DNA of 64,000 nt from Capsaspora owczarzaki ATCC 30864. Its lineage: Eukaryota > Opisthokonta > Filasterea. Made by a program: the position numbers and the translations under genes. The DNA lies in the NCBI RefSeq assembly GCF_000151315.2, contig NW_011887298.1, positions 516,577 to 580,576 of the forward strand, written 5' to 3'. Positions 1 to 64,000 of this stretch are shown here, piece by piece. The notes under the pieces are model-generated. The model made no database searches and was not told where the DNA came from. It was given only the letters and a program-made list of their open reading frames with translations. The stretch's first letter is position 1. Each line of letters starts with the position of its first letter.

Positions 1-827
1 CCACCACTTGAGTCGCAGAGATTGGTGCAACGTCTTGACTTTTTCGCGGACAACAGAAATGCCTCGTTCATCGGATGCATTCAGCTCGAGGATGCGGGTT
101 TTCATGAGTTCGGGTCTGTGTGTTGGAAAAGAAAGGTGCGAATGAGCATTGGCTATCAGGCATTCGCGTGACTCCCGATATCAATCAGTACCCAACGCTA
201 GTTTCTCTTACCCAAACATTTGCCTTGCAATCGCGAGGATGGTGCTTGTCTTGCCCGTGCCGGGCGGGCCGTAGAAGAGCAAGTGCGGAAACTGCAACAG
301 GCAAAGTCCACGCAAATGGTGATGAGTTGTCCGCGCACACTCCAAGGTCCAGAGTTCAACCCAATCCACAGTGTTCCTGCTTGCTGAGCAGCGCCCTGGG
401 GCAGCAGCTGGCTTGGCTCGGTGTGCAGGACGCGCGAAAGGCTGCACGCAAAGCCAAAGTCGAACACGATCGAAACTCACATCGTTGCTTGTCAGCGACT
501 TCTTGAGAACGGCGACCACTTCGTCTTGGAAGGCAACCTCATCGACTGTGCGTGGTCGACTGTGTGCGAGGTGAGAAGGCGCGCGGTGGTAGTTGGTTCA
601 ACAATGAGCGTCAACAGTAGTAAAGATTTTGGCGGGAAAATACTCGCTCTCCCGCCATTTTCTGCTTCCCTGTCCCACCGCCCGCCCTCTGAGGCTCTCT
701 CGCTCTCTTCATCTGGATTGCATCGTCAACGACAACTCAACTATTTCTCGACCCAAGGCGTGGTTGTGGAGGTCGCGGTTTCTCGTTTGCGCGAGGCGCC
801 CTGGTTGAGCTGGAAAAAGTTGCTCAT
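1..827 (-). CDS. RFC4: Replication factor C subunit 4 (clamp loader), 5' part, runs off left edge
   Basis: AAA+ subunit of the RFC clamp loader, which opens PCNA and loads it at primer-template junctions in the nucleus. I model exons 827-742, 559-481, 291-212 and 115 to beyond position 1, all GT-AG with matching phases. The start [14 protein letters not shown] leads into [20 protein letters not shown], then the Walker A segment [15 protein letters not shown] and the following block [19 protein letters not shown]. The exact run [14 protein letters not shown] separates RFC4 (yeast Rfc2-like) from RFC2, RFC3 and RFC5. About 118 residues are present; Walker B, the SRC arginine finger and the C-terminal collar lie outside the window. 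The upstream neighbour is a divergent gene starting at 1835. Family assignment is firm. Exon 1 is the least certain exon, but its phase fits. Confidence 0.93.
627..661. promoter_or_regulatory. E2F-type double site inside RFC4 intron 1
   Basis: Positions 627-640 read TTTTGGCGGGAAAA, which contains the E2F/DP consensus on both strands. A second copy of the core, CCCGCCATTTT, follows at 651-661. RFC subunit genes are classic E2F targets in animals and plants. By my gene model the sites lie in the first intron, about 190 bp downstream of the start codon, so they would act as an intronic element or serve an internal start site. Function is inferred. Confidence 0.5.
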
Positions 828-1834
828 CCTGCCAGTTCGAACTGCAATAAGAAATGACTGGATCGGGTATGCACATCAGAATCGGTCAGGTGTTGCAGTC
901 ACAACATCAGTGCTTGCAGTGCGAGTGAAAATTGCGCGTTGCGCGGACCAGGGACTTGAGCAACTGCGCTCGAGCTGAAATCCCTACAACCGCCATTCTT
1001 TCCAACCGTGCTTTCGCTGGCTGGATGGCCTCGATTCTGGGTCCTGACAAGCCAAGTGTCATCTGGTGTGAGTACTTTAGTTGAAATCATCATGGATAGG
1101 CGTCGCGGTGGGCTTGGTTTGATGATTTCGTGAATTCGGAAAATGATATCAAAATCGAACAAAACACAAAATTTGTTCTCTAAGCTTTGATTTCTGAATT
1201 GCCTCTTGATCGATCGACGAATTTCATGAGCAGCAAGCCTAGCACCACCAAATACACTTTAAATAGTAGAATAGACCATGTTCTTTACAATGGATACAAA
1301 AATACCTCCTAAAAGTCCTCGACGACTTGTGACTCACACTTGGCAAGTCAGGTTTTCAACCAATCCGCTAATATACGACCATGTCGCCAAGTCAAGACGC
1401 TCCAACGTAAAAAACAAACTGTAATCATATTTGCAACAACACGAATAGGTTAAAGCGCGGTTGCACGCCACTACTGCTGAGCTGCTGCTCGCGCAATTGG
1501 ACACTTTGGTGGTCGAAAAGCCATCGCATTGTTTGCCAAGTCTGCGCCTCTCCTGAGCATCCAGTGAATTGCCAGCAGTTTCCCCAACGAATGTATGCTC
1601 ACCTTATAGATCGAAATCGACAGCGATGGGAAACAGCCGGCGTCCGGCGTCCAAATGCAGAGCGAAGCACCGCGCAATGCAATTTCAGCTCACAGTCATG
1701 CGCTTCCTTTGCATTGCACATACAAGACGGAAAAACAAAAGAACTCAATCCAACTCAAGAATCCAACTCTAAAAGTCCAAGATCAGAATTCAAGCTCAGA
1801 ATCCAACTCAGTCCAGCTTTGGTTTTTGACAGGC
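828..1834. other. Divergent intergenic region between RFC4 and ZFC3H1-like gene
   Basis: About 1 kb without a convincing ORF. It should hold the promoters of RFC4 (leftward) and of the large plus-strand gene. The reading frame of the latter stays open upstream to 1655, but that stretch reads like untranslated leader. A possible 3' splice site (tttttgacag) lies just before the ATG at 1835, so the leader may be spliced. I see no RNA gene or repeat here. Confidence 0.5.
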
Positions 1835-4800
1835 ATGTCGTCGTACAACGAGCGCAGTCGCGAGCTCGACCGCTTCAGCGCCCACCGATATCACAGCGAC
1901 GAGGACCCAGACTCGTTCGACGCATTGATCCGTCGGCGAGAGAGCGGCATCGTCGAGAAGCCGCAGCCAGCAGAAGGCCCGAAGCACGCTTTGAAAGCTC
2001 CTCGCTCGGGCGGTCCTGGAGCCGTGCGCCCGAATCCCAGCTCGAGTCGTGGGAAGCACCATTCGTCAGGCTCCATGTACACGTCATCGTCGTCGTCGTC
2101 GTCGGCGGCGGCGTCCTCGTCGACTGGGTCGTACACTCAGCACAGCAGGCACGATCCACGCTTTCAAGATGGCCGTCGAGCGCCATCATCATCATCAGAC
2201 CACAAGGCATGGCAACCACAAGCGCAACCAGCACAGCAACAGGATCGGTACTACCACCCCTCAGAAGTAGCAGCTCAAGGACAAGGACAAGGACAAGGAC
2301 AAGGTCAAGATCAAGCTCAACCGCACGCAAGGCTTCCATTGATCGAGTACTACGCGCCTGAACCACAAGCCAGCTCCAATCCATACTATCAAGGCATGTC
2401 TGCACAACTGCAAGGGCAGCAGTCGTACCAGAATCTGCCGTACGAGCACGGCTATGCGCAGCCACCGCCTTCCTGGTCTGAGGAGACATTCATCCCGCTC
2501 CCGTTCTTGAGTGTCGCGTCAAGTGCCACCGCACAAGCGCCAGATGAGCAGGCTGCGGCTCTTCTACAGTTTCCAATGTCCCAAGCCCAGCAGCAACCAC
2601 AGCAGGATTGGCAGCGCTATCATGACGGCACCGACCAACTCTCAGCCGCGGCAAATGGAGCGCCACAGCTTTTCAGCGCACCTTATTCTGAGCCTCATCC
2701 GTCGGACGTACAGTCCGAGCTGCAGCGCCTGGACGAATTGGAAGCACAGCTGGCGACACGACGGCAACAACTCCGCCTGCAGGCCTTGCAACAGCCGCTC
2801 GCTTCACAATCACAACACGAACCACACCCAACATTGGTAGCATCACAACAGCTACAACAACAGCATCAGCTACAACAACCACAACAACATCAGCACCAAC
2901 AACATCAGCTCCAACAACAACAGCAACAACACCAACCATTCGCTGCAGTACAACACTTATCACAACCGCAACACAACCAGCAGCTGTTTGCTCTCCAAGA
3001 ACAGACGACGGTGGCACAGCAGCCATATGCATCGCATCATCCACTTCAAAATCAACAACACCAGGGTTTCACATCATTCCGAGAGCCATTCCTCCAATAC
3101 TCTGATCTTCATCCTAGTCAACCGTTTGGACACGCCAGTCGCGAGCCGAGTCGAAGCGCCAGCCCGTTGCCAACCTTTGTGGTGCAGCCAAGCGATCAAA
3201 GCTCTGCGTTGAGTACCGCGGAAGCGCCAAAGCCGATCAAACACGCAAAGCGGCCACTAGCGCACTCGTTTTTTGAGCAGGACCTCTCAGCTGTTGCTGC
3301 TGCGACTCCTGTCCAGGCTTCAACGACCAATCGTCGACCTCTACTCTCGTTCGCGCGCCGCTCTCCGTTCCAGCCAGGCCTTCCCAGCGAGCGCATGGAT
3401 GACGCGATGGAATTGGATTCTGATCGAGACCAGAGCGACGCGTCGTCGCTTTCTGCGGCTGACCGGATGCGCATGCTCAGGCAGCGCGCTTTGGAAGCCA
3501 AGCGAGCGTTGAAGACAACACGCGAGCAGCGCGTTACATCTCCCCACGAGTTGCCGGTCGTCGAGGTCCCGCCCGTCAGCGTCTTGCCGAAAAACCAATC
3601 CTCGTCTGGCGGTCCCACGATCGCCAGCTCTTCTGGACAGGAAACAATCCCCGTTCCCGCCAACCTCGTGGCAGATGCTGCACTGCACCAGTTGACATCG
3701 CGGGAGCCCACCCCAGTTCCAGGAAAGCCGACACAGGACAACCTGGTGTTGGTCTTGTCCGACAGCGACGACGAATCCAGCTCCAGCGATGAGGCAACTG
3801 ACAGCTACCAACGCTTTGCAGTCGATCACGGTCGCAAGCGCATGGAAGTTTTCAAGGCCAACATGGCTCGGGCAGCCCAAAGTTCCCCGCAACCGTTCAG
3901 TGGTAGTGCATTCGTTTCGCAGCCAGCAGTTGCTCCATCTTCGTCTCAACCTCCTTTTGTCGTGTCGAGTACACGCACTCATCAGCCCGGCGCTCTGTCG
4001 CAACAAGGCCCGGCTGGTCTGCTGAAGCGAGTCACGACTGCGAATGTGTTGGCGCGCACAGATTCGGGACTTCAGCAAGCAGCAACTTCCGACCTCGTTA
4101 CCAGCCTTCCTCTTGAAAAGCAAGCCGAGTACATGCGTCTCAAAGAAATTCTTGCAAAACGGCAGACATCCAGCCCTGTAACTCCTTTGGCTTCGGGCAC
4201 TTTGCTCGCCTCCACTGAACCGCCAGCGACAGTGACCGTGTCCGCGTTGCCTCGAGCACCGTCATTGGCACCATCCGTGCCAGCAACGACCAAGAACACT
4301 TCTTCTCAGATCGCAGTGTCTCCAGCAACCAACTTGGCCGTCAATGTGGCACAGCCATCACTACCAGCAGGAGCACCAGCAGTCGCCAGCGGCGCCTCCA
4401 GCAGCGCTCAAAGCACTGCTGATGAAGTAATTTCCACTCTCGCACACCAAGTGAGCCAGTCGGAGACGAAAGTGAAGGTTCTTCGAGCACACATTGCAGA
4501 TGAACGGACACGCTTGAACACCACAGTAGCACAGCGCGACGATGCAGCCGAGGTCTGCATTCGGCAAGAACAACGGATGGCGGAGCTGAAGAGGGAGCTC
4601 CTTTCGCTCGACAAGACGCTGGTTGCTTCTCACCAGACACGTCGAAACCTGGACAAGGCTGTCGCGGAAGCTGAACAAGAACTTGTCAAAAAAGAATCAG
4701 AGTTAACTGCCATCGAGCGCCAAATTGCAGACTCCAGACGACAACTGAAGCTCTTCGAGGCATCACGCCAGCGCATGCTGCACGAGAAGACCAGCACGAT

Positions 4801-7800
4801 CGAGCAGCAAATTCGCACTCTTCGTCGTCACGTTGAAGTTCAGGAACAAAAGCAACTGCAGCAACAGCAACAGCAGCAGCAACAGCAGCAACGTGAGCAA
4901 CTACAGCAGCAGCTGCAACCCGAGCAAGACAGCCTCAAAGACCCACTGAACTCCGAGCCACTTCAAGCAGCTGAAGGTGATGCCGAGGAGGCTGATCAAG
5001 CTGCTGCAGATCAACAAGAACAAGCAGACCAAGCAGACCTTCAACCGACACCCATGTCCATCGAGTCGCGTCAAACACTTGTTGAGAATGGAAGGCCAAT
5101 CGCCTCGTTTCCCTCTTCGACAGTGCAACCACAAATCTCAAACTCCTTGCAAGAAGAACAGCCTGCGTCAGCAGATTTTTGGTTGGTCGTCGCACCACCC
5201 CGCGCGAGCCAGTCGAGTTCATCGAGCGCACTGTCTGCGAATGTCGGTGCAATCCTTGACACGGCCGAGCTACACAAGCGGCAGAGACTCTTGAAAACGT
5301 TCGCTGGCGTTGTGCGCTCGTATGGGTTGCGATTCGATCGTCTGGCGATTTCTGCATCGTTTGCTGCAATCGCCAACGCCGTCCTTCCCTCTACGGTGGA
5401 TGTAGTTTGTGACAACAGTGCGACAGCAGTCGTAGGCAGCAACGTGGACGCCACCAGCGACACGTCTCAAGCCCCTCACGCCAAACCAATGGCACAGGAA
5501 CCTCAGCCTCAAATTCGCAAAACACGGGCAGTCGCCGACACGGCTTTGCTGAAGCGAGGAATGCAACAGCGCTGCATTTTGTTGGATGCATTCAGTGCTG
5601 TCGTGCAGTCGAATCCCAGCGATGCCACTCGCGCGGCCAATCTCCAGCACTCTAATGCAACGAAGCGACCGCGCGTGTACGAGCCGTACGAAAGTCCCTT
5701 GCTCCAATTCCGCTCGTACCGTCTCAGCCCCTTCTACCGAACGCAGGCTCACCGCACCCTTACATCATTGACACACTCGAGTAATCTCGACATGATGCGT
5801 CCACTGTGTCATTTCGATCTGCTGGGGACCTGCAACGATGAAAAGTGCGCCTTCCAGCATCTCCGATCACTGAAGCAAGATGACGAAGCCATTTATCAAA
5901 ATCTCGCTGCGTACGCCATCAAAGAATCGCTTGACAGCGTGGACAAGAATAGGAATGTACTCCTCGCGCGCGGAGTACCGCCTCCAGCATTTTCGACGAG
6001 GACTGATCAAAAGGTTGCACTGCAACTTCGGGCGCACCTGCTTGAACGGCGCGCAGAGTTTGCCAGCAACGGCGTTTCACTCGAGGACGCTTCGTTGATG
6101 CTAATCATGGCGGTGAATCAACACAACAAGCGCCGTGGCTTTGGACCCCCTTCTGTTGTCTCACCCATGACGATCAGGGCTGGTGTTCCCAACGTGAATG
6201 CACCCGACGACGAGCAGTCAGATTCCAAGCACACCAGCGCCAAGACCGGCAACACCTTGACCAGCAGCACCTCGACCAGCAGCACATCGACCGGCAGCAC
6301 CTCTGCAGCTTCAAGCTCTGGGGTGCTTGATCTGGGTCGTGTCGCGGAAGCCATCAGCCCCCGACGGCCTTTGCTCTCCCTGCAGGCTCTTGATGAGCAA
6401 GGTCAAGCAAGCCAGCCTGGCGATCCTTCTGCCATCTCAAGCTCTTGGGCGGGTAGTGAGATTTCGACCAAGTCCACGGTCCGCTACCACCAACCAGGGG
6501 CGGCTCAAAGCCGCCAAGACCTTGAGCAGCAACTCGATGCCGACCCACACAACGAGGATGCGTGGCTAGCTCTGGCCTGCCAATTGATGGAGCCATTCCC
6601 CTCCGCAAATCCTGCAAACATTGCGCCTGACGCTGCTAGGCTGCCCGTCCCGAATTACCAGGCCGCTCTCAGCGCGCTGTCAACCGCACTCGAGTCGCAG
6701 CAGGCCAGTTCGACGCTGTGGACTGTGTATCTGGATTTGTTTCATCGCCAGGCTGTGCTCGCCGGCACTCAGAAGGACGGTGCGCACGTTGACGAAATGC
6801 GGGAAATGTATGCTACGGCAGTCACCCTGGTGCCACAGCCCTTCCCATTGTTTTGGCACTGGCTGGATTTCGAGTCGACGCGCGCCGGCAAATCGAGTGT
6901 TTTGCTCGCCATTGTGAAGCACTGCGTGGAAGCTTTGACCTCGTTCTCGAGCATTGGGAATCGAGCGAGTGCGACGCCTGCGCTTGCTTCCGCTTATCGT
7001 GTGTGGCTGCTTGATTCACTCCTGTCTATCGTGCAGCTGTTTGTTCTTGCGGGCAACCTTGCTCAAGCCTGCCAGGTGCTCGAGGCGTGTTTGGCGCTTG
7101 AGCTCCAAACGAGGGCGGATTGGGTGGATCCAGACTTGTTCATTCGCGCTACCGAGCTTGTCGGAGTTGGGTGCAAGAGTGTTCTTTGGCTTTCTTACCT
7201 CCATTTGCTCGCCCACCACACGCTGCCCGTCAACTTGTTTGACATGCGAGACTGTGGCTTGGGTCGACTGGTAATGGATGCCAGGACAATCACCATTGCC
7301 TGGGATTCGAGCGTGCGCTTGTCGCCTTCTTTGTCGAGTGCGCAAGCCGCCCCGCCCGTGTCTCCAGTGTCCATTGCTCCCGTTTCTGTGACTCAACTGG
7401 CACAGCTTTTTGGGCAAGCACAAGCGCAATTGTTCGCGCAAAACCCCATTCCGCCCTCGAATCGCGATGCGCCGTTTGCGTGCGCTCTCGAGAGCTTCAT
7501 CATCAATCAAGTTCGATTTAACGCAGCGTTTATTAGTGCGCAGTCGGCCATTCAAACCGCCGAGGACTACGTTTCCATGGGTTGGTTGGCCGTCGATTTG
7601 CGTTGCCTGTGCGCTTCCATTCATGCTTCGGACCAGGTTTCCGGCTCGCAGCTGCTCTGTGAAATGGCTGCGTCTACAGTAGTAAACGAAGCACACTCTG
7701 CCATGGCTCTCTGGTATCGCGCCGCACGGTTCCAGCTCGACGGAAACGGCACAGCTGCCTCCCGGCAGATTGCGCTCAACTGTCTGATCCGTGGTGCGCT

Positions 7801-9082
7801 CCAACCGTTTGATCTCAGTGGCATCTTCGATGGCCAGTTTAGTAGCCTTGCCCGCAGTGTAGATGGCATTGATGCACAGCCGTCTCGCGCGTTGATGCTA
7901 CTTGCCTTTGCTCTCCTCTCGCAGCTGGCGCGCCGACCTCTCCCCTACCACTTTGTCGTGCCTCCGCTGCTCGTTCCTGATCTGCGCATGGATGGATTTG
8001 CCATCACTCATCTCTCGCTTGCGCTGTTTCTCCAGCTTTGCGTGGCGTGTCGAAACGTTAGTCCCAATGCCCCACCACTTGCAACATCGAGTGAGGAGGA
8101 AGCAGCGGATGCTTCGCTCGCGGACACAGAGGCGCACCTGTTGCGCGCTTTTGAAAACGAGTACCACCCTTGTCTGCCATTCACCGATGATGCTCGTCAG
8201 CAACTGACCAATGAGCTGCTCGGCGTGTTTGAACGAGGGCTCTTGGCATGTGCTCTTTCAAGGCGCGACACCATGCAGCTGTGGTCTGACTTTGTATCTA
8301 CGATGGCGTCAGAGGTGTCTGCCATTGTGACTGCTGAAGGAATGGCGTCGAATGAAGCCAAGCAGGCGATGCGGCGTCTGACTCTGCTGATTCATCGATG
8401 CACTGCCAGCGCAGAGTCGTCCCGACCAAAGTATTGGCGCAATGGTCAATTTTCCATGTGTCGGACCGAGGACGCTGTGCTGTTTGCAGAGCGGGTTGCT
8501 TCTGGCGCTGAAGACCCCATTACTACCCAGCAGTCACAACTTGATGCTCTAGAGCTCATTCCTGCGTTGCTCCCATCCTCGGCTGCTGGCGACGAGTTCC
8601 TGCATCAATCAAGCAAGCATCTTACCCACAACGTTTTGCTTGCGTTGCGACTCGCTGCCAAAAGCCCGCAACAATTCCGCTTGACAAGATTTTTGCTTGC
8701 CAGCCCTCAATGCGAAGCTCTCTGGAATGCCGCGACGGCCCTGTCTCGAGTAGCCGCGTCACCCGATTCTCCCGCAACCAAGCAGCTCGCGGCGACTCTG
8801 GCTGTGTTGCTGTACAGCGTGCGCGCCCTACCGCTGCACGCAAATCGGTGGAAACATCTTGCTGCGTTCCTGTCCATCCATTCTGCTCAGCTTACTGCGG
8901 ACGGCGTTCTGCATCCCAAGGGCTCTGTTCCATCGGCTCCAGCAGCCAGCCCCACCGAGGCGATTATCCAGGCCAACCAAAGCATCTTGGTCTCGCAACA
9001 CGCGCTTGTGAACATGGCCCAACAATTCGGCGTGGAACTAGCAGGCATCATCGAGGTCGCTCGAGCCATCAACAAAATCTAA
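1835..9082 (+). CDS. ZFC3H1: ZFC3H1/Red1-type zinc-finger protein (nuclear exosome adaptor), 2415 aa, intronless
   Basis: In animals ZFC3H1 bridges MTR4 and the poly(A)-binding protein in the PAXT complex, sending polyadenylated nuclear RNAs to the exosome; fission yeast Red1 is related. The diagnostic zinc finger CHFDLLGTCNDEKCAFQH (C-x7-C-x4-C-x3-H) starts near residue 1325 and has the spacing of the family finger. Before it come a low-complexity N-terminus with poly-Gln near residues 340-370, a long coiled coil near 860-1005 and a second poly-Gln run. After residue 1560 come helical half-TPR-like repeats (for example DADPHNEDAWLALACQL). I chose ATG 1835 (MSSYNERSRELDRF) because upstream in-frame sequence lacks protein character. 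An uninterrupted 7.2-kb frame is unusual here, where neighbours are intron-rich. The identification rests mainly on the finger plus overall architecture. Confidence 0.82.
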   Translation: MSSYNERSRELDRFSAHRYHSDEDPDSFDALIRRRESGIVEKPQPAEGPKHALKAPRSGGPGAVRPNPSSSRGKHHSSGSMYTSSSSSSSAAASSSTGSYTQHSRHDPRFQDGRRAPSSSSDHKAWQPQAQPAQQQDRYYHPSEVAAQGQGQGQGQGQDQAQPHARLPLIEYYAPEPQASSNPYYQGMSAQLQGQQSYQNLPYEHGYAQPPPSWSEETFIPLPFLSVASSATAQAPDEQAAALLQFPMSQAQQQPQQDWQRYHDGTDQLSAAANGAPQLFSAPYSEPHPSDVQSELQRLDELEAQLATRRQQLRLQALQQPLASQSQHEPHPTLVASQQLQQQHQLQQPQQHQHQQHQLQQQQQQHQPFAAVQHLSQPQHNQQLFALQEQTTVAQQPYASHHPLQNQQHQGFTSFREPFLQYSDLHPSQPFGHASREPSRSASPLPTFVVQPSDQSSALSTAEAPKPIKHAKRPLAHSFFEQDLSAVAAATPVQASTTNRRPLLSFARRSPFQPGLPSERMDDAMELDSDRDQSDASSLSAADRMRMLRQRALEAKRALKTTREQRVTSPHELPVVEVPPVSVLPKNQSSSGGPTIASSSGQETIPVPANLVADAALHQLTSREPTPVPGKPTQDNLVLVLSDSDDESSSSDEATDSYQRFAVDHGRKRMEVFKANMARAAQSSPQPFSGSAFVSQPAVAPSSSQPPFVVSSTRTHQPGALSQQGPAGLLKRVTTANVLARTDSGLQQAATSDLVTSLPLEKQAEYMRLKEILAKRQTSSPVTPLASGTLLASTEPPATVTVSALPRAPSLAPSVPATTKNTSSQIAVSPATNLAVNVAQPSLPAGAPAVASGASSSAQSTADEVISTLAHQVSQSETKVKVLRAHIADERTRLNTTVAQRDDAAEVCIRQEQRMAELKRELLSLDKTLVASHQTRRNLDKAVAEAEQELVKKESELTAIERQIADSRRQLKLFEASRQRMLHEKTSTIEQQIRTLRRHVEVQEQKQLQQQQQQQQQQQREQLQQQLQPEQDSLKDPLNSEPLQAAEGDAEEADQAAADQQEQADQADLQPTPMSIESRQTLVENGRPIASFPSSTVQPQISNSLQEEQPASADFWLVVAPPRASQSSSSSALSANVGAILDTAELHKRQRLLKTFAGVVRSYGLRFDRLAISASFAAIANAVLPSTVDVVCDNSATAVVGSNVDATSDTSQAPHAKPMAQEPQPQIRKTRAVADTALLKRGMQQRCILLDAFSAVVQSNPSDATRAANLQHSNATKRPRVYEPYESPLLQFRSYRLSPFYRTQAHRTLTSLTHSSNLDMMRPLCHFDLLGTCNDEKCAFQHLRSLKQDDEAIYQNLAAYAIKESLDSVDKNRNVLLARGVPPPAFSTRTDQKVALQLRAHLLERRAEFASNGVSLEDASLMLIMAVNQHNKRRGFGPPSVVSPMTIRAGVPNVNAPDDEQSDSKHTSAKTGNTLTSSTSTSSTSTGSTSAASSSGVLDLGRVAEAISPRRPLLSLQALDEQGQASQPGDPSAISSSWAGSEISTKSTVRYHQPGAAQSRQDLEQQLDADPHNEDAWLALACQLMEPFPSANPANIAPDAARLPVPNYQAALSALSTALESQQASSTLWTVYLDLFHRQAVLAGTQKDGAHVDEMREMYATAVTLVPQPFPLFWHWLDFESTRAGKSSVLLAIVKHCVEALTSFSSIGNRASATPALASAYRVWLLDSLLSIVQLFVLAGNLAQACQVLEACLALELQTRADWVDPDLFIRATELVGVGCKSVLWLSYLHLLAHHTLPVNLFDMRDCGLGRLVMDARTITIAWDSSVRLSPSLSSAQAAPPVSPVSIAPVSVTQLAQLFGQAQAQLFAQNPIPPSNRDAPFACALESFIINQVRFNAAFISAQSAIQTAEDYVSMGWLAVDLRCLCASIHASDQVSGSQLLCEMAASTVVNEAHSAMALWYRAARFQLDGNGTAASRQIALNCLIRGALQPFDLSGIFDGQFSSLARSVDGIDAQPSRALMLLAFALLSQLARRPLPYHFVVPPLLVPDLRMDGFAITHLSLALFLQLCVACRNVSPNAPPLATSSEEEAADASLADTEAHLLRAFENEYHPCLPFTDDARQQLTNELLGVFERGLLACALSRRDTMQLWSDFVSTMASEVSAIVTAEGMASNEAKQAMRRLTLLIHRCTASAESSRPKYWRNGQFSMCRTEDAVLFAERVASGAEDPITTQQSQLDALELIPALLPSSAAGDEFLHQSSKHLTHNVLLALRLAAKSPQQFRLTRFLLASPQCEALWNAATALSRVAASPDSPATKQLAATLAVLLYSVRALPLHANRWKHLAAFLSIHSAQLTADGVLHPKGSVPSAPAASPTEAIIQANQSILVSQHALVNMAQQFGVELAGIIEVARAINKI

Positions 9083-9683
9083 AGGCAACTGGAACTGGAA
9101 AATCGTCAGGGGGGGTGGAAATTGAAGTGAAAATGGTCGGGGAGGTCAAGTGAACAAGCAACGAGAAAGACAAGGTGGTGGTTGTGGTGGTGGTGGTGGC
9201 GATGAGAAGCAAGGGTGAACAAGTACTGCATGGCCATGCCGCAAGTCAACCGACCCTGGGTTGTCAATCTGTCAGTGCACAAGTTTGTTTTTTGTGACTT
9301 TGTGGGCAGGTATCATCTCGGCTGCTATTCTGTCGTTCGTGGTTTCGACCGGCTCATGTCTTGGATGTTTGTTTCACGGTGTGTTGGTGTGGGCGGCTGG
9401 TGTTCTCGACCTTTGCAGGTAAGTGTATTTTGCCGCTCGACTCACCATTACTGCGAGAGACTGACATTGCGACCCTTTTGTTCTGTTATTTCCTGCTCCT
9501 TGGCCAAGATCTTTGGCTTATCTCGCCGCTCGAGCTTTCCAAGAAGTTCAAGGCTCGTTGGATAAATCTCGATGAGTACAAGCACCATGTTGTTTGGTAT
9601 GCACGCGTTGGGGCGCGAGATGGACAAAAGTAGCCGAGTCAAGAGTACCAGGTTACCCTCCCAAAGCCGCTGGCTACGACCTT

Positions 9684-9717
9684 ACAACACTGGTCTTGGT
9701 ATGTGGACCAGTGTTGT
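9684..9717. repeat. Perfect 12-bp inverted repeat (hairpin) with 10-nt loop
   Basis: ACAACACTGGTC at 9684-9695 is followed by a 10-nt spacer and its exact reverse complement GACCAGTGTTGT at 9706-9717. It would form a stable stem-loop in RNA or a cruciform in DNA. It lies about 600 bp after the ZFC3H1-like stop and 500 bp before the heat-shock gene. Its role is unknown. Confidence 0.6.
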
Positions 9718-10150
9718 CAGATGAGCAAGTAGATCTACAGTAGTGCATCTGTTCTTTTCCTGATGTTTTGTCCTGCATAATCGAAATTCTTCGTTCAACA
9801 CTTCTGCAAAGCAGATTTCAACAAACACATGGATGATAGTACCTGATCAAATCATTGGATGAAAGCGATTGCTTCCAAGTGATTACTGTTGGACAACAGT
9901 CTAATCTTGTCCGCAAAAGAAGGCGTGCGCCCTGAACCTCTACTCTGGGACACACTTGGTCTGGGGCGCCTGTACAAAAGAATCAAACAAACAAACAAAA
10001 CAAACAAACAACAAAACACAAAAAACAACCAAAAAAAAAAAAAAAAACAAACAAAAAAAAAAACAAAAACAAAAAAGGCAACCCGAAACGAAAAAGAACG
10101 CCAAGGCATTTTCTCGGACAACTCACTCTTCTTCCGGCCCTCGGACAAAC

Positions 10151-10158
10151 TATAAAAG
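10151..10158 (+). promoter_or_regulatory. TATA box of the small heat-shock gene
   Basis: TATAAAAG lies 67-74 bp upstream of the start codon, at the usual distance for a strongly inducible gene with a short leader. It is preceded by a long A-rich tract. I did not find a clean array of alternating GAA/TTC heat-shock elements immediately upstream. Confidence 0.65.
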
Positions 10159-10224
10159 CACAAGCAAGCGAGCTTTGAACCCCCCTACACAGCTACGAAA
10201 ATACCGCTCCCCAAGTACGCAACG

Positions 10225-10758
10225 ATGGACTTCTACACTCTGCGCCGCGACATGGATCGCCTGTTCAACCAATTTGAACGTGGCTTCCCGGCGAGCTGGC
10301 AGAGCCCCATGCTTCAGCACCAGCAAGCCCCCATGCTTGAATCGGCTCACGACTCGTCCAAAGACGCGCCGGGAGACACTCAGGTGGGCGCACTGACGCC
10401 GGCGTGGCCGAGTTCGCGCTGGATGACCTCGCCGAGCACGTCATTCGCGGTCGACGTGCACGAGTCCAGCGACGGCTATCACATTTCTGCCGATTTGCCC
10501 GGTATGAAGAAGGACGAAATCTCCGTCAACTGCGAGAATGGCATTCTCACCATCAGCGGCGAGAAGAAGCAAGAGCAGGAGAAGAGCGACCACACGTACC
10601 ACGTCTTTGAACGCTCGGTTGGCCGCGTTTCGCGCACGCTGCGTCTTCCTCGCGATGCCGACAGCTCCAAGGCCAATGCCAAGTACACTGACGGTGTCCT
10701 CACGCTTGACATTGCCAAGCGCGCTCTTCCGGCCGGTTCCCGCATCGCCATCCAGTGA
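10225..10758 (+). CDS. Small heat-shock protein (Hsp20, alpha-crystallin domain)
   Basis: ATP-independent holdase chaperone that binds unfolding proteins and forms oligomers. The 177-residue protein has a short N-terminal arm (MDFYTLRRDMDRLFNQF, typical of cytosolic class I Hsp20s). The alpha-crystallin domain runs from about residue 74, with ADLPGMKKDEISV, NGILTISGEKK and GVLTLDIAK. It ends in a C-terminal I-x-I motif (RIAIQ), which docks into neighbouring subunits. There is no signal or transit peptide. It is intronless, as expected for a heat-inducible gene, with a TATA box at 10151. Family assignment is firm; there is nothing to suggest it is damaged. Confidence 0.95.
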   Translation: MDFYTLRRDMDRLFNQFERGFPASWQSPMLQHQQAPMLESAHDSSKDAPGDTQVGALTPAWPSSRWMTSPSTSFAVDVHESSDGYHISADLPGMKKDEISVNCENGILTISGEKKQEQEKSDHTYHVFERSVGRVSRTLRLPRDADSSKANAKYTDGVLTLDIAKRALPAGSRIAIQ

Positions 10759-11071
10759 GCTGGAGCGGGGGGGGGGGAAGTGTTACCGGCATCGGGCAAA
10801 CGCAGTGGCGTGTTTCACACATTCCCTTCCTGGTGGTACAACTCCCGGCTGTACTGTTGTAAATATCAATGCACTGCCTTGTCAAAAAGTCGGACCGTGG
10901 TACTGTATTGGCTCATATGTACAGTAAACGCGTTAAAATGCAGGGCAAAAGCAGACAGAAAAACAAAACAAAAACAAAAGTGCGAACAAGATGCGCAACA
11001 ATAGTGCTACCAGAGACCAGATGCGCCATGCCGAAGGTCAGAAACATGCAGCGGTAGGCCTTGTTCCAGTA

Positions 11072-11810
11072 CTATTCCTGCTTTGCACGCCTTTGGCGAA
11101 GTGCATTGAGCAAAAATCGTTTGGTCTTTTCGCGCTCTTCAGGAGTTAATCTACCGTTCACAACAAGAGTGATGCAAAGCACGTTGAGTGAGAGAATACA
11201 AATGATACGGGCGTTCCAATTGTTAGAAACGATTTTTCATGCTTAGGGGTTGCTCAGATTGACAGGTCGACACGTACCGGGCCAGTGGACTTGCTGCTAA
11301 TGCTGCAGCTCTTGATTTGTCTGGTTCCGCATTCGCGGTAGTGCTCGTCGTTGTTGCTGTGGCTGCTGAGGACGATGTTGTTGCTGTCGATGCTGTTCGA
11401 TGGGTTGGCGGCGGCGATTGCTGTGGCTGGAGTCGAATCTGAGCCAAGCGCGCCAAAACCAAGAATGACAGGCCGAGCGACAGTTTGAACGCCGCGTCGA
11501 CGTACGGAACGACTGTCGGCTGCTTGAGCTGCTGCTGCTGTTGCTGTTGGTTGGATTGAGATTGTACTGGCTTGGTCGTGGCGGCAACGGCGGCGTCCTC
11601 CTCGTCGGGGTCTGCGACGGGCGCTCGCTGATGGAGCTGCTGCCAGCGCGCGCGATGGTACTGCTGCAGCTTGCTCTCCTGCCGCCAGTGCACCATGCCA
11701 AGCAGAGTGCTCACGATAATGAACGCCATCAGCAGTACCGCAAGCCGCTCAAACGTCCAGTAGACGCGCCCGGCGTTCCGTCCACGCGCAAACAGCAGTC
11801 CATACAACAT
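11072..11810 (-). CDS. Two-transmembrane protein of unknown function
   Basis: I model two exons, 11810-11278 and 11150-11072, joined at a GTACGT donor and a GGTAG acceptor in matching phase, giving 203 residues. Simple ORF reading stops after exon 1 in intron sequence; the spliced C-terminus ends in a basic helix (LTPEEREKTKRFLL, then RQRRAKQE). Two hydrophobic helices lie near residues 23-41 (LAVLLMAFIIVSTLLGMV) and 106-124 (FKLSLGLSFLVLARLAQI), separated by a charged, Gln-rich loop. Ala/Thr/Ser-rich sequence follows the second helix. There is no signal peptide and I recognise no family. The membrane location is predicted from hydrophobicity only. Confidence 0.6.
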
Positions 11811-12289
11811 CTGCGTAGTGGTGGATTTGGACTGAGCGTCTCAGAAGAGAAGGAAGAGGGAAAAGGATTTGCGGAAACTGACACAGGTAGTTTATACAGT
11901 GACAAACGTTTGATGCAATTGGAGATGATGGGCTGTGAGATTGGAGCTGTACCGTCCACTCGTTCGGTGGGACGTCCAGCAAGAGAGGGCACGGGCACGA
12001 ACGAGCGAGTCGTCCAATCTGGAAACGAAGAGAGAACAAACGAGTGTTGTACATGAAAATAATTGTTATTGAGGTGATTAAGCAAGTCGATGTGCAGGGA
12101 GTTGATTCTGGGTCGCAGAACGGCGCTTCATGTCTTCCGATGTTCCAACGAAAGTGCTCGAATGTTCTCAGACTACAGGCAAAGGCATGGGGGAAAGTGG
12201 GCAAGTGAGACTCATTGGAGGACAACGGACAAAAACAAACTCGGAAGGCGACATCACGACTCGCTCTTACAGTGTGGTCTAGTGTGTTA
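11811..12289. other. Intergenic region upstream of the two-TM gene
   Basis: About 480 bp between the start of the two-TM gene and the proposed 3' end of the phosphatase-like gene, both on the minus strand. It presumably carries the promoter of the two-TM gene. The ORFs across it look like shadows or untranslated sequence. No repeat or RNA gene was seen. Confidence 0.4.
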
Positions 12290-13392
12290 TCAGTCGCAGT
12301 AACGTCTCGAAGACGACCAGTCTAGTAACAAGCGCAAGAACAAACAGTCCGAAGCGCAATTGAGCTCAACAAATGTGATGGAAATGGGCGGTAAAGAGAA
12401 AAAAAAAGAAAAAAAAAACATAAAACGCGTGCCGCAAAGCCCTCACCCGTATCCGTGGCTGATCCACTGATTCGGCTGGAAGAAATCCAAACGCGGGAGA
12501 TCGCAATAACATCCAAGTTGGCAAGGGCTTTTCAAGGCGAACCGTGTCCATGCGAAAAGTTTCCACGAGCTCGAGTTCGTCAGGAGTCATCAGGCCATCT
12601 CGGGTATACCGGGCAAATTCAATTACAGCACTCGCAACAGTCCACTGCTGAATCCGTCGAAGAAACTAAGCCGTAACCCCAGTCACAGACAACAACGCAC
12701 AGCCGACCAGAAAACAGCGTGAGTTTACTCGTCGCAGAAATCAATCCAGCAAGTAGCCAACGCCTGTCATACCATCACGACAAGACCGGTGACGTTTGCA
12801 CCATCCAAGCAGTGAATGTAGATGGGATGGCAGCTTGCGTTGAGGAGAATTGGCAGAATTTGGACAATCTGTTTGAAATTCAGGTCGTGGATTGAGCAAA
12901 ACGGTGCTTGCCAGATCTCCGAGCACACGCATATGACCATCTTCAGCCCTCCGTGCAGCACACTAGCAACTTGTTGTGTTGCATTAGACGACGCTCGACC
13001 ACTTACATGTTGGTGTGTCAACGTGACATTCTCCTTAAACTTGTCGACCTGGATGAAGATATTCTGCACGCCTTCTTCCTTGCAGAAGAAATCAATGTTT
13101 GAGTCTGGCTTCTTTGGGGTGAGCGAGAGCACGGTCTTGAGCTTGAGCCGCGCCAGAAACGCAAAGTTCTGTTGCAATGGAGAACATTGCGAGTGAGTTG
13201 GAGATTGGGCGCCTCGGACTCGGACCCTCACGGACCATCCACGCGGAAACACATCAAAACAAGCATGCATGCATGCACGCGATGGAAGCCACTGACGAGG
13301 TGGGTCGGGTAGGCGCCGCGATAGACTTGCTCGTCGACAATCGTAAACCTATGGGTTTTCAATTCAGGTTCGTCAGACTCGACCACACTCAT
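12290..13392 (-). CDS. OCA/Siw14-family protein tyrosine phosphatase-like, probable pseudophosphatase
   Basis: Members of this dual-specificity phosphatase group act on inositol pyrophosphates (Siw14) or serve as regulatory partners (OCA proteins). Exons: 13392-13297, 13168-13007, 12940-12773, 12665-12447. The order of motifs fits: FTIVDEQVYRGAYPT, then LKLKTVLSLTP, then IHCLDGANVTG, then a helical tail with RRIQQWTVASAVIEFARYTR. The active-site loop has the Cys but Val where the HCx5R signature needs the phosphate-binding Arg, so catalysis is unlikely. The intron 13006-12941 is 66 nt and reads open, so it may be retained. A last exon at 12364-12290 is a weak guess; the 3' end is unresolved. 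Confidence 0.72.
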
Positions 13393-13800
13393 CACTCTCA
13401 ATTGTGGGAACCAAAGCATCAATCAATGGTAAGACAAGCACCTGAATGGCGGAATGAGTGGTTCGCCTCGCATTTGGAGTTGAGTTGTGCTCAACAAGAA
13501 AAAACAACAAGAAACAAACCAAAAAAAGACGACTGCAGCAACTCAGAACTCAGAGGCTCAGATTGGTCGGTCTGTGAGTAGCCACTGACCTCTTTTGCGT
13601 ATCTCGATTTTCGATTTCGAGTCAGTGAGAGGAGAAACCTCAAGATTCATACAAAATCCGCTTCCTTTTTGCTTAGAAACCTCATCTCTCCACTCAGACC
13701 AGTTTTCCATTGTAATCCTCTCTTCTTCTTCATTTTCATTCATTCATTTATTTCCTTCAGTCTTTTTTCTTTTCTTCTTCTTTGGATTTTCCTCTTTGTG

Positions 13801-14194
13801 ATGCGCGCATTCGTCTCGCTCGCTGCGCTGCTGGGCTTTGCTTGCCTCTTCCTCATCGCGACGACCCCTGCGCCAGTCGCTGCCGACGATAACGGCGGTG
13901 TCCCCTGCGCCGGTAACAAACAAAACACACACACTCTCTCCCATCAGCCTTAACTCTCCAGAGCACCATCGACCGGCGACGTTTGTAGGCAAGTGTGATG
14001 GGAAGGCGAGCAAGAAAGTGAGAGCGTGGCTTGCGCAAGATGGAGTTGAGTCTCCTTCATGAGCCTCAGCTTCGGTCCGCGGGGTGAGCCCTCCAACAAG
14101 CGCAAGCGCGAGGGCATGAGTCGAGTGGCTTTGTCGTGGCCAGCCGTGTGAAGGGTCTGCGAGTGGCCGAGCGAGAGACATCACATCACATCAC

Positions 14195-14225
<31 letters not shown>

Positions 14226-15917
14226 AATCACAAACGTAAACATTGGAAATTAGTGAGCGGGAAACGTACCGAAATCTAATCGTCTGCCGCTATTTGCATG
14301 AGTAGCGGTCGTATGCGGAGCGATTCTAGTCGCAACTTTGCGCTCTACTCTTCAAAAAATCCTCCGCCAAATTAAACCCATTTTTATTATTATTTGTTTC
14401 TTGGGTCACAAGTTTCCAAGTTTCCGATTCACAACGACTGCAAAACACAAGAAGAAATAGTCAGTGTTTGATTTGTGGAGGTGCGCCGGGGGAAAAGACC
14501 GGGGGGGGGGTAGGAGCGATATGCAGCAAAGTGGAATGGCGAGTCTGCGAAAAAGCACCAACAGCGTTGAGTGACCAGACTCACAAATGGGCGACTGCGT
14601 AGAGCGAACAGCAACCATCCTACGAGTGCTGAACAGTCACTTTGTGTGTCTGGCTTGTCTGGGATTTGGGACTGGAGGATTTGGGACTTGCCTGACCTGG
14701 CTCACTTCCTTCCTTTTTGGTTTTTTTGCCTGTCCTATGATCTGATCATTCCTATTAGTCTGCACCTTGCTGACGGGCCTTGTTGGTCAGCTCGCTGAAA
14801 TTCACAATGAAACCGTGGCCGACTCGATGGCTCGATTCTGCTCGTATTTGCCCGGTAAGCTGCTTCGGTCTGAGCTTTCTGTCCAAACGCCTTAGCAACA
14901 TTACTCACTGTCCTGCCCTCCATCGACAGCCTCGTACCAAACCCCATGCGCCGCACTCGTCAAGACCTATGGCCCAACCATCATTGACTTGTACGAGGAT
15001 CACGAAACTGCCGACATGATTTGCCTTGCGATCGGCATCTGCAACACGTCGTCCGGCACTCGCTGCCACGCCTTCCCCGAGCCCGCTGATGCAGAGGAGC
15101 GTGCCAACCGTGCGCTCAAGATTGCCGCCACCAAGTCGTTCATCAAGCCTTGCGATATTCCCGAGATGAAGCCGATCTGCGACCTGGTCAACCGCTTTGG
15201 CAACGAGCATGTGCCGATTGATGATCTCGACCAAGACATGTTCAGCCAGATCAACACCTTCCGTGGCGCTGACTGGCGCGGCAAGGACTGCAACGAGTTT
15301 GACGCTGCCATCCACCCCGGCCGCAACCCCGGCCCGTCCAGCGGCGGCAACAACGACCTCATCGTCGACACCAACTGCAATGGCATCTATGGCTCCGAGG
15401 GCTCCACCACCTACGAGGAGAAGTTCTGTGGCGACTCTGGCCAGCTGGGCATTATTCTGCTCGGCGATTCTGTCGGCGCCCACTTCCGCATCCCCCCAGA
15501 GTACCTCAACGCCCTCCAGGTCACGTCGTCCACCTACAAGAACCTCGACAAGATTCTCCCCGACGAGTTCGACTGGCCCATGCACTCGTTCTCGACTGGC
15601 CACCGCAACGCCACCGGCACCGAAGACCCCGGCACGGTCGATTCCCTCTACCTCCGTCTTGTCGCCCGCAACCGCTGCAACCACCGCGACTTCCAGAACG
15701 TCGGCGTCAACGGCGCTCGCTCCGGTGACATGGTCAACTTTGTCAAGCAGAGCGTTGCTCGCAACCCCAAGAAGGACTACCCCGCGATCGTCGTCGCTTC
15801 CTTTGTCGGCAATGATGTGTGCAACGGCCATCCTGGCACCGATCACATGACCACTGCGGCAGAGTTCCGAGCCAACATTATTGCTGGTCTCGATGCCTTG
15901 GTGAGTGGGCCCACCCT

Positions 15918-15955
<38 letters not shown>

Positions 15956-16747
15956 GTGTTATTCTAATTGTTGTTGCGTTCGTTGTTCAACCGCTGACTT
16001 TGGCACGTTCTCTGAAATTAGAACATGACGCTCGCTCCTGGCAGCCACGTGCTGCTCAACGGTCTTGCCAACGGCAGCGTGCTTTACGAGTACATGCACG
16101 CTCTGATCCACCCGATCGGCGAGTGGAAGCAGAATGTCAACTATGCTGATGTGTACACCTACCTTAACTGCCTTGGCATTTCCCCTTGCGAGGGCTGGAT
16201 GACCACCAACGCTACTCTTCGCGACCTGACCACTCAGCGGTGAGCATTCCGGTGTTTGTGCGTTTATAAAAAAAAAAATGAGGGACTCACAATTTTTCTT
16301 CTTGTTTTTCTGCTTTCTCGGCGCTTGTTCTTGGATTGCAGTGCTGTTCTTCTTTCGAGCGTTCTTCAGGAGCTGGCCTCCAACGTCACCATCACGAGCC
16401 GCTACTCGAATGTGTTTGACATGTACTACCTTGGCACAACAATCGAGGACATTATCGAAGAGTGGATCCAGGAAGGCAACAACGTTGCCGATCTGATTGA
16501 GCCTGTCGACGGCTTCCACCCGCGTCTTGGTGGCGAGGCAATGATGGCTGCTGTAAGTTTCTGGGGGTTGGCGTCTGTTGAGTGGTTTTTTTGGTCTCTG
16601 CCTTATTGTCGCTCATTTCCCGCAACCAACATCTCTCCACAGCTCATCTGGGACGAGCTCACCCAGTATGCTCCTCAAATGATTGGCAAGGTCAATCCCA
16701 ACAACGACGCCATTATCAGCAAGTTTGGCGACCAGGGTGGTTACTAA
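13801..16747 (+). CDS. AOAH: Acyloxyacyl hydrolase (saposin-B plus GDSL lipase), secreted/lysosomal
   Basis: AOAH removes the secondary fatty acyl chains from lipid A of bacterial lipopolysaccharide and also acts on lysophospholipids. Six exons: 13801-13912, 14759-14854, 14930-15900, 16022-16239, 16342-16552, 16643-16747, giving 570 residues (human about 575). A signal peptide (MRAFVSLAALLGFACLFLIA) is followed by a saposin-B domain with its cysteines (CTLL, FCSYLP, PCAAL, GICN). The GDSL-type hydrolase has the nucleophile in LLGDSVGAHFRIPPEY (Ser near residue 250), the block RNRCNHRDFQNVGVNGARS, GNDVCNG, LNCLGISPCEGWM and the Asp/His pair in EPVDGFHP (near 522-525). The C-terminus FGDQGGY closely matches the mammalian end. 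Intron 1 is unusually long (846 nt). Assignment is very firm. Confidence 0.95.
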
Positions 16748-16953
16748 ACAACGCCCCAAAGACATTGTGTCGTGGTCCATTTCCATGTTGTGCAAATGTT
16801 TTGATCTCTTGCATTATGAACTGAATGGGCTTCATGTTTAGCACAGTACAGTATGAAACCTTTTTTTTCTTGTCTTGTTTGAAGTTTTGTCACTTATTCT
16901 TTTTGTTTTCTAAGAAGATTCTCAGTCACTTTTTTTTTTTTTCGTTTTTTCCA

Positions 16954-17853
16954 ATGTTGGCTGTTCGGTCAGTGACAACAACGCCGCTGGCGAGCGTTCC
17001 GTCGCGCCTGCTGCACGACCGAGTCCGCCAAAACTTTCTCACCCAGCATCTGAACATTCTGCGCATGCCGCTCGTCCACGGGGTGCCCGAGATGCATCCT
17101 GTCGTCGCAGATCGCCTCGAGCAGATTGAGCGTCACAGCTCGACCACGACCGCTCTGGCCCAGCAGCTGCAGCTGCCCCAGCAGTCCCAGCAGTCCGCCG
17201 CCCCACACACCGTCCAGCAACCATCAAAGAAGCAGATGAAGGCCAGCATTGCGGCAGCAGCAACAGCACCAGCAGCAGTGTCGTCAGCAGCGGTTTCAGC
17301 CAGCCGCATGGCGATCGGCGGCTCGTCCTCTTCAGGCGCACCACCACCAGCCCGAGCGCTGGCTGCCTCGCCCGCCACTCCAAAGCGCAGCGTGTCTGCA
17401 CTCGACCAGGCCCACGAGAAGGCGCTCCGGATGCACACGCTGCTCGGTCAGGTCCTCCACTCGCCTGCGTTCGGCGACCCAGCTGCTCCATCCTCGCTTT
17501 CCACCGCTCATGCTGCTCATGATGCTCCTACTGCTGCTCCTGCTGCTGCTGCTGCTGCTGCGCGTCCGAGCCCGTCTCTGAGCTTTGCACGCTGGTCCGT
17601 CCCAAGCACGACCTGGTCTGCACCCGCTGCCTCTCCCAAGCCCAAGACCACCACTGTTCCGTCGAGCCTGCCGTTGCCGCCGTCGCTCGCCCAGCGCCAG
17701 TCTGCCCAGTCGCAGTCGTGGCTGTACGACGACGTCATCACCGCTCGCATGGTCGCATACAACAAGCACATTGCATACATGCACCGTCTCGTCCGGTCGC
17801 TCGGTAAGGCTCAAAAAACACTTCAACAGGGAAGCGCGAAGGACGAGATCGCA

Positions 17854-17893
<40 letters not shown>

Positions 17894-18868
17894 CAGTGTT
17901 TCAGTGTTTCAGTTTTGTTCACAGGGTTTTTTTCTTCTTCTTCTTCTTCTTTCGTTATTTTTTGTTTCCGATTTCATTGTTTGACACTCACTCGAGCTTG
18001 ATTTTGACTCTGGACATCATTTTGCAGAACACCCCGAGGCTTCCAGCACGATGGAGCTCAGCCGAGCAGAGCTGGGCGAGTTTAAGGCAGTTGTTGAAAG
18101 CGCTGCATTTTCAGTGCGCAACCATCTGGATGAGAAGGGCGGAGTGCCAGTGCGCGGACGACGCATCGCGCGTGTCATCCGACAGCAGTCCCTGAAGCGT
18201 CGCGAGATGCAGGCAGTGGTTGACAGCATCAGCGTGCCGCCGACGCGAGCGCAAATGGTGTCGCTCTTTACGCGCCCTTGGTCTGTAGTGCCTCTGGACG
18301 CATCCAGTCAACCGCAGTTCACGCAGTGGCAGATTGCATACGCGCTGCTGCACTCGTACCCTTCGCTCCGGCGCCTGCAGGACGATTTGGCCAGTCACTC
18401 CCGCCACAGCCTCGAGACGAGCCAGTTGGCACAACTCGCAAAGCAGCAGCAGCCGCGTCGTCGTCGCTCGATGGCTGCTTCAGGCTCTGCAGTCATGTCG
18501 CGCCCGGTTGGCGTGAACGGCGTCCCTCTCCTTCATCCAAGCGAGGATCTCGAGCACGTGTGGCCGTTGCGACGCCTCATTCGGGAGCTGCACATGTCGC
18601 GCGCACGAATGGCAACCTTGTTCGCGACCGCGGTTGGCTCGCCAATGTGGCTCATCGAGCAGTGGGTCCAGAATCCGCCAGCGATGCCGGCAGGTCTGTC
18701 TCCTGCCAGCTATGTTGCGCACACGCAGTATGTGCAACATGTCCAGCGCGACTTTGCGCTGTTCAAGGAGCTTGCCCACAACGAAGACAGCGTGGTCAAC
18801 CAAACCCATCGTGCTGATGCCGAGGATGAACAGATGGAACTGGACCAGGACGTCCAACAACTAACCGA

Positions 18869-18899
<31 letters not shown>

Positions 18900-19388
18900 C
18901 AACAACAACAGGATCATTTCATGGCACAGTTTGATGAGCTGTACCACGCCGAGGACCGGTTGAAACGAACGGCATTTGAGTCGCTCGACCGTTTTCTTGG
19001 CAATTTCATGAGCCAGTGGCGCCAAGATCTCGCTCGAGAGAACTGCCAGTACTTTGAATACGCTCGCGATGGTACCCTCCGCGTTGGCGCCTTCAACTCG
19101 ACCGTCGTGTCGCACCAGCTGCGCAAAGAGTTCGGCCTGGGTGGCGCAGACTACCTCGTCCTTGACCCGCGCATTCCCGACCGCCGCCACATTGGCGACC
19201 TCCTGCCCCTTCCTCAACTCGGCGACTTTATTGACGGGCCATCACCGACCGTTGGCGATGCTCCCGGGAAAACCACCGATCGTCAAGCCAGCAGTGTGCT
19301 CAAAAAGCGCCGCAAAATGATGAACAAGCACAAGCATCGCAAGTGGCGCAAGAAGCACCGCGCCTTGCTCAAGCGTCTTGGCAAGTAA
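16954..19388 (+). CDS. Giant mS38/AURKAIP1-type protein with C-terminal COX24 domain
   Basis: Exons 16954-17803 and 18028-19388 give 736 residues; the intron holds a long T run. The last about 30 residues (SVLKKRRKMMNKHKH, then RKWRKKHRALLKRLGK) match the strongly basic COX24/DUF1713 domain of mitochondrial small-subunit ribosomal protein mS38 (AURKAIP1 in animals, Cox24 in yeast), which contacts mitoribosomal RNA. The N-terminus is Arg/Ser-rich and nearly free of acid for 20 residues (MLAVRSVTTTPLASVPSRLL), consistent with a mitochondrial presequence. The remaining 650 residues contain Ala/Ser/Pro-rich sequence and a poly-Gln run coded at about 18870-18910. Family members are usually 100-200 residues, so this is three- to sevenfold longer. 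Function as mS38 is inferred from the tail. Confidence 0.78.
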
Positions 19389-19822
19389 ACGCAATCTTGC
19401 AACCGTTATGTGTGTGTGTGTGTGTGTGTCCATTGCGTGCCTCGCTCCTTTCACGTCTGGACTAATACAAACAAAATATCACGAACAAGTCGACAAAAAC
19501 AAAATGTGCTGGAGTGAGTGAAACGGCCACCCTTACAGTAGTGTGTTGTCAAATCTGTACTTGATCTGCACTTGTTTGAGCTTGTCGCAATACCACCTCC
19601 TTCCTATTTTGCCCTGCTGCTTCTCAGTCTGTTGTTTTGGTGCGAAAGAAACACTTCTCGACTTTGAATCGTGCAAATTGAACAACGTGCGCTCATCCTT
19701 CACCAATCCCCCCAAACACCTTCGACTTGCCATGTCTCCATCCAGGCCCTATGCTGACTTGAATTTGGCAGGAGTTCAACTACACGGCGCGACAGATTCT
19801 ATTTCAGATTGACAGATTCTGG
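19389..19822. other. Intergenic region with short GT repeat
   Basis: About 430 bp between the mS38-like stop and the next start. It contains a short GT microsatellite near 19409-19429 and otherwise unremarkable sequence. No gene was recognised. Confidence 0.4.
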
Positions 19823-21103
19823 ATGCAACCGAAAATCCTCGTCGTCGGACAGACCCTGTCCGCACTCGCGGTCACTGCAAGTCTACGCTCAAGAGGCTGC
19901 CATGTGCTACGCGCCCGGACACGAGACAATCCGACGATGACGACAACGACAGAAGGCAGACCAGGCCACGCGCTGGTTCTCACTCCAGCTGCTCCGATGC
20001 TCAAGATTGTGCAAGAGATTCGAAACGCCAAGGATGCCCACAAGCATCAAGCACTCAGTGATACATCTATATGCGAGATCCTCACTGGCGGGGGCGAATC
20101 CTTCTCATTCCGTGGCCACCGAATTACGGCAATCGAGTCAGAGTTGCTCGCCGTCGTTGACAGACAGCGACTGGCAAGCATGCTACAAGAGCAGTGTCAT
20201 GGCGTTCAAGAAGTCCAGATGGATCACATCGATCCAAGCCAGTTTGATCTGGTGGTACACACGACTGGCAGTTTTCATCGCAGTGAGTCGAAAGCGTTGC
20301 GCCCTGGCATGACGATGGTAGCAGGAGTGATTCCACCTGGACGATTCTCTGAGCACGAGGCAGCACGGATATGTCCACCTCGAACGTTGCGCGTTTGGGG
20401 CTTTGACGCGACGGTCGTCGCAATGGTGCAAGATGGCCAAGGGACGATTCAGTGGCACAGTTTGCTACCGCTTCATGATGCGCCACTCGCCGCCCAGATC
20501 AATGACGCCGCTCAGCGCTCATTAAACTACTTGCATGATAGTGTGTTCTCGGGTCTGTGGGACGACCGAATCCGAGCAGCAATCAGCGCAACGCCGTCTT
20601 CGCAGTTCCTGACGCGTTCTCTATCCGCCGACCCAGTCCACGTGCACATGCAACCACCAGGCACCAGCTCTAAAGCGAGCAGTAACCCCATTCTTTCTGT
20701 CTCACTTGGGCGCGCAGCGGTGGAGTATCCGCCATTAGGAATACAACCACTGTTGCACACTTTCAAAGCAGCCGTCTCTCTTGCCACAACCGTTGCCAAT
20801 AGTTCTCTCGACATGCTGCGTCCAAACATTGCACGATAGTACGTTTGTGCCTGTGATGTTCTAGTTCGGGCATCGAGTGCTGGTTTCTTGTGCTGATTCA
20901 GTTTGTTCTGTCTTTGTTTATTTGTTTTTGTGCGTGTTGTTTTTCTTGCTGTGGTTTGCGACCTTCTCCACAGTGTCGCAACACAGACCCAGCAAACTGC
21001 AGCTCTTGTTCGAAGGGGAGAGCGCTTTGCGACAATCTTGCAACACGCAGAAGACACTGAAATTTCGCTTGAGTATTCCTTTGTGACCTCGATGGCCTAC
21101 TAG
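19823..21103 (+). CDS. Degenerate FAD-dependent monooxygenase-like protein
   Basis: Two exons, 19823-20838 and 20974-21103, joined at a GTACGT donor and ccacag acceptor in matching phase, give 381 residues. Stopping at the first in-frame stop, at 20837, would lose the C-terminus. The N-terminus KILVVGQTLSALAVTASLRSRG has the beta-alpha-beta shape of a Rossmann FAD fold, but the third glycine of GxGxxG is not where it should be. Near the end, SLGRAAVEYPPLGIQPLLHT recalls the GD...P..GQG second FAD motif of flavin hydroxylases, again degraded, and the spliced tail IARYVATQTQQTAALVRRGER matches the helix that follows it. So it keeps the fold of the UbiH/PHBH group but may not bind FAD normally. 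The substrate is unknown. Confidence 0.6.
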
Positions 21104-21456
21104 CAGCGAACTTTGGTTCTCTGATGGACAACGGTTGAATTGCTTGTTGTCGGAAAGAAGGTATAAAAGTAATTGTTGGCACAGTATAACCACACTACGA
21201 GTACAATAATACAACACAAAAATCCAAGCCCCAATCAACCTGTACAGTCGGCAACAAACATACAATTCGACGTTACCGTCGCCCCTTTTTCCCTCTCAGA
21301 AAAAACACACACACACACAGCTCCAGCTGGTGCTTTTTCACTCGCGCGCAAGAAGCAGACACGTAACATCACGTCCCAAAGCATAAACTCCTCGTTACTC
21401 GTCCTCGACTAACAGGCAAACCTGCCCGAAAAATTAAGCGCTTTCGCTTTGCACTT
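21104..21456. other. Intergenic region between convergent genes
   Basis: About 350 bp between the FAD-like stop and the 3' end of importin alpha on the opposite strand. It should contain both 3' UTRs. A short CA run lies near 21307. No gene was seen. Confidence 0.45.
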
Positions 21457-23567
21457 TTAGAAGGCAAACATGCGCTGGGCGTGAGAAGCCTGTCCAGGGG
21501 CCTGGAAAGCAAAGCTCTTGGCGGGCTCAGTCGAGAAGGTGAAGCCGGTTTGAGTGGCAGTGGGCATCATGTTCTGATCCTCAGCGTCCTCGGGAGTGCT
21601 GTCATCGCTAAAGTACTCGGTGACGATCTGGTTGGCCAGCTTGTAAATGGTGTCGTTGCGGTGGTGCTGGAGCTTTTCAATCTTGTCCATGCCACCAGCG
21701 GTCTCGATAAACTCGGCGTGGGGGTTGGAGCCATTGGCGAACTGGCCGAGCTTGAGAATACGGAGGTGAGCCTCGAGGGCAGAGGTGACGAGCTTGGCGT
21801 CAGAGTGGCTGAGCACCTCGCAGAGCGGGGGAATGCAGCCTTGGCCAATGGCAAAGCGGACTTGCTGGTCGCTGCCGCCAGTCAGGAGGTTGATGATGCA
21901 CCAGGAGGCCTCCTTGCGAGTGCGGGCTTCGCCCAAAGAGACGGCGTTGAGGACAAGCGGGAGCAGGTTGGCGTCGATGACCTGTGCGACTTGGCTGGCG
22001 GTGCCAGCAAGAATGTTGGACAGGCACCAGCAAGCCTCCTTTCGGATGTTCTCCTTGACCGAGCGGAGAAGAGTGCCAACGACGGAGAGGAAGCCACAGT
22101 CGAGAACAGTTTGAGTCTGGGCAGTGGTGCCAGTGACAATGTTGCCAAGAGCGCGCATCGCAGGGGTCTGAATGTTGGTGTCGGGGTGCTGGAGGAGCTC
22201 AACGAGGCGCTGGACGGCACCAGACTCGATAACAGCAGCAATCTGCTCTTCGTCGCTGTCGGCAATGTAGGAGAAGGCCCAGCAAGCGTCCGTCAGGGCA
22301 CCAACGCTGTCGGTGAAGTTCAGAACGGCGGCCAACGCGGGGATGGCGTCACGGATGATGGCAAAGTCGGGGGCGGGGTTCTTGCCGCGGCACAGGTTGC
22401 TAATAACCCAGGTGCCATTGGCCAGCAGGCTCTGGTTGCTGGTGCCGCTGAGCTTGTTCAGAACGCCAGCGAGAACGCCGTGGCGGAGAACGAGGTCACG
22501 GTAGTTGGCATTCTCGCCGGCAATGTTGCCCAAGGCCCACATGCCCTGCTCGACGACACGTTCGTCGTGGGACGACAGAAGCTGGCTAAAGACAGCAATG
22601 CCGCCGAGACGGACGACCAACTCTGTGTGCTGGGCAGTGCCGGACGCAATGTTGGTCAGAGTCCAGCTCGACTCAAACTGAAGGTCGGGGTTGTCGAATT
22701 GCTTGAGGTGCAACAGCAGGAACGGAACAACGCCAGTGTCGATGAGGCGATCAATGGGCGGGTTGCGCTCCTTGGAGACGATCTTGCGCAGGCAGTGGGC
22801 AGCGTTGAACACGGTGGCGTAATCCTGGCTGTTCATGACCTCCATGGCGTACTGCTCGAGCATGCCCACGTCGGCCTGAACGCGCTGCTTGCCAGTGGTG
22901 TTGGGTGCGGTCTCACTCTCGTCGTCGGACTCGTCCATGAAACGGCGCTTGAGCATCTGGTCGTCCTTGCTCTTCTTGCGAATATCGTCGGCCGCGTCCT
23001 GTCGCTTGCGGCGCACATCCTGCACAATGTTGTCACACACACACAGACACCGACATGGCATAACGCATAGCAATTCAAGTGAGTTGAGCGCGGCAAGCGA
23101 CAAAGAAAAACAGGAAAGCAGCTAGAAGCTTCGTTTTTTTGAAATCCAAGAAACGTCTTGCGACGAAGAAAAAGAGAAAAACGAAAACGACGATCTTCAA
23201 TCCCTTTTGCACTCAAAAGCAGCCACCCATGCCACGAAGAGGAGCACAGTTGGACTCGATCTCAACGAAGCAGAAAAAGTCGAACGTCAACGACAGCACA
23301 TTAAAATCAAAACAAGATTGCAAAATCGCTCAAAAAGCTCCAAAAAGCCGTTTCAAATTTGAATTTCAACGCCGTTTGTTCCAGAAAAAGAAGGAAAAAA
23401 CAACAATAAAAAAACAACGTGGTCGGTCGCTTTCATACGCAATGTGGGGGATAAGAACAGCGAGAAGAGATGCGAGGGGAGATGCGAGGAGAGAGAGAGA
23501 GCAAGGGCAGTGTGCTTACCGCGAGGCTCGAGTTGACGTCCTTGACGTTCTTTCGTGGAGGCAGCAT
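21457..23567 (-). CDS. Importin subunit alpha (karyopherin alpha)
   Basis: Adaptor that binds classical nuclear localisation signals with its armadillo repeats and importin beta with its N-terminal IBB domain. Exon 1 is 23567-23520 (MLPPRKNVKDVNSSLA) and exon 2 is 23019-21457, separated by a 500-nt intron, giving 536 residues. The IBB segment is DVRRKRQDAADDIRKKSKDD followed by QMLKRR. About ten ARM repeats follow with the NLS-binding Trp/Asn ladder (ESSWTLTNIASG, EQGMWALGNIAGEN, ANGTWVISNLCRG, DACWAFSYIADS, KEACWCLSNILAG, KEASWCIINLLTGG). The acidic C-terminus would be the CAS export site. The frame remains open upstream of exon 2, but that translation is intron. Its partner importin beta is 34 kb away in the same window. 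Confidence 0.96.
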
Positions 23568-23814
23568 TTTTGTGAAAGTTTTTGTGTGAAATGTGAAACA
23601 ATTGGGGGAGAAAAAAAAGCCAAACTTTCTGCAGATGCCACAGAAGCAAACAGAGGCAAACAGAGGCAAACAGTGAGTCAACAATAGAGAGAGATGATAA
23701 TGATAACAAGAAGAAGATGGAGATGATGATTCAACCGTCGATGAAAGCGTCGAAAGCGGGGTGGAAAAACAAGCAAAAACATTTACAAATACAAAAGTAG
23801 ACTGAAAATCCAAA

Positions 23815-24174
23815 TTGGGTTGTGGTGCTCGCCATTTACAACTCGAGATCTTTGTACCCCGGAGCGTCAACGGAAATTCAATCCGTGTGCAAGCAATTCA
23901 AGTGCTTTGTGACTGGAGAAATCGTCCCGACATCTCCGATGACGACGATGACAACTGCTTGACTTTGGTTGTCAAAAATGAGCGAAGTGAAACTCAATAT
24001 CGTTGCGACCTGAGCCCGACTTTCGTCGATTCGAATACGGAGCTTGCAACGTTCTTGCCGGCGAGTAATCCGATATTCCGACAAATCCCCAAGGGTTGGA
24101 AAATTACAGCTTACTATTCTTTTTCGGATGGTTCGGATGTGCGATGTGCCTCGCTTTATGTTGGATACATCTAA
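23815..24174 (+). CDS. Small hypothetical protein or gene remnant
   Basis: A 119-codon ORF lying in the upstream region of importin alpha, on the opposite strand. It has protein-like texture: alternating hydrophobic strands (LEIFVPRSV, IRVQAIQVLCDW, CLTLVVKN, WKITAYYSFS, CASLYVGYI) around an Asp-rich turn, suggesting a beta-sandwich fragment. I recognise no family. It has no clear upstream exon or promoter, so it could be a remnant of a larger gene or chance. It is included because its composition differs from the many shadow ORFs nearby. Confidence 0.3.
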   Translation: MGCGARHLQLEIFVPRSVNGNSIRVQAIQVLCDWRNRPDISDDDDDNCLTLVVKNERSETQYRCDLSPTFVDSNTELATFLPASNPIFRQIPKGWKITAYYSFSDGSDVRCASLYVGYI

Positions 24175-24555
24175 CCACAAACTCTTTGGACTCTTTGCAT
24201 GCAAACCCCCCCCCCCCGGTCTCCATTGTTGAGTAAATTGAACGTTCCCTACAGTGTTCCAACGCGTTTTACCATCCACACTTTTTGTAAATAATGGAAA
24301 TTGGAGACAGGTAAAGTCATGGAAAGGGGGAGGCTGAGGTGATTGCAGGGCTCCACTGCCGCTCCCCCCCCCTTTTTTTTTTGTCTGGAATGTCACTGCC
24401 AATTCATGCTAGAATGGATCCGCAGCTATCGTTTACTGAGAATTTTGTGAAGAACGAGGCAGAACTCAGTCTCTTTGAAACAATCATCATTGTGCAGCAC
24501 GTCAAGTCGCGCTCCAGCCCCACTTCACTTGAGCTGCTCTGCTCTGCTCGACCAA

Positions 24556-27500
24556 ATGGAGGACTCGGAACTCACCTCTGAGCTCCTGACGAGCGCTGCA
24601 CAGGCCGAAGCGGGACTCTTGCTTGTTGACGGGACGTCGTTCCATGCGATGGATGATGGCGAAGAAGCAGCCGCAGCAGCCAAGACTGTGAGGGCAATCT
24701 CGACCGAGGCAGAGTCGGATCGCAGGCGCGACGCATCTCAGAACGAGGCTACTGAGCAGGCCGAACAAGCCGAGCAAGATACGAGTGTCGGCATGTCGCT
24801 CATTGACGATGACATCCGGCTTGGCCGCTCAGAAGAAGATTGCAACGATCAAGATTGGAACACGTTCCAAAGTTCGCTCATGCTGGCTAGCAATGCCAAT
24901 GTCGAAAGTTCTCTTCAGTTCCCGGATGCTGTGCGTACCGAAGTGGGAGTGGTTGAATCCCAGGGCTCAACTGCTGAGAATGCCCAACGCCAAACCCCCC
25001 CCCCGACTCATATCCATCCATTTTGTTATTGTTGTTGTTGCTGTTGATCGCATTTGACCCATTCGTTGCGGATGCCGTTGCGGATGCGCAGGGTGCAATA
25101 ACGGCGCTTCAACGAGCTCCAGCACACCTTCTGGAAGAGCTGGGCGATCAAACAGTTGCAGTGAAGATGGGTGGAATGGCTCCCGAGGTACTGCCGCTCA
25201 AGTTGCGGTGGTTGACCATCGACCAGGTCCGCATGTCAAGTGCAGGGATGTTGATCAAGCCTCCAGCCACATTCGGCGAGCACTCTCTTCCTCACGCAAT
25301 CGACAATTGCGAAGTGACATCCGCAGACGACTGTGTGCCTTCCACTTCTGTGCTGTGTCGAGCGCAGCACCGCTACTACAGTAACATTACCAACCGGTTG
25401 CTATCGCGGGAGATTTCTTCTCCGGTGTTAATGTCGACTTGGAGATCCCAGCGGTATGTTGACGGCGGTGGTTGTCGGGTTGGTTTGTTGATTGCTCGCT
25501 TTTGCTCGCTTTTGCTCACTTTGCTCACTTTTGCTCACTTTTGCTCACTTTTGCTCACTTTTGCTCACTTTTGTGGCCGTCTGAAACTGCTCCCCCGAGT
25601 TCAGAGCATACGCACAATGCATCTACCCAAATACTACCTTTTACGATGTCAAAGTCCCGCTCAGCCAGATGACCTTGTTCTCGCCAGATGGGAACTATCT
25701 CATCACGTTTGGGATATCCACGCCTACCTTGCGCGTCTACAAGCTTGTGGTACGAATGAGCACGGTCGAGCGGGTGGCGGGTGGGGGGGGAGGAAGAGCA
25801 AAAGAAAAAAAAAAGCTGCTTAATAACAAGAGCCTTATCATGTGCCAACTTCGAGTTTTTGTTTGCTGTCGGGCTTTTGGTCAGCGACCGACACTGCTGG
25901 ACGAAGAAATTTTGACGGACGCTTCGACCGCTCGAGACCGTCTATTTGAGGACTTCTTCAGCCCTCATTTCGAGCTCTCCTTTGCACACGAAGGCAGTTG
26001 GCTTCACAAGGTAGTTGACCCACCTGAACGGATGCGGTTGGATGGAAAATCATCTGCGCGATTCTGATCTCATCGTTTCGGTGAACACTTGTGCTTTCAG
26101 GACATTGCGCTATTTGCAAATCAAGGCAGACATCTTATCGTGGCCACTGCCTCAGAGACTCCGCGACCAGCTGCAATTGATATCGACGCTGCGCTAGTTC
26201 CCTGCAGCTTGGAAAACAGTAAGTCGAGCCGACGCTGCAATGCTTTCTTAAGCCTTGCGTGCGTCTTTCTGACCCAATCCCGATTGTGGCTGCTCTTCAC
26301 CAGTCACCCTCCACGTCGTGGAGCTTGCGACAGGCGCGCTATTAGACCAACGGCGCTTTTTGAAGGAAGTCCCAAACTGGGGACACACGCACATTCACCT
26401 CCAAGACGACCTGCTCTCTGTGTTGTCGCTGCGCGAGCAAACAATTACCATTTTCAAGGTATCCAGTCTGACATGGATTGAGTTTTCGTTCCTTTTCCTT
26501 CATTCACTTTTTTGAATGCCCCGCTTGTTTTCCCCCCTTTTTTCCACAGGTGAAGCGGTCCGGTGAGTTGGCCGAGCTTGTATGTTTCGGCCAGCAATGT
26601 TTTCCGGACGATGAGCAAGAAATCCAACGAATCCACCGCGCGGCAGCAGCTTATCAAGCAGTGAGTTGCACATCAGCAAGTCGCCTTCGTTTTGTGAATG
26701 CGAAAGTGGTTTTGAAACGTCCTCACAAACCCCGCCTCACCTCCCGCTTGTCCAATTGCTTCATCAGTCAATTCCGACGGCGAGGGTGACTGTGCCGTCA
26801 TTCTCTAGTGGCACCGTTGTTTCCGCCGCAACGACCCGCCCTTCTTCGATTCCGCGATGGCGGGGACAGAATCTTTCCCTGCACGGGGGGCCCAGCGCAT
26901 TCACCTCTGGCATTCAGCCGTCGTCCTTGCTTGCTGCGGCAAGCCAACTAACGGTTGCCGCGCGTCTTCGAGAAGACTCGGGAGCTCTGCCTTCCGGCAG
27001 TCCGCCGTACACTGGCATTCGTCAGCGGTTCCTGTCCTTTATGATGCGCCGAGCGGCAGCAAGTGCCGACCCAGTCAAGGCGCTTCGACGCTTCTACTTT
27101 CGCTTTGACAAGCTGGCGAGTGCGCTCATGATTGAAGCGCAGCTCCTGGATCCGGCACACGTTCTGATTTGCTTTTCCAGCCATTTGCCAATCGTCAATA
27201 ACGCGCTGCAGCTTCGCACGCTCATCCCAGAGCTCACCCACGAGGTTGGCCAGGAGTCGGTCCATTTTGTCATTTACAACCACGTGACGGCCGAAATCAT
27301 CGCAGGCTTTGAGAGCGACTCTGAGAGCCTCGGGACAATGTTTACGCTATTCTACGAGCAGTTTTGCTCCCATCCGGAAGTTGGAAACGCCAACTGGATG
27401 GATGGGCCCTGCAGCAGTCTCTACTGGCGTGAGCAGTACAGGCGACAGCTGGCGTTTCTTCCAAAAGGCAATGTGTGGGCTCGGAGGTTGCTGTATCAGC

Positions 27501-28098
27501 GGTGGCTCTTGAATCTCCCCCTCACGGCGCAGGTAGTGTTTTCGTTCATTTTTTTGCTCTTCTTCTTCTTCTTTTTGCTTCTTTTTTCGTTCAGGGAGCG
27601 ACTGCTTGCTGTTCCTAGCTCAATTTCTTTGTTGGTTTTTTGCTTTTTGGGTTGCAGATTCATAATTCCAGCCCATACTTGGATGCCTCGTTGTTCGCGT
27701 TCGAGGAAAATGCCATTTCCAGCATCTCCAAGAACTATCGATGCGTGGAAAACCCCATTCCATTCTTTTCTCGAGCTGTAAGTGCTTTTGGCGCAAGTCC
27801 GGTTGTCTGTTTCCGCACTGTAGCTCACACCATCGTGTGCTCCTCTTCCGCGTCCCCCCCCCTCTCGCCCTTCAATGCTGCTGCTGGCACATTCTGGGAA
27901 ATGCGCGTGCTTACGTCGTACCAGACTGGCGCACTAAAGTTTCACATTTCTACCAACGTGCCTGGTCCTGCTGCTGCCGAGCCGCGGTATCAAACCCAAA
28001 CCTTCCATCCTTATCTACCGTTTGGGATAACAACTCGGTTCATGACCCTCCACGCACCAGTGACAAACTTTCACTTTCGCACACAAGACAAGGAATGA
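24556..28098 (+). CDS. DET1: DET1 homologue (CRL4 ubiquitin-ligase adaptor), nine exons
   Basis: DET1 joins DDB1 and COP10/UBE2-type partners to regulate CUL4 ubiquitin ligases and protein turnover in the nucleus. Exons: 24556 to about 24950 (donor uncertain), 25092-25453, 25605-25749, 25885-26010, 26101-26218, 26304-26458, 26550-26660, 26768-27532, 27658-28098. Matches include TFYDVKVPLSQMTLFSPDGN, DRLFEDFFSPHFEL, HLQDDLLSVLSLREQTITIF, GIRQRFLSFMMRRA, LRRFYFRFDKLASALMIEAQ, FVIYNHVTAEIIAGFES, SSPYLDASLFAFEEN, GALKFHIS and TFHPYLPF. The N-terminal about 130 residues are an acidic, Ala/Glu-rich extension absent from animal DET1. A GTAAGT lies in frame in the last exon, but I found no acceptor, so I left that exon continuous. 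The family call is strong; some boundaries are approximate. Confidence 0.88.
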
Positions 28099-28269
28099 AC
28101 AACGTAGTTTGTTGCCGCGGTAAAACACCCTATTATTGTTGTGCACCGAAACAAAAAGGAAAGAAACAAACACTTACACAAAACAAGACCAACAAAACGA
28201 CAAAAAAAAAAAAAGCTACTAGAACACCAACAGCACAAGGACGAGGCGGAGGAGTACAACTGGACAGAC

Positions 28270-29294
28270 TTAGAAAACGGCCGAGTTCAACCGGTCTGCG
28301 ATTGACAATTGTGTGCGCGTTAGGCTGGAGAGATACATGACCATGAGCAAATCCTGTAGGTTGGAGTTGAAGAGCTTTTCGAATTGTGCAGCCTCGAACT
28401 TTGGCACCGAGGAGGCAGCGTCCGAGAGCATTCGGCCAAGCTCGGCGTCTGAAGGAACTTTGCCAGCCTACAAATAGACGATAGAGTGGTGTGATTGGCA
28501 GCCAACAGTGAGACAAGGAAAAAAAAAAAACGAGAGCGGACGATGGCAGGGGCAACGCATCTGGCAGCCATGCCATCATCACGACGGAAAACAAAAACAC
28601 CGACGACAACAAAGCAACAAAGAAAGGAACGCACCAAAACCTTTTCAACGTGGGCCACAGCCGTGGCAAGATGACTTTGAAGCTTGATGATGGAAGCTTC
28701 GAGAGTATCGAGCTCAGTGAGGAGCGGGGTGGCGCGGTTGGGGGCTGCCCGTGTTCGCTGCAAGAGATTGATGCCGACACGGTCGGCCTCAAACATTTTG
28801 ACCTCGCACTTGACGGGAGCGAAAACGACGCCGCCGGGACGATCGGACGTACCGAGAGGTGCTCCAGTGAAGGCCTGGACACCAAGCTTGCCGCCACGCA
28901 TGGCAGTATCAACCGTGAGCAGAATGGGGGATGCTGTCAAGTCTGAATAGAACTGGGTGTGAACGGTGACCGAGTGGCTCGTAATCTCGTCGCCAGTCGT
29001 GTACCAGCCAACAACCTGCTCCCTGGGTGCGATTCGCTTGTGCAGGCGCAGCATCAGCTTGTGATGAGCAAGATCGAGGTGCACATCTGCTGCAGCATCC
29101 ATGTGCGGGAGCGCAAAGCAGTTGGACACTTCGACAATGCCGTCGTGCACAGAGCCCAGCAGAGTGCCAATAACGCGCTTCTGGTTCTCGTTTCGTCGAG
29201 TAAAGTGGTCAATGATGGTCAACAGCACCACAGGCTGCACGCGGACCTCGAGGCTGAGCCCGCGCTCGTTGAGGAAGATGGGACCGTCTGCCAT
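28270..29294 (-). CDS. EIF3F: Translation initiation factor eIF3 subunit f (MPN domain)
   Basis: Component of the eIF3 complex that organises the 43S pre-initiation complex. Exons 29294-28635 and 28467-28270 give 285 residues. The MPN domain covers about residues 10-145 (VVLLTIIDHFTRRNENQKRV, IGTLLGSVHDGIVEVSNCFA, VVGWYTTGDEITSHSVTVH). It lacks the JAMM metal-binding HxH...D arrangement, as is typical of eIF3f. The C-terminal helices carry the conserved LFNSNLQDLLMVMYLSSLTR. The start (MADGPIFL) was chosen because upstream in-frame residues have no family match. Assignment is firm. Confidence 0.94.
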
Positions 29295-29991
29295 TTTATG
29301 TTGTTGGACCTGCACGAAAGAAATCACAAAGCAAAGACGCAGAGCTGGAGAAGGTGAGCGATTCGATGAACGAACAGGAGTCACAAGGCGTCACCCTTCC
29401 CCCTCTTTGAGGTAGCCAACGTCGCACAGAGGTTGTTGCGCTTGTCAAGCACTTGGGCCAGAGATCTCTGCTGCGTTATTGCTGAGCCCTTTTCCACCGG
29501 GGTCTTCCCCTCCATGCAACCTGCCCCCGCCTTTTTGAGCGCATTTCGTAGACAGATCAAGAGACTCGCGTCGCACAACAACAGTGGCGCAGAGTGTCAA
29601 GCACAACAGGGGAACTGGCAACACAGCGAGCCAAGATGGCTGTTGGCGGCCGCGTGTCGCAATCCTGACCCAATCGACCTTTTCTTCCCTCTTCACCGCG
29701 CAGAGCCCACTCGGCGGCGGGCTCACAGCAAGTGAGGGTGTCAAGCAAGGAATGGCCGCAAGCTCGCTGTTCAATGGAACCAAGTCCCTCCCTCTCCTTG
29801 CTTGCGCTTCTCTTTTCCTCTAATGCAACTTCCAGCCAAAAATCAAAGAAAAAAAAAAACTCACAAAAAAAAAAAAAAAAAAAAAAAGGAATAAAATAAA
29901 ATATAAAATAAAATAAAAATCAAAGAAAAAAAAAAAGTTATGAAAAAAAAGACAACCGAAAATGGGCGCTCGTTCTCTCTTGATCCTGACA
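29295..29991. other. Divergent intergenic region between eIF3f and eS27
   Basis: About 700 bp between two outward-facing translation genes. It includes long A tracts near 29850-29930 just upstream of the eS27 start. ORFs across it have no domain and overlap on both strands. It likely holds both promoters. Confidence 0.45.
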
Positions 29992-30892
29992 ATGCCGGTG
30001 TGTACTTTCCGTCCCTCGCCATCCGTATCGCCAATCCGGTGCAGGACACCCTGCTGAACAAGATGGGCTGAAGAAGGGGAGGGGTTGCAATGCGAAGAGG
30101 GGTCGAACGGACGTCGGCAAGTTGAGGGGCGTTGGTTGAAGCTCGACCGTTCCAGAACCAACAACCCGTTCGCCAGCCTTTCCTGCGTCCGGCGGCTTCT
30201 TCGACGACCCCTCAGTGGTCTCGTTTGGACATGACTCGTGGAGTGGGCATGCCCTGTGGGGCTTGCTGCGGCTGGGGGACGTGCTGGGCGCTGCGAAAGA
30301 GCGCTTTCAGAGCTCGATCGGTCGGTCTCCTTCAACCCCCCCCCCTTCCGTCCCGCGCAGCTGGAGGGTCGCTCCATGCTTCACCCAGCTTGCTCATCGG
30401 AGGACCGTCCGAAAGCGCGCGACTTGAGAGGCATGGGGGCCCAAAGCCCTGATCGGCCCGCTCTCTTCTCCCCCATTTGTCGTTTGTCCCCATTCAACCT
30501 CAACTCACCTTTACTTTGATTGCTCTAACCCCCTTTCCAGCTCGCTCGCGACCTCTTGCACCCCACCCTTGAGGACGAAAAGTCCAAGCACAAGCTGAAG
30601 CGACTTGTGCAGAGCCCTGACTCGTTCTTCATGGACGTCAAGTGCCCTGGCTGCTACGCCATCACCACCGTCTTCTCGCACGCCCAGACTGTCGTCCAGT
30701 GCACCGGCTGCTCCACCGTTCTCTGCCAGCCCACTGGTGGCCGTGCCCGCCTCACCGAGGGTAAGTTTCTTGCTTCTTTGTTTTTTTTTTCCGGGTTTTT
30801 CTGTGCCACATGCTGACTTTGATTTTTTGTTTTGCTCGTCCTGTTTTGCTTTGTGCTCGATAGGCTGCTCCTTCCGCAAGAAGGTCCAGTAA
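29992..30892 (+). CDS. RPS27: 40S ribosomal protein eS27 (RPS27)
   Basis: Zinc-binding protein of the small ribosomal subunit. Three exons: 29992-29997 (Met-Pro only), 30541-30760 and 30864-30892, giving 84 residues, the exact family length. The four-cysteine zinc ribbon is CPGCY ... CTGCSTVLC, embedded in [20 protein letters not shown], and the C-terminus is CSFRKKVQ. I placed the start by searching for ATG-CCG directly before a donor (GTGTGT), matching the family N-terminus [10 protein letters not shown]. The leader just before the ATG is pyrimidine-rich (cgttctctcttgatcc), as in TOP mRNAs. Intron 1 is 543 nt and GC-rich, unlike the T-rich introns nearby. Confidence 0.92.
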
Positions 30893-31160
30893 AGAATGAC
30901 TCTACCCTTCTCAATGGAAGTTGCGTGTATTTCATTCTTTTGAACTGTTGTGGATTGTGGAAAACCAATTACAAAATTTTCCATCCTCTTCCATTCTCCC
31001 CCCCCCCTTTCACTTCCGGGCAGTCGTTTTGTTCCAACGTTTGCTGTTTCTGCTTGCTTCAGATCTATTTGACTGTTGCAGGTTTGGAAGCTCGAAGCAA
31101 CACGGCACTAACGGGGAAAATTGTTGTATTGGATCAAACACGCTGTTTCAAACGAGGTTT

Positions 31161-34100
31161 TCATTGAGATCGACAGTGATGGTGGTCGTTGTCGTGCTCG
31201 CGATAAGCGGCCTCTTGCAGCTGTAATGCCATTTGATGGTCTCGCTCAACTTGAGATAAGTGGCTCGAGGCGCCTTCCAACACTACTTCGTTTCGTTCCT
31301 TGCTGTGTTTGCGACTGTGGCTGTGCCACGGAAGCAGGTGCCTGTGTTTGTCGTGGTGATGGTCCTTGTCGTGCGAGGCGATCTTGTTGAGCTGCTGCTG
31401 CTGCTCGTGCTGCTGTTGTTGACGACGCTCCTCTGCAAGTTGCACTTGTCGCATCTGCTCGCGATGCGCCGCCACGGTCTGGACATGTTGGTCGCTCTCC
31501 TCTTGCGTGCAGAGCTCATAGAAGAGCAGATAGCTTTCGCGCACAATGCGGTCCATGTGCACGCGAGTGCTGGGGGATGATGAGGACGAGTTGGACCAGA
31601 ACAGCTCTGGGCAGGCCACCACCGTCGGCGTGTTGGTGTCATCAAACAGCACCCAGTCATCGTACTCGTTGGCAGCATAGGTCACATAGTGGCCACTGGT
31701 CGACGTCTCGCCGCGATGGCACACGATAGCGACCAGTCGCGCTCGCGTTGCCAGATTCCCGCCTTTTTCTTCAGCAAACAGAGTGGTCAAGTCAACCATC
31801 GTTTGCAACTGCACTGGTCGGTGGCTTTTGCGCAGGCAGTTGTTGGCGCGATCGTACCAGTACCGCTTGAGTTGAACGGGGAAGATTGGGCGCGAAAACA
31901 GATGCGCGGTACCTGGACCAACAATGCCATTGCCACCACCACCACCGGTAGCACCAGACATTGCGTTCAGGATGCTGCCGGGGGACTGCGGTTGCTGGCT
32001 GAGCTGTGTCGACAGTTGCGAAGCCCGCCGATGCCCTTGGCTGAGCGCCGTCGTGTAGCCGCCAATGAATTTCAGGTGGAGATTGGCCGGCACGGACTCT
32101 GTCGTGTGGGGATCGAGTACGGGAGGCGACTCGAACGGGTCGTCGCTGGCAATGTCTCGCTGGTGCACATGTTGCCACTCGGCGTCGAAGGCTCCCATTT
32201 TCTTGCCAAGCCCAGGCGCCTGTGTCACTTCGACCCAGTGCTGGCTCTGAAGGTCAGGGAACGGGGACGTAGCTTCGAATGCGTGGAAGCCGTCAGCCGG
32301 GTCAATGTCATCATGGTGGTCGTGAATGTTGACAAGGCGGTCACGAGGCGGAATCGGATTGTGGTCTGGGTTGCGCGGAACCGAGCGCTCGACAAAGACT
32401 TCTTCTACGCGCAGGTAATTGTCCAACAGCGTGGTAAGGCCGACCGACTGGCTCTCCTGCTCGGCGGGCGATTTGAGCGAGAGCGAGTCCACCACCGCAA
32501 CCGGCACCATGCGCTGCAATTCAACTCGCTCGTCGCCTGGCTCTTGCACACCACGATGATGCAACACTTGGTCGATGGCAATTTGAGGCAAGTTGAACAG
32601 GTCGGTGAGGAAGTAAAACAGCTCTGCAGTATCTTGCTGCCCCGACGACACGAGCCTGTTGGAGTGTTCCAGGGTGACAACCAACTCGGCGAGTCTGGCC
32701 TCCACGTCTGCATCTGCCCCTTGGGGGCGATGTGACGCAGGCGCCGAGTACGAGTGCGGTGCGGACGGAGGTGAGGCGGACCGGGACGAAGGCGCCACAA
32801 GATCGTGATAGAATTCGGGACGCGCATGCATAGCGAGCACGGCAACAAATCGCTCAAAAGTCCACTCGATGGTGTCGAGCGTCAACGGCATGGTTTCGGG
32901 GACTGGGGCGGAACGACGGGGAGCAGAGTGCTCCGCGGTGGGAAGAAGCGAGTTTTGATTTTGATTTTGATTTTGCACGGGCCGCAGCGCAGCATTCGCA
33001 CCATTGACAATGTCATGGAACACGGGGACGTCACTCGGCCGCACCCCGGGAGCTGAGGGCTGTTGCATGGTGCTACCAACACTGCCAGCACCCGATTCGT
33101 TCATTTGTTGGTGGAGCGAGCGGGCAAACTCCAAGTCTCTTTGCTCCATGCGGCGCTTCTCGTCTTCGTAGCTGTGGGTCTGGCTCTGCGGGAACGCGGA
33201 AGAGTTGGAGGAAGAAGAGGAGAACGAGGCGGATTCCTGGGCTTGCAATCGTAATGCCATTTCATGATCGTCGTGCTCGCGTTGCGCAACTTCTGAGGCA
33301 GACGGCTGAGACTCGAGGGCGTCTCGCATAAACCCACAGCTAACCAGACGCACACGGAGTTCTTGCATGAACGGCGCCCCAACGAGGCCACCGCTGCGGA
33401 GAAGATTAATCACAAGGACCATCCACTGCTGCAAGCCTTTGATACTCAACGCTTGCTGTCTGCGTTTCCGCATTGCGTCGATCGACGACGCTGAGGGATT
33501 TCGGGAGTTCTCTGGTGGCGGTGCGGGTATGGCGATGGGAAGCTGCAACATGCCTTCGAACGTGTCTTGACGCGCAAACAGGGCAAAGAGCAGAGCATCA
33601 ATGTAGCAAGTGTTGCCAGCGTTGCTGATACCCTGCAATCCGGTCCAGGTCGAGCTCGGCGCTTGTTCGGCACCAACGGAGGTTTCCATGCTGGAAGGAA
33701 GGACGTACAATCTGGCCGCCTTGTTCCAGCGCTGCAACCAGTCTGCAGCAACATCCACGTTCCAATCGCATGCTGCAAGCAGCAATCGAGCGTCTTTGGC
33801 AGCGAGGGGCGACTCGAGCGCTAATTCTTCATCTATTCAAAGTGTACGCCAAATTGCATCAGTATGTGATTCAGAAGGTGAGTAACCGGTGAACTGGAGC
33901 CTTTTTCGTTTCTTTGGAGTGTTAGTTTTTGTGGAGGTTTTTTGTTTTTGTGTTGGGTGCTCAGTTTCCACCCAAAGTCTGAGCAAAAGTACGCACGCAC
34001 GGTTTCGTCAACAACGCCTCCACATTCCCCAAACCAAACCAAGCAGATGCCGCGGTTTCTGGCTCGACTCTGATTGAAGCTGCTCCATATAGCGTTTGAG

Positions 34101-34573
34101 TGATTTTCCGCCGCCCTTCCATTCGAACAGCGCAAAAACAACGCCAACTGCAAACACAGCAAAGACGCTCCGAAAGCGACCCGTTTTTCGTTTTTGTTTT
34201 CGTACGCAGCCAAATTGCAGGTAGAGACAGAGAGAGCGAGAGAACAAGGAATAAGCTTCAAGCAATGGACCACACGACCAGTTCGATCACCAGTGTTTGT
34301 TCTGGGGGTGGGGGTGGACATGACAACGAAAGGGGATGCGCGACGGTGACCTGGCAAACGCGCCAAGCAAAAAAGAAGAAAGCCGACAAAAAAAAAAAAA
34401 AAAAAAAAAACCAATGACGCACGTTTCGAGAGCAACAGGACGGTGAGCAGCTCCACATCGACCATTCCGTCGGACAAGGGAGACGGAGCTGCGGCTGCTG
34501 GAGGCGGCGGTGGTGGTGCGGAGGAGAAGGTCTCGTGTGCTGCGCGTCCTGAGCTGGGCTTGAGGAGTGTCAT
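31161..34573 (-). CDS. Ubiquitin-specific protease (C19) with UBA-like and UIM-like motifs
   Basis: Cysteine protease that removes ubiquitin. Exons 34573-34423 and 33832-31161 give 940 residues, phases matching. A UBA-like helix pair (ARLLLAACDWNVDVAADWLQ) precedes the catalytic domain. The Cys box is GISNAGNTCYIDALLFALF, the QQDTAELFYFLTDLF box follows, and the His/Asp box is GHYVTYAANEYDDWVLFDDT. UIM-like motifs occur inside the domain (HDDHEMALRLQAQES) and near the end (ERDHQMALQLQEAAY), with His-rich sequence between. The domain is enlarged by Ser/Gln-rich insertions. The 590-nt intron 1 has a weak acceptor, so a further small exon is possible. It shares a 109-bp upstream region with SDHAF4. 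It is clearly a USP; the subfamily is not assigned. Confidence 0.88.
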
Positions 34574-34682
34574 CCGGAAACTCGAGCAATAAAACGAGAT
34601 AGAAGACTGAATTCAGTCTGAGTTTTGTTTTCAATTCTCTGAACACACACACCCTAAATTCACGGAATCAATCATCATCCTA
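34574..34682. promoter_or_regulatory. Compact bidirectional promoter of USP and SDHAF4
   Basis: Only 109 bp separate the two outward-facing start codons. Both genes must use promoter elements in this stretch or inside each other's 5' regions. I see no TATA box in an obvious position. Role inferred from geometry. Confidence 0.5.
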
Positions 34683-35144
34683 ATGCTCAGAGTTGTTGCT
34701 GGCCAGTGTGTGCGGGGAATGCGCCAGGCGGCGGCGTTGCATCCACACGTGCGAATGATGATGGCCTCAGCGACTCCCAGCACCACTGCTGCCGCTCCCG
34801 AGGCCAGCGCATCCACTGCTGCAGCAACAGCAACAGCAACAGGATCCACTACGCAGCCATTGCGGCGCATCCCGACCATGAAGCTGAACGATCCGAGCAA
34901 ACGCAAAAAGCCAAAGGCACCGATGGTGACGCTCGCGGAAGTCGCACTTGCGTCTCCTGCGCCCGCCCAGCAGCAGCCATCAGCCCAGCAGCAGTCAAAG
35001 TCAAGCGCAACGGCAGAAGAGGAGGACGACGGACACGAGTACGAGTACATCAACCCACAGACTGGCGAACGCGGTGGCCCGCGCGGCCCAGAGCCCACTC
35101 GCTATGGTGACTGGGAGAAGAACGGCCGGGCCATTGATTTCTGA
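34683..35144 (+). CDS. SDHAF4: Succinate dehydrogenase assembly factor 4
   Basis: Mitochondrial chaperone that binds flavinylated SDHA and helps its joining to SDHB. The 153-residue protein has an Arg-rich, acid-free start ([20 protein letters not shown]) fitting a matrix-targeting peptide. An Ala/Thr/Gln-rich spacer follows, and then the diagnostic C-terminus [20 protein letters not shown] plus [10 protein letters not shown], almost identical to the family signature. It is a single exon. The spacer makes it longer than the human protein. Assignment is firm. Confidence 0.95.
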
Positions 35145-35559
35145 ACAAGAACCCATCATCCCATCCAGCCATCATGGGGATCAATCGAGCAGCCTTGGAA
35201 ATCGCAGGACATGTCCTGAAGTGCAGTTCGTGCGTTGGTCCTTTTTTCTGCGTCAGATTTTACAATGTTTTCTGAATAACACTCATGTACAAATGACAAC
35301 TTCATTCATGACCGAAACAAACAAAAAATGTGTACAAGCAATAAAACGCAACAACAAAAGGGAGGGGACAGAGGATATCAAGCAGCGTTTGAACCAAGCG
35401 GAAAACAAAATTCCGAGAACAAAGAAAGGAAAAAAACAAGACCAGAAATGAGGGGAGCTCAATCAAAACACGGGTAGCCCCCCAATCCATGAATGGATGC
35501 ACGCCACGACAAGGGAATGAACGAAATAGCACAAAAAGAAAACCTGACAAAAAAGCGGA

Positions 35560-38500
35560 TTACACAAGACCGTATTGCATGAGATGCAACTGTTGGATGA
35601 TATCTTTGCAGGCATCAAACACTCGCTTGACGTTCTCAGTGCTGATTGCAGTGGTGAAGTGCGGGTAGACGCGCTTGTGCTCGGTTTCTGATGAGGGTGG
35701 AAACAGCCAATCAAAAAAAAAAAAAAAATGAGCAACGGAACAAAACGTCACAAAAACATCAATGGCAAACAAGAAAAACAGAAACAAAACGACAACGTAC
35801 CGCGGCCAATCTTCATGAAAATGTCCTTGATGTAGGCCTTGGCAGCTTCTGGGTTGTTGCCGCCATTGTAGTCTGGGAACTCGTCAGCAGGGAGTGCCTT
35901 GACGCGAATCTTCTCCTCGAGCAAGTCCTCCTTGTTCAAGAAGAGAATGACGGAAACCTTCTCGAGCCAGCGGTTCTTCCAGATGTTCTGGAAGAGCTCG
36001 AGCGACTCGCGCAGTCGATTTTGGGAAGCGTCCTCGCGCAACACTTGGTCGTACGCGCTTGCTGCAACCACGAAGATGATGGCCGTGACATCGCCAAAGC
36101 ATTGAATCCACTTCCTGCGCTCGGAGCGTTGGCCGCCGACGTCAAACATGCTGCAAAAGTTCAAAAGTGGAGACCATGGTGTGAGTTTCATGACCAAGAG
36201 AAGGCAGGCGAGGCAAACGCGCGAGCAGAAGGGTTTGAAGGACTTACTGGAACTGGACCCCGCTGATTTGGAAGCGAGTCTCAAAGATACCGGTTGTGAC
36301 AATACGCATGCGAAGCATGTCCATTTCGCTGGGGTTGTAGCCCTTCTCGACCAGTCGGTTGACATTGTCGAAAAAGCTAAACGCGACGGAAGAGGGGGAA
36401 ACACCAAAGAAAAACAAAAAGAGTCAATGACGATCGGTTGCCATCATCACGAAAAGATCGGCCCAACAAACCAAACGGCCAACTTACTATCCTGCACTGT
36501 CGTTCAGCTGGTACTCGTTGGAGCGGTTGTAGCACTCCTTGATACCGTTGTCGGCCCACAGGGACTTGATGTGGCCAAAGAACTCGGCGTTGTAGTCTTC
36601 GGGCTCCATGTCGTACTCCTCCTTGCCGTTGATAAAGTCGCAGTGTGTCTGGTTGGCGCTGTCGGCAAGCTTGATGCCAAGCTGCTCCATGGCAGCAATG
36701 ATGACCTTCATTGAGGAGAGAACGTTCTCGAAGATGATGGGCTTGCCTTGGCTCCTGTCTTCGTCAGAGAAACCATCCTTGTGGATGATTTGCATCTGCT
36801 TGACAATCGTGGACTTGCCAGACTCACCAGCACCTGAAGAGAGACGCAGACATGTACACAGAGGGGAGGAGGCGAGAAAAAGAAAGAAAAGAAAAAGGTC
36901 AGTTACAGTCAAGAAAACAAAATAACGTAAAAACCAATCAACCCTTCTAACAACCGCCAACCACCAGCAAAGTGAATGTGAGCATGCATGGGGATTTTGT
37001 TCCAACAGAGTGTTGTTGCAAGAAGCGAGTCATAGAAAGAAAAGACGAAACAAATAATAAAAAAAAAAAAGTCCAAAATAACATCACAAACCACAAACAA
37101 AAAACCGGAAAAAAAAAAAGTTAAAAAAAAAAAAAAACGAACAGAGGCGCAAGCAAGAGAGCATGTTTGGGTGTAGAGTAGAGCAGTCAAGCACAAAGCT
37201 CCACGAGTTGCGACGAAAGCGAGAGAGAGAGAGAGAGAGCGCGAGCTAGTGAAGGAGATCGAACGCAATCACTAGGCAAAAACAAAAACAACATAAAAAA
37301 CCACAAGATGCCCCGCTGCACCGTTTGGATTCCGATGCGACATGCAACGTGTTTGCGTGCCCTTTTTTCGGGTTGTGATCATGTTGATGAGCAAGATACT
37401 TGTGGTAGCGAGCGGGGTGATGACGACCGCAAGCGTGCCTCAACCACACGCGTTCACCCGTCAAAGAAAAAAAAAAGAAAAAAACGGAAAACAGATCACG
37501 AATATCGCACTCGTGAAGGCGACCAGATGAGAGCGAAAGAGAAGAAGAAAGCGAAAAAGAGCCCCATTCATCTATGCACAATCGTCTCGCCGAACGCACT
37601 TGGTGTGGCAGATCGAGCCAGAACCAACCAGAAGGGGGTGCACCAAAAAACCATCACCGAAAAAAAAAAAAAAAAAGATATTAATATAAAAAAAAAAAAC
37701 CACAACACAAACAGAAATAATAAAGAAAAAAATAATAATAAAAAATACTAAAAAGAAAGAACAAGGACACTGCCAGACGCCTGGTTGCGCATGTGTAATC
37801 CAGCTGACTCCAATTGCAAGTGCACGAAAGCACCATCAGGAATGGGCCGAAGCAAAGCAGAAACCAGAAAACACACGAATGAAAAGGAAACCCGAAAAAA
37901 AAAAAAGAAAAAAAAAAGAAAAAAAGACCTTCTTGTCCGGCTCTGTGGTTGGCAGGCGCTCTCCCCCTCGCAGTCCGACTCCGAGAAGACAGGAGATCGC
38001 GAGGGGAATGAGCCAACACACGTGCTAACACGGAGGCGGCTGCAGCAGGAGTAATAACCATGACAGCAGCAAACTCGCAGCCGGAGAAAATAGCATCGCA
38101 ACGTGAATAAATTGGAAAAAAAAAAGACATAACAAAGTACGCTTCGCATTTTGCCATTGCGCGTTTTTTTTTTTTTTTTTTTTTTTTGGTTCGGTCCATG
38201 TCAGACGACCCCCCTTTGTGCCTTGTTGTGTGCTCTTCACGACCGATGCAATGTGAAGCGACGATGCGCATGCACGAGCACGCAACCGAGCACCGAGCAA
38301 CACAAAGCAAATCGCAGCCAGGGCATTGTGAAGAGACCGTTGTGAAGAGAAAGAGAAACAGAAGCAGAAACAAAAAAAAAAAAAAAAAAATTAAAGGAAA
38401 GCGGTTGCAACTTTTTTTTTTTGTCCCTCAGCTTCTTCTTCCAACGGTGCGCCGAAGCAGAGCGGCCGAGTGTCAGCCGTGAACGAGATGGGGTGAATGG

Positions 38501-38727
38501 GAGGTGAGTGGGGATGAGCAGTGCCGCAGTAGACGAGAAGCTGGGGAAAGCATCAACAGAAGGGGAAAAAAAGGGAAAAAAAAATTGTGTTTTGTGCTTT
38601 TTTTTTTTTTTTTTTTACCAAGCAAAAGTAGCTTCAGTTCATCTTTCAATGCCTTGTTGTCCTTCTTGAGCTTCTTGTCGATCTCTTTGCTGGCCACAGA
38701 CGCGTCATCACCACCGCAGCAAGGCAT
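35560..38727 (-). CDS. Heterotrimeric G protein alpha subunit, Gs-like
   Basis: GTPase that couples seven-TM receptors to effectors at the plasma membrane. Five exons: 38727-38619, 36833-36488, 36376-36248, 36150-35801, 35687-35560, giving 353 residues. G-box motifs: G1 GAGESGKST, switch [15 protein letters not shown] (toxin-target Arg present), switch [18 protein letters not shown] with catalytic Gln, and G4 LFLNKEDLL. The N-terminus MPCCGGDD offers palmitoylation cysteines but has Pro rather than Gly at position 2, so no myristoylation. The C-terminus [14 protein letters not shown] resembles the Gs/Gq style and lacks the Cys at -4 used by pertussis toxin. Intron 1 is 1785 nt, by far the longest here. 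A seven-TM gene lies divergently upstream. Confidence 0.94.
36834..38618 (-). other. Very long first intron of the G-alpha gene
   Basis: A 1785-nt intron separates the short N-terminal exon from the P-loop exon. It contains many A runs on the plus strand (T runs in the sense direction), with intervening blocks of normal composition at about 37300-37650, 37770-38100 and 38190-38330. Plus- and minus-strand ORFs within it show no domain. Its size suggests regulatory content or an embedded unannotated element, but I could not identify one. Confidence 0.5.
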
Positions 38728-39507
38728 GGTTGAAATGGATTCGTTAGGATTGTGCTGAGCGCGAAACGGCTGACGAAGAATTGAGTTTTTGAAAAAAAAA
38801 AAACGGCGAAAAAAATAAAAATCACAACCGAAAAATAATAATATTAAGAACTATTAAAAAAAAAAAAAAAAAAAGAATGGCATACCAATTTTTGACCTTT
38901 TCGTTTGTTGATCAAAATCAAAAGAGCTGGAGTTTGGAGAGTCAAAGCTCAGACGAGACCGCGCGCGTGTGTGTGTGACTGAGCATGAATGTGAGAGTTG
39001 AGATAGAGAGCGAGAGTCAGAGAGGAACAAGGAGCGAAGAGATTCACTGTGAAAAAAAAAGGGGGGCTTTTGTTATTCTGAATTGGAGGTCAGCGTTTTG
39101 AAGCGTCGGAACGTCGGAACGCAGCACTTTGGAGCGGCACAGTCGAAACCCTTCTTTTGTCATCGCATCCATGTGTCAAGCAGCAGAAGCAACCCCGACA
39201 CAGATGCGTCCCCTTGACCGAGGACTGGCAGCAACGGTCCTTCGATCATCCTCACCCCTGACCCGCCGGCTCGCTTTGCTTCACGCGCGCGTTCCAAAAA
39301 CTCACAACTGTGCGGTTTCGATCTTTTTGTTTATTGTTTTTGTTTTGGTTGTTTGTTTTGATTGTTTGTCGGTTGATTGCGACATTTCATTGATCTCAGA
39401 TTTGGGTTCCACTCGTTTTTTTCAATTTCTATTGGACCAAAAGGAAAGCTGCTTTCAAAAAAAATCCAAAACCCTACTGAGCGAGCTTGCCGCTACAAAA
39501 GCTAGCA

Positions 39508-39564
<57 letters not shown>

Positions 39565-39867
39565 CTTCTTTGTGTAGCTTCCTGTTCTCCTCTTGCTTGT
39601 GCAGGCGCGAGCGTTTTGAGCGAGTTGGGAAAGTCACACAGGAAGAAGAGCCATAACAAATCAATAGGAGTGCTCTGTGCCACATTTGGCGCTACTGTGG
39701 TTCACCTGCTTCGCTCTGCTGCTGCTGCACGGACAGTCCCGCCCAGTCCCCCACTTCAATCGCAAGACTTTGCGAGACAATCGCACCATCGAGCGCCGAG
39801 ACCCGCCCCTGTCTCAACACGTCCGTCTTGCTAGGGTTGGACCGAACAAGCTCTCTCAAGTTTTCGC
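38728..39867. other. Divergent intergenic region between G-alpha and seven-TM genes, with CT microsatellite
   Basis: 1.1 kb shared upstream region of two outward-facing signalling genes. It contains A runs near 38855-38874, a (CT)n microsatellite at 39512-39562 and a pyrimidine-rich stretch. ORFs across it are low-complexity shadows of the repeat. It likely holds both promoters. Confidence 0.5.
39512..39562. repeat. (CT)n microsatellite
   Basis: About 25 uninterrupted CT dinucleotides roughly 300 bp upstream of the seven-TM start. GAGA/CT tracts often sit in promoters, but no function is shown here. Confidence 0.9.
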
Positions 39868-41280
39868 ATGGCCATGCCTTCTTCTTCACACCAGCTGTTT
39901 GAGCCATGCCCGTTTCCATGGACCAACGCGCCACTCTGCAATCAGACGTACGCAGACGCCTTTGGTAGCGAGTACACCAACTACTGGGCAGCGCAGACAG
40001 TCATCACCCTCGCGACCGCTCTGCTCGTGTTCTGGCGCGCCGCGGTCGTCTTCCGCTCGCAGCACCACTGGAGCCCGTTCGCCAGCTTTCGCAACTTGAT
40101 GCTGTGGTATGCTATTCTGGGCGTGCTGATGCTCCTCGCCAAGATTTCAGATCCACTCGGATGGTCGAATCAGCTGCCTCTGGTTGTCATCCAGCTGTTG
40201 CTCGCTGGAGCAGTAAACGCCGTGCTTTCAGCCTTGTGAGTCGATCGTTCATCGCTTTTTTTTTGGTTGTCGAGCACATGTGCACCGCATCTAGTTGCTG
40301 TTTTTTTTTTCTAACGTGGCACAACACCCCCGTTTCGCTTCGTTTTTGGCAGCATTTTCTTTTCGTATTCCGTCATGTGTATCTATGATTCCGTTACATT
40401 CGGGCATGTCGTTACCAGGGCGAACAAGAGGTCCATGTACCTTGCAAACGTTGTCATCTGGATCCAAAGCATCATCCTCGCAGCCCTCTCCGTTCCTGTC
40501 GGCCCGTTCTGGGTTTGCTTGCTCATCCAGTTTTCGTTTTTCGGCCTGGGAATTGTCGGTCCGCTCATCCTCTCTCTTCGGTATGGCTTTGGGTTGATAC
40601 GCTCGTTACGAGAGGCATCCACGTTTGTCCAGTCTCTACCCATGCCCAATAGACGCAGCGCCAGCCGGATCAGTCCGACAACGCCTCCCACTTCGCGTGA
40701 CACTCCCGCGGCAGCTGAAACATCCGTTTCCGCTGTAGCTCCCACGCCTCCACAAGAAGCGTCTCTGACTGGCCCGGCCATCCCCGTGATTGTCGAGTCG
40801 CCTTCTGGTCCGGCAACCGATAACGATCGGAGACCCTCCGGCACCGAGTCGACCCAGGCTTCGTTCACCGCTCTCAAACCTCCGCCCGATCACTTGGGAC
40901 TTCCCTCCCAGACCGTCAATTCGACCAGTGAGTCTTCGAGCAGGAATGGCAGTAATGTCTTGGACGACTTGCACGAACCCGTTGCTCGGCAACGACACAT
41001 CAAGCGAGCCCATGCGAACGACAATGCTGGAGAGCGCGCTGCACTCCTCAAGCACCTTTTGCGCCTGTTTCTCGTAATGCAGATCTGCGCAGTCATTGGC
41101 ATCGCGGTCATTGTTTGGATTTTGGTGGATGTTTCTCGCGAGCAACGCGACTACGCCGCCGGACGCATCCCCATCCCGTCTACGACTCAGCTGACTCAGC
41201 AAACACTGGTTCTCGTGGCTCAGTGTCTGTCCTATCTGGTGATTCTGATCGGATTTGGTCGGCGTGCAGCTCGGCGATAG
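39868..41280 (+). CDS. Seven-transmembrane protein, receptor-like, family unassigned
   Basis: Exons 39868-40235 and 40353-41280 give 431 residues. I count seven hydrophobic helices: TVITLATALLVFW; LMLWYAILGVLMLLA; LPLVVIQLLLAGAVNAVLSA; ANVVIWIQSIILAALSV; VCLLIQFSFFGLGIVGPLIL; LFLVMQICAVIGIAVIVWIL; LVLVAQCLSYLVILIGF. The short N-terminus has two Cys and an NQT sequon and would be outside the cell. A 130-residue Pro/Ser/Thr-rich loop lies between helices 5 and 6, the third intracellular loop if this is a receptor. I do not recognise a named GPCR class. A TOM1/GPR137-type membrane protein is an alternative. It is head-to-head with a G-alpha gene. Confidence 0.72.
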
Positions 41281-41765
41281 TCGCTGGATTGTTCGAGCAA
41301 GCGGTGCGCAACGATGGTTGCCTTCGAGTGGGCGATTATGGTCGTTCAAGTTGCTCAACCTGATTCAGATTGGGGTTGGTGGTACCTTGCAACGAATGAA
41401 TGGAAGGCTTGTTCTCCGTCCGATCGATAGAAAGCCACGGTTCTGAATGCCGTGCCGCAGTTGCTTTTCGATTTCGCTTCTTGTGTGCGTGGTTGCTTGG
41501 CTTTGGCCAGCGTGCACGCATCGCACACTCGACATGTCTTTATTTCAAGGCGCTGCACACAACTAGAACGACATGGGAGGAAGGTGGGGTGCGTGGATTT
41601 TCGGCAGCGCCCCACTACATTCTTACTGTATTCCCATTCGTTTCTACGGTGTACGATTGTAGAGTAATTATTTATTGATAACATTCAACTGGAAACATCT
41701 TTGTGGACGTGGCAACGAAGCGAGTTGCGGGGTTTTCTTTTGCAGTAAGCGTTTTGAAAATATAG
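41281..41765. other. Intergenic region after the seven-TM gene
   Basis: About 480 bp with no convincing gene. ORFs on both strands are short and low in protein character. It likely contains the 3' UTR of the seven-TM gene. It is AT-richer than its surroundings near 41640-41760. Confidence 0.4.
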
Positions 41766-41826
41766 TGTTACGACCTTACCCGGAACTTAACCTAGAATCA
41801 CAACTGAAGCGGGCCAATTCGTAACA
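41766..41826 (+). mobile_element. Short repeat copy with TG...CA ends (left of the SAMD9-like gene)
   Basis: A 61-bp unit with ends TGTTACGA and TCGTAACA, which are inverted repeats of each other. About 45 bp from its left end recur with one mismatch, in reverse orientation, at 46598-46730. It is shorter than that copy. I see no clean target-site duplication around it. The TG...CA ends could mean a solo-LTR fossil or a miniature inverted-repeat element; the family is not settled. Confidence 0.6.
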
Positions 41827-42301
41827 TATAAATTACTCGCAACATCAACCCATTACTCGTATCTTCGTGGAAAGATCTCTGATCATAACAATTCCACTTC
41901 TTCAAGGACCTCAGATTGATAGCTTGCTCCTGTTTGGCGGTACAAATTGGATTTTCTAAACCGAATCTATTCTCTCTCTCTCTCTTTTTTTTTTTTTTTT
42001 TTTTTTTGTCTCACTTTTTTTTCTCTTTCTTTCTTCTTCTTCCGCATTCCACCCCTTTCCCTTCCTCACCCACCCTCTTCGCTTGGCGTTTTTCTTGTGT
42101 TCTCGTCTGCCGCGCAAGCTCTATCGTGCTCCAAGGCCTGCCCTTGCACAACTTGACTGTGTTCTCCCTTTTTTTTTTTTTTTTTTTTTTGTCTTTCTCG
42201 CACACACATTTCCTCTCGTTCTGACGCTTCTTTCTCGCGGTCTCCTTTGACGTCCCACAAGCGCTGCCTTTGCATAATCAACCTGACTGCGCGGTTTCTC
42301 A

Positions 42302-45300
42302 ATGACAATGGCTGAAGTCAGTAAACTGTCAACAAGTGACCGAGAAAAAGTCAAACTGACCCATGACCACCTCAAAAGAATCGCGGCCATGTTCAACGGC
42401 CGCGCTCGAGGGAGCATTCGTGTCGAATCACAATCTACATCCGCAGAGTTTGTCCGCAATTTGCAACAGGTACTCACCAAGCTTTGGCCTCGACCAGAGC
42501 TTTTCGGCGCTGAAGACATTGTCAACTACTCTGGAACTCAGCAACCTGTGCTCTTTTGGAAAGTTGCCGATCCCAAGGGCAACTTTAACTGCTATGACCT
42601 TGAAGCCGAGCCGCTTCCAACAGGAAATGTCATGCTGGTGCAAAGTACATCAAGCTCCGACTTTGGGTGCGTGAAGCGTCGCACCACCGCCGACGCTTTT
42701 TTCGTCCAACCTGAAAAGTACATTCCAAGCTTGGCCGCAGCCAGCTGGCACGACATTTCGCATCGCCCATTGGATCTGCAAGTAGAAAAATCGCCCGTTG
42801 CTGTACCAGCATCTCAAGTTCTTCCGCCGGAGTCGTCGGTGCTTGAGTACAAACAGCAAGCGTCCAGAAAACAAGACCCGATGCCTTACGTGTACACGGC
42901 TGACGATCTGGTCTCTCATTTGCGAGATGTTGGTCAACTGCTGGTTCAGCAGCGCGAGGCGCGCTTGATCATCGGAGTCGCCGATTCTCCGAGCCATGTC
43001 ATTGGTGTTGAAATTTCTTGGAGATTTGCCGAGTCTTTGAACTCTGCTGTCACTACTTGGGCTTCCGAGCTGATCCCCAGTATTTCTGAAACACCCATCA
43101 AGATCTCGATTCAGCCTGTTGTAAACGCCCTTCCGGGTTTGACTCCTGAGACACTGGCAACCTTTGTTGTGATTCAGATCGATGGCAGTCAGGCCCAGCA
43201 GATACTTGCGGCGACGCACGGCCGCGGCCAACGAGTGAAACTTGAAGACGAGCTACCGTCAGATTCCAAAGACGAAGTCAAAGCGCACAAGGTGCTCGTT
43301 GTATTGCAGCAAGATGCCTTGCCCCTTCTGCCGCCGTATTTGCGAGCTGCGTGCGAGCATGTGCAAAGTCTTTCGAATATCTTCGATCCGGCTTTTGACA
43401 CCCCGATGGCAGCCCTTCTGTCTGAATGTCACGCTGTCATCTCAGGGTCACCCGACCCGTGGTCAGCTTTACTCGACCTTCTGGCACCTCGTGTGATCGT
43501 TTCTGTTCAGTTCTCCCGTGGCCAGCCTCTTCTCTTCATTCATCGCCTTGGCAACCCTTTGATGAGTGTTGTCGCGGCTGATGGCAGGCAATATGAGGCA
43601 AACGCCTTGGGCGCTTGGCTTCGGCTCCAAACGCCAAAAGTGTCTCGTGCCTTGCTGAGAGGTGGGATGGCTGTGCGCATCCGACTGCGCTCCTCCGCAG
43701 CAATCCAACAAGGACAGCCTGATTTGGCAGAGGAGGCCATCAAACATATGGTCGGCCACTGTCACTTTGATCTGCAGCTGGAAGTCGATCTGCAACGCCA
43801 TGCATCGCGAAACCGCACAGCCATGGCCTTGCAACCCATACGGCGCCCGTTTGCTCCGCGAATCGTCGTCATTGATGCTGACTTTGCAGTTTCGCATGGG
43901 AGGGAAATTGAGAGGCTATTGCAGACGATTCCAATGCATCGCGTCGCTACGCTGCCAGATGATCCGCTTGGAGCAGCCACAGTGCTACCGCCCAGCGCAT
44001 ACTCTGTTGTTGTCGTTGCACGTCTCGATGACGCGCTAGTCAAGGGGCCGTTGTTTGAGCTTTTAAACAGTCACATGGACATTTGCGATGTCTATCTCGC
44101 CTCTCCACCACCGCGCCACCAAGTTCTGCTGCCACCATCTGTCTCTCGAGACGAGTTTGCTTCTCAAGTCGTACGTAACCCTCCGTGTGAAGTGCAGCTC
44201 GAGGTTGTTCCGCCTGAGCTTTCGTCGTCTCCCGATTTTGATAGCAACATTTTGCTGCAAGCGCAAGACTGGGTTCGGAATGGACATCCGATTCCATGGG
44301 GATTGCTCTCCCGAGACTTTTATGCGATGCGCTCGAATCAAACCTCTTTGGTAACAACCATTTTATCACGCCTTCAAACTGGCCATGGTCTGTCTACACT
44401 GACCGTGGCCCAGACGCTTGCGGGCGCAGGCAGCACCACACTGCTACGAGCTGTCGCCTTTAAACTCGCCAAGACGCACGTCGTGCTCTGGGCATCGAGC
44501 CCTGACACACTCGTCACTCCGGCCGCGTTGGAGTATGTGCGTGCGCTGGGGCGAGAGCATCAGCTAGTGATTGTCTGCGACTTGCCACGCAACGCTCCAG
44601 CTTCCTCATTGCGTCCGTGCTCCGTACTCTGGGATCAAGCTGACCTTCAGCCTGCGGTACTGCTGCAACTTGAACGCACCGAGTTTTGGAACAGCTCAAT
44701 TCCGTCGCACGCGGTTGCAAGCGTGCATCTGGTGCTGGACCAGCAAGAAGCGGCTCGCGTGGTGCGCTGCTTCCAATGTTTGTTTCCAGCCAGGTCTGAC
44801 GCTCTACAAGGTCTGCTTCAGCCGCTTGCGGGCGATTGCGAGCACGACCTGGTTTTGTACCTTGCGACGGCCATGTACGATGCTCCTGCTCGAGGTATTT
44901 TGCGATTCCTCAATCCGCTCGACAGTACAGAGCGCGATGAAGACATGTTTGCGAAGCATATGGCCTTCCTCACTTTGGCAGATGTTCCAGCATCCTGGGA
45001 AGCATGTCGAAGCGCCATCCCTTCACACGATCCGACATGGCATTTGCTACGTCTGGTCCCAGAGGAAAGTGAAAACGGTGGTCGTGTCCGTGTTGCAGTT
45101 TGGCATCCCACCTTGGTCGATGCAGTGCTCGGCCTCGGTCCCTTCTACCGCGACCCTCGGTCCGAGAGCCAGGTTCTTGTCGATGCATGCCTGGCCTCCT
45201 GCCAAACTTCCTGGATTGCGAGCGCCTTGGCGTGGTCTGCGTTACTGAAGCGTCCGAAATCAGCTCCGTTTTCGCCTTTCGTTCAGAGATTGGTGAGCCT

Positions 45301-45703
45301 GCAAAAACGTGAGGTGCTCAAAGACGATTTGCTCGGACGTGTGCTCGTGGCTTCTACCAATTTCGTGGATCGCGAGACGAAGCTGCACTTTGACATCATG
45401 CACTCTCGTTATCTGGAGGCTATCGGTAGCCCAGCGTGTCTCCCTGAAGCCAAGTCCATCATGAACAACGCTCAGTCACACCTGCTTTTCATTGCAAGTC
45501 GCAACTATGGTGATCGGTTGCTCAACCAGCATAATCGCTTGTCCCTGACTCAGCGGGAAGAACTGCACCGTGTCATGATCATGCTCTTCAACGAGGAGCC
45601 GGAGAGATTCACCCGCGATGATATCCGACGTATCAGAGACGCAGTTCCCGTGGCTAATCAGCAGTCATGGGCGTTACGTTTGCTGACCAGTGCGCCGGCA
45701 TGA
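42302..45703 (+). CDS. SAMD9-like protein: AlbA_2 (Schlafen-type) domain plus STAND-like P-loop NTPase, 1133 aa, intronless
   Basis: SAMD9 and SAMD9L are animal interferon-linked antiviral and translation-restricting proteins whose relatives are also found in bacteria. I see an AlbA_2/Schlafen-like region near residues 175-300 (SSVLEYKQQ, then ARLIIGVADSPSHVIGVEIS), a divergent middle, and a P-loop region near 670-740: WVRNGHPIPWGLLSRDFYA, then TLAGAGSTTLLRAVAFKLA followed by a beta strand (THVVLWASSP). The GxGxTTL loop (residues 708-714) lacks the canonical Walker Lys, as I recall for SAMD9. Helical, possibly TPR-like sequence fills the C-terminus. No SAM domain is visible. Start 42302 (an in-frame ATG also at 42308). 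A 3.4-kb single exon contrasts with intron-rich neighbours. It lies between inverted short-repeat copies. The call is a fold-level inference. Confidence 0.66.
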   Translation: MTMAEVSKLSTSDREKVKLTHDHLKRIAAMFNGRARGSIRVESQSTSAEFVRNLQQVLTKLWPRPELFGAEDIVNYSGTQQPVLFWKVADPKGNFNCYDLEAEPLPTGNVMLVQSTSSSDFGCVKRRTTADAFFVQPEKYIPSLAAASWHDISHRPLDLQVEKSPVAVPASQVLPPESSVLEYKQQASRKQDPMPYVYTADDLVSHLRDVGQLLVQQREARLIIGVADSPSHVIGVEISWRFAESLNSAVTTWASELIPSISETPIKISIQPVVNALPGLTPETLATFVVIQIDGSQAQQILAATHGRGQRVKLEDELPSDSKDEVKAHKVLVVLQQDALPLLPPYLRAACEHVQSLSNIFDPAFDTPMAALLSECHAVISGSPDPWSALLDLLAPRVIVSVQFSRGQPLLFIHRLGNPLMSVVAADGRQYEANALGAWLRLQTPKVSRALLRGGMAVRIRLRSSAAIQQGQPDLAEEAIKHMVGHCHFDLQLEVDLQRHASRNRTAMALQPIRRPFAPRIVVIDADFAVSHGREIERLLQTIPMHRVATLPDDPLGAATVLPPSAYSVVVVARLDDALVKGPLFELLNSHMDICDVYLASPPPRHQVLLPPSVSRDEFASQVVRNPPCEVQLEVVPPELSSSPDFDSNILLQAQDWVRNGHPIPWGLLSRDFYAMRSNQTSLVTTILSRLQTGHGLSTLTVAQTLAGAGSTTLLRAVAFKLAKTHVVLWASSPDTLVTPAALEYVRALGREHQLVIVCDLPRNAPASSLRPCSVLWDQADLQPAVLLQLERTEFWNSSIPSHAVASVHLVLDQQEAARVVRCFQCLFPARSDALQGLLQPLAGDCEHDLVLYLATAMYDAPARGILRFLNPLDSTERDEDMFAKHMAFLTLADVPASWEACRSAIPSHDPTWHLLRLVPEESENGGRVRVAVWHPTLVDAVLGLGPFYRDPRSESQVLVDACLASCQTSWIASALAWSALLKRPKSAPFSPFVQRLVSLQKREVLKDDLLGRVLVASTNFVDRETKLHFDIMHSRYLEAIGSPACLPEAKSIMNNAQSHLLFIASRNYGDRLLNQHNRLSLTQREELHRVMIMLFNEEPERFTRDDIRRIRDAVPVANQQSWALRLLTSAPA

Positions 45704-45727
45704 GCAAGGCTTCAACTTTCTTGCGCT

Positions 45728-46589
<862 letters not shown>

Positions 46590-46597
46590 ATTGGTTT

Positions 46598-46730
46598 TGT
46601 TACGAACTGGGCTCATCCCTAATCGGTCTTCCCCTCATTCTTCACTATATTCTTAGTAAACGATACTTCCGCATACATTTCGTACGCTTCAGTAGTGATT
46701 CTAGGTTAAGTTCCGGGTAAGGTCGTAACA
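46598..46730 (-). mobile_element. Short 133-bp repeat copy flanked by perfect 8-bp direct repeats
   Basis: Ends TGTTACGA and TCGTAACA form 8-bp terminal inverted repeats. The unit is bounded by identical ATTGGTTT octamers at 46590-46597 and 46731-46738, a textbook target-site duplication. About 45 bp at its right end match the copy at 41766 in opposite orientation with one mismatch. It has no coding capacity. An 8-bp duplication suggests a hAT- or P-like miniature DNA element; the TG...CA ends would also suit a solo LTR. It looks whole and, given its perfect duplication, fairly young. Confidence 0.7.
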
Positions 46731-46738
46731 ATTGGTTT

Positions 46739-46904
46739 CATCGTCGCTTCGAGGCCTCGTTCCTCGTTCCTCGCTCGAGAAAAAGAAATAGATTTGCAGT
46801 TCTTTCACTCAAGCATTCCTCATAGCCTACGAGACGGAGACCGCCAGCTATTTGACAAAAGGGCAAAAAAAAAAAAAAAAAAAAAAACCCAGCAAAAAAA
46901 AGGC
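46739..46904. other. Short intergenic stretch with A tract before the tRNA
   Basis: About 165 bp ending in long A runs (near 46866-46887) that lie downstream of the minus-strand tRNA. No gene was seen. Confidence 0.4.
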
Positions 46905-46911
46905 AAAAAAA
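46905..46911 (-). terminator. RNA polymerase III terminator of tRNA-Asp
   Basis: Seven A on the plus strand, read as TTTTTTT on the minus strand, lie three bases after the discriminator position of the tRNA. This is the expected Pol III stop. Confidence 0.85.
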
Positions 46912-46913
46912 TG

Positions 46914-46985
46914 CTCGACTGCCGGGGATCGAACCCGGATTTGCACGGTGACAGCGTACGGTACTAACCATTATACGACAGTCGA
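46914..46985 (-). tRNA. tRNA-Asp (anticodon GUC)
   Basis: Read on the minus strand, the acceptor stem TCGACTG pairs perfectly with CAGTCGA. The D arm has the 4-bp stem GTAT/GTAC and loop AATGGTTA. The anticodon stem is GTACG/CGTGC with loop CTGTCAC, giving anticodon GTC. The T arm is CCGGG-TTCGATC-CCCGG. The discriminator is G, the identity base expected for tRNA-Asp. There is no intron. The B box GGTTCGATCC is intact. Confidence 0.97.
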
Positions 46986-47226
46986 AGCTCTTGATGTTTA
47001 CGACTGTTGGGCTTTATGCATACGAAAGCGCCATGGACTTCGATTGATGCAAAAACGAACGTGCAGTCTAAGTCGGGCTAGAACAGTCGCTCGCTGTGCA
47101 CTCTCTGATGCCCACTTGATTGTTTTTTTTTGCATGTCACAAACCAAACTCATTCATTTCACGCGTTCCAAACAGAGGGTCTAGTTTTCTTTTTCATCTG
47201 AACCAACAGACACCCAACGATTTACC

Positions 47227-49270
47227 ATGAGCGACCTCAGCGCCAAGATTGTCAAGCAAGTCGAGGTACGCAGCATTGAGGGGGGGGGGGCCTGACTGTC
47301 TCAAACACACAACGCCTGCTCGCCATCACACCGGTCTGGCACAGCGACGGGAAGGTGTGTGGGGGGGGGGAAGCAGAGGAGGAGTGGGATCCATGCGTCG
47401 CGCGATGACGGCGGATTGCCTCACTGCCGTTTTTGCTCCTCCTTTGCATGGATGGATCACTCCGAAAGCGCATCGCAGCGCATCTAAAACCCCAAATCAA
47501 AGCTTCGAAAATCAGACACAGCGCACTCGCATCAGCGAAACGTGCACTCCAGCAGACGCCAAACAGACAGACATTTGTGTTTTCCCCACATGTGGCATCA
47601 AGGCTTTGCTGGCCAGTCTGGTGCTGGTTTTCGTGGCACGTTTCTGCAGTAACGTGATTGTCATTGAATGTTGGCTGAGTGTCCGAATCGCGAAAGCCCA
47701 ATCGCTTTGCAATGAGCAGCTGCGGAGCGTTACGCTAAAGTAGTGCAAAGAGCGGCTGGAAACCAACGTGGTTTATGCAAATCACTCTCCTCACACAACC
47801 TCCGGCCTGCAATCGAACCATCCCTCGATAATACCAACCAGAGTGAATCATTGGTTCTTGTGTTTCTTTCCTTGCAAGCTGACCGTTGCCTTTGCCTTTG
47901 CCTGATCGCTTTTGGAAACATCTAGTTCTACTTTAGCGACAACAACCTGCCCCGCGACAAGTTCCTGCTGCCGCTTGTCAAGGAGACGACCGATGGCTGT
48001 ACGCGCTCTTCATTCAGCTGTGGTTGATCTTTGGGTTGACGCAGTCGTTGACCATGCTGACGGGTTTTGGTTGCACTTGCTTTTTCACTCGCACGCAGGG
48101 GTCCCGCTTGCCACCCTGACCACCTTCAACCGCCTGAAGCAGCTCACCACCGACATCGAGGCCATCGCAAATGCAATCCGCGAGGCCAACTCCACCGCCA
48201 TTGCTGTGAACGCCGAGGGCACGCACGTCCGCCGTCTGGCTCCCCTGCTGGACGAGCTCGACACCCTCAAGTCGAGCGTCTATGTCAAGGGCTTCCCCAC
48301 CGACTACACTCTGGAGCAGATCGAGCAAGCTCTTGCTGGCAAGGGCAACATCAAGGCCATTCGCATGCGCCGCGCTGCCGACAAGGCCTTCAAGGGCTCG
48401 GCGTTCATCGAGTTTGGCACTGAAGACGAGGCCAAGGCTTTTGCCCAACAAGAGCTCAAGGTCAACGACACGACCCTTATCGTCACCCTCAAGTGAGTTG
48501 TCTCATCGGTGTCAACAGCCCGTTGTTGCGCAGATGTTTTGTTTTTTTGTTGTCTCACCATCGTCGTGCCGTTTTTTTGTCTCACCATCGTCGTGCCGTT
48601 TTTTTTGTTGATTTTCTCTGCTTCCAGATCCGACTATCTCGAGGCCAAGATGAGCGAGCGTCGCGCAGGAAAGAAGGCTGCCGATGAGCCTGCCCCCATT
48701 GTTTTCGCCAAGAACTGCGTCGTTCGCTTTGAGGGCGTCGGTGGTGGTGCCACTCGCGAGGACTTGACTGTGAGTAGATTTTGTTGGGGATGGTGTCGTG
48801 TTTTCGCAGATATGTTTTGGATTTTCTAACGGTGGCGGTTGCAACTCTATCCCTCTGATTCGTGGTTTTTTTTGTTCTTTCAGGCTCTCTGCTCCGAGTT
48901 TGGTCAAATCGCCTATGTCGACTTCTCCCGCGACCAGGCGGATGGCTATGTCCGATTCTCTGATGCCGAGGCTGCTGCTCGCGCTGTCGCCGCCATTTCC
49001 GAGCGCAAGACCGAGGTCAAGGGCGCCGTTCCCTCCGTCCGCCTGCTCGAGGGCGACGAGGAGGATTTGTACCTGACCAAGGCTCAAGAGATGCTTTCCG
49101 AGCGCCTTCAAGGCCGAGCAAGCAAGTCTCACCGAGGCCGTGGCAACTCGCGCGGTGGTCGCGGTGGCCGTGGTGGCCGCGGCGGTCGCTCCAGCGGTCG
49201 TGGCAACAAGCGTGGCGCCGAAGACGAGCTCGAAGGCCCGTCCAAGGCCGCCCGCGTTGAAGACGAATAA
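47227..49270 (+). CDS. SSB: La protein (LARP3), RNA chaperone for Pol III transcripts
   Basis: La binds the UUU-OH 3' ends of new Pol III transcripts, including pre-tRNAs, and aids their folding in the nucleus. Five exons: 47227-47265, 47926-47998, 48099-48492, 48628-48769, 48884-49270, giving 344 residues. La motif: QVEFYFSDNNLPRDKFLLPL and GWVPLATLTTFNRLKQLTTD. RRM1 contains SSVYVKGFPTDYTLEQIEQA and FKGSAFIEFGTEDEA. An atypical RRM2 (CVVRFEGVGGGA, QADGYVRFSDAEAA) is followed by an RG/RGG-rich tail and a basic NLS-like stretch. Intron 1 is 660 nt. A tRNA gene, its natural class of ligand, lies 240 bp upstream, surely by chance. Assignment is firm. Confidence 0.95.
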
Positions 49271-49619
49271 AACACAGCGCCTCCATCTTCCCTCTGCCAC
49301 ACTTTCACAAATCAGCCTAGTAGTGTAGTTTGTTGTTTTTTTTTTTTGCTTGTTCTTTTGGTTGTTCATTTGGTTGTTCATGCTTGTTTTGCTTTTCGAT
49401 CGTTGTCCAAACAAACCTTTGCTCCAATCGAAAACAAAAACAAAAATCGAAAACCCCCCCAAACAACAACACTTGGCAAAACCAGCTTGCCAGTCCGTGT
49501 GCTGTGTTTGCAACATGTACTATACTGTGTCTAGTGACTAGCGCTGCTTCAAGTTGCTGCGATTTTTTTTTTTCCCCCTTGCTTTGCGCAGTCCACTGTT
49601 TTCTATTCATAAAAGCGAA
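49271..49619. other. Intergenic region between La and V-ATPase c''
   Basis: About 350 bp holding the La 3' UTR and the promoter of the next gene. It contains T runs and A/C-rich sequence. No gene was seen. Confidence 0.45.
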
Positions 49620-50294
49620 ATGGCTTACGGCTCGACCAACAAGTACGGCCAGCGGCCGCTGCTTTCGCTCTTCTCGTACTACGTCTACCTGCTCACGTTC
49701 GTCATCGTGTGCATTGGTGAGTGCCGTTTCACTCGGAGCGTGTTCCTCCGACGCAGCTCTTGTTCCCGACCATCGTCCGCCACGCATCGCAAGGGGGCTT
49801 CTGGCAGCAAGCGGGGGTAGAAAGCCAAAATGGATGGCCGAACGAACGGCGCATGTGGAAAAAGCAGGCTTTTTTTTTTTTTTTTTTTTTTTTTTTTTCT
49901 GTTGTGCCAACGGTCTTTCCCCACAGCTGCTGAGGAGGGAGGGGGGGGGAGAGTAGAGTCGTCGCCCAGTTGTTACAGTGGCCCCACTATTCTGTGATTG
50001 TGCACCCTGTGCTGCTGCTGGAGTCAAAGCGAGTCGTGCTCTTCAACCCAACGAAAAAAAAAAAAAAGAAAAAAAAGTTTTTCTTTTTCTTGTTCCTTGT
50101 TCCCCCAATGCTCGGCGCGGATTCCACGATGTGGCAGATGCATTTTGAAGACGACAACCTCACCTGATGTGAAGGCATCGTTGTCCAGTCGCCGCGGTCT
50201 CACAGCAATAGCAGAACCGTGATTCTTTGCCCTTCCTAATGCAAAATGCATTGGGGAAAAAAATCAGACCAAAAAGCTTTTGATTCAAGTCACA

Positions 50295-50331
<37 letters not shown>

Positions 50332-51572
50332 CGCGTTTGTTCTTTCTCTACTTTGACTTTTTTTTTTTTTTTTTTTGTGTGTGTGTCCATCCACCGAACG
50401 AGTCGTCCCCGCGGGGAGGTCGTTTTGAATGGATGGAACGAGATTCGTCCCTCAACTTGGTGACCGCTCGTGATCCATCGTGGTTGGAGGGAGGGTGTTC
50501 TTGCCATGGTCCTGTTGGTTGCTCGATTTTCCCCCACCCAACGCGTCCACTCTCTCTCTCTCTCGCCCTCTCTTCCCCCCCCCCCAAAAAAAAAACCCCC
50601 AATCCCATTTCCACCCTGGCACTATCGCGCTTGCATAAAACCACTGCCATGCGAATCTGAATCGTCCTGCACACTGTGTTCTGTCAACTCACCTTTTTCT
50701 CTACCTTTTTTTTTTTGGTACGTTGTTCCCTCATGCTCGTGTCCCTAAAACCCCCACACCCCCTCGGCCTCTCTACAGCCATCTACTGGTTTATCATCTC
50801 GCCTGGCACCCACTTTGACTTTGGCTGGTTCTTGGCATGCACCTCGCCTTACATGTGGGGCTCGGTCGGCATCTCTCTCTGCATTGCCATGTCGGTCGTC
50901 GGCGCTGCCTGGGGCATCTTTATCACTGGCTCGAGCATTGTCGGCGGTGGTGTCAAGGCTCCCCGCATCAAGACAAAGAACCTCATTTCGATTATTTTCT
51001 GCGAGGCTGTTGCCATCTACGGTATCATCATGGCCATCGTTTTCTCAAACAACTACAAGTCCTTCACTGAGACCACCCCCGTCAACTGCCAATCCGCCGC
51101 CGACGTCACCGATTACAACAACCGCTATGGCGGCTATGCTTATTTCGGCGCAGGCCTGACTGTTGGTCTTTCCAACCTTTTCTGCGGCATCTGCGTCGGT
51201 CTTGTTGGCTCTGGCGCTGCTCTTGCTGATGCTCAAAACGCTGTGAGTGTTTCTGGCTGGATGTGTGCTCTATTTCTTTTGCCTGGCTTCCTTTGAGTCA
51301 TTGCTAATTTTTTGCTGGTTCTGCGCGCGTTGTCAGGCCCTTTTCGTCAAGATTTTGATTGTCGAGATTTTCGGCTCTGCCATCGGCCTTTTCGGCGTTA
51401 TCGTTGCAATTATTCAGGTAAGGGCCGGCTTTGTTTGAAGCCTGTCTTTGGGATTGCTTCTGGGGCTTTCGTTAAAACCTTGTTTTGACTTTTTTTTTTT
51501 TTTTTTTTTTTGCTCATTTTGTTACCCTTCCCCCCTCCTGTGCAGGTCGGCAACGTCAAGATGGGCAATTAA
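49620..51572 (+). CDS. ATP6V0B: V-type proton ATPase 21-kDa proteolipid subunit c''
   Basis: Part of the rotating proteolipid ring of the V-ATPase that acidifies lysosomes and vacuoles. Four exons: 49620-49716, 50779-51242, 51337-51417, 51546-51572, giving 222 residues. The N-terminus ([20 protein letters not shown]) and a first TM segment distinguish c'' from the shorter c subunit. The core has [40 protein letters not shown] with the acidic residue expected for proton transfer, [20 protein letters not shown] and [20 protein letters not shown] with a second acidic residue. Intron 1 is 1062 nt and full of T runs. Assignment is firm. Confidence 0.95.
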
Positions 51573-51879
51573 GATTCTCAAGAATCTTGATGTCGATTGA
51601 TTCAATCTTACCAGACTCTCTGTAGCATGCTCGTCCCGTTTGGCATGATTTTTGTGTTTATGTGTGTTTGTGATTTTTCTCTAGTTACATCTGAAATTTT
51701 TTCTCCCCTTTTGGTCTGAGGCTACGTAAAAGTCCACATTGTTTTACTGAACAAAACAATTCAATCGCATGCACCAACTAGAGCGATACTGCGGACATCA
51801 AGCCGGCAGAGCTGCGCAAAAAGTCGACAACACGACACAAAGCCATACACGACAAAATATCTGAACAGGTACACACACA

Positions 51880-51924
<45 letters not shown>

Positions 51925-52294
51925 ACAAACACACAAAAGGCATGGGACTACCATGCCAGCAACCACAGCAAACGCGTTGAGGTGGAAGAAGCCGAACAAG
52001 ACGCAGGAAATCCAGTTCCAGTTCTTTTCAAGCTCCCACCCACCCCTTCAGCTGCGTGGCATAATGTCGAAATCTTTCAATAATCGATAAGCACCAAGAC
52101 AGGAAAAAAACCAATCAAAAAGGAGGAGACGCGGGAGAAAAAGCACCAGCAATTTGAAATACAAGTGAAAGCGACCAGAACGAAGAAACGTGCCAAAAGA
52201 AAGCACAATCTCTAATCCATCTCTTTTTGTTTTTTGTTTGCAAACCACAACGAGAAGAAAAAAAAGCTTAACGCAACCTGATTCAGAAGGCGGC
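51573..52294. other. Intergenic region between convergent genes with CA repeat
   Basis: About 720 bp between the c'' stop and the 3' end of the RapGAP gene. It contains an imperfect (CA)n array at about 51871-51938. ORFs on the minus strand are the repeat's shadow. No gene was seen. Confidence 0.45.
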
Positions 52295-54804
52295 TTAAGC
52301 TAGAAAGCTCGTTACGAGGTTTTTGATGAGCGACTCGCGCACGCGTTGGACGCGCGACTCAAAGCCTTCGGCACCGTAGCTTGCGCGCTCGCCGTTGACA
52401 AGCTTGTTGAGCAAGTAGTCCTTGGAGGCAGCAGAGCGTGGAATGAGGAAGGTGCTGGGCAGCTCGGGACGGAAGGGCGTGACGCCGTTCTTGGCGAGCA
52501 CCTCAACGTGGTAGAATTGGTCGTTCTCGGGGGAGACCACAACGACAACGTGGTTTTGGTGCGAGACAACAGTGTCGGACGAGTAGGGCTGCTTGGTGTC
52601 CTGGAAGACAATAATCACAATGTCGTTGCCCAAGTGTCGCTTGCGCTCGACTTGCTGTCGGTCGTTCTTCATCTTTGGGAGCAGCGTCGCAACATGGAAC
52701 ATGATCTGGTAGCCTCGCCACTCGGTAAACACCGACTCGCGACCAGTGGTGTCTGTCTTAACATCGAGATCGCCGCGGAAGCGCTTCCAGCCGTTCAGTG
52801 TGATGCGGTCGCCCAGCAAGCCGAGGAACTCGTCGTACGCTGGCGAGCCATTGTCGTTGTTGAACATTTCCTCTTCTGTTGTTTGGCCCTCGGCGCGGTA
52901 CAGCACGCCAAACTTGAACGTGCGGTGCACTTGTGTCTCGTCGAGCTTGACGAGTGCCTCTGCCAGGCCCTGGCCCACAGGCGGCAGCAAGCTGAGGTTT
53001 GCAGTCTGCGGGAAGAGTGCGTTTGTCACTGCCAACGGAGCCGGGCCGAGGCCAAACCAGCGGCGGTACCACGGGTTGCTGACTGCGCTCGCCTCGACTC
53101 GGTTTAGCGTGTAGCCCTGATTAGCAAGCCAAAGCGAAATTACGGTGAGATTGCCTTGTTGAAATGATGAAAGCAGAATGCAAGTGGGTTTGGTGTGCGT
53201 TTTTTTTTTGTTTGTTTGTTGCTAGAGTGCTTAGATCTCCCAACAACCCCCTAATCCAGGATCATCCGACTAGAGTCGAAAAGTCCCGAGCTCGTGCGCC
53301 AAACACGATTTGAGCACGAAGCGACGAGCTGACGCGTGGATTGGTTTTTTTGTGCGTTTGCAATCGTTGCGTGGTTTTGGTTGGATCGGAGCAGGGGGGA
53401 GTTGCTTTGGGAGGCTTGCTTTGGGGCTGCTGGTTTGGGTGGTTGAAGTGGAAACCGCATTTGAGGGCTGGTTTTTGGCTCCTCATCAACACCCCCCTGT
53501 TTCAGGTGCGCTTCATTCAGGCTGTAGTTGCAGTCCATGTGCCACCTTCCCTTCTCTTCCGTTTCCCTTCTCTTCTTCGACAACGATCGCCCCCCACTTT
53601 GCTCTTACATCCGTATTGTTGTTGTTGTGGTTTTTTTTTTTTTACTTTTTGTATTTTCAAATCTTTTTTTTTTTTTTTGAACTGTCTTTTTTTGATTTTT
53701 TTGATTTTTGTTGCTCTTCTGGCTTCGATTCGACCACCAAAACCAAACCAACCAGTAGCAGCATTACCAAGCAAGCAGCGACGGTCGCACGAGGGTCAGC
53801 ACAGCACATCGTGCCCGCTCTACATGCGAGTTGTGTGATGTGAACAAACTCGCTTTTTTTTTTTTTTTGGTTTTTGTGGTTCAGAATCCATTTTCCGAGG
53901 CTGTTTTCCACAGCCGCCCGTTGCCCCCTCATCCGATTCGCTCACAAGCCAATCTCTAGAAAGGCAAGCAACGACTCATGCACGGGCGCGAGTCAAAAGG
54001 GACCGACCCCCCCCCCCGGCCCGTCGAGCCGACCAAAAAAGATGCGAAAAAAGCCCAAAGCAAAAAAAAAAGAAAAAAAAAAAAAAAAAAAGGATAAAAC
54101 GTTTCGGTGTTTTGGTTTTGAGCGCATTGCTGCAGCTCATTCCAAGCGCAGACCGCCACAACTGGCACCCAGCAAGGGACCCACTCTATATTTTCTGTCA
54201 CTTGGCGCTGGTGGCGTGCGTTGGAGAGGCAGCCAACGACGAAACCGAGTACAAAAGCGATGACTCAAAAAAAAGAAAAAAAAAGAAAAAAAAAAAGCTG
54301 CTGAGTGCGGTTGCGCTTTTTTCAGTTGTTGGAGCGCTCACGCGAGAAGCACTCAACCCTGTAACACGATGGGCTGCGAAAGCGACAGTGTGTGTCACCC
54401 CGCGTTGGCCTCCACCATGTCCTCAGTGCGCTGGACGGGGAGCGATATCGCCGTGCACTTGGTCATCCTCCTTCTTCGCTCTTCACGCTCTTTCTCTCCC
54501 TCTTGCAGTGTCACGCGCTAACCTTGGCTGTGCGGAGAAGGCCCTCATAGCCGCCTGTGCTGAGCTGGATTTGCGAGACAACCGCAACCTGGTCGAGCGT
54601 CTTTGGGCCGACCAGCACCGTGCCGTTCGAGCCCTGAGCGGACGGGGCACCGCCCTTCCCGTCGCCAAAGTGGGTCTTCTGCCACTCGAGGAAGCGCTCG
54701 CTGTCGCACTGCGTGTCGTCCAATGCTGGCAAGCCCTCTGTGTGCGACCGCGACCCGGCGGCCTCTGCCCAGAACGGCGCCACTGCCTTTGCAAGCGTTG
54801 CCAT
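52295..54804 (-). CDS. Rap-type GTPase-activating protein (RapGAP domain)
   Basis: Stimulates GTP hydrolysis by Rap-family small GTPases through an asparagine thumb. Exons 54804-54523 and 53116-52295 give 367 residues. The catalytic domain is clear: FKFGVLYRAEGQTTEEEMF, YDEFLGLLGDRITLNGWKRF, RGDLDVKTDTTGRESVFTEW, IMFHVATLLPKM and RKRHLGNDIVIIVFQD, the last holding the catalytic Asn. The domain ends with FLIPRSAASKDYLLNKLVNG. The N-terminal exon encodes QLSTGGYEGLLRTAK, matching the dimerisation-region style of Rap1GAP. The intron is 1406 nt and might hide one more short exon. Upstream in-frame sequence before 54804 is T-rich intron or leader. Assignment is firm for the domain; the 5' end is less so. 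Confidence 0.85.
53117..54522 (-). other. Long RapGAP intron rich in homopolymers
   Basis: 1406 nt with many A/T runs (53630-53700, 53851-53868, 54061-54090, 54267-54298). Competing ORFs occur in all frames, none with a recognisable domain. It is flagged because another exon could be hidden here. Confidence 0.4.
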
Positions 54805-55184
54805 TCAGAAACCAAAGTAAACAAAAAACTAAAAATAAAATTAAAAAAAAAAACTGAGCTGCTCTGAAAACGCTTGAAAAGGAAAAAAAACACAAAAAAA
54901 AACAGGCAAACTGGAATAGCAAGAGTGGAATCGTGTCATTCTGGATTGGCGATTCATGGGATAGGGAAGCACGGGAGCAAGCGGGTGGAAGAAGGGTGAC
55001 AGTTTTTCCATCGTCCGTTTCTCCCCTTCTCGCACTCCGCACCCACCCGGTTCATCAATCAATATAGCAAAGCTCAACTCTACAAACAAGAGCGCTGACC
55101 TCAATACAGTTTGGATATTGATGAGCGAGTACCACACAAACAAACAAACGAAAAAACAACGCCCGAGAACGCACCGATTGCGCA

Positions 55185-56332
55185 TCAAACACTCAGCAAT
55201 CCGCGACTGGAAAGCACTGCGGCGACTTGATACGCAGCGTGAGCTGGCGTAAAAGTGTTTGGCGCTAAATGGACAAGCGAATAGTCAAACGAAGCGACAC
55301 CGGCCCCGGGCAATATGAGCTGTAAGAATTCTTGCAACAGGCCATTACACCGGTCTGGTGCCACCGCTGGTTTGTATTCGACCTGCAACAGGAAACAGAA
55401 GCGGTGAAGGCGAGGGGAGGGGAGGCGAGGGGAGGGGAGGCGCGGGGGGGGGGGAAAGAATGAGAATGAGCGGAGTCCCAAAACAAAAGGCCGCCACAGT
55501 ACTCAATGACGTGCAGTCACACTGTCAACAAAAAGATCTTCATGTTCTTACCTCGACAGCAATGCCTCGGGGCTGCTGACTCACAATGACACTCCCCACT
55601 CGAACGGAAAAGTCGCCAATGTCATAGCGACTGCCTTCGATGCGGACGGGCCGCCGCTCTTGGTAGACGGTTTTCAGCCATCCCATGACGGCCTCGAATT
55701 CCTTGTCCACCTCGAGCACAGTTGTGTCGGCCAGTCCAGGCACCGCGGCAGCGTTGGTGTTTGCAGCATTCACGTTCTTGTTACTGGCGCTGCTGGCGTC
55801 GTCCGCCTCCGCTGGCGATCCACCGACCAACACAATCATCTTGCCAGGGTAATCTTGATTCCGGATCATGGTGATGCGTTTGAGGCCTGCCCCAGATGAT
55901 GACAAGAGGGAAACTAAATGGTGAGCATGAGCAACCAGGATTACAATAATCCTCTCATGATGAACGAGTCTGACCCGAGGTCGCTGCTCCAACAGCAGAC
56001 GTTTGTGCTGACGATGCGACTGATCCAGTCCCAGCAGCAGCAGCCCCAGCTCCAGCTCCAGCATTCGTCGTGGCGGCAGCAGCAGCAGCAGGCTTGGAGA
56101 TGGGCAGCATTGGCTTGATCTCGACGCGCCACACAGCCGATCGCCCGACGCCAAACACGCGCTCGACGCGTTTTACTAGCTCGTCATTGGTCGTGCTGCC
56201 TGCGACATGCACGAATCTGGTCACAGCAAGCAGCAAGCAGCAAGCAGCAAGCACAAGTCAGTCGATACTCTCAAGCTTGAGCTTCTTCGCTTCCATCCAA
56301 GTGCTCGTTGCTTCGTACGTCGACACTGGCAT
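55185..56332 (-). CDS. MED20: Mediator complex subunit 20
   Basis: Head-module subunit of Mediator, which links transcription factors to RNA polymerase II. Exons 56332-56269, 56199-55975, 55886-55552 and 55382-55185, all in phase, give 273 residues. Matches to the family include TMIRNQDYPGKMIVLVGG, GSRYDIGDFSVRVGSVIVSQ, RGIAVEVEYKPAVAP and CNGLLQEFLQLILPG. An Ala/Thr/Gly-rich insert after the first conserved helix makes it longer than human MED20 (about 212). Exon 1 (MPVSTYEATSTWMEAKK) is supported by splice phase only. The 3' end lies 380 bp from the RapGAP start on the same strand. Confidence 0.85.
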
Positions 56333-56621
56333 TTCGTTTCTTGTTCTGTTATGATGTTGGTCGTTCTCTAAAGGACAATTTTTTTAAATGCACCAAAGAA
56401 GACTGAGATCGAAAACAAGGGCAAACAAAAAGCTACTGTAGTTCCGCTTCCATCCCCACCCCCGCCACTCGCTTATTCCTATTCTCTCCCGCGTCGTCTG
56501 CATCTTGCCTCTGCTGCCTTTCTCGGCAGTTCTTCTGAACCGCGCGCTCTAGTCATTTTTTACATTGCATCGTTTTTTTTTTTTTTTTTTTTTTCCCCTT
56601 CAATCTTCTTCCTCAAGCAAA

Positions 56622-57540
56622 ATGGCGTCTCTGCTGATTCAGCTCAATCCGAACAACAAGTACCACTTTGAGGAGTACCGTGTGCCGTCGTTCGTCTTCC
56701 ACCGCACGACGCTCATGATCTCGTCGATCAAGGTAAGCAGCACGTCATTCCGTCACGCAGCATACATTGAAAAGGCCTTTGCTCCCCCCCCCTCTCCTCA
56801 TCTCACTTGACTTTGATCGATGAAACGTTCACTTGGATTTGCATGACAACAACAACAACCAACACTAGGCTACGCTCGCCGTCGCCCCATTGGCGCTGCA
56901 ACGCAACCCGGACAACTCGCCCAAGGTCAATCCTCGCGCCATCCCGTCGATCTGGGCGCGCACCGTCCTCCGCGAACTCTGCGTCATCTCGACCAAGACA
57001 TGCTTGCAGCGTCTGGTGCTCAACGTGTGCACTCTGCAGACGGCGTCGCACTTCATGAAGTGTAAGTCTGACTTCTTGTTGTTGGGGGAAGCTCGATGGT
57101 CACTCTCATCCATCAATCGTTGCATTGAGAAAGAAAAAAAAAAACTCAATCCCCCCGCTGCTGATCGACAATCTTCATTCTCGATGACACCTACAGCATT
57201 GCCCGCTTCGGCTGTCCGCAAGGTCGCACGGTACGACTCCAAGCTCATCGGCTCGCTCAAGGTTGCCCGTGCTGGTCTGGCGGCGCACCTCCTCACACAC
57301 CTCGCGCTGTTTGTGGTCGAGGAGGTCATTGATCTGTACACGTACTATCGCTCGCTCAAGGAGAACGGCGACGACCAGAACGCCAAGGAGAAGTTCATCA
57401 ACAAGACCGACAAGAACCTGGTGCGCCTGATTGGCTCTGTCGCCCTCGGCGCGCTCGGCTCGGCCATCGGCACGCTCATCAAGCCAGACCTTGGCACTCG
57501 CATCGGCGGCTTGATTGGCGACACCATCTTGTACCTGTAG
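56622..57540 (+). CDS. Conserved-looking small membrane-associated protein, function unknown
   Basis: Exons 56622-56732, 56869-57061 and 57197-57540 give 215 residues. It is predicted largely helical: an Arg/Lys-containing N-terminal half with VLRELCVISTKTCLQRLVLN, an amphipathic stretch LIGSLKVARAGLAAHLLTHL, then ALFVVEEVIDLYTYY. A Gly-rich C-terminal hydrophobic segment LIGSVALGALGSAIGTLI is followed by LGTRIGGLIGDTILYL. Glycine-zipper spacing suggests insertion in or binding to a membrane. I do not recognise a named family, though the clean intron phases and composition make it a real gene. The start is 289 bp from the divergent MED20 gene. Confidence 0.75.
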
Positions 57541-57873
57541 AAACTGACAATGCACCGCACCTCGTTCTAATGCGTTTTGCACAAGTTTGTTGGTTGAATA
57601 TAGCATGTAATTGATGGAGCAACGCAAGGAAGGCGACACATCAACGGGAACAAAACTTGGTAGTGGGGTGAGGGTGGGTTAAGGGGGGTAAGTGTTAGTG
57701 GTTGGGTGTGGTTTGGGGGTTTTCTTTTCGATCGCTGTTTCTCTCTCTCTCTCTCTCTCTCTCATTTCTCTCGCTCTTTTCAATCTCCTCTCGGTTCTCT
57801 TTTGGAGGGCAGAACGCCTTGGTCACAACGACAACAAAGCATCAGAGGACTAGAAATCAACAGGCACGGGCGT

Positions 57874-60800
57874 TTAACGGGTTGGGCGAAGGACGCACTG
57901 CAAACAAGCAAAAACAAGACCGAAAAAAAAAAATCAGTCATCATTGCAAAAAGTACACCACACAATCCCCCACCACCACAAATACCAAACACATAGTTTT
58001 ACCTTGCGAGCCCACTTGGAAAGTCGCTGGGTATCGGTGTTTGCGGAACGTTCACCGTATTCGATCATGCGCATGGTCGGCGGGTCGGCACGGAAGAATG
58101 CGGCAGCATCGATTCCGGTGCTAGCCGAGAAGCCGTGGCACAAATCACTGGAAGGAGCAAAGGCACACGGAAAAAACCACAACGACAAGTCAATACACGA
58201 AAATCCCGCCAACCTCGACAGCAGCAACGTGACTCACCCGATCATGCCAACAATGCCCTTGACCATTCCATCAGTGCGAGACACCTCACGAAGCTTGGAG
58301 ACGTCCTGGACGACTTTCAAGATGAACTCGCCGTAAGGGATAAGCTGGTGAATGCTCGCTAGTTTTTGTGTTCCAAAGCACAGGCCAGAATAGAGAGAGA
58401 GAGTCAGAAACAGACCAGCGACGTGAACAGCACCCTCCGCCACCAAAACAACGAACACAGCATCACAAGTCAATTTTCCAGGACTTACGGTCGGCAACCT
58501 TCTTGATGCCCTTGAAGCCTTGAATAATGCCAACCAGGCTTTCAATGATGCCTTCAAGCATCTCTTGCAGGGGCTGCACGGTTGCGTACTCGGCGTCGGG
58601 CACAGAGGCCAAGCTGGTCTGCGTAATTCCGAAAGCCTCGATCAGGATTTGGAAGGTGCTCGGCAAGAAGGGGGCAAAGTTCGGGCCAAGCGCGATGGCA
58701 ATGTCGCCCAGAGTGCAGAACAATTGCGGCTTGACTGAGAAGTGCACTTGCTCCGACTACGGCAGAAACACCAAGAAGGGAGACCCACCAAACCAACAGC
58801 AACGTCAGCACCCAAGCAACACGCCAGCAAACGACTTGACAAAAAAAAGAATCATCACATACGGCAAGGAGCTGCTGGATCATGGCAATCCAGTCGTTAG
58901 CAAACGGCGCCACGTCGGTAGCGATGGAGCGGCAAAGATCGCCAAACATGCTGAGAGCGAGCTTGACCATCTGCGAACGCATTAAAAAAAAAAAAAAATC
59001 CCACCAACAACCAAGGTAAGAAACCAACAAAATCGTAAACACACCCTGCACAAAAAGCAACAAAAAAAAGTCCTCGACTCACCTCGTGATCGCTCAAATC
59101 TGCAAAGCAAAGGTTCATAACTTCGTTGAGCTGCGGCACGACTTGGCGGGGAAGATCGCTTTGGTAGGCCTGGATGAGGGCAATAAGCAGGTAAAGCGCA
59201 TCTTCGCGAGTGTTCAGAACGTTCTGGTGGACCATGTTGATGGCAAGATTGTACACATTGGTGCCCAGATCGCCTAGTGATGCGGGGTCGAGACGGTTGA
59301 GGACATAGGTGATGGTTTGAGCCAAGTACGTCACACGCTCGGAGAAGCGAATCGAGTCGTCCACGTTGACAATGGAGGCGGCAGATTGCAACTGGCCAGT
59401 CAGCTGATGGTACAGCTGAACGCCGAGGTCGCGGACCGCCGGCAAGCAGTCTTGGGGCGATTCCTGCACCACTTCTGAGAGACACTCGAAAGCAGACGCT
59501 TCAAGCTTGCTGTATGCGTCGCCGGACACGTCCTGACCGGCGTGCTCGCGTGCGTTGGACACCACGAGGAGCTGGTTCACAAGGTCGGCAAAGAACGGCG
59601 AAAGCGCGTAGGTGGGAGGGTCGGCTTCGTCGACGACATCGGCTTGTGCGTAGGCGGCTTCGTTGATGGTATGGAAGGCGTAGCAGGCGTGGTTGGCGAG
59701 CACGGGGTGCAGCGACAGGCACTGGAACAGGTGTTGCAGAATCTCATTGAACTGTTCGTGGCCAAGCAACGAGGCGCCGTACAGCTCCGCAACGCGCCCG
59801 ATGGTCCAGGCAGCAGTATCGCGAACAGCGAGCGTCGGCTCCTGCGAGGAGACGGCGTACGCAAGCTCGGGAATGATTTGGAAGCAGAGGCTCTCCATGC
59901 TTTTCGGGCCTTCCAGAATGGAGCCGAACGCGAGCAGCGCAGCATTGCGGCCTTGCCAAAGCGGGGAGCGCATGTTGTCATTGACAAATGTGAAGGTGGG
60001 GTCAAGAACTGCGTCCGGGGCGGCGCTGGCGAAGGCTTCGACGCAGACAGAGGCGGCGGAGTGGATGTTGTAGTCATCGTCCGCGCTGAGGTCCTGCTCC
60101 TCGTCGTCAAGACGCATCAGGAGGTTGAGAACAACGGGGAAGATGCGCGGCACGGCGCCGACGGCATAGCCGTTGAACTGGCTGCAGTTCTGCGGCATGC
60201 CCGAGGCGACGCAGTCTTCGTTGTGCTGTTTGATGGAGCTCTCGTTCTCGCACACGCCAGCCCAAAACTCGATACCCTGCTGAACGACGCCGTCCTCGAC
60301 ATCGGGCGAGGTCATGGCCGTCAGCGTGACGTGGAAGAAGTTATCCATGTACGGAGTCGACAGTTCGTAGTACTCGTTCACCCACTTGCTCAGGGCCTCA
60401 AGACCATAGATGCGAGCCTCGGATTCAGCGGGGTCTGCGAGCTCGGCGCACTGCACAATAATGCCGACAATCTGGTCGCATTCGGTCTGCGTCCATTGTT
60501 CAGCAAGCAAGTCGAATTGCGAGTTGCGGGGGGAGTCGGTGAGACAACACAAACAAAGCATCCAAACAAGCAACACCTCGTCGCGTTTCAACCCTGCAAA
60601 AAAACCCTCACCTTATCCTGCATGTTCTTGCCCATGCACATAATGACAAAGCCGAGCGCACGAATGGCGTTGCGACGAGCAAGAATGCTCGGGGGGTCGA
60701 CAACGTTGGCATGCAGCGCAGACAGAATGTCGTTCACCGAGGCCTCGGAAATGCAGTCTTGGCGCTCTGCATCGTACAGCTCTTCGCAGAGATAGCCGAG

Positions 60801-61465
60801 CGCTTCCAAGCACGTCAGGCGCGAGTTAAGGTCGGCACCAGAGCGGGAAGTCTCGCTCAGGTAGTTAACAAAATCGGCTTGCATTGGCATGGTGGGCGAC
60901 GACTCGGCCACAAGGATGGCACTGATGCACTGCGCGGCGGCCTTGGAGACCGTCGGAACGCTCAAGGTGGACGAGACCTGGTTTTTGACTTGCATGCGGA
61001 CGCTTTCGTCGTACGTGATCCATCGGTCGTAGAGCTCCTGCAGCACCTCGGGATCCTTGCTGCTCAGGCAGTTCTTGAGCTGCATGCCAGCTTGGTAGCG
61101 CAGCATCTCTGACTTGGTGGCATCGGCGAGCAAGTTTGCAAGAATGACAATGAAGTGGACCTGCGAGCATTCAAAAGAAAAAAATTGAAAAACACAAAAG
61201 TGAGCAAAAACAAACGAAACAAAAAAACGCATGTGTTGGTGCAAACCACGCTCAGGAACCCACCTCAGAGTGCTCACGGCATTCGGAGAGCATGTTCATG
61301 TACTGCTGGGTCTGCTCGGGATTGACTACAAAGAGGGCCCCCCAAAAGGTGAGGAGGACGGGCAGAAAAGCAACAGCTGTGGAACGATAGCAAAAAAAAC
61401 TTACTGCCTGCATTGAAGAGACCGGCAAGCGCCTGTTCGACGCTCGCAGCGAAATTTTGATCCAT
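57874..61465 (-). CDS. KPNB1: Importin subunit beta-1 (karyopherin beta 1), nine exons
   Basis: HEAT-repeat import receptor that carries importin alpha-cargo through nuclear pores and releases it on binding RanGTP. Exons 61465-61405, 61325-61264, 61160-60612, 60486-59083, 58970-58863, 58756-58489, 58358-58238, 58147-58003, 57897-57874, all phase-consistent, give 913 residues (human 876). Family landmarks: RYQAGMQLKNCL, VSKAAAQCISAILVAE, GIEFWAGVCENE, an acidic loop DDEEQDLSADDDYN, AFGSILEGPKSMES, AVRDTAAWTIGRVAEL, INEAAYAQADVVDEADPPTY, CLPAVRDLGVQLYHQL, FGDLCRSIATDVAPF, HFSVKPQLFCTLGDIAIALG, GDLCHGFSA and TQRLSKWARK. The last 8-codon exon (CVLRPTR) is the least certain. Translation into the 3-4 intron reads open but misleads. 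Confidence 0.93.
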
Positions 61466-62971
61466 CTGCAACACACATACACACGCGCGCAAATAGACGA
61501 GAGTGTCAAAGTGAGTGATGGTCGGGTATGCGGGAGGTGAGCGAAGACATCGCGCGTGGTGCTTCAGTCTCCTCATCGTTCGTCCACAGCCTTATTGGAG
61601 AGCCCGCTCCTCCCCGCGAGAACTGGAGCACGGTGTTCAACCAGCAAGATGGTCGACCTCCCCCCCCCCACCGCGGAGCACAGAGCGCAGCAGCAGAGAA
61701 GAAAAAAAAAAAAAAAAAAAAAGAGAAACGTAAAACGGTTTGTGAAACGCGCGAAAAAAAGCTGCCAAGCCGCTGTTTGTTGCAGGGGCAGGGACTCGCT
61801 TTCCGTCGCAGATCACACGAGAGGAAGCAGCACAGACAGTTCTACACATTCACTCGCCAATGAAGTGACGCGGAAGTGGCGTTCGCAGCGCGATAAAGAA
61901 AAGAAAGGGCGCTCAAAAGCAATCGAGACAAAGCGAAACCGTTCTCAAAAAAAAAAAAAAAAAAAAAAAAGCGATCTATGAAAAAAAAAGAAAAAAAAAA
62001 AGAAAAACGACGCGTTTGGAATACGTTTCGCTGCAGTGCGTCGACCACACGCCGGCTGGGCACGAGCCAAGCGCAGGAGCACAGGCAATTGAATGACGAA
62101 GGCGCCAGGGTGGGTGCGGTGGCGGCAGACGGCGAGCACAGGCTGCACCGACACGGCCAAAAAGCACCCCCCAAGAAAGTCCTCCTCGTCTTTTTTTTTT
62201 TTTTGTTTTTTGTTAAATGCAGAGTTCATAGCAAAAATCCATTGTCAAAAATGCGAAACAAAAAGGCACAGTTTTCCATGTGCGCCAATATGATGAAATA
62301 CTCAAAAAAAAAAAAAAAAAAAAAGCAAACGAAATATCAAAAATTGCAGGAGCAGCAGCAGCAGCAGCAGAGAGAGCAAAACGCTGGCTGAAGCAATATC
62401 AAGATCAACTCAGCGTTGGATGAGTTTGTAATTCACTGCTGCTGCTGCTGCTGCTGCACGCTGTGTTGAAACCAATCCAAAAGGAAAAAGGAAAAAAAGA
62501 AAGAAAAGAAAAGAAAAAAATACAACTTGTTTCAGATTTGAAAAAAAAAAAAAATTACCGAAAAAAAAAGAAAAAAAAGTGAAACGAAGACTGGAAAAAA
62601 AGAAAACAACAACAACATGAATCTCAGAAATCTGCACTCAAACAAAGAAAATGACAGAAAAAAAAAACAAAATCAGATATTGAAATTAATAAGAGAACGA
62701 GAGAAAGAAAGAAAGAAGAGACCGACACTCACTCTCTCGCTCTTGTTTGCAGATCTGCTTCAACACCTCACCCCCTTTGCCCCCTTTGCCCCCCTTGTTA
62801 GATCAACCTCCAATCTCGAATGCATGCAACAATCCAATTTCAAAACTCAACCAGCACTCAGTCCTCAAAAACCCTCAACCTCGAGCAGCTTTCGTCGACT
62901 CCGCTGTCTCTCTCTCTCTCTCACAATCTCTCTCTCTCGCTCTTCCGACACGAATACACACACACAACAAA
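61466..62971. other. Divergent intergenic region with homopolymer runs and CAG/CTG inverted repeat
   Basis: 1.5 kb between importin beta (leftward) and the Ser/Gln-rich gene (rightward). It holds A/T runs (61700-61720, 61948-61970, 62188-62202, 62304-62324), a CAG/CTG inverted repeat (62351-62457) and CT-rich leader sequence near 62900-62945. No ORF has protein character. Both promoters lie here. Confidence 0.5.
62351..62457. repeat. CAG/CTG inverted trinucleotide repeat
   Basis: A (AGC)n run at 62351-62370 faces a (CTG)n run at 62436-62457. Together they could form a roughly 20-bp stem around a 65-nt loop in either strand. CAG/CTG runs are prone to slippage. It lies in a non-coding region about 0.5 kb upstream of a poly-Gln-encoding gene. 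Confidence 0.85.
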
Positions 62972-64000
62972 ATGTCCCACCACGCTGTCACAAACCCAGC
63001 AGCGCTACGGCAGCAGCAGCAGCAGCAACAGCGGGCCAAGCAGCAGCAGCAGCAACGAGACCAACTGACCTCGTTCGCTGCACTGTCCCCGTCGCACCAA
63101 TCCGTGCCGCCGAACGGATCGCTCTCGTCATCGGTGAGCATCCTTGACGCATCATCGTCATCCTCCGCCTTGTCGTCATCTTCGGTCTCGCTGGGGTACA
63201 CACGAAGCGGCGCTGCTGCTGGGTCGTCGTCCAATCTGCTGTCCTCGTCCCTCCAGGGCGTCACGGCGCCTGCTTCTGCTGCTTCTTCGACGTTGGCATC
63301 GTCGACGAGTTCTGGCTCGGTCGTCACATCCAGTAACAACGCATCCGAGCCGGATGGCGCGTCGTCGTCGTCGTCGGCGTCCTCTCATCCTTCAACGACA
63401 ACAACTAGTACTACTTCAGAGCCAGGTCTAACACCCCAAGGCGCCACGAGCATGGCTTCTGGTGGCACAAGTACTGGTCTGTCTCGAAGTGCAAGTACGG
63501 CGTCGACTGCATCCGCGTTGCGCAGACGCCCGAGCCAGAGCGGACTTGTCAAGCCCGCGACCGCGCTCCAGGTCGACCAGTTGCTCGCCAACCGTCGCCT
63601 CTCGGTCGCCTTGTCCATGGAAGCTGGCAATGCGGCGGGCCTGATTGACGAGGAGAGCGACGGAGGCGCGGATATCGACACCCCCGACGAGCCCGCTGAC
63701 AACGAGGACGATGATTACCAATCTACCATTCCCTCCCTGTCACAACAAGGCGGGGCGGCGGCCGGCGGGGCGTTCGATACATCCAAGCCCATGGTCTCGT
63801 CTGGTACCAGCACCGCCCAAGACCAGTCACAGTCCGGCGGCGGCAGATCGCGCTCTACCGCTGGGAGCGTGTCCGCGTCCGCGTCCTTTTCGTCGAGTCG
63901 CGCCGGCTCAACTCAATCGCTGCAAGGGAGCCACCACAGCATCGACCGAGCCGAGTCGTTCGGCGGCAGCTCCAACATGCCAGAGAACACGACCGAGCCA
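62972..64000 (+). CDS. Ser/Gln-rich low-complexity protein, 5' part, runs off right edge
   Basis: An ORF opens at ATG 62972 (MSHHAVTNPAALRQ) and stays open for all 343 codons to the window edge. Two poly-Gln runs come first (residues 14-28), then long Ser/Ala/Thr/Gly-rich sequence. A short ordered-looking segment follows near residues 188-215 (RRRPSQSGLVKPATALQVDQ, then LLANRRLSVALSMEA), including an RRxS-type kinase site, and then an acidic stretch (DEPADNEDDDY). The leader is CT-rich and the ATG context is good (caaaATG). The diagnostic domain must lie downstream, outside the window, so no family is assigned. Confidence 0.7.
   Translation, partial: MSHHAVTNPAALRQQQQQQQRAKQQQQQRDQLTSFAALSPSHQSVPPNGSLSSSVSILDASSSSSALSSSSVSLGYTRSGAAAGSSSNLLSSSLQGVTAPASAASSTLASSTSSGSVVTSSNNASEPDGASSSSSASSHPSTTTTSTTSEPGLTPQGATSMASGGTSTGLSRSASTASTASALRRRPSQSGLVKPATALQVDQLLANRRLSVALSMEAGNAAGLIDEESDGGADIDTPDEPADNEDDDYQSTIPSLSQQGGAAAGGAFDTSKPMVSSGTSTAQDQSQSGGGRSRSTAGSVSASASFSSSRAGSTQSLQGSHHSIDRAESFGGSSNMPENTTEP

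Follow-up and report, generated by a model that had tools for sequence, protein, structure and literature searches.

A SAMD9-like AlbA_2–STAND gene family with lysine-less P-loops in the unicellular eukaryote Capsaspora owczarzaki

A 64,000-nucleotide stretch of the Capsaspora owczarzaki genome, which we refer to as the window, carries a gene at positions 42302–45703 (+) whose 1133-residue product, encoded in one open frame, appears to place an AlbA_2 domain ahead of a STAND NTPase with a lysine-less P-loop, an arrangement akin to that of SAMD9. In humans, SAMD9 acts against viruses by cleaving tRNA, which brings protein synthesis to a halt. Together with three diverged paralogues located on other contigs, the gene makes up a four-gene family in a single 27.46-Mb genome. 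As judged by profile comparisons, the four genes are SAMD9-like, and we use this term rather than place them inside the SAMD9 family because SAM, SIR2-like and OB regions were not found in them and TPRs are at most hinted at.

The preliminary description of this locus had reported an intronless 1133-residue gene, a Schlafen/AlbA-like stretch, a GAGSTTL P-loop preceded by WGLLSRDFYA and a 124-bp GT array, and all of these were confirmed: the reading frame runs uninterrupted, ARLIIGVADSPSHVIGVEIS lies within it, GAGSTTL occupies residues 708–714 (44423–44443, +), WGLLSRDFYA begins at residue 666, and the array is a (GT)62 microsatellite (45731–45854, +) located shortly 3′ of the stop codon and upstream of an AATAAA at 46010–46015. 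All features of the protein map to the forward strand. Its N-terminal region (residues 1–170, 42302–42811) contains no known domain, although a PLPxGxV motif and an RR pair are partly conserved among the paralogues. It is followed by the AlbA_2 domain of the Schlafen/tRNase-SA type (residues about 177–300, 42830–43201), a middle region conserved among the paralogues (residues 301–650, 43202–44251), the STAND NTPase core, which is both PF25199-like and SAMD9-like (residues about 655–820, 44264–44761), and a WHP motif (residues 934–936, 45101–45109) that aligns with the HP of SAMD9 (RIIHPLIA).

The AlbA_2 domain was identified by profile–profile comparison. The alignment of the four paralogues matched 17 bacterial PF04326 (SLFN_AlbA_2) domains in hhalign with a probability of 91.6 (P = 8.1e-7) and a score of 43.2, which was reached by none of 150 column shuffles (best 15.2), none of 150 block shuffles (best 26.8) and not by the reversed sequence (10.5). 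The 17 domains came from 22 loci, from which L055 and L058 (stop codons in the translation at the presumed position), L069 (partial), and L063 and L072 (short) were excluded. SAMD9’s own AlbA domain (44 of the 60 aligned SAMD9 sequences), used as a positive control, matched the same set with a probability of 93.6, a score of 44.3 and P = 2.1e-7; by this measure, the match of the paralogues to bacterial AlbA_2 is about equal to that of SAMD9. Taken one at a time, the paralogues matched more weakly (probabilities of 50.0, 18.7, 59.5 and 1.2). A HMMER comparison of three N-terminal pieces with Pfam AlbA_2 gave no match to this family, two of the pieces yielding weak unrelated matches (E = 0.0065 and 0.0085), and a PF04326 search of the organism’s own genome recovered no paralogue.

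Compared directly with the AlbA domain of SAMD9, the paralogues gave P values of 3.0e-4 to 7.5e-4 and probabilities of only 25–40%, in the right register: the EYK of the ExxxxEYK motif (residues 177–184, containing E177, E182 and K184; 42830–42853) falls on EFK, and GVAD (residues 225–228, 42974–42985) falls on GVKD. As a result of this register, E182, D209, D228 and K184 align with SAMD9 E196, E218, D241 and K198, which are named as catalytic or basic residues in PMC13245274 and PMC12331169. E182 and K184 are conserved in all three paralogue rows that have letters there, the fourth row (L027) starting past the ExxxxExK region so that the motif is based on three rows; the D209 column is acidic in three of the four paralogues and the D228 column in all four. 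No basic residue aligns with K214 or R221 of SAMD9. Furthermore, E177 and E182 are spaced by 5 residues, as in bacterial AlbA_2 domains, whereas the corresponding SAMD9 pair, E184 and E196, is spaced by 12, and E177 lies outside the E184 column in the alignment.

The NTPase was likewise compared with SAMD9 by profiles. The paralogues matched the SAMD9 profile with a probability of 84.4 (P = 7.1e-6) and an NTPase score of 55.0, which was reached by none of 60 column shuffles (best 29.6) and none of 60 block shuffles (best 41.6). With the NTPase part alone, the match had a probability of 92.1 (P = 6.3e-7) over 245 columns, and five subsets of 19 SAMD9 sequences gave probabilities of 84.5–91.1 over 235–241 columns, whereas a NACHT profile of equal depth (19 sequences) gave 38.6 over only 28 columns. 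The SAMD9 set was drawn from 120 of 247 matches, 92 of them longer than 1150 residues, the first 60 of which were aligned after every X had been replaced by A. As the initial NACHT search, with hits in 2 of 80 actinobacterial genomes, found too few sequences for a profile, a second one was run (13 of 299 genomes); of the resulting 22 loci, 21 were tried and 19 kept.

The likeness extends to individual motifs. The four P-loops read GAGSTTL, GCGSTTV, ACGMTTV and GIGLTTV, so the Walker A lysine is absent from all four paralogues and replaced by S, S, M and L, not by G; the literal GGT/S signature is missing, while GGTT is present in 94 of the 120 SAMD9 sequences among the matches listed. Loss of the Walker A lysine in SAMD9 is described in PMC5445408. 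In all four paralogues a [W/F]xRxGx(4-5)W motif stands upstream of the P-loop (in the window protein WVRNGHPIPW, residues 657–666, 44270–44299; compare FYRGGKVSWW of SAMD9) and an HP motif follows the NTPase. The aspartate of the Walker B-like LVIVCD (D760; residues 755–760, 44564–44581) is invariant in the four paralogues. Matches to human SAMD9 alone were weak (P = 0.0087 and 0.016), and PDB searches with the full or the NTPase profile did not match SAMD9 by sequence. Scores against single SAMD9 sequences (40 of the 120) ranged from 18.4 to 31.5; in the same comparison an unrelated P-loop frame (L033) scored 33.6 and the bacterial PF25199 protein L073 scored 30.2. Used one at a time as templates, SAMD9 sequences lack discriminating power.

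Considering (i) the domain order, (ii) the loss of the lysine in all four paralogues, (iii) the extended likeness of the NTPase to that of SAMD9 and (iv) the likeness to AlbA_2, all of which were computed, we lean towards regarding the gene product as a switch protein of the STAND type that follows the plan of the SAMD9 core, in which an AlbA_2 ribonuclease would be gated by a lysine-less NTPase; we infer the nuclease activity, the tRNA substrate, the switching and the defence role. The AlbA_2 domain would probably be a metal-dependent ribonuclease with tRNA as its likeliest substrate. Because its Walker A lysine is lost, the NTPase, which is followed by the HP motif and a short tail, probably binds nucleotide without normal hydrolysis. 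In the resting state the nuclease would be restrained by the STAND part. A trigger, which may be viral, would cause opening or oligomerisation of the STAND part, whereupon RNA cleavage by the AlbA_2 domain would bring translation to a halt. Such a switch may perhaps act in antiviral defence.

The preliminary description had likened the domain order to that of SAMD9 and SAMD9L and had proposed membership in their family. The former holds, the AlbA_2 domain and the STAND-type NTPase with its lysine-less P-loop being collinear with those of SAMD9, which shares with this family the retained TT of the P-loop, the motifs on both sides of the NTPase ([W/F]xRxGx4W before, HP after), and, within AlbA_2, a lysine and several acidic residues. 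The latter does not follow for SAMD9 proper. No SAM domain was found in the gene family, nor a DEATH-type one. A SIR2-like domain was not detected in the middle region, either with its profile against SAMD9 (P = 0.11) or with Pfam, although a highly diverged domain could escape such a comparison. For the C-terminal profile, the match to SAMD9 is confined to 18 columns at the HP motif, with no OB fold detected, and the tail of the window protein has no Pfam match. For TPRs after the NTPase there is at most a hint, a weak match to TPR_6 in a single one of the four paralogues (E = 0.17). Unlike SAMD9, the family has an N-terminal region of its own, of 170 residues, and a short C-terminus (177–293 residues among the paralogues, about 200 in the window protein), as well as S, S, M or L for G at the lysine position, the E-x4-E spacing and no match to K214 and R221. 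Single-sequence structure models were of low confidence (pLDDT 48.0 and 39.6).

Schlafen RNases belong to the same AlbA_2 fold family and share the E-x4-E-x-K motif and a later Asp, which are functional residues in Schlafens. Schlafens are not known to carry a STAND NTPase; two AlbA_2 stretches are present in 11 of 14 PDB-listed Schlafen rows, whereas one was found in the window protein. Avs5, a SIR2–STAND antiphage protein, likewise combines an N-terminal effector with a STAND NTPase; it has repeats and is structurally similar to SAMD9 according to its authors, but its effector is SIR2 and its Walker A lysine is functional (PMC12931631).

Of the Pfam NTPase families, PF25199 (nSTAND_NTPase5) alone matches every one of the four paralogues (E = 4.2e-9 to 8.8e-7), which brings up another, possible but less probable reading: the proteins may be protist members of the wider nSTAND5 class that were fused with AlbA_2 and whose lysine loss is separate from that of SAMD9, the likeness being one of kind and not of close descent. 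PF25199 fits the paralogues far better than it fits SAMD9, for which it was the best NTPase family in one of the four proteins tried (P0012, E = 0.0069) and had no match in the other three. The absence of detectable SIR2-like and OB regions and the S, S, M or L at the P-loop position also favour this reading, as does the bacterial member L073 (906 of 1319 codons read), which unlike this family keeps an ordinary GQGKTTL P-loop. With the domain pieces, one paralogue exceeded the 34-bit cut-off of PF25199 (36.8; the others 33.7, 30.9 and 29.3); in the genome search two did (38.2 and 35.6), and the whole window protein scored 31. Set against such a reading are the domain order and lysine loss shared with SAMD9 and an alignment that spans 245 columns through the HP motif, a comparison on unequal terms, as no nSTAND5 profile as deep as that of SAMD9 was obtained. 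PF25199 was rejected as a marker of SAMD9, given the lysine P-loop of L073 and weak scores in 14 of 14 control genomes. It is unlikely, in our estimate, that the AlbA_2 domain binds nucleic acid without cutting it and that the protein works through its STAND switch as a sensor of nucleic acids or a regulator of genes. The initial interpretation of the SAMD9 AlbA_2 domain was one of binding (PMC5445408), its K214 and R221 lack basic counterparts here, and the C13 paralogue has a frame change inside the ExxxxExK region; the window gene, however, retains the acidic residues and K184.

The suggestion that the locus is an acquired island did not survive. It drew on opposite-orientation repeats, which do exist as two inverted 46-bp copies (41766–41811 and 46685–46730), 98% complementary and 4.9 kb apart, and would suit a gene carried between terminal inverted repeats, either in a composite mobile element or in an island acquired recently, but they do not bound one element. 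The left one belongs to a 61-bp copy (41766–41826, +) with both of its own termini, TGTTACGA...TCGTAACA (ends read by eye), and the right one to a 133-bp copy (46598–46730, −) that likewise has ends of its own and is flanked by a separate 8-bp target duplication, ATTGGTTT, at 46590–46597 and 46731–46738; both lie outside the gene. The right copy has 40 genome matches including itself, some of them partial (40 of 48 candidates scored), the 39 others being spread over the genome. A target duplication was seen at one of 19 places, the right window copy; automatic end-finding gave 51-bp pieces for three repeat copies (L002, L009 and L016). Both repeats derive from a dispersed MITE that inserted twice, independently. 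GC content is ordinary, the gene’s codon usage falls inside the scatter of its own paralogues, and these lie on other contigs. Nor does the lack of introns point to an island, since each of the three paralogues likewise occupies a long open frame, with a single frame change in two cases. An island origin is thus highly improbable.

In searches of 5.8 billion proteins, with 7992 and 7990 candidates scored, no relative outside the organism’s own genome reached E ≤ 10. The search pattern fit 35 stretches of viral contigs, none of which was confirmed as a homologue; the search of 396 actinobacterial genomes gave no relative, an empty result that carries no weight. Four contig loci with a SAMD9-style P-loop pattern were taken as chance occurrences because their frames (92, 199, 392 and 62 residues) are too short for such a protein. 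NCBIfam and PADLOC scans of the four paralogues returned nothing significant. The importin alpha encoded in the window gave similar scores with animal and yeast chains of the PDB and so was uninformative on the position of the host.

Mekhedov et al. (2017, PMC5445408) reported bacterial homologues of SAMD9, and PMC5445408 and PMC13245274 report SAMD9/SAMD9L homologues from animals and bacteria and their absence from plants, arthropods and nematodes. A stripped-down SAMD9-like family in a protist hints that such defence is not limited to animals and bacteria. We tentatively suggest that SAMD9-type immunity, with an AlbA_2 RNA cutter gated by a lysine-less STAND, might exist as a minimal module in a non-animal unicellular eukaryote, diversified there into four genes. 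If so, its core would either predate the animal family or have arisen beside it, ahead of the gain or retention of the SAM, SIR2-like and OB parts. The reduced architecture would then show which parts form a minimal switch, offer a microbial setting for asking how a lysine-less STAND uses nucleotide, and provide an extra outgroup for the route by which this antiviral tRNase came into animals.

The SAMD9-like gene occupies one uninterrupted frame at 42302–45703 (+) encoding 1133 amino acids, as the preliminary description had claimed, in a window (C7:516577–580576) of a genome of 27.46 Mb in 29 contigs. Its GC content is ordinary for the window. Its codon usage correlates (r 0.73) with that of the window's remaining long frames, a crude reference set in that it includes frames which overlap one another on opposite strands and are possibly not genes. 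Directly 3′ of the stop codon is a (GT)62 array, with an AATAAA at 46010 downstream of the array. The nearby genes (La, importin alpha, UCH and Det1) show a eukaryote without fixing its lineage, so no pre-animal origin is asserted here, and the term protist is used on the strength of gene content and genome size. Elsewhere in the window, a single open frame of ~2490 codons (1610–9079, +) carries a zf-C3H1 zinc finger.

Searching the whole genome with the window protein yielded three paralogues: one at C13:281249–283900 (30% identity, E 1.7e-60) and two on contig C6, the first matched at 819993–820598 (E 5.5e-9) and 818727–819029 (E 6.5e-5), both within a single frame of 1290 codons, and the second at 738981–739217 (E 0.0015). 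Their codon-usage correlations are 0.55, 0.74 and 0.85. Over the NTPase region, the four genes fall into two pairs, window with C13 (33.1% identity) and the two C6 genes (35.6%), with 21.2–24.3% across pairs. Two of the four contain a frame change, which may reflect decay, assembly error or an intron: the second C6 gene (positions 3519–3540 of its excised locus, L026) and the C13 gene (6368–6485 of L027), where the change falls inside the ExxxxExK motif region. Adjoining the C13 paralogue (L027 89–2331), P450, flavodoxin and FAD-binding parts occur in successive frames, an arrangement that we take to resemble a CYP102-type self-sufficient P450.

The sole significant Pfam family in the paralogues, present in all four, is PF25199 (nSTAND_NTPase5). 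As a SAMD9-specific marker this family was ruled out by a bacterial member that carries a normal lysine P-loop and by low-scoring matches in all 14 control genomes; in SAMD9 itself it was weak in one of four proteins tried (P0012, 0.0069) and not found in the other three. In profile–profile comparison, the four-row NTPase alignment matched a profile of 60 SAMD9 proteins (the named ones vertebrate) with prob 84.4, P 7.1e-6 and a score of 55.0, against at most 41.6 for shuffled and 26.6 for reversed controls. Trimming the template to the NTPase gave prob 92.1 and P 6.3e-7 over 245 columns, and five subsets of 19 SAMD9s gave prob 84.5–91.1 over 235–241 columns, whereas a NACHT profile of 19 sequences reached prob 38.6 over 28 columns at the P-loop only, which bears out the claimed SAMD9-like P-loop NTPase. 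The match extends to the HP motif, where VWHPTL is aligned with RIIHPLIA. Since neither human SAMD9 alone (P 0.016) nor 40 single SAMD9 sequences (18.4–31.5) were separated from other P-loop proteins (≤33.6 for the latter comparison), the NTPase signal rests on the family profile. All four paralogues lack the Walker A lysine and retain TT; SAMD9 has G at the lysine position, with GGTT in 94 of 120 SAMD9 matches. The motif ahead of the P-loop, [D/K/Q]W[VIM]R[NRS]G....W (one residue longer in C13), resembles FYRGGKVSWW of SAMD9; a strict form of the motif occurs in 51 of 120 SAMD9 matches.

HMMER with Pfam did not find AlbA_2 in three N-terminal pieces, and a genome search with PF04326 (SLFN_AlbA_2) matched none of the paralogues. 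The only match of that search was a weak one below the cut-off (E 0.0013) in a 99-aa frame at C9:968384–968611 (L050). The Schlafen/AlbA-like stretch of the preliminary description nevertheless held up in profile–profile comparison: the four-row N-terminal alignment matched 17 bacterial PF04326 domains, in register at EYK and GVAD, with prob 91.6, P 8.1e-7 and a score of 43.2, as compared with ≤26.8 for the best of 300 shuffles and 10.5 for the reversed control. Singly, the paralogues scored 28.7, 24.5, 29.4 and 14.9. The AlbA domain of SAMD9, whose structure is solved (7ksp, found in the PDB by the bacterial profile at E 1.7e-5), scored 44.3 (P 2.1e-7) against the same 17 domains as a positive control. 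Compared directly with SAMD9, the paralogue profile gave a weaker match (P 3.0e-4 to 7.5e-4, prob 25–40), with a score of 39.4 above the best of 60 column (22.7) and 60 block (32.8) shuffles. This alignment places E182, D209, D228 and K184 on E196, E218, D241 and K198 of SAMD9, and leaves SAMD9 K214 and R221 with no matching residue in the window protein. E182 and K184 are kept in all three paralogue rows that have letters there, while the D209 and D228 columns read D, H, D, E and D, D, E, D. The E-x4-E spacing is that of bacterial AlbA_2 domains.

The proposed SAMD9-like domain order is supported for AlbA_2 followed by a STAND NTPase. In comparison with SAMD9, the N-terminal 170 residues had no match, the middle region gave P 0.11, and the C-terminal region matched over 18 columns at the HP motif only (P 0.0036); a SAM domain was not found with Pfam. 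Because these parts are without a match, the architecture is, as judged from sequence, reduced relative to SAMD9, and we refrain from assigning it to that family. Structure models built from single sequences were poor.

The gene had also been described as bracketed by one repeat pair, giving it an island-like look. The 46-bp inverted copies beside it are parts of a dispersed ~133-bp element (MITE) with ends TGTTACGA...TCGTAACA, and each copy has its own two ends: the left copy (41766–41826) is 61 bp long, and the right copy (46598–46730) is flanked by an 8-bp duplication, ATTGGTTT. With the right copy as query, 40 matching places were scored among 48 genomic candidates (self counted, some partial); a duplication was seen at one of 19 places examined, the right window copy itself, so that the 8-bp figure comes from a single copy. 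Two independent insertions explain the bracket, and the island reading falls. Beside the left copy, 41850–41890 resembles by eye the MITE flanks of another locus (L008) minus the insert; this resemblance hints that the segment was duplicated in the past and that one site is empty. Two pairs of MITE matches ~1 kb apart with equal scores (C3:1613104–1614220 and C4:1320656–1321773) have the appearance of a single segment shared by the two contigs. A tRNA-Asp (GTC) gene lies near the right copy (46913–46985, −).

No report of a protist SAMD9 was found among the titles and abstract openings listed, in a collection with no bioRxiv preprints and only a minority of subscription papers. SAMD9 is described as an anticodon nuclease that cuts tRNA-Phe (PMC13245274, PMC12331169), and for its loss of the Walker A lysine nucleotide binding without ordinary hydrolysis has been suggested (PMC5445408). 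In what we infer, by analogy with SAMD9, to be the most likely mechanism, the effector role would fall to the AlbA_2 domain, with the STAND part acting as a switch; the lysine-less Walker A of the paralogues suggests that this switch may bind nucleotide without ordinary hydrolysis.
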